A DNA stretch of 20,204 bases, from positions 1 to 20,204 of IMG/VR virus record IMGVR_UViG_3300047497_000022, one strand, 5' to 3'. The position numbers and the translations under genes were made by a program. Below the pieces are notes generated by a model. It had not been told where the DNA came from. It worked only from the letters and a program-made list of their open reading frames with translations, and ran no database searches. The DNA is from a virus. This document shows, piece by piece, positions 1-20,204 of this stretch. Numbering within the stretch: position 1 is the first letter of the stretch; each line of letters opens with the position of its first letter.

Positions 1-701
1 CCGTTGTTTCCGAGGTTGTAGCGGTCCGTCTTGAGCGGGTTCGTGCCCTTCGCCTTAAACGACCGGACGAGAGCCGAGGTCGAGCCGCCAGAAATCGACG
101 TGATGCCGGACGCCGTCGAGAGCGTGCCACCGATCGTGACCGCCGCTTCGCCGAAGTGAAACGGGATGGTCGATGGCTCGGTCGCCGCCGTGTATCCCTG
201 CGATGTCGACTCATTCCATCCGTCGACGGTGAGCGAGAGCTTCGCAAGCTCGCCGGCGGAGATGTCGAGTTCCCATTCGGTGACCTTGCATCCGTTGTAG
301 GAGAAAGGCTGAATCGACCCGGACGTCGTCGGGACGCCCTTTTGCGCGCTGAAGGAGTGTCCGAGGAGCGCTCCGGGGACGTGCGTTTGGAGGTATGCGG
401 CCGTGCCGCCGACTTGAACGGCCGTCGCCGCATAGGACCCGAGCATGTGCTTAAGCCAAAAGCCCATGCCCTTGTCGGTGACCTCGAGCGCGAGCTTTCC
501 GTCGACGGTGCGAGTGACGAAAGCCCGGCGACGCGCCTCTTTGTAGAGAGCGCCGCGGAGCGACTTCGACTCGACCGTCTTCTTCTTCAGTTCGAAGCCT
601 TCGGACTCGAATTCGTAGAAGCGCGTCGGGGCGACATAGGTCCCGACCGTGCTTTCGTCGGCGACGCCGAGCGTCGCGCCAAGTCCCGAGGGAATTCCCA
701 T
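1..701 (-). CDS. phage tail tube (major tail) protein, C-terminus beyond left edge
   Basis: Reading leftward from the ATG at 701, the frame stays open to the edge (233 codons, no stop), so the C-terminus is missing. The start MGIPSGLGATLGVADESTVG and later stretches such as FYEFESEGFELKKKTVESKS and a conserved W in VTEWELDISAGELAKLSLTVDG are typical of siphovirus tail tube proteins (Phage_tube families): beta-rich, with an early 'ATLGVADEST.GTYVAPTRF' segment. The subunit would polymerise into the tube through which DNA passes. A good AAGGAG Shine-Dalgarno sequence lies 9 nt before the ATG. It is the last gene of the head-tail series, as expected. Family assignment is from recognition of the sequence, not from a search. 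Confidence 0.85.
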   Translation of the reverse strand, partial: MGIPSGLGATLGVADESTVGTYVAPTRFYEFESEGFELKKKTVESKSLRGALYKEARRRAFVTRTVDGKLALEVTDKGMGFWLKHMLGSYAATAVQVGGTAAYLQTHVPGALLGHSFSAQKGVPTTSGSIQPFSYNGCKVTEWELDISAGELAKLSLTVDGWNESTSQGYTAATEPSTIPFHFGEAAVTIGGTLSTASGITSISGGSTSALVRSFKAKGTNPLKTDRYNLGNN

Positions 702-713
702 GAGTGAGGCTCC

Positions 714-1076
714 TTACTGAGCCGCCGGCGACGCCGGCGTGCTGTCGGTCGGTGCCGCTGGCGCGGCGGGTGCGGTTGCCGGGACGGGCCGAGCCGCCGG
801 CGAAGTCGGTGTCGGTGCGGGCGGAGCGCTCGGCTTCGTGACGTCGACTCGGGTCATGTACGGGTGCGAGAAGCCGACTCGGATCGGGTTCCCCTCGTCA
901 TCCCGCGCCACGACTGAGCCGTTCGCGATTGCTTCGTCCGTCTCGGGTTGCTCGTCGACGGCGAAGTAGATGTCGAGGTCGTCGGAGACGGTGAATTCGG
1001 CTCCCGGCTCGACAATTCGTCCGCCGAGGACGGAAACCTTGAGCGCTTCGTGATGTTCGTTTCGGTATGTACCCAC
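714..1076 (-). CDS. small structural-module protein with Pro/Ala-rich tail
   Basis: A 120-residue protein. I place the start at GTG 1076 because a GGAGGT Shine-Dalgarno sequence (1086-1091 on the plus strand) sits 9 nt upstream and just past the stop of the previous gene; a longer frame would run through that gene. Residues 1-75 are a compact beta-like region (LKVSVLGGRIVEPGAEFTVS). From about residue 80 the chain is low-complexity Pro/Ala/Thr, ending SPAAQ. It lies between the probable tail terminator and the tail tube gene, where small virion or connector proteins occur. I do not recognise a family. A virion decoration or tail-associated role is only a guess from position. Confidence 0.75.
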   Translation of the reverse strand: MGTYRNEHHEALKVSVLGGRIVEPGAEFTVSDDLDIYFAVDEQPETDEAIANGSVVARDDEGNPIRVGFSHPYMTRVDVTKPSAPPAPTPTSPAARPVPATAPAAPAAPTDSTPASPAAQ

Positions 1077-1095
1077 GGTTTGAAAACCTCCGTTA

Positions 1096-1587
1096 TTAGG
1101 CGGGCGGATTGAATGGGACCCGGTCGCTAATCCGGATCGAGAATGTGACGGTGACGGTTCGTCCGGCCGCGGCGGTAACTCCGTCGGAGCCTTTGACGCT
1201 GACCTTCTTCGGGATGCACCAACGCACGATGCCGCCGAGTGTCGGGTCGGTCGCGAGCACTCCGACGGCGACGTCGTAGAGCGCAAATGCGCCATCTCGA
1301 GCCGGCTTGTCGGTCGCGTCGCCGGTGAATGACGAGATCGTGATCGGGATTTCGAAGTCTTCGTCGAGGTAGCGAAGTCCGAGCACCTTCGGCGTGTCCT
1401 CACCGTCGGCGACCGGATTGATCGTGCCGCCTACCGCGATGATGCGGGAGAGTCCCTGACCACCATCTTCCGGGCCGGGAAAGCCGTCGCCGACAGTGAT
1501 CGTCGGATCGAGCGCGTGAACGGCCGTCGTGAAGTTAGAGACGAGATAGTCGATGACGTCCGGAATCTTCGAGTAAGTCGAGGACAC
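1096..1587 (-). CDS. probable tail terminator / tail completion protein
   Basis: A 163-residue protein starting at GTG 1587, which shares one base with the TAG stop of the head-tail connector gene (TAGTG). It opens with STYSKIPDVIDYLVSNFTTA, a helix followed by an alpha/beta fold, which fits the tail-terminator/neck proteins that cap the tail tube. The length (about 130-170 residues in that group) and position, between the connector and the tail tube gene, also fit. It ends with two TAA stops in a row (1093-1098). The call rests on synteny and general fold; I see no diagnostic motif, so a head-closure role is an alternative. Confidence 0.6.
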   Translation of the reverse strand: MSSTYSKIPDVIDYLVSNFTTAVHALDPTITVGDGFPGPEDGGQGLSRIIAVGGTINPVADGEDTPKVLGLRYLDEDFEIPITISSFTGDATDKPARDGAFALYDVAVGVLATDPTLGGIVRWCIPKKVSVKGSDGVTAAAGRTVTVTFSIRISDRVPFNPPA

Positions 1588-2219
1588 TATGAGAAGACCG
1601 GGTCACGTAGGGACGGCTGGCAAAGCTCCTTGACCGAGTTCGGGACGAGGAATCCCGAAGGCGTCTTCGTCATCGGCTCCGCCGCCGGGTCCCCGAAGGT
1701 CGGCCGGTTCCCCTGTTCCTGCGCCCACATGTGGCGAATGAGCTTGAGGGTTGCGAGCCGAATGTTTGGCCCGTCGAAACCGTCGGTGATTGCGAGCGAC
1801 GTCCGTCCGTAGACGTAGGTGATCGAGACATTCCCCGTGTTCTTGAAGAACGGGAATGCCGACGACCCCGCGCTCCGACGAGTGATGCGTCCGACCCTCG
1901 GATCGTCGATCGAGAAGCCGTAGTTGTCGACGGCGGCTCCGACCGGCTGATTCGTGAGGGTGTAGGTAGTGATCCCGATCGTCTCAACGATCGTCGTCAC
2001 GCTGATGACGGGAGCGTGCCAAAGGAAGATCGAGACGTCGCCACCGTCTCGAATCTCCGTCGTCGTGCGGGCAATGACCGGACCGACGATGTCTTCGATG
2101 ACGACGGATGCGGCGTCGATGAAGCCTTGGAGCTTCGTCCCTCCGTCGGCCGGCGTCGCGGTCATGTTGAGTTCCGCTTCGGCCTCGGCAAGCGAGACGA
2201 TTTGCGTCAGTCCGGACAT
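1587..2219 (-). CDS. head-tail connector (HK97 gp6-like adaptor)
   Basis: A 210-residue protein beginning MSGLTQIVSLAEAEAELNMT. Helical N-termini of the type 'vsLaeak.hL.i....D..l..li.aA...ie..tg' are characteristic of gp6/gp15-like connectors, whose ring sits beneath the portal; here the helix at about 29-45 is LQGFIDAASVVIEDIVGPVI. A beta insertion follows (WHAPVISVTTIVETIG, then a VSITYVYGR strand) and a C-terminal helix (IRLATLKLIRHMWAQEQGNR), the standard layout. It follows the capsid genes and precedes the tail terminator, as expected. I am fairly sure of the family, less so of exact equivalence to HK97 gp6. Confidence 0.8.
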   Translation of the reverse strand: MSGLTQIVSLAEAEAELNMTATPADGGTKLQGFIDAASVVIEDIVGPVIARTTTEIRDGGDVSIFLWHAPVISVTTIVETIGITTYTLTNQPVGAAVDNYGFSIDDPRVGRITRRSAGSSAFPFFKNTGNVSITYVYGRTSLAITDGFDGPNIRLATLKLIRHMWAQEQGNRPTFGDPAAEPMTKTPSGFLVPNSVKELCQPSLRDPVFS

Positions 2220-2223
2220 CTAC

Positions 2224-2376
2224 CTACCCCTCGACAGCTTCGACGTACTCGGCGCGCTCGCCGTCGGCCCACTTCTTCGCGTCTGCGACGGGAAGATCGA
2301 CCTCGGCACCTTTTGACCATCCGCCGGAGACGTCGACGAGAAAGCGGACCCGCCGGGTCTTCGGCCTAGATGCCAT
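2224..2376 (-). CDS. 50-residue head-module protein
   Basis: Starts at ATG 2376 (MASRPKTRRVRFLVDVSGGW) and ends 4 bases before the connector start codon. It overlaps the end of the upstream 125-residue gene by 11 nt. The frame stays open much further upstream, but that part would be an Arg/Ser-rich translation of the other gene, so I reject it. Short basic N-terminus, then a beta strand, then a pattern like 'G.EVDLP.ADAKKWADGERAEYV'. Such 40-80 residue proteins with a 'pG.eveLp...A..l...G.a' motif are common between capsid and connector genes in siphoviruses. Their function is not established. Confidence 0.65.
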   Translation of the reverse strand: MASRPKTRRVRFLVDVSGGWSKGAEVDLPVADAKKWADGERAEYVEAVEG

Positions 2377-2743
2377 TGGCGGCGACCGCCTCGACAACTG
2401 GCGCGGCGTCGGCGACGACGTTCTCGACGATCGGAGCGACCTCGGCAACGACCGGAGCCGCGGCCTCGACGACCTTCTCGACCTCGGCGACAACGGCCGG
2501 CGCTTCGTTCGGAGCGACCGCCTCGGCGACGTGAGCGACCGCTTCGCCGTCGCGGTGGACAATCTCGGCGGCGGCGCGGACGCGTGCCTCTTCGATCGAA
2601 ATGAAGTCGCCGACGCTGTGTGCGACGGACTGAATCTGACGCGCTGCGGCCTCGGCGAAGTCCTCGACGTCGACGAGAATCGCCGCGCCCGGATTCTTCG
2701 ACGAGCCGTCGGCGTTACGACTCGGGGATGCGATGGCGTCCAT
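2366..2743 (-). CDS. Ala/Val-rich helical head-module protein
   Basis: A 125-residue protein with a clear Shine-Dalgarno sequence (AAGGAGG, about 8 nt before ATG 2743). It is the first gene after the terminator that follows the capsid gene. Residues 1-45 look ordered and helical (DVEDFAEAAARQIQSVAHSV). From about residue 75 it is a near-repetitive Ala/Val/Glu/Pro string built from VVAEV, PVVAEV, PIVENV and PVVEAV units, ending AANGI. The composition suggests extended amphipathic helices. I do not recognise a family. A minor capsid, decoration or assembly role is inferred from position only. Confidence 0.7.
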   Translation of the reverse strand: MDAIASPSRNADGSSKNPGAAILVDVEDFAEAAARQIQSVAHSVGDFISIEEARVRAAAEIVHRDGEAVAHVAEAVAPNEAPAVVAEVEKVVEAAAPVVAEVAPIVENVVADAAPVVEAVAANGI

Positions 2744-2773
2744 ACAGACGCCTCCTTTCGTGACTTCGTGCGG

Positions 2774-2826
2774 AAAAGACCGAAGGGACCGGCGGAGCGT
2801 TGTTGCATCTCCGCCGATCCCCTCGG
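2774..2826 (-). terminator. intrinsic terminator downstream of the capsid gene
   Basis: On the minus strand an 18-bp stem (arms 2826-2809 and 2797-2780, including two G-U pairs) encloses an 11-nt loop. It is followed at once by UCUUUU (2779-2774). This is the one hairpin in the window with a proper U-run. It lies 36 bases after the capsid stop codon and 30 bases before the next start codon. It would reduce read-through into the connector and tail genes and stabilise the capsid mRNA end. Confidence 0.75.
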
Positions 2827-2861
2827 GTGAAACTTCTAAGCGGCGTCAGACGCCGTCCGAA

Positions 2862-4130
2862 CTAGCTCGCCGCGTTGACGTATGACTTCACGGCGTTTGC
2901 GTCGTCCGGCTTCGCGTCGAGGCGAAGGAAGCCGAAGAATCCGACCTGCAAGTAGTCGGCGTACCGCTCCTCGAGACGCATCATCTGCATGTCGAGCACC
3001 CGGCGCACGACGTACCCGGCTTCGAAGTCGCCGAAGGCGATCGACTTGGCGCTCGCGGCCATGTTCGGGAATGCCTGATCGATGAGGACCGGGTAGCCGA
3101 GCAAGAGGTCGGGAGCGGAGTCGACGAGCGACGGGTTCCACAACGGGTGACCCTGCGAGTCCTTCAGCTTCCGGATCGCTCCGAGCGTCAGGTCGTTCAT
3201 CGCGTACCGGCAGTTACCGAGCGCGCGGTAGGCCGGGTCGATGGAGTGCTCGAGGTCGACGAGGTCGTCGTAGATGACGGTCGAAACCTGACCCGATGCG
3301 CCGGTCTTCCCGGTCGTGATCGAGTTGAGGATTCCCGTCGGCTGAGACGAGCCGGTGCCGTTGACGAGGTGATTCGCCACGGCGCGGCCGATCCGCTGAC
3401 CGAGCTTCTTCGGGAGCCACGCGTCGAGATCAAACGCGGTGTCCTGCAAAAGCTCGAGGGAGACGAGGACGAGGTCGGACGTGTACGTGTAGGCGTTCAG
3501 CGTCTTTTGACCGATCGTGACGTCGGTTTCGGAAACCTGCGTGTTCTCGCCGAGAATGTGCCCGGCGTTCGACGTGTCGTCGTTCGACGGCCACGGGAGC
3601 GGCTGACCCGTCGAAGTCTCGATGACGTTGGCGACCCCGAGGAGTCCGCCGTAAGCCTTCAGGACTTCGGAGATGCGCCGCCAGTACCCGGACGGGACAA
3701 GGTAGCCACCCGCGGAGTTCGTTCCCTCCGACTGAGCACGACCTTCGACGGCTCCGGGCCGACGGTGACGCCCACGCATAAGCGAGCGCTCCTCCGGCTG
3801 AAGTCCCTCGATGCCGAAGCGGACGAAGTTCTCGAAGGCGCGGGAAACCCGCTCCTCCGTCTCCTCGTCGGTCGGGAGGACGGTCGTCGGGCGAAGCGTC
3901 GGGTCGTCGACGGGAGCGTCCGCCGACATGCGCGCCTCAAGCTCGGACTCGCGGTTCATGCGGTCGATGTCACCGGAAAGAGTCGAGATGCGAGCCTCGA
4001 TCTCATCCCACTTCGACCGCTCCTCGCTGGTCAGTTCGCGGCCCTCGCGCTCGGCGAGGTCGGTAATCGCGGTCATGTTCGACCACGCGTTTGCGCGCTC
4101 CTCGCGGAGCCTCTTCGTAAGTGCGCTCAT
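2862..4130 (-). CDS. major capsid protein, HK97 fold
   Basis: A 422-residue protein. Residues 1-66 are a charged helical delta/scaffold domain (coiled coil with E/R-rich heptads, MSALTKRLREERANAWSNMT), then a linker to about 130. The mature-like domain begins near the Gly/Ser stretch EGTNSAGGYLVPSGYW, a usual hallmark. HK97 signatures follow: the E-loop/spine region TYTSDLVLVSLELLQDTAFD, the A-domain segment LLLGYPVLIDQAFP, and the C-terminal LQVGFFGFLRLDAKP. Cleavage by the adjacent protease around residues 115-140 is inferred. ATG 4130 overlaps the protease TAA (TAATG), with GAAAGGAC about 8 nt upstream as ribosome site. A terminator follows the gene. Confidence 0.95.
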   Translation of the reverse strand: MSALTKRLREERANAWSNMTAITDLAEREGRELTSEERSKWDEIEARISTLSGDIDRMNRESELEARMSADAPVDDPTLRPTTVLPTDEETEERVSRAFENFVRFGIEGLQPEERSLMRGRHRRPGAVEGRAQSEGTNSAGGYLVPSGYWRRISEVLKAYGGLLGVANVIETSTGQPLPWPSNDDTSNAGHILGENTQVSETDVTIGQKTLNAYTYTSDLVLVSLELLQDTAFDLDAWLPKKLGQRIGRAVANHLVNGTGSSQPTGILNSITTGKTGASGQVSTVIYDDLVDLEHSIDPAYRALGNCRYAMNDLTLGAIRKLKDSQGHPLWNPSLVDSAPDLLLGYPVLIDQAFPNMAASAKSIAFGDFEAGYVVRRVLDMQMMRLEERYADYLQVGFFGFLRLDAKPDDANAVKSYVNAAS

Positions 4131-5152
4131 TAAATCGAGTCCTTTCGTTCATCGGCGGAGATGCCGTGGAATGCGGCGAGTGCGCGACCGCGCCTCGCCA
4201 GTTCGGCGACCGTTAGCGAGTGCGTCCGCGGCTCGTCTTGGTCGGTACTGCGGGTCGGAGTGCCGTCGTCGGGCGGCTCCGCTGATCGGAGTTCGGGGTC
4301 GTCGTCGGCCGATGGCTCGTCGACGATCGTCGGTGCGGGGTCTTCGTCCGGGTTCGGTACTCCGAGAATCCCGGCGATGAGAGGCTGTGCGGCGTCGACC
4401 GCGTCATCCGCTGCGGCGACGAGCGAGAGGACGAGGGACAAGTCCTCCGCCTCTTCGTCGGTGAGGCTGCGTCCTTCGGTGATCGCAAGGCCGATCGACC
4501 GGAGACGGTTCGAAGCCGGAGCCTCGAGCACTTCCTTCGATCGGAGCGCCTGAGCTTCACGGGCCGCGGAGATGGCGTCTCTCATGCTCGCTTCGGTGCC
4601 GGCGTAGGCGGGATTCGCCGTGACGCAAACGTCGATGAGCTTGACTTCGAGAAGCGTCCGGACCTCGACGTCGGCCGTCGTACCGTCCGAAAGCTCGACC
4701 GTCTCGATCGTCCATCGGTCCTGTACGCACTGAAAGAGGAAGGACATTCCGAAGATGTCACGGCGCTCGATCAAGATGACGAGGTCGTCGGCGTAGCTGA
4801 CCGGTGCCCAATCGGAATCGACGGCAAGGCCGGTCGCGTCCTGCGCTAGCCGGAGCGTGTCGTTCGACACTCGAGCGAGAACCTTCGTCGGGTCGTGCTG
4901 CTGAGTGAAGAGGACGTCCGCCTTGTCGGCGAGCGACTTCGAGAAGCATCCCGGCGCACACTGTTCGTAGAAACCGTAAGTGAGCGGGTTCCCGATCGCC
5001 GTCCGCTGATTGAACGTCGCGGCGTGGCCGACGAAGTGATACTCGGAGTCGAGGGAGATCGAGCGAGCCTCGAAGGTCCGCATTTCGAACGGTGCCGAGG
5101 CGGTCACCGACTGACGGCGGACGCGCTTCGGTCGGGTTTTGGTGATCGTCAT
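4130..5152 (-). CDS. prohead protease (HK97 family, peptidase S78/U35)
   Basis: A 340-residue protein. I choose ATG 5152, two bases after the portal stop codon, because the longer frame would translate the portal end as an Arg/Thr-rich string. The catalytic domain is residues 20-200: the VGHAATFNQR strand, the histidine motif LFTQQHDPTKVLARV (H86) and the serine motif IFGMSFLF (S137), then TLLEVKLIDVCVTANPAYAGT, all classic for HK97-type maturation proteases that trim the capsid delta domain. After about residue 200 there is an unusual ~140-residue extension: a helical stretch with an acidic Pro/Asp-rich linker (PNPDEDPAPTIVDEPSADDD) and a short C-terminal helix. It sits between portal and capsid genes, as expected. 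Confidence 0.92.
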   Translation of the reverse strand: MTITKTRPKRVRRQSVTASAPFEMRTFEARSISLDSEYHFVGHAATFNQRTAIGNPLTYGFYEQCAPGCFSKSLADKADVLFTQQHDPTKVLARVSNDTLRLAQDATGLAVDSDWAPVSYADDLVILIERRDIFGMSFLFQCVQDRWTIETVELSDGTTADVEVRTLLEVKLIDVCVTANPAYAGTEASMRDAISAAREAQALRSKEVLEAPASNRLRSIGLAITEGRSLTDEEAEDLSLVLSLVAAADDAVDAAQPLIAGILGVPNPDEDPAPTIVDEPSADDDPELRSAEPPDDGTPTRSTDQDEPRTHSLTVAELARRGRALAAFHGISADERKDSI

Positions 5153-5153
5153 T

Positions 5154-6488
5154 TCACTTCGCTTTCGACTGTTTGCCCGCGTCGGGCGAGTTCGGGTCGG
5201 TGTCGTCGTCATCGTCCGGGTCGTCGTCATCCGCCGACCCGCTGCCATCTCCGAGCGCCGGCTTTCCGGCTCCGGCGACGGGAATCTCCGTCGAGACGCC
5301 GATCCCCATATTCAGAGGCGTAAGCGGCTCGTCGAGGCCGTCGATCGGCTCGAGGTTTTCTTTCCGGCGCGCTTCGTTACGCGTCATCCATCCCCACTGA
5401 ATCGCCATGCCGTAGAACGTCGCCCGTGCGACGGCGTCGCCACGAAGCAAGTTCTCGACGAGGAATTCGGCGTACTGAGTCGTCGGCTCGACGACTTCCC
5501 ACGTCACGCGCTGTTCGATCCGGGTGAGCCACGCCTTCAAAGTGAAGGTGACGAGGCCCATGTTCTGTTGCTCGATCCCGCTTCCCCATGAGGTCGACTT
5601 CTCGACGTCGGAGAGAAGGTGCGGCGGTAGGCCGTACCACCGAGCAACGTCGATGACCTGCCACCGTCGGGTTTGGAGGAACTGAGCATCGTCCGGCGGG
5701 ATTTGGATCGGAACGAACGACGTCCCGGCGTCCATCACGGCGATGTCGTGACCGTGTCGAAGGCCGGCCATCTTCTCGCGCCAACGGGTCTTGAGCGCGT
5801 CCGCTTGCTCCGGCTGAAGGACCCGGTCGGTCGTCAAGATGCCGGAGAGAAGCGTCCCATTCCCGTAGAACTTCGCCGCGAGCGTGTCGGCCGCTTGACC
5901 GATGGCGATCGACTGACGAGCCATCGCAATAGGCGAGAGTCCCTGAATCCCGTCGTAGCCCATGCCCGGAATGTGCATGATCTCGTAGGTCGTGTACGGG
6001 TGACTCTGACCGTTCTTGTCAGTGACGACGAAGATTTTCCCGGCGTTCACGTCGGAGTCGGTGTCGGGATTGATGACGTCCGGCTTCACTCGCGACGGGT
6101 GGATCGGTCGAAGCTCGACGATAGAGCCGTAGGAGTTCCGGACCTTGTGAACGTAGGCATTCCCCCAAAGGAGGAGATGCAACATCACTTGCTCCCAAAG
6201 CTCGAAAGGCGTTGCGACCGCGCTCGGCCGGAAGAGCGGCCGGAGAAGGACTTCGGACTTGTCCGAATATCGGTACGTCTTCAGCGGAAGCCCGGCGACG
6301 AGGCCGGAGAGGAGAGAAACGGCCCGCCAAACTGCCGAGAATTTGAGTGCCGTCTGTTCGTTGATCGGTACGCCGGCGTCGGTCGGTGTCCCTCCGAAGA
6401 AGTCGAGGAGTCCCGCATCGGTGAGCGGTATCGACGGACTTTCGAAGGGATTCGTTCGACGCTCGACGCCCCCGAAGAGGCGAGCCAT
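5154..6488 (-). CDS. portal protein (HK97 family)
   Basis: A 444-residue protein, typical length for the HK97/lambda-type Phage_portal family. Hallmarks include ALKFSAVWRAVSLLSGLVAG near residue 50, LLLWGNAYVHKVRNSYGSI, the ELRPIHPSRVKP strand, EIMHIPGMGYDGIQGLSPI, and the late RWYGLPPHLLSDVEKSTSWG segment that precedes the wing/clip region. The last ~40 residues are an acidic linker (SADDDDPDDDDDTDPNSPDA) ending in KQSKAK, probably disordered. Twelve copies would form the DNA channel and bind the large terminase. The ATG overlaps the stop of the small membrane protein gene (TAATG), and the protease gene follows immediately. Confidence 0.95.
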   Translation of the reverse strand: MARLFGGVERRTNPFESPSIPLTDAGLLDFFGGTPTDAGVPINEQTALKFSAVWRAVSLLSGLVAGLPLKTYRYSDKSEVLLRPLFRPSAVATPFELWEQVMLHLLLWGNAYVHKVRNSYGSIVELRPIHPSRVKPDVINPDTDSDVNAGKIFVVTDKNGQSHPYTTYEIMHIPGMGYDGIQGLSPIAMARQSIAIGQAADTLAAKFYGNGTLLSGILTTDRVLQPEQADALKTRWREKMAGLRHGHDIAVMDAGTSFVPIQIPPDDAQFLQTRRWQVIDVARWYGLPPHLLSDVEKSTSWGSGIEQQNMGLVTFTLKAWLTRIEQRVTWEVVEPTTQYAEFLVENLLRGDAVARATFYGMAIQWGWMTRNEARRKENLEPIDGLDEPLTPLNMGIGVSTEIPVAGAGKPALGDGSGSADDDDPDDDDDTDPNSPDAGKQSKAK

Positions 6489-6694
6489 TACTTCGACGTC
6501 TCCGGCTGGCGCTCGATAGCGAAGATGACGGTCGCGCCGGCGACGATGTACGCCGCCGGTCGGTAAATCTGAGCGATGCCGGCGACAACTGAGCCGAGAG
6601 CGACGACCTCGACGATGATTTCCTTCGTCTGAGTCGTCTTCGTGCGGATTGCCTCGACAAACTTCGAGGCGGTCGTGCGAAAGCGCTTCACCAT
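6488..6694 (-). CDS. 68-residue two-helix membrane protein
   Basis: ATG 6694 lies inside the end of the large terminase gene (7-nt overlap, ATGGTGA), and the stop overlaps the portal start. The basic N-terminus (MVKRFRTTASKFVEAIRTKT) is followed by two hydrophobic stretches, IIVEVVALGSVVAGIAQIY and AAYIVAGATVIFAIE, split by a short RP turn: a helical hairpin with both ends probably cytoplasmic. Small membrane proteins between terminase and portal genes are known in actinophages but have no defined role. A holin is possible from the topology, but there is no endolysin nearby to support it. Confidence 0.75.
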   Translation of the reverse strand: MVKRFRTTASKFVEAIRTKTTQTKEIIVEVVALGSVVAGIAQIYRPAAYIVAGATVIFAIERQPETSK

Positions 6695-8349
6695 ATGTTC
6701 GGTGTCCCTTCTTCTTCCGCGAGTAGGTCGCGTGCGTCGAGTGCCATGACCGCGCACACCGCGAGGTCGATCTTCCGAGGCGATTCCTTCGCCTCTTTTG
6801 CGAGTTGATTTCCGGCCGTCGTGCGGCGGAGCGTTGCGTTCTCGAGATGTCGATCGAGCGCCTTATCGAGCGGGCCGGTGCCGTGCGTCACACGCTTTCC
6901 GGTGACCGCTTCGAAGAGACGTTGAGTCGCCGGGACCATGACGGAGCCGGTTTGAGTGACCGCTTCGATCGGGATGCCCTCGGCGACGAGGTCTTGCATC
7001 TCGGTAAGCCAGAGGTACGCGTCGACCTTGACGGCCGGGACTTCGTAGGTCCGGCAAGTGTCCCGAATGAGGTCGAGGACTTCGGCCCGCGGGACCTGCC
7101 AATCGGGAGCGGAGTCTTCCGGCTTCTCCCACACGCCGAGCACTTGAAAGTGCGGCGGGTCGTCGACAGTGACGAGAAGGAGTCCGGTCGAGTCCCCACT
7201 TCGGGACCCGTCGAAGCCGAGGACGACTTTCGAGCCTTCCTCGACGACTCGCTTCGAGTCCGCCCGTGCATCCCATGAGCCGGCGGGAAGGAACGGCGAC
7301 CGTGAGCTAACCCACATGTTGAGCCGCTTCGTCTTGAATTCGTTCTCCGGCGTCTTCCTCGCTCGGGACTCGAGGTCTTCCGGGTCGATGAGGTCGCCGA
7401 ACATCGGATTAGCTGAAGCCCACACGTCGGGGTCGCGGTAGTCGATCGGGACCGGGTTACCGTTCTCGTCGAGCCGGTCCGGGTAGTAGTCCGGAGCGCC
7501 CCACCATGCGAAGTAGAAGCTCGAGTCCGCTATCTCGCCCTTCGCCAGTCGGACGCCGTACTGATAGAGCCGGTAACAAATCGAGTCGTTTCCGGTCGTG
7601 TCGCGCATGACGCCGGCGGTCGTAAGCGAGATGATGAGCGGGTCGAGCCGAGCGGCCGAACCGAGAGTGAGGACGTCGTAGAGGTCGTCGGTCGGGTGAG
7701 CGTGAAGCTCGTCGATGACGGCCCGCGAGATGTTCAGTCCCTCTTTTGAGTACGCCTCGGCGGAGAGGACCCGGTAGATCGAATTCGTCTCGGGGACTTC
7801 GATGTAGTCCTTGAACGGCCGGCACACTTCGAGAAGGTCCGGCTCGGCCTCGACCATCCGCTTTGTCTCGCCGAAGACGATCCGCGCTTGCTCCTTTTCG
7901 GCGGCGGCGCTGTAGACCTCGGCCCCCATGCAATCGAAGAGAAGGCCGTCGAGAGCGAGCGCCGAGCCGAGGCCCGACTTCGCATTCTTTCGAGGAAGAC
8001 CGATGAGCGCTTCACGGTGATTCCGGCGTCCGTCGGGACGTCGAGCGAAGAGTTCGCCGAGTAGTCGGCGCTGATGAATCCGGAGTCTGAAAGGCTCGCC
8101 GGACTTCGCTCCGAAACCGTCCTTTGAGACGGTGCAAAGTGCTTCGATCCGCTCGCACACAAGCTCGCCGTCACCGCGTTCGACGTCGGCTTCGGGGACC
8201 GGCGACACGTAGAGCGGAGAGTGACCGCCCCACGGGTCGCTACTGGTCGGCCGTGTGCTGCGCCTGCTTTTGGAGGAGGTCGAAGACCTTCGATTGGCGC
8301 TTGACTTCGGCGAGGCCGAGTCGCGCTCGCGCAGAGGGAGTGAAGCCAA
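6688..8349 (-). CDS. terL: terminase large subunit (ATPase plus nuclease)
   Basis: DNA-packaging motor of the HK97/lactococcal Terminase_1 type. It shows the Walker A-like ALIGLPRKNAKSGLGSALAL, the Walker B AVIDELHAHPTDD, the coupling region LIISLTTAGVM, and the RNase H-like nuclease domain with acidic positions in KVVLGFDGSRSGDSTGLLL, AVKVDAYLW and KIDLAVCAVMALDA. The N-terminal LVCERIEALCTVSKDGFGAK and FRLRIHQRRLLGELF match the family's opening. The start is uncertain. The longest frame uses TTG 8349 (AAGGAG 10 nt upstream) but overlaps the small terminase by 110 nt with a Ser/Arg-rich translation. GTG 8208 would give a conventional 506-residue protein. Confidence 0.93.
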   Translation of the reverse strand: MASLPLRERDSASPKSSANRRSSTSSKSRRSTRPTSSDPWGGHSPLYVSPVPEADVERGDGELVCERIEALCTVSKDGFGAKSGEPFRLRIHQRRLLGELFARRPDGRRNHREALIGLPRKNAKSGLGSALALDGLLFDCMGAEVYSAAAEKEQARIVFGETKRMVEAEPDLLEVCRPFKDYIEVPETNSIYRVLSAEAYSKEGLNISRAVIDELHAHPTDDLYDVLTLGSAARLDPLIISLTTAGVMRDTTGNDSICYRLYQYGVRLAKGEIADSSFYFAWWGAPDYYPDRLDENGNPVPIDYRDPDVWASANPMFGDLIDPEDLESRARKTPENEFKTKRLNMWVSSRSPFLPAGSWDARADSKRVVEEGSKVVLGFDGSRSGDSTGLLLVTVDDPPHFQVLGVWEKPEDSAPDWQVPRAEVLDLIRDTCRTYEVPAVKVDAYLWLTEMQDLVAEGIPIEAVTQTGSVMVPATQRLFEAVTGKRVTHGTGPLDKALDRHLENATLRRTTAGNQLAKEAKESPRKIDLAVCAVMALDARDLLAEEEGTPNIW

Positions 8350-8767
8350 GCTCGGAAAGCTCCTTCGAAAGTCGCTCCTCCGCCTTGCGGAGCATGGCGA
8401 CGGCGGGATTAGCGACGAGTCGGACTTCGGAGAGGACTTGGCCGGTCGCCGTAACGATCGGCTCTTCGACTAGGTGACCGTGAAGCTCGACCTCGCCCCG
8501 GAGGGTGTCGACCTCGTCGGCGAGGAACGCCGCGGCCTCGACGGTGAGTCTGTCGGCTTCGGGCGAGAGCCACGCCGCGCCGGCCGTCCAAAAGCGGAGC
8601 CAAGCGTTCCGGCCCGGTTCCCTTAGTGCGTCCGGAGCGTCCGGAATCGTCGTGAGCGGAGCGAGCGCCGCCGTCTTCGTCCGATCGGGGAGAGGACGCT
8701 TGCCAGGGTTACCCGTCCGGCGCTTCTCCTCGAGAGGCTTCGGCGGTCGGCCGCGAGCGGGTGACAT
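8240..8767 (-). CDS. terS: terminase small subunit (P27 family)
   Basis: A 175-residue protein opening MSPARGRPPKPLEEKRRTGN, the basic Gly/Pro-rich start diagnostic of P27-family (Terminase_4) small terminases. Helices follow, including AWLRFWTAGAAWLSPEADRL and the late coiled region LRKAEERLSKELSELGFTPS with ARARLGLAEVKRQSKVFDLL, characteristic of the family. It binds the packaging site and hands DNA to the large subunit. ATG 8767 has an excellent Shine-Dalgarno sequence (AAGGAGG, 7 nt spacing), one of the best in the window. It is preceded by a 290-bp gap and an HNH gene, the usual cos-phage order. Confidence 0.92.
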   Translation of the reverse strand: MSPARGRPPKPLEEKRRTGNPGKRPLPDRTKTAALAPLTTIPDAPDALREPGRNAWLRFWTAGAAWLSPEADRLTVEAAAFLADEVDTLRGEVELHGHLVEEPIVTATGQVLSEVRLVANPAVAMLRKAEERLSKELSELGFTPSARARLGLAEVKRQSKVFDLLQKQAQHTADQ

Positions 8768-8823
8768 CTGACGTCCTCCTTTCGCTGGCGATAGATGTCG
8801 AGGTCGTAAATCGGGGCGAACAT
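8623..8823 (-). CDS. possible 66-codon overlapping reading frame ahead of terS
   Basis: ATG 8823 is preceded by GGAGG with 5-nt spacing and opens MFAPIYDLDIYRQRKEDVRC. The frame then runs through the first 145 bases of terS in another frame and ends at 8623, where it becomes Arg/Ser-rich. The first 19 codons lie outside terS and look protein-like; the rest looks like a shadow. Either it is a short leader whose ribosomes feed the terS ribosome site (which lies within codons 14-17), or the signal is accidental. No family is recognised. Confidence 0.3.
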   Translation of the reverse strand: MFAPIYDLDIYRQRKEDVRCHPLAADRRSLSRRSAGRVTLASVLSPIGRRRRRSLRSRRFRTLRTH

Positions 8824-9057
8824 GAGTTCCTCCGAGAGAAGGGAAGAAGCGGGAGAGTCGAGCGTCCGCTTGACGCGGCCGATTATGCGGCGAGCGGTCT
8901 TATGCCGCTCCGTGCTCGCTTCGGGTTTGCGGCCGTCTTCGGGGCGACGACCCTCCCACTTCAAAGATCGATAAGACAGATAGGAAGCCCCCCTACCCAT
9001 CTTGAATTTCGCGGCCGTGTGCGAACGACGGGGGACGGGTCACTAGGCTCGCGCCCC
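8768..9057. other. 290-bp gap between HNH gene and terS, candidate cos region
   Basis: I find no convincing complete gene here apart from the short frame starting at 8823. The minus strand has one frame open from ATG 9000, but its codons are unlike the neighbours and there is no ribosome site. In HK97-like cos phages the cohesive-end site commonly lies in this place, between HNH nuclease and small terminase genes. The stretch contains G/C runs (for example GGGGGG near 8988-8993 on the minus strand) but nothing that fixes a cut position. The cos assignment is inference from gene order. Confidence 0.35.
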
Positions 9058-9441
9058 TTAGAGTTTCCGGCCCCCCCTGCCCGGCTCGGCTCGAGCGCCC
9101 TTGCTCGAGTTGCACGGCTGACACGCCGCGACGAGGTTGTCCGGGTCGTCTGTGCCGCCGAGCGCCTTCGGGATGACGTGATCGGCTGTGGTAGCGATGC
9201 CGCCGCAATACCGGCAGACGCCGCCATCGCGCTCTATGACCGCGAGCGCAATCCTTTTCCAGCCGCCGGCGTACCCTCTTTCTCGGGTACTGGCCCTATC
9301 TGCGTCGGCGCACGGACAACGTCCGCCATACGGAAGCCTTCGCCGGCAACGGTGACAACGTCGAGGTAGTGGCACGCGGTGACCTTTCGATCGGCATTCG
9401 CCCGGAACGTGTGAGCGAGTAAGCGAAAAATCTTCCGCCAT
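9058..9441 (-). CDS. HNH endonuclease
   Basis: A zinc-binding CHRC...GRCPC knuckle (about residues 29-44) precedes the segment RERGYAGGWKRIALAVIERD and the HNH core: DGGVCRYCGG, ATTADHVIPKALGGTDDPDN (the DH pair and the Asn), and LVAACQPCNSSKGA. This is the phage packaging-associated HNH type, which works with the terminase to cut at cos. It is the first gene of the packaging module. The longest form starts at ATG 9441 (127 residues). GTG 9375, with AAAGG 8 nt upstream, gives 105 residues starting just before the CHRC knuckle, where relatives often begin, and the 22 codons in between have unusual base composition. The start is therefore open. Confidence 0.9.
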   Translation of the reverse strand: MAEDFSLTRSHVPGECRSKGHRVPLPRRCHRCRRRLPYGGRCPCADADRASTRERGYAGGWKRIALAVIERDGGVCRYCGGIATTADHVIPKALGGTDDPDNLVAACQPCNSSKGARAEPGRGGRKL

Positions 9442-9445
9442 CCCA

Positions 9446-9464
9446 AAGGAGGGTGACCCTCCTT
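9446..9464. promoter_or_regulatory. perfect dyad carrying the HNH ribosome site
   Basis: AAGGAGGGTGACCCTCCTT is a perfect 9-bp inverted repeat around one central base, ending 4 bases upstream of ATG 9441. On the minus-strand RNA its first arm is AAGGAGGG, a strong ribosome-binding sequence, which would be paired with CCCUCCUU in the second arm. It could hide the site and limit translation, or be a protein operator. There is no U-run after it, so it is not an intrinsic terminator. Confidence 0.5.
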
Positions 9465-9484
9465 CTAGGGTGAGTCCTGAGCGC

Positions 9485-9521
9485 CGAGGCGAGCGTCGAT
9501 CTCTCGACGCATCTAGCCTCG
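9485..9521. other. nested inverted repeat in intergenic region
   Basis: Outer arms CGAGGC (9485-9490) and GCCTCG (9516-9521) enclose inner arms GCGTCGA (9493-9499) and TCGACGC (9504-9510) with a TCTC loop, leaving only small internal asymmetry. Thirteen pairs could form on either strand. It lies between the replication operon and the HNH/packaging module. It could be a structured leader, operator or factor-dependent terminator. No U-run follows on either strand. Confidence 0.45.
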
Positions 9522-9532
9522 GACGCGGTTCA

Positions 9533-9560
9533 GCCGCCGTGCGCTTTCACACACGACGGC
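9533..9560 (-). terminator. possible terminator hairpin after the replication operon
   Basis: On minus-strand RNA, GCCGUCGUGU (9560-9551) pairs with GCACGGCGGC (9542-9533) across an 8-nt loop: 10 bp including two G-U pairs, which makes the hairpin specific to leftward transcription. It begins 44 bases past the last stop codon of the replication operon (9604). There is no U-run, but U-less hairpins are common at operon ends in high-GC actinobacterial DNA. Just upstream, TTGCAT and TACGGT spaced by 18 nt (about 9576-9605, minus strand) could be a weak promoter; I do not list it separately. Confidence 0.4.
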
Positions 9561-9603
9561 CGATTTAGTGATGACCGTATCAGGTGGCTACGGCCCAATG
9601 CAA

Positions 9604-10026
9604 CTACCTGGACAAATTGTCGGAAAAACTTTCCGGCCCCTGTTCGACTGTCGGATATCGCCGAGCTTTGGCTACCTGAGAGACGAGCGCTTCGTTCGTC
9701 TCCGGATCGTCGTAGGCATCGATCGCTAGACGAAGCTCCGCGAACGTGACGCCCCGGTACTCGCTGTCGAGTTGATCCCACGTCTTACGCGCCTCTTCGA
9801 TCACGACTTCCGCCCGGTCGAGTCTCGCTTGAAGATTCGATGCCCGAAGCGTCTCGAGAGCGAAGTCCCCGACCTTGGCTTCGTATCCCGCTATCGCGTC
9901 CTTCAATCGCGAGCATTCGTCGCAATCCGTTCGGTGTAACGGAGCCGCCGGCGGATGCTTCGCCGGAGGTCCCATCGTCGACCCGTCGCCGCTCCCGGAG
10001 TAACCGCCGCGCTTTCCTTCGCTCAT
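9604..10026 (-). CDS. small coiled-coil protein, last gene of the replication operon
   Basis: A 140-residue protein from ATG 10026, which overlaps the previous stop codon as ATGA; an in-frame ATG at 10047 is the alternative. Residues 1-30 are Gly/Ser/Pro-rich and probably flexible. A CDEC pair follows, then a long helical region (SRLKDAIAGYEAKVGDFALE, LQARLDRAEVVIEEARKTWD) likely to form a coiled coil, and a short C-terminal domain (FAELRLAIDAYDDPETNEAL). Not recognised. The arrangement of coiled coil plus cysteine pair is seen in many small phage proteins of unknown role. Confidence 0.75.
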   Translation of the reverse strand: MSEGKRGGYSGSGDGSTMGPPAKHPPAAPLHRTDCDECSRLKDAIAGYEAKVGDFALETLRASNLQARLDRAEVVIEEARKTWDQLDSEYRGVTFAELRLAIDAYDDPETNEALVSQVAKARRYPTVEQGPESFSDNLSR

Positions 10027-10505
10027 CTCTTCGTCCTCTTTCGACATGCCTCGCACTGAGACGTCTTCGCTGACCATCCGCCGGGCCGAGCGCCGCCCCG
10101 CGTCGCTTCGTTCCGGGTCGTACCGCAACCGCACCGCTCTTCGTCGGCTTCGATGTAGTCGGCCGGACGACACGACCGAGCCTGAGCCACCGCGGCCCGG
10201 AGAGCGTTCCGAGCAAGCTCGGTTTGCAGTTCCATCCTCTGACGAGCCACACGACGCGGCTCGTCGTTCATCGCCACGGCGACCGCTTGACTCCCGGTCG
10301 AATCGCTCGGATCGCTACCGCGGCCCGGCGCGCCGAATCCGGGTGACGTGTTCGAAAAGCCCGCGATGTTCGCCTTCGCTCGAGCGAACGGTGAGAGCGT
10401 TTCGAGATCGTCGAGGAGTTCCCGCATTTCGTGAAGGATTCGCATCCATTGCGCCGAGTCCGCTTGCCTCGAGCGGTCGCCGGCCATCGGAGAGAAGGTC
10501 GGCAC
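10023..10505 (-). CDS. hypothetical protein with C-terminal cysteine cluster
   Basis: A 160-residue protein. GTG 10505 overlaps the upstream TAG by one base (TAGTG); an internal ATG 18 nt later is possible. The N-terminal third is helical (WMRILHEMRELLDDLETLSP), the middle is Gly/Ser-rich and probably disordered, and the C-terminal part carries C..CGC and CEAC motifs (DEERCGCGTTR and SQCEACRKRTKR) that could bind zinc. Ends strongly basic. The Cys4 tail with a 'CxxCRxR' ending recurs in actinophage early proteins of unknown function. Confidence 0.72.
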   Translation of the reverse strand: MPTFSPMAGDRSRQADSAQWMRILHEMRELLDDLETLSPFARAKANIAGFSNTSPGFGAPGRGSDPSDSTGSQAVAVAMNDEPRRVARQRMELQTELARNALRAAVAQARSCRPADYIEADEERCGCGTTRNEATRGGARPGGWSAKTSQCEACRKRTKR

Positions 10506-10825
10506 TAAGCACGGACCTCGAAGGACCCGTCGGAACGCTGAAAAATCCGCTTCGGACCGATGACCTCGTCGCCGGAGATGAAGACCTCGCCATAGAGCAA
10601 CCACGAATGAAGCACCTTCGCCTCGACCTCGTCGTGACGACGGAGCATCGCTAGGACGGTCTTTCCGACGGGTCCGTCCGGGTCGACGCCTTGACGCCTG
10701 AGCCGTGCTCGGCGTTCGACCTCGAGCCGGCGATGCTCCTCCGCTGCCATCTCCTCGACGCGATCGAAGACCGTCCGAGCGAATTCGGTTCGGTCCTCGT
10801 CGGTCGTTTCCACTTCGGCCGTCAT
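10505..10825 (-). CDS. hypothetical acidic-helical protein, 106 residues
   Basis: ATG 10825 overlaps the stop of the initiator-like gene (ATGA). Residues 1-45 are a highly charged helix (FARTVFDRVEEMAAEEHRRL and on into RRARLRRQG), followed by a globular end with hydrophobic segments (VLAMLRRHDEVEAKVLHSWL, then GEVFISGDEVIGPKRIFQ). No family is recognised. Its direct coupling to the initiator-like gene hints at a replication accessory role such as a helicase loader, but no motif supports that. Confidence 0.72.
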   Translation of the reverse strand: MTAEVETTDEDRTEFARTVFDRVEEMAAEEHRRLEVERRARLRRQGVDPDGPVGKTVLAMLRRHDEVEAKVLHSWLLYGEVFISGDEVIGPKRIFQRSDGSFEVRA

Positions 10826-11793
10826 CGGCCTTCGTCCTTTCGGTCGTATTCGGCTAGTGCGGCTTCCGTCTCTTCGATCATTTCCGGGTCGCCCGAATGA
10901 CGAGCGCCGGCGAGCGCTGAGACGAGAGAGTCGCGGACGGTGCGTCGAGCCGACGTCGGAGCGGCTTCGCCCGGAGTCTTCGACGTGACGGTCGACCAAT
11001 GCTTCGCTAGAGCGCTCGGCGTGAGATCGATCGTCGGCCACCGCCGGCGGTAGGCGACCGCTCGCTTTGCAACGTCGGCGGGAGTCGCTTCGACTTCACG
11101 AAGCTGTCGGGTCGCTTGATTCAGTTCGCCTCGAGCGCTTCGAGTGAGAGAGCGCCAGTCGATACCGCACGCTTCGGCGATCGCTTCAAAGAGAGGGTCT
11201 GACGGAGTCGCCGCGCCTTTCGGCCGGGACGACGAAGTCGGCCTCGGCCTAGTAAGTCTCTCTGTCTCTCTCTCTGTCTCTCTCTCTGTCTCTCTCTCTA
11301 GAGAGTCCGGCCTGACTCCGCCGGATATCTGCGAAGAGTCTGATCGGACTCCGGTCGGATTCTGATCGGACTCCGGTCGGATAACCGTCTCCGGGTAGCG
11401 CTGACAGAGGATGCACTTCGGGTCGATCTCGCCCCGTGTGACGTGCCACCGCCGGTGATTCGGAGCGGCGCGACGCTCTTCGACCTCGTCGGTCGTGAGG
11501 TTCCACTTCTCCCACCCGGTGATTTGGTAGCGCCCTCGACCGGCTGACACGAAGAGTCCGATCCCGACATCGTCGACGGCCTCGACCAGTTCCTCGGCGA
11601 GAGTGACCACGTCGGATTCGTCCGGACCGATCCGTCGAAGTTGCTTCGTCGTAAGAAGTCCGCCGGTGTTTAGCCTTTTCGCTAGACATAGCGAACGGAC
11701 GTATAAAAGCTCCGCGAGGTCGGAGAGGTCGAGCATCCGATCGTCTTCGTAGTAGCTCGCGTCGAGTTTGATGAAGAGTCCGGAGCCGGGCAC
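10822..11793 (-). CDS. replication initiator-like protein with winged-helix N-terminus
   Basis: A 323-residue protein from GTG 11793 (TAGTG overlap). Residues 1-105 read as a winged-helix domain of the phage Rep/DnaD-like type: GLFIKLDASYYEDDRMLDLS, AELLYVRSLCLAKRLNTGGL, and a wing ending YQITGWEKWNL. A small zinc-like segment follows (RRWHVTRGEIDPKCILCQ: H117, C127, C130). Residues about 135-195 are a repetitive linker with ERET units, and 198-285 a helical domain (PLFEAIAEACGIDWRSLTRS to SALAKHW). This layout is that of phage replication initiators or helicase loaders. The linker DNA contains repeats that could be the origin. Function is inferred from architecture and operon position. Confidence 0.72.
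   Translation of the reverse strand: MPGSGLFIKLDASYYEDDRMLDLSDLAELLYVRSLCLAKRLNTGGLLTTKQLRRIGPDESDVVTLAEELVEAVDDVGIGLFVSAGRGRYQITGWEKWNLTTDEVEERRAAPNHRRWHVTRGEIDPKCILCQRYPETVIRPESDQNPTGVRSDSSQISGGVRPDSLERETERETERETERLTRPRPTSSSRPKGAATPSDPLFEAIAEACGIDWRSLTRSARGELNQATRQLREVEATPADVAKRAVAYRRRWPTIDLTPSALAKHWSTVTSKTPGEAAPTSARRTVRDSLVSALAGARHSGDPEMIEETEAALAEYDRKDEGR
11257..11299. repeat. CT-rich 12-nt tandem repeat (ERET coding)
   Basis: A 43-base pyrimidine-rich run on the plus strand built from a 12-nt unit (TCTCTCTCTCTG, slightly phase-shifted), with four runs of CT separated by single G bases. On the minus strand it encodes three ERET repeats in the linker of the initiator-like protein. The palindrome CTCTCTAGAGAG (11294-11305) abuts its end. 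Because 12 is a multiple of 3, copy-number change would keep the frame. Confidence 0.9.
11303..11382. repeat. iteron-like direct/inverted repeat cluster
   Basis: Three units of GAGTC-N6-GACTCCG-(1-2 nt)-CGGAT: 11303-11326, 11336-11360 and 11358-11382 (the third begins GATTC). The second and third share an exact 20-nt repeat, TGATCGGACTCCGGTCGGAT, at 11341-11360 and 11363-11382. Unit starts are 33 and 22 bp apart, close to three and two helical turns. The 22-nt period is not a multiple of 3, so the two copies are read in different frames, which argues for DNA-level selection. It lies inside the initiator-like gene, a place where lambdoid phages carry their origin. Confidence 0.6.
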
Positions 11794-12281
11794 TAGAAGC
11801 GCCTTCCGAGCCGCCACGAAAGCCGATCGAGCCGACGTCGGATCGGCCACGCCGCGCAAGGTCCATCGTGTAGCGGCGACCTCGAGCACCACCAACCGCC
11901 GGGAGCCTTCGACGTCCCGCACACGATCGACGGCACGTCGACCGGCGTCGCATTCCGGATGAGGCCGTCGAGGTCGTAACCGAGCCGACCGGAGAGATAG
12001 AGGCGGCGAAGCCTGAAGTATTGGTCGAGGGTTTCCCGGCCTTTACCTTTTGACGCTCCCGGCTTCCATCGGAGCCAATTCCGGAGGTAGGTCCCGCCGA
12101 AGATGAAGCACCCGAGGACGAAGCCCCATTGACGGAAGGCGACGGCGTAGGCGAGCCATAGGAACTGACTCACGATCCCGACGAGCCATCCCGAGCGCCG
12201 CTTCTCGCCGACGAGATAGAAGCCGAGCATCCCGACGACCGAGAGTCCGATCGACGGAAGCTGACCGATGAGCCACGTCAT
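11793..12281 (-). CDS. three-helix membrane protein with C-terminal Cys/His motif
   Basis: A 162-residue protein from ATG 12281 (ATGA overlap). Residues 1-75 hold three hydrophobic helices: LPSIGLSVVGMLGFYLVG, GWLVGIVSQFLWLAYAVAF, and WGFVLGCFIFGGTYLRNW. The pattern 'W..gi..Q.lWl.YAv...qwGF..g...fg..y.rN' is shared by small phage and actinobacterial membrane proteins distantly like PnuC, without proven function. The C-terminal half is basic and ends with a zinc-knuckle-like CSRSPLHDGPCAAWP, a motif I know from actinophage proteins as a separate unit. It lies directly before the initiator-like gene. Confidence 0.75.
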   Translation of the reverse strand: MTWLIGQLPSIGLSVVGMLGFYLVGEKRRSGWLVGIVSQFLWLAYAVAFRQWGFVLGCFIFGGTYLRNWLRWKPGASKGKGRETLDQYFRLRRLYLSGRLGYDLDGLIRNATPVDVPSIVCGTSKAPGGWWCSRSPLHDGPCAAWPIRRRLDRLSWRLGRRF

Positions 12282-12586
12282 CGGTTCGCCTCTTCGATGT
12301 TGAGCGGACACGCGATCGAGTTCGCGCACCGCGGGTGATCGCAATCCGGACGCCCGCACTCCGAGTCCGCTTGAACGTCCGTCGGCTCCCACTCGACGAA
12401 GACCGGGAGGAAGCGGCTACCGACGCCGTCCCGGTGCGAGTGATAGACGACGGCATCTCTCGAGCCTTCGGCGAGCGACAAGACGTCAGGTCCGAAATCG
12501 CTTCGGCACTCGCCCTCGACGTACTCCTCGAGAGTGTCTTCGTCCGGAAGGTCTTCGGAGAGCCATCCGATCTGTACGCGCTTCAC
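12278..12586 (-). CDS. hypothetical protein with C-terminal zinc-finger-like cluster
   Basis: A 102-residue acidic protein from GTG 12586 (GTGA overlap). It begins KRVQIGWLSEDLPDEDTLEE, with a beta-strand-rich middle (DAVVYHSHRDGVGSRFLPVF) and a dense C-terminal cluster of four cysteines and a histidine (ECGRPDCDHPRCANSIACPL), likely a metal site. Not recognised. Confidence 0.72.
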   Translation of the reverse strand: MKRVQIGWLSEDLPDEDTLEEYVEGECRSDFGPDVLSLAEGSRDAVVYHSHRDGVGSRFLPVFVEWEPTDVQADSECGRPDCDHPRCANSIACPLNIEEANR

Positions 12587-12846
12587 GCCACACTCCCGAG
12601 GACATTCTTCGGAGCGACCGCAACATGCAATGTCGCCGAGAGGTCAACGTGTATCCACTGTCCTTCGTGATTCTTCGACTTCGACCTACTGTTCGCCGAG
12701 CCGGCGCGCGGGAGGACGATCGGTCCGCCACAAGTCGTGCACGTCGCCGTCGCGTATGGATTTGTCCGAGCATCCCTCGGCCTCTTTTGTGATGAGTTGC
12801 GAGTCGATTCGGGCGCTAACGCATCACCTTTGACGACTTGCGTCAT
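12583..12846 (-). CDS. hypothetical small protein with CTTC motif
   Basis: An 87-residue protein. I choose ATG 12846 because it overlaps the stop of the upstream 12-codon mini-cistron (ATGA) and has GAGG 9 nt before it. A longer in-frame start at ATG 12906 would run back into the upstream gene. Basic, Ser/Arg-rich N-terminal half, then a CTTCGGPIVLPRAGS segment and NHEGQWIHVDLSATLHVAVA. Only one CxxC is present, so any zinc site would need partners such as the His residues. The 'C..CG.pI......H......W.H' pattern is common in small actinophage proteins of unknown role. Confidence 0.7.
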   Translation of the reverse strand: MTQVVKGDALAPESTRNSSQKRPRDARTNPYATATCTTCGGPIVLPRAGSANSRSKSKNHEGQWIHVDLSATLHVAVAPKNVLGSVA

Positions 12847-12881
12847 GCGTCGTCCTCGAGGCGAATCCGGACCTCGATCAC
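12843..12881 (-). CDS. 12-codon mini-cistron
   Basis: GTG 12881 overlaps the stop of the 141-residue gene (GTGA), encodes VIEVRIRLEDDA, and stops at TGA 12843, which overlaps the ATG of the next gene (ATGA). It has exactly the junction form used between real genes on both sides. It fills what would otherwise be the only gap in the chain. It may serve to carry ribosomes across rather than to make a functional peptide; nothing more can be said. Confidence 0.4.
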   Translation of the reverse strand: MIEVRIRLEDDA

Positions 12882-13303
12882 GCGACCTCGACTTCGGGTG
12901 CGTCATGCCACTCGATCGAGATCGAGAGTCCGTCGGCTTCGGTGTAGCTCGCGTGGCACGTATGCGGAGCCTGAAACTTCCGCTCGACGTCGTCGATCTC
13001 GAGTCCCGATTGAACGAGCGTTACGCCGGCGAGCACTTCGATCGCTTGCGACGCCGCTTCCTCGTCAAAGTCGCGCCCGTCGGCTTTCGCCGCGAGCGAT
13101 TCGAGGACGATCGCCGTCAGGTCTTCGATCGACGACTCCGGCGGCTTCGCCTCGACGACGTAGGCGTCCCATTCGGCATCTAGCGCCGCGGCGCACGCGT
13201 ACTCCGCCTCGGAGCGATCGGTGTACGTCTCGCCGTCCCAATCGAACGTCTTCCCGTCGGCTTCGTCGATCAAGACCATGTAAACGGTCTTCCGGGTCTT
13301 CAC
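12878..13303 (-). CDS. hypothetical acidic protein, 141 residues
   Basis: Starts at GTG 13303 (GTGA overlap; KTRKTVYMVLIDEADGKTFD). The N-terminal part looks like an alpha/beta unit (TVYMVLIDEA, AEWDAYVVEAKP). The middle is helical (IEDLTAIVLESLAAKADGRD) and the end beta-like (GLSISIEWHDAPEVEVA). Strongly acidic overall. I recognise no family. An acidic small protein could be a DNA mimic or regulator, but there is no specific support. Confidence 0.72.
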   Translation of the reverse strand: MKTRKTVYMVLIDEADGKTFDWDGETYTDRSEAEYACAAALDAEWDAYVVEAKPPESSIEDLTAIVLESLAAKADGRDFDEEAASQAIEVLAGVTLVQSGLEIDDVERKFQAPHTCHASYTEADGLSISIEWHDAPEVEVA

Positions 13304-13755
13304 ATTGCCTCCGCTGCTCGAGCTATGGCCGCGTCGCGATCGACCGGCGTTTGAATGAATGGCATTCCCGACGACTCCCGTTTCGGGAGCGGACGGAACG
13401 GAGCGACCTTCTCGGGGCGGCTCCTCTTTTGAGTTGCGACGCGCTCGGCGTGCGACTTCCGAGCGAGGCTCGCCGGCATCGGTAGAGCCGCCGGCGGTAG
13501 CCCGTTTTCGTCCGTGCCGACGATCGGCGCACGTTGCCGCGGCGGCTTGCGGTCCACCTTGGCGGCGCGGGACGTCGACGTCAGATAGGCGGCGTCATGC
13601 GCTTCGACGAGCCGACGTCGTTCGGTCGGCCATCGGTATTCCGGCACGGGACGAAGCATCTCGACCTCGAGCCTCGAGACGATCTCGAAGCGCTCGCGCC
13701 GCCAGTCGGTAGCGGGTTCGGGAAGTGTCGGCGGTCGTTCCTCGGCCACCGTCAC
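13300..13755 (-). CDS. hypothetical basic, Pro/Arg-rich protein
   Basis: A 151-residue protein from GTG 13755 (GTGA overlap). Residues 10-60 are probably helical (WRRERFEIVSRLEVEMLRPV, RRRLVEAHDAAYLTST). The rest is basic and Pro-rich (RKPPRQRAPIVGTDENGLPP) and probably disordered, ending with a helix, DRDAAIARAAEAM. No known motif. Coupled on both sides to other small proteins of unknown function. Confidence 0.68.
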   Translation of the reverse strand: MTVAEERPPTLPEPATDWRRERFEIVSRLEVEMLRPVPEYRWPTERRRLVEAHDAAYLTSTSRAAKVDRKPPRQRAPIVGTDENGLPPAALPMPASLARKSHAERVATQKRSRPEKVAPFRPLPKRESSGMPFIQTPVDRDAAIARAAEAM

Positions 13756-14015
13756 GCCGCGTCCCGGTCCGGCTTCGCCGCTCGGATATGGCTCTTCGAC
13801 TCATCGATCTTCCGATCGAGTTCGGCGCATCTCTCGGCCCGTACTGAGTCCGAGAAGCGCGTCCCGCATGAAGCGCACAGGAAGACGTCGAGGCTTGATG
13901 TCGCGAGTCCTTCGACCCGGCGACGAGAGTCGACCTCGTCGAGCACGGCGACGACGTCGACGTCGGCTTCGTACTTACGCCGGAGGTAGTCGAGGGTTTC
14001 ACGGGACCGGATCAA
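13752..14015 (-). CDS. hypothetical small protein with CASC motif
   Basis: An 87-residue protein. The only start fitting the operon pattern is TTG 14015, overlapping the previous stop as TTGA; there is no in-frame ATG or GTG near it. Begins IRSRETLDYLRRKYEADVDV. A helical hairpin leads to FLCASCGTRFSDSVRAERCA, with three cysteines that may bind metal, then a charged helix. Not recognised. The TTG start is the only one among the coupled junctions and may mean low translation. Confidence 0.68.
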   Translation of the reverse strand: MIRSRETLDYLRRKYEADVDVVAVLDEVDSRRRVEGLATSSLDVFLCASCGTRFSDSVRAERCAELDRKIDESKSHIRAAKPDRDAA

Positions 14016-14320
14016 GACACGGCCTGATTTCTCGGGTCCTGCTCGATCTCCGCTAGAAGTCCTTCGGCCCACGCCGTAGCGACCGCCGCGACCTGTACGA
14101 CCTCGTCGAGTAGATGGTGAATCGGGTCCCGATCGTTGAGCGCCATCGCTACTTCTCCGACCTCTTCGACGAGGACGCGGAGTCGCCGGTCCTGATTCCC
14201 GTGAGGCTCCTCGACCCGACCCGGATCGGTGCCCCACTTTCGAAATTGAGAGTCCCGCTCGGCCCGGACAAGCTCGACGGCCTTCGAGTGATACGGGAAG
14301 TTCTCGTCGCCGGCACTCAC
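14012..14320 (-). CDS. MazG-like nucleotide pyrophosphohydrolase
   Basis: A 102-residue all-alpha protein from GTG 14320 (GTGA overlap). The pattern AVELVRAERDSQFRKWG, then RLRVLVEEVGEVAMALND, then HLLDEVVQVAAVATAWAEGL matches the phage MazG-like NTP pyrophosphatase group. E52, E53 and E56 form the EExxE metal site, and D72/E73 with Q76 replace the classical ExxD of the next helix, a variant usual in the 'ELVQVAAVA' branch. It would hydrolyse (d)NTPs to monophosphate and pyrophosphate. Its direct coupling to the HAD/diphosphohydrolase fusion makes a joint nucleotide-pool role likely. Substrate cannot be told from sequence. Confidence 0.85.
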   Translation of the reverse strand: MSAGDENFPYHSKAVELVRAERDSQFRKWGTDPGRVEEPHGNQDRRLRVLVEEVGEVAMALNDRDPIHHLLDEVVQVAAVATAWAEGLLAEIEQDPRNQAVS

Positions 14321-15306
14321 GCCGCGACCTCGTCCTCGACCTTGCCGCGGTCGTCGAGTTCCGGGTGAGCCACCATGAAGCGGAGCACGGCGAGGGCGTG
14401 AAAGGCCACCGCTGCCATGTGTGGCGACTGCGTCTCCGGATCGATGTCCTCGCCTGACATGAACGCCGCGAAGTGACGGCCGAGAGCGCCGAGGCTGAGT
14501 GACCACGAGTAGCCCCGCTCCCAATTCCGGTCCTCGTACTTCCGCGCTCCGATTCCGAAGTGCTCCGCGACCATTGTCAACGCGTCCCACGGGAGAAGGT
14601 CGAAGCGGGCGAGCTTTTGTCCCTTCTCGCCGCCCGTCGTTTCGTTGACGACTCGGACCTCTTCGCCTCGAGGGAAGACGAGGAACGGTTCTCTCCGGAG
14701 CGGCGCTTCGGCTTCCGAAGTCGGATCGAAGGCCGGATCGCCGGGCCGCTCCGGGTGCGCTAGTAACTCGACCGCTCGCTCAAATTCCCCCCAATCGGCG
14801 ACCTTCCATTTGTGGCCCCACTGGTCGCCGCGGTTGCACTCGAGGAGAAACGCGGCCACTCCGGCGGCGCGAAGCTCGTCGACATTCTTCGGACGGTCAT
14901 CGATGAAGGCGTCGAGCTTTACGACGGTCTTGTCCTCGGCAAACGTCAGGGTGTCGAAAGGCACCTTGTGACGGCGGAGCCATGAGCACGTCTTCTCGAA
15001 GGCTCGCGGAGCGAGTCCCCGAGCCGTGACGATATGCAACGTGTGGCCGGCATCTTTGAGCCGCGTCATTGTCTCGACCGCTCCGGACATCGGCACGCCG
15101 AAGGAGAAGACGCCTCCGGACTCGACGCCGTCACGGGCGAAGTCGAGGTATTCGTCGAGCGTCATTCCCCAATCGACGGCGTAAAACTCCCAGCACGTCG
15201 GGTCGGGCATTGACTCTCGGGAGCGCCCCGTCGTGATGTGGACGTGCTCCCGTAGTGCTCCCGTGAAGTCGTAGACGACTCCGTCGAGGTCGATTCCGAT
15301 TCTCAC
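14317..15306 (-). CDS. fusion: HAD 5'(3')-deoxyribonucleotidase plus dATP/dGTP diphosphohydrolase domain
   Basis: A 329-residue protein from GTG 15306 (GTGA overlap). Residues 1-185 are a HAD phosphatase of the NT5C/deoxyribonucleotidase type: motif I IGIDLDGVVYDF (D6, D8), motif II IVTARG (T94), and motif IV DAFIDDRPKNV (D136, D137). After a Pro/Glu linker, residues 214-315 are the DUF5664/dGTP_diPhyd_N domain found in phage dATP/dGTP diphosphohydrolases: GGEKGQKLARFDLLPWDALT, HFGIGARKYEDRNWERGYSW, LGALGRHFAAFMSGEDIDPE, and HMAAVAFHALAVLRFM. The two activities would act in sequence: dNTP to dNMP plus PPi, then dNMP to nucleoside. No frameshift lies between them. Confidence 0.88.
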   Translation of the reverse strand: MRIGIDLDGVVYDFTGALREHVHITTGRSRESMPDPTCWEFYAVDWGMTLDEYLDFARDGVESGGVFSFGVPMSGAVETMTRLKDAGHTLHIVTARGLAPRAFEKTCSWLRRHKVPFDTLTFAEDKTVVKLDAFIDDRPKNVDELRAAGVAAFLLECNRGDQWGHKWKVADWGEFERAVELLAHPERPGDPAFDPTSEAEAPLRREPFLVFPRGEEVRVVNETTGGEKGQKLARFDLLPWDALTMVAEHFGIGARKYEDRNWERGYSWSLSLGALGRHFAAFMSGEDIDPETQSPHMAAVAFHALAVLRFMVAHPELDDRGKVEDEVAA

Positions 15307-15500
15307 TTTCCTTCTTTCGTTTGAGTCCAGTCGAGGCGGTAGTCGCCTCGGGTTCCGATGACTTCCGAGCCGCCTTCTTCGAGGACGGCCGTCCAAACTG
15401 CGCCGCATGTCCGGCACCGCCGGCGCTGCGGGTCTTGCGTCTCGTCGAGGGTCACGCGCTGCCCGTGACACGGGATGCGCGGCTTTCCGGTGACGGTCAC
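15303..15500 (-). CDS. small zinc-ribbon-like protein
   Basis: A 65-residue protein from GTG 15500 (GTGA overlap). The sequence IPCHGQRVTLDETQDPQRRR followed by CRTCGAVWTAVLEE has a Cys-His pair and a CxxC about 17 residues apart, fitting a small treble-clef or ribbon metal site. The C-terminus, YRLDWTQTKEGK, is polar. Many actinophages carry small 'C..G......C..CG..W' proteins in their early operons with no known role. Confidence 0.72.
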   Translation of the reverse strand: MTVTGKPRIPCHGQRVTLDETQDPQRRRCRTCGAVWTAVLEEGGSEVIGTRGDYRLDWTQTKEGK

Positions 15501-15793
15501 TTCCCGGCGTCTCGCTTCGCCACGCGTGCCCGCCGTTGCGCCTCGAGCGCCCGAAGCGTCGGGACCTTCACGCGTTCCGGCTTCACGGCTTTGATCGCGT
15601 GTCGCCCGGTCGTCCCGCCGACGAGGTCGACCCAAAGAATCGAGTCGTCGTCGCCGATCGCGACGGCGAGGAATTGGTAGGTCCCCCGCTCGCCCCGGAG
15701 AGTGACTTCGTCGCCGTGCCGGAGATCGCCCCACTCCTCGAGACGAGGTCGCGGGACGATCGTCGGCTTGTACGGCCCGGTCCGGCGGATCAC
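15497..15793 (-). CDS. hypothetical small beta-rich protein
   Basis: A 98-residue protein from GTG 15793 (GTGA overlap). After a basic Pro-rich start (IRRTGPYKPTIVPRPRLEEW) comes a small beta-barrel-like core: GDEVTLRGERGTYQFLAVAI, DDDSILWVDLVGGTTGRHAI, KAVKPERVKV. The end is a basic helix (LRALEAQRRARVAKRDAGK). The core resembles SH3/KOW-like folds ('G..V...g..g.f.....'), suggesting nucleic-acid binding, but I cannot name a family. Confidence 0.7.
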   Translation of the reverse strand: MIRRTGPYKPTIVPRPRLEEWGDLRHGDEVTLRGERGTYQFLAVAIGDDDSILWVDLVGGTTGRHAIKAVKPERVKVPTLRALEAQRRARVAKRDAGK

Positions 15794-16083
15794 TTCGGCG
15801 ACCGGAGGACGAAGAGCGTCGACGCGTTCTGTCGAGCGTGAACGATGCGACGCCCCGTCGGTTGCGCCCGGACGTGGCCGACGTGAGTCCACCAATCGAC
15901 GACCTCGAAGCCGATGCGCTCGGCGTAGTCGAGAGTCCGCTTCGCTCCCGTCCAAAGGTGCCCGCTACTCACGTAGTTTTGGCATTTGACGAGGACGATC
16001 CCTCTCGGCTTCAGCACACGACGAAGCTCGAGGAGTCCGCCGTCGACGAGGAACGGACTCCCATCGTCGAGGACGAGAATCAC
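15790..16083 (-). pseudogene. C-terminal half of a SAM-dependent DNA methyltransferase
   Basis: A 97-residue frame from GTG 16083 (GTGA overlap with the nuclease gene). LLELRRVLKPRGIVLVKCQN followed by YVSSGHLWTGAKRTLDYAER, VVDWWTHVGHVRAQPTGRR and VHARQNASTLFVLRSPK corresponds to the C-terminal half of actinophage/actinobacterial DNA methyltransferases ('VLRPGG.lLVKC.d.vssGr', 'GRRQ.HARrN.STL.VF'). The SAM-binding motif and the DPPY catalytic motif, which should lie just before, are absent because the upstream DNA encodes an intact nuclease. It is unlikely to methylate alone. It may be a decayed gene or a subunit that pairs with a missing half. The frame is intact and coupled, so it is probably still translated. 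Confidence 0.75.
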
Positions 16084-16448
16084 GCGACTTCGACTCCGGT
16101 CACGACGAGCGCCCGGCGGACGAGCTCGATTGCCCGGCCGTCTTTGACCATCCGCCCGGTTACCCGGATCACGCGCCATCCACGGATCGCCGCTTCGGCG
16201 TACTTCTCGCAATCGGCCTCGAAGCCGGCGGGTCGGTTGTGCCGCCCGTAGATTCCGGTCCCGCCCTCGACCTCGACGGCGACGAATCGCTCCGGCCATG
16301 CGAAGTCGAAGCGCCACCGTCGAGGCCGAGCGAAGACGTACTCCCGTGCCGGGTGAAGGACGCAAGCGGGACGGAGGTCGATCGCCATGAGTTGCTGAGC
16401 GAAAAGCTCCTCGAGCGCCGAAATAGACCTCTTTTTCGGCTCGGTCAT
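16080..16448 (-). CDS. small PD-(D/E)XK-type endonuclease (VSR/resolvase-like)
   Basis: A 122-residue protein; ATG 16448 overlaps the previous stop (ATGA), with an in-frame ATG 15 nt earlier as alternative. Residues 43-65 read PRRWRFDFAWPERFVAVEVEGG, where D48, E59 and E61 fit the D...ExE/K catalytic arrangement of small single-domain nucleases. Then comes FEADCEKYAEAAIRGWRVIR with the helix and strand typical of VSR/DUF559/resolvase-like phage endonucleases, and K82 is the candidate lysine. It could nick or resolve DNA during replication or recombination. Its gene is fused by overlap to the methyltransferase fragment. Confidence 0.78.
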   Translation of the reverse strand: MTEPKKRSISALEELFAQQLMAIDLRPACVLHPAREYVFARPRRWRFDFAWPERFVAVEVEGGTGIYGRHNRPAGFEADCEKYAEAAIRGWRVIRVTGRMVKDGRAIELVRRALVVTGVEVA

Positions 16449-16774
16449 CGGCTTCGCCGCCATTCGGGTTTGAACGACCCGTGAGAAGTCGCCGCGCGGC
16501 GGAGCTTCCCGGTCATCTCGATTTGTCCGGTCCGGTTCGCTTCTCGGATGACTGACCCGAGCGCTCGATGATCGGTCGTCGAGTACCCGAGTCCGTCGAC
16601 CGCTATCCGAATGTCCTCGGCGATGAAGTCGAAGCCGTCCGACATATGACGGATGACGCCGCGAGCGGCTTCGATCCATTGGTCGTCCGCGTGCGATGCG
16701 ACGACCTCGACCGGGTCGACGTAGCTCGTCATCTCGTCGATGCCGTCGTCGATCGTCATTTGGGAGGTCGTCAC
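16445..16774 (-). CDS. winged-helix-like DNA-binding protein
   Basis: A 109-residue protein from GTG 16774 (GTGA overlap). Residues 28-107 follow a pattern I know from many actinophage early genes: HADDQWIEAARGVIRHMSDG, FDFIAEDIRIAVDGLGYSTT, DHRALGSVIREANRTGQIEM, then SHGSFKPEWRR. That is 'aW...A...v..la.....f..ddvr..vg.p..p.a.G.....A.r.G.I...g...s....HG...r.W', a small helix-turn-helix/wing unit. Likely binds DNA or acts with the replication proteins. The specific role is unknown. Confidence 0.75.
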   Translation of the reverse strand: MTTSQMTIDDGIDEMTSYVDPVEVVASHADDQWIEAARGVIRHMSDGFDFIAEDIRIAVDGLGYSTTDHRALGSVIREANRTGQIEMTGKLRRAATSHGSFKPEWRRSR

Positions 16775-17004
16775 GCGGCGACTTCCTCTTCGATCTCCGG
16801 TCCGACCATCTCGCGCCACGACGCGAGCGCCCGGTCGAGGGTTGCGGCCGAGATCGCGCCGAAGGCTCCGCCCTCGGTTTCGATCCGAATCCACTCCCCG
16901 CCGTAGACCACGCGGCCAGTCACGCCGGCGTGCTCGACGACGTCGGGCCGGTCCGGGTAGTGCTTCGGAGTCGGTGTGATCCGCGATGCGTCGTTCGATT
17001 TCAT
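16771..17004 (-). CDS. hypothetical small protein, 77 residues
   Basis: Starts at ATG 17004 (ATGA overlap). MKSNDASRITPTPKHYPDRP is followed by a beta-rich centre (GVTGRVVYGGEWIRIETEGG) and an acidic helix (LDRALASWREMVGPEIEEEV). The ending 'EVAA' resembles those of the exonuclease and diphosphohydrolase genes (EVAA/EDEVAA), but that alone is not meaningful. No family recognised. Confidence 0.7.
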   Translation of the reverse strand: MKSNDASRITPTPKHYPDRPDVVEHAGVTGRVVYGGEWIRIETEGGAFGAISAATLDRALASWREMVGPEIEEEVAA

Positions 17005-17267
17005 CGGCCGGTCCGAATCGAGCGGAGGACGCCTTCGAAAGCGGACGTGTCGGCCTTGATGAAAACCGTCGGGCGCGGGTCCCGCTTATAGGTCCGCACC
17101 CACGCCCGCCACCGCCGGCGACGGACGAGCCGTCCCCATAGGCCGCGAACGAAGTCGATCGCCCACCAATCGAGGAGCATGAGGACGAGAAGGACGTAGA
17201 TCACGAAGGCGACCGTCTTTCCGCCTTCGGTCATCCCTCCGAAGAGAAGGTCGAGGAGCGCCCGCAC
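17001..17267 (-). CDS. small single-pass membrane protein
   Basis: An 88-residue protein from GTG 17267, sharing one base with the TAG of the Gp3-like gene (TAGTG). An ATG at 17234 exists, but its GGAGGG lies directly against the codon, too close to work well. The N-terminal VRALLDLLFGGMTEGGKTV leads to one hydrophobic helix (VAFVIYVLLVLMLLDWWAID), then a very basic stretch (LVRRRRWRAWVRTYKRD) that would be cytoplasmic. Ends with a polar tail. Function unknown; a membrane anchor or superinfection factor is possible. Confidence 0.68.
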   Translation of the reverse strand: MRALLDLLFGGMTEGGKTVAFVIYVLLVLMLLDWWAIDFVRGLWGRLVRRRRWRAWVRTYKRDPRPTVFIKADTSAFEGVLRSIRTGR

Positions 17268-18517
17268 TAGAAAGGCTCCTCGTCGTAGCCGTAGTCGGCC
17301 GGAGGATCGTTCGGCTGCGGCGCATCGTCTCGAGGCGGAGGAGCGCTGCTCGACGATCGCGGAGCGCGGTCGTCGTGATCGAACGGCTTCCCTTCGGCAA
17401 GGTTCACCAGTCCCGACACTTCCTTTTGAGAGAGGTCGTCGAAGGACTGAAGCACTCGCTCGCCGAAGCCCGCTCCGGCGAGTTCGGCGGACGCCCAAAG
17501 GAGTCGACCGGCGCGCTCGCTCGGAATGCCCGGCTTCCCTCGCATGATGGCGAAGAGGCGACGGATCGACGCTTGACTCGCGCCGCCTGTCGTCCGCTCC
17601 GGACGGTCGCCCGTTGCCGGGGCCGGAGTCGCCGGCCGCGATGACTGAGCTTCGGCCGCGGTCCGCGGGCGCGCTCGGGTCGCGGGAATCGGCTCCGCCG
17701 CATTCGACCGCGGGACGCGTGGCGGCGGAGTGTCGGCCGCTGCGATCTGCTCGGCGAGCGACGGAGGAGCCTCGGTCCTGATCGGCGTCGGGCCGCTCGG
17801 GAGTGCCGCCGTCGGGGCCGGGGCGGTGATCGCCGCCGGTGCCGACTGAGCGAGAGCGGAAAGGTCGAGGTCGAGGACGGGGACGGCGAATTCCTTCGTC
17901 GGTTCGTCCGGTCGCCTCACTTCCCGTTGCTCGAGGCGGAGCACTCCCGTAAGGAGAGCGCGTCCGGTCGCCTGAGCGAGTAGCCCGCCCATCTCGACGG
18001 CCCCGGCGATTTCGACGGCCCCGTAGTAACTGCCGGTGTCGAGCCGCCAGAGGCCCGACGACGGGTACGCCGGGAGCATGACGGATAGCCGCGTCTGAGC
18101 CTTGCACCGCGGGTGATCCCGATCGACCGGGACGTCGTCGTCGTCAAGCTGGCGACAAACGCACGGACCTTCCGAGATCGTGTCCGTCTTGCCGTCGCAC
18201 CGCCGAAGGCATCCGCCGCCGGACCAAAGCTCGAGCCACTGTGAGAGCGCCATGTGCTCGGGCGGGACCTGTACGTCGATCTCCGCCGCTTCGGTGAAGA
18301 CTTCGTACTGACGCTGCCCGGTCGGCGCGCCTTCCCAAACTTGAGGGATGCCGCCGTAGATGCCCGCTATCGCATCGATCGCTCGGACGTTGCGGGACGT
18401 GAATCGGAAGGCGTCGAGCTTGCTCGGTCGACTCCGTCCGTTACTCGACGGGACCTGAGTCCCGATTCTGATTCGGCCGGCTTCGGCCAACTTCCGTTGT
18501 AGGTCAATGATTGCCAT
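17267..18517 (-). CDS. Gp3-like (recombination directionality factor family) DNA-metabolism protein
   Basis: A 416-residue protein from ATG 18517 (GGAG 6 nt upstream). MAIIDLQRKLAEAGRIRIGT, KLDAFRFTSRNVRAIDAIAG, IYGGIPQVWEGAP, MALSQWLELWSGGGCLRRCD, GPCVCRQLDD, LSVMLPAYPSSGLWRLDTGS and RLEQREVRRP match the actinobacterial/actinophage family often labelled recombination directionality factor or 'hydrolase or metal-binding' (Gp3-like). The cysteines near residues 103-138 are probably a metal site. Residues about 210-320 are a Pro/Ala linker, followed by a helical domain (QASIRRLFAIMRGKPGIPSE) like the C-termini of phage recombination proteins. No integrase is in the window, so the RDF role is doubtful. 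With the exonuclease it may belong to replication or recombination. Confidence 0.72.
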   Translation of the reverse strand: MAIIDLQRKLAEAGRIRIGTQVPSSNGRSRPSKLDAFRFTSRNVRAIDAIAGIYGGIPQVWEGAPTGQRQYEVFTEAAEIDVQVPPEHMALSQWLELWSGGGCLRRCDGKTDTISEGPCVCRQLDDDDVPVDRDHPRCKAQTRLSVMLPAYPSSGLWRLDTGSYYGAVEIAGAVEMGGLLAQATGRALLTGVLRLEQREVRRPDEPTKEFAVPVLDLDLSALAQSAPAAITAPAPTAALPSGPTPIRTEAPPSLAEQIAAADTPPPRVPRSNAAEPIPATRARPRTAAEAQSSRPATPAPATGDRPERTTGGASQASIRRLFAIMRGKPGIPSERAGRLLWASAELAGAGFGERVLQSFDDLSQKEVSGLVNLAEGKPFDHDDRAPRSSSSAPPPRDDAPQPNDPPADYGYDEEPF

Positions 18518-18644
18518 GAGTGCTCCGATCGGACCGACTGTCCGGGTCGAGGGAATCGGCGGCGACGTGCCGGCCGAGAGTGAGTGAGGCGAGGATGAGG
18601 CCGACGTAGGCGACCGTCCCGATGACGAGGAGAACGGCCGTCAC
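18504..18644 (-). CDS. 46-residue single-pass membrane peptide
   Basis: GTG 18644 overlaps the stop of the preceding 42-codon gene (GTGA). The frame reads VTAVLLVIGTVAYVGLILAS then LTLGRHVAADSLDPDSRSDR and ends HGNH, overlapping the Gp3-like gene by 14 nt. It has one N-terminal hydrophobic helix and a polar tail. The first 10 bases (GTGACGGCCG) are the same as those of the upstream gene. Function unknown. Confidence 0.6.
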   Translation of the reverse strand: MTAVLLVIGTVAYVGLILASLTLGRHVAADSLDPDSRSDRSTHGNH

Positions 18645-18769
18645 GGAATGTCGAACCACGCCGAAGACGGGTGACGACGACGGGCGGCGGAGCGACGGAC
18701 TTCCCGCCTCTTTCGCCGAGCGTCGATAAGCGAGAGCGTCCGGACGATCGCCAGTAGCGCGGCCGTCAC
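18641..18769 (-). CDS. 42-residue basic peptide with hydrophobic N-terminus
   Basis: GTG 18769 overlaps the stop of the membrane protein gene (GTGA). VTAALLAIVRTLSLIDARRK is followed by a very Arg-rich stretch (REVRRSAARRRHPSSAWFD). The N-terminal hydrophobic part is short for a membrane span, so it could be a peripheral amphipathic helix. A longer frame upstream would read into the previous gene. Start chosen by junction and frame. No family recognised. Confidence 0.5.
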   Translation of the reverse strand: MTAALLAIVRTLSLIDARRKRREVRRSAARRRHPSSAWFDIP

Positions 18770-18975
18770 TTCGCCCGGCTTTGCCACGATGAGCGGAAGC
18801 CTCGAGCGAAGGCGGCGATCGCCATCGCGCCGACGTACCCGCACACGTCGAAGACCGGATGAATGACGCCGAGTCGGATCGCCGGTCCCTCCGGAACGAC
18901 GAGAGGAGCGAGCATGAAGACGAGGACGATCGCGACGAGTTCGCCGCGACGGTTCCGTCGTGTCGGCGTCGTCAT
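18766..18975 (-). CDS. 69-residue two-helix membrane protein
   Basis: ATG 18975 overlaps the exonuclease stop (ATGA). Positively charged start MTTPTRRNRRG, then ELVAIVLVFMLAPLVVPEG, a loop PAIRLGVIHP, a second segment VFDVCGYVGAMAIAAFARG, and a basic end SSWQSRAK. Positive charges at both ends suggest both termini are in the cytoplasm. No specific family. The first of a run of three small hydrophobic products between exonuclease and Gp3-like protein. Confidence 0.68.
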   Translation of the reverse strand: MTTPTRRNRRGELVAIVLVFMLAPLVVPEGPAIRLGVIHPVFDVCGYVGAMAIAAFARGFRSSWQSRAK

Positions 18976-19895
18976 GCCGCGACCTCGGCCTTCTCGAGCT
19001 TCGGTCCGATCACGTCGCGGGAAAGCTCGAAGTTCCACCGAGCCATCTCGATAGCGAAGGTGAAGGCGTCGAAGACGGCGTCCCCGCATTGCACGGGGTA
19101 GGCGTCGCAATGGTCCGGCGTGATGTGGATAGCGACTCCGCCGTCGACGGCCGGGACCGGGACGGCAAGCGCCCGCTCGTCGGCGTCCATGAGGTAGTAC
19201 CGGCGAGACCACTTCTCGAAGCGCCGCGCCTGCCACGTCGCCGCAAGCTCGGCGTTTCGGTACGCCGCAAGTTGAAGCGCGACCTCCGGGTACGGCTTCG
19301 TGATCTTGCCGGAGCTTGTGAGCGACTTCCTCGACGTCTTGTAGTCGCCGATCAATCGGACGCCGTCAAGCTCGAAGATGAAGTCGGTCGTTCCGGCGTA
19401 CCCGTAGGTGTCGGAGTAGACGGGCATCTCCGCGGCGATGTACGTCGGCGAATACCGCTGAAGCCATCGGTCGAACTGCTCTACGAAGGGTCGGACTTCC
19501 GGGTCGATGTCCTCTCGAAAGTGACCATTCAGCGCGAGGTACTCGCACTCATCGTGAACGGCGGTCCCGAGCTTCGACGCCGACATTTGACCGACCCGGT
19601 CGCGCCGGTCGGCTTCCATGAGCCATTCGACGGTCGCCTTCTCGCCGTCGTCTTTGATCCGCGCGGGGAGCGTCCGAGCGATCCGGACGGCTTCCTTCGC
19701 CACCGTCTCGCCTTTCCAATAGACGAGGCCGGCGTTTGACGTGGCGGCTTTGATGATCGTCGTGACCGACCAGTAGCGAGCGTCGACGTCCTTCGCCGCG
19801 ACCTCGACGTCGCCGATCGGCTCGAGGCCCGGCGTCGCGTGCGTCTTCCGAATCGTGACCGGACCGGGCGGCGGCGGAATCTTCCGCTCCGTCAC
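18972..19895 (-). CDS. Cas4/RecB-like PD-(D/E)XK exonuclease
   Basis: A 307-residue protein from GTG 19895 (GTGA overlap with the repeat protein). Nuclease motifs occur in order: ASKLGTAVHDECEYLAL (H114), AAEMPVYSDTYGYAGTTDFI (E156, D171), VRLIGDYKTSRKSLTSSG (D184, K186), and PEVALQLAAYRNAEL (the QxxxY motif). These are the hallmarks of the phage RecB/Cas4-type family. I see no cluster of four cysteines, so no iron-sulphur site as in true Cas4. It probably resects DNA ends for recombination or replication together with the downstream Gp3-like protein. The N-terminus (KIPPPPGPVTIRKTHATPGL) is Pro-rich. Confidence 0.88.
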   Translation of the reverse strand: MTERKIPPPPGPVTIRKTHATPGLEPIGDVEVAAKDVDARYWSVTTIIKAATSNAGLVYWKGETVAKEAVRIARTLPARIKDDGEKATVEWLMEADRRDRVGQMSASKLGTAVHDECEYLALNGHFREDIDPEVRPFVEQFDRWLQRYSPTYIAAEMPVYSDTYGYAGTTDFIFELDGVRLIGDYKTSRKSLTSSGKITKPYPEVALQLAAYRNAELAATWQARRFEKWSRRYYLMDADERALAVPVPAVDGGVAIHITPDHCDAYPVQCGDAVFDAFTFAIEMARWNFELSRDVIGPKLEKAEVAA

Positions 19896-20204
19896 GACCC
19901 CGCCTCGACGAGCTTCCCGCCGACGAGGCGATAGAAGGTGTCTGCCTTGATGCGCTTGCCGTCGACCTTGGCGGACTTCATGGCGACTATCTCGGCGTCG
20001 TCCCTCCAAGGTTCGGTGTTCCACTCGGCGACGGTGATCCACACGCCGAGAGCGCCTTTCGCCTTACCCTCGAAACCGGAGGACAAGGCGACGGAGTTCT
20101 TTCCCGTGGCAGAGGCAGCGCCCCGGTCGCCCGTGGCAGAGGCAGCGCCCTGGTAGCCCGTGGCAGAGGCAGCGCCCTGGTAGCCCGTGGCAGAGGCAGC
20201 GCCC
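19892..20204 (-). CDS. GAASATGYQ-repeat protein, N-terminus beyond right edge
   Basis: The frame is open from the right edge to TGA 19892 (104 codons). It starts with 9-residue repeats (GAASATGYQ twice, GAASATGDR, then GAASATGKN), continues SVALSSGFEGKAKGALGVWI, and ends ADTFYRLVGGKLVEAGS. Such 'G..AASATG' repeat runs followed by 'G.E..AKGALG.WI.laEW' and 'vDG..Ik.DtFY.L..Gk' form the C-terminal part of a protein type found in many phages and prophages (DUF7666-like), with a trimeric beta-helix look similar to YadA-like heads. The role is unknown. The missing part should hold more repeats and an N-terminal domain. Confidence 0.8.
   Translation of the reverse strand, partial: GAASATGYQGAASATGYQGAASATGDRGAASATGKNSVALSSGFEGKAKGALGVWITVAEWNTEPWRDDAEIVAMKSAKVDGKRIKADTFYRLVGGKLVEAGS
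20103..20204. repeat. 27-nt in-frame tandem repeat reaching the right edge
   Basis: Three full 27-nt units (20103-20129, 20130-20156, 20157-20183) and 21 nt of a fourth; units differ only at a few bases of the last third (CCGGTCG against CTGGTAG). Each unit codes nine residues of the repeat protein. The array runs off the window, so the true copy number is not visible and short-read assembly may have collapsed it. Confidence 0.95.

Follow-up and report, generated by a model that had tools for sequence, protein, structure and literature searches.

We analyzed a single window, the entire 20,204-base virus record, which is a fragment of a soil-type phage. Its minus strand carries the terminase, portal, protease and capsid genes, together with the HAD-DUF5664 and MazG-like genes described here. 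Among isolates, its large terminase most resembles those of Pontimonas phage phiPsal1 and of phiC31-type Streptomyces phages (35–41% identity). An NCBIfam search of the window proteins gave no match. The gene coordinates of the initial annotation were correct, with both genes on the minus strand:

14317..15306, minus strand: HAD(NT5C)-DUF5664 fusion gene, with a GTG start at 15306 and a stop ending at 14317, encoding 329 aa in a single open frame.
14779..15300, minus strand: N-terminal HAD deoxynucleotidase domain (aa 3–176), assigned by PF06941 match, VIA-align fold and invariant catalytic residues.
14641..14751, minus strand: flexible linker (aa 186–222) of low pLDDT, with no internal start by codon check.
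14347..14640, minus strand: C-terminal DUF5664 / dATP-dGTP diphosphohydrolase domain (aa 223–320), assigned by PF18909 match, identity to Wayne gp51 and kept residues.
14012..14320, minus strand: MazG-superfamily gene (102 aa), whose GTG start overlaps the TGA stop of the fusion (GTGA).

Elsewhere on this strand (15790–16086), a 98-aa ORF aligns with the DNA methyltransferase family phrog_24333 over the C-terminal part of that family alone (147–225 of 238); with an unrelated gene lying just upstream, it appears to be a truncated methyltransferase.

The HAD-DUF5664 gene is a real, obligate fusion. Its linker contains no ATG, GTG or TTG codon across aa 186–225 and has a coding-like GC3 pattern, so that neither a pair of start sites nor a spurious fusion accounts for the gene. 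The AlphaFold2 model comprises two confident domains and a disordered joiner (mean pLDDT 86, with aa 197–211 below 50). Both domain calls made initially from the sequence were borne out, as was the single frame: Pfam NT5C (PF06941) matches aa 3–176 with 64.5 bits (cut-off 24.8), and Pfam dGTP_diPhyd_N/DUF5664 (PF18909) matches aa 223–320 with 105.5 bits (cut-off 27). Loss of metal-binding residues had been named beforehand as a possibility; by alignment position, both domains retain their conserved residues.

In the HAD half, positions D6, D8, T94, R96, K126 and D137, which include HAD motifs I–IV (DxD, T, K, D), are all invariant among eight sequences from different phages. VIA-align placed this domain at Z 16.7–18.4 to deoxyribonucleotidases and at 15.1 or less to other HAD proteins; the nearest folds are Staphylococcus 3bwv (Z 18.4) and human cdN and mdN (about 17). 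The structure search with the full fusion model returned a list filled by the HAD half, and so informs on the HAD fold, not on that of DUF5664. The HAD half thus has a fold of the 5′(3′)-deoxyribonucleotidase type and is predicted to dephosphorylate dNMPs. NT5C enzymes of known structure act mainly on dUMP and dTMP; dUMP may therefore be the preferred substrate of the HAD half too, which would make the fusion a dUTP-disposal enzyme. There is a phage precedent: Dtm_PBS1, a dTMP phosphatase from a phage with dU-DNA, resembles human mdN in structure at low sequence identity (PMC12697855).

The DUF5664 half retains all near-invariant positions of its family (G253, K256, Y257, N261, W262, R277, H278, D289, E291, and H296). 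Across 127 aligned columns it shares 50% identity with gp51 of Arthrobacter phage Wayne, and it is far more distant from the Acinetobacter phage SH-Ab 15497 protein (36% over 73 columns). We take gp51 to be the purified enzyme called “DUF5664 Wayne,” as it is the matching protein that adjoins the PurA-like gene; that enzyme, assayed in 2026, converts dATP, dUTP and dGTP to the dNMPs with kcat values of 0.48, 0.22 and 0.053 per s, respectively (PMC12884076). The identity to gp51 and the kept residues strongly suggest that the window domain likewise hydrolyzes dATP, dUTP and dGTP. Two PHROGs families that match 14317–15306 through DUF5664 (phrog_2252 and phrog_5033) are labeled “endolysin; inhibits RNA polymerase,” a label that looks misleading. 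The domain is also listed outside bacteriophages, in an iridescent virus of the woodlouse Armadillidium vulgare (BFVD A0A068QKJ3).

We examined how often these two domains occur together. Among 50,697 phage records searched, matches spanning both halves came from Gordonia and Mycobacterium phages; in the annotated cases the domains are on separate genes in the order of the window, mostly as neighbors, with one gene between them in Kumao and OneUp. IMG/VR together with the Gordonia and Mycobacterium phages yielded 49 loci with HAD and DUF5664 on one strand within 0.8 kb, falling into 29 non-redundant groups: 17 with adjacent genes in the order HAD then DUF5664, four fused in that same order, six fused in reverse, and two adjacent in reverse. 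Many adjacent pairs have a stop-start overlap (ATGA or GTGA). In SpeedDemon and DatBoi (L075 and L076) the two genes share a frame, with just a single TGA and several bases between them, a near-fusion. Fusions in the window order are convincing for the window, L119 and L144 and doubtful for L086; the last was not used as support because its DUF5664 part lacks Y257 and H296 and falls short of the Pfam cut-off.

Retrieval with the HAD domain alone found DUF5664 within 0.8 kb in 25 of 61 clusters, a fraction inflated by a query alignment built from DUF5664-linked sequences, and only once elsewhere within ±6 kb. Even placement of these 26 hits over about 12 kb would put, by our estimate, approximately 3.5 within 0.8 kb; the positional clustering of DUF5664 near HAD is not accounted for by the query bias.

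The reverse fusion, with DUF5664 first, corresponds to phrog_37590, to which PHROGs assigns no function; it occurs in Cellulophaga phages phi38:1 and Calle, Leptolyngbya phage Lbo-JY46, and Salinibacter phages. Such proteins in Leptolyngbya, Cellulophaga and Salinibacter phages (L262, L263, and L264) are annotated merely as hypothetical protein or 5′ nucleotidase. The exact fused order of the window was absent among the isolate records listed. The initial annotation had considered the fusion order non-standard; this holds for the fusion itself (four of 29 groups), but the pair is common as adjacent or overlapping genes and exists as the reverse fusion.

A tree of 74 DUF5664 domains was used to count fusion events. 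The window order requires four changes, and well-supported branches force two of these. The order has likely originated repeatedly, although this is unproven because one of the two forced changes depends on L086, whose branch is long and whose domain is degenerate. Reverse fusions form a single group (88/83 support). In alignment A3 two rows may still spill onto the DUF5664 part.

DUF5664 has a second fusion partner. By path, the nearest tree neighbors of the window domain (L002 and L003) are fused to DUF4406, not to HAD. The loci are:

L266:3776-4897, and L002, L003, L005, L006 and L007: DUF4406-DUF5664 fusions.

The fusions include that of an isolate, Stenotrophomonas virus Jojan60, which is encoded near a DNA polymerase, and Mycobacterium phage Aminay has DUF4406 and DUF5664 as overlapping genes. 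In DUF4406 domains the Tyr of YxAGP is invariant and the Glu of GxxxE is retained. The L005 domain matches the nucleoside 2-deoxyribosyltransferase (NDT) family phrog_355 (E 9e-23); kinship with NDT rests on this match, because DUF4406 and Wayne DmtZ agreed weakly when their profiles were compared directly. DUF4406 is a deoxyribosyltransferase-like domain from an alternative superfamily, likely to act on dNMP, and the architectures suggest a shared theme in which a dNTP pyrophosphohydrolase is tied to a dNMP-consuming enzyme. For comparison, the Wayne DmtZ-DutZ fusion takes dATP to adenine (PMC12884076). The DUF4406-DUF5664 fusion may be a one-protein route from dATP to adenine outside Z-DNA phages.

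The gene overlapping the end of the fusion was initially called a MazG-like pyrophosphohydrolase. The 102-aa protein itself has no Pfam or PDB sequence match. PF03819 (MazG) is, however, matched by 23 of the 44 aligned members of its family (best E 1.2e-6), and its predicted structure, a helical bundle modeled with high confidence (pLDDT 89.8), has MazG and PRA-PH proteins among its top PDB matches, although the E-values are weak. Its metal motif is EExxE…ExxQ, with ExxQ standing in place of the classical ExxD second half and with Q76 invariant in 52 sequences. It is a divergent member of the MazG superfamily, so that part of the call stands; the label of active pyrophosphohydrolase is not yet safe because of the ExxQ motif with its family-invariant Gln. 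Phage relatives of this protein numbered zero by tblastn, two by single-sequence scan, and many by alignment scan. Together with L182-L261, window 14012–14320 belongs to a large phage MazG-like subfamily with an invariant Gln where MazG proteins carry Asp. A local search of the collected loci did not show this gene beside other HAD-DUF5664 pairs; in Gordonia phages a gene annotated as MazG-like lies a few genes upstream.

A connection with 2-aminoadenine (Z) DNA had been raised initially, since DUF5664 is the domain of MazZ. HAD-DUF5664 would then clear dATP and supply dGMP to PurZ, and DUF5664 is indeed present in the phages Wayne (PurZ0) and SH-Ab 15497 (PurZ) (PMC12884076). However, PurZ (PF00709) was found neither in the window nor in 44 other records carrying a HAD or DUF4406 module, nor in five further complete isolate genomes (the Leptolyngbya, Cellulophaga, and Salinibacter phages, Aminay, and Jojan60), while both Z-phage controls were positive. 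Adding SpeedDemon, DatBoi, Kumao and OneUp brings the PurZ-free isolate genomes to nine, seven with HAD-DUF5664 and two with DUF4406-DUF5664. DUF5664-like proteins are also found in Arthrobacter phages with canonical genomes (PMC12884076). Moreover, a phosphatase acting on dGMP would remove the substrate of PurZ. No family A (DpoZ-type) polymerase (PF00476) was found in the 20-kb fragment, and the rest of the genome could differ in this respect; PurZ, too, could lie in the missing part. Phage relatives by terminase have no DUF5664, and therefore offered no closer complete genome usable for purZ. The link to Z-DNA is not supported, and we regard it as highly improbable for this fusion.

We favor, with a probability of roughly 0.6, a reading in which one bifunctional phage enzyme eliminates purine dNTPs, and probably dUTP as well, in two steps, for control of nucleotide pools and not for Z-DNA. 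The DUF5664 domain would cleave dATP and dUTP, and dGTP at a lower rate, to dNMP and PPi, and the flexibly tethered N-terminal NT5C-type domain would turn the dNMP into the deoxynucleoside; any channeling between them is conjectural. The second step would in effect prevent reversal of the first, since a deoxynucleoside is beyond recharging by dNMP kinases. This agrees with the initial proposal that one protein could take dATP and dGTP to nucleosides: the fold, the motifs, the 50% identity to gp51 and the recurrent pairing all point to it, with both activities predicted. HAD-DUF5664 or DUF4406-DUF5664 lies within replication modules in Cellulophaga, Salinibacter and Stenotrophomonas phages, and pool control is favored for this reason; the module would adjust dNTP pools during phage DNA replication. 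Set against this, destroying purine dNTPs seems costly for a replicating phage. The phage's motive may be any of several: lowering dATP to relieve inhibition of ribonucleotide reductase (RNR), adjusting pools for replication, disposing of dUTP, or blocking competitors. Apart from the host enzyme, the genomes lend the first no support, since the RNR large subunit was found in only one of 16 records examined.

An alternative centered on dUTP gives the three activities a housekeeping role. DUF5664 would cleave dUTP or damaged dNTPs, the HAD domain would remove dUMP, and the MazG protein would clean other nucleotides, so that uracil and damaged bases are excluded from phage DNA. The preference of structurally known NT5C enzymes for dUMP and dTMP and the adjoining MazG-type gene fit this scheme, as does the use of dUTP by the Wayne enzyme at about half its dATP rate (PMC12884076). 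Yet the kcat of that assayed homolog is higher on dATP than on dUTP, and dUMP is normally retained for dTMP synthesis, not destroyed. We consider the scheme unlikely, though not negligible.

Counter-defense or superinfection exclusion is a further alternative, and a still weaker one, with little probability in our view. Depletion of dNTPs would block competing phages, or host nucleotide defense signals would be destroyed. Hosts offer a precedent in dNTP-depletion defenses, where draining the pool stops phages, and the temperate phage SpeedDemon, which has an integrase and a repressor, carries the adjacent pair. Against it, no defense-island context was seen, and several pairs lie in replication modules.

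Apart from the two-step removal favored for the window protein, a wider reading can be put forward tentatively, as possible but less probable. DUF5664 may be the core of an unrecognized, interchangeable “dNTP drain” cassette of phages with ordinary DNA, with HAD or the NDT-like DUF4406 as partner, taking the form of fusions in both orders or of translationally coupled genes and removing purine dNTPs irreversibly. RNR de-inhibition, GC-biased pools and the blocking of competitors are possible purposes. In the literature that we found, DUF5664 has been characterized in Z-DNA phages only, where clearance of dATP and dGTP makes obvious sense. Its pairing with a dNMP-consuming partner in PurZ-free phages raises the question of why purine dNTPs should be destroyed irreversibly when the DNA is ordinary. 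If the cassette is real, viruses would have in it their own equivalent of the cellular antiviral enzymes that deplete dNTPs, assembled from unrelated parts.

Several known systems resemble the window fusion in part. The Gordonia phages Bantam, DatBoi, and SpeedDemon have adjacent 5′ nucleotidase and DUF5664 genes in the order of the window and with related domains, but as two genes with a short gap or overlap. phrog_37590 has both window domains in one protein, but DUF5664 precedes HAD, and its IMG/VR members, which come from AT-rich loci, group in a clade of their own. Wayne gp51 is the same domain as the C-terminal half of the window protein, with all key residues; it is without a fused phosphatase and adjoins purZ0 in a Z-DNA phage. 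In the MazZ-type DUF5664-DUF550 protein of SH-Ab 15497, DUF5664 is likewise part of a dNTP-degrading protein, but the partner is DUF550 rather than HAD and the genome has purZ. Dtm_PBS1 is, like the HAD half, a phage protein resembling mitochondrial deoxyribonucleotidase, draining a nucleotide pool at the monophosphate level (PMC12697855); it differs in standing alone, preferring dTMP and serving dU-DNA, whereas the HAD domain of the window is part of a fusion. Finally, Wayne DmtZ-DutZ similarly fuses a dNTP pyrophosphohydrolase with a dNMP-consuming domain, but it does so with unrelated domains (Dut-like and NDT-like), yields a free base, and belongs to a Z-DNA context.
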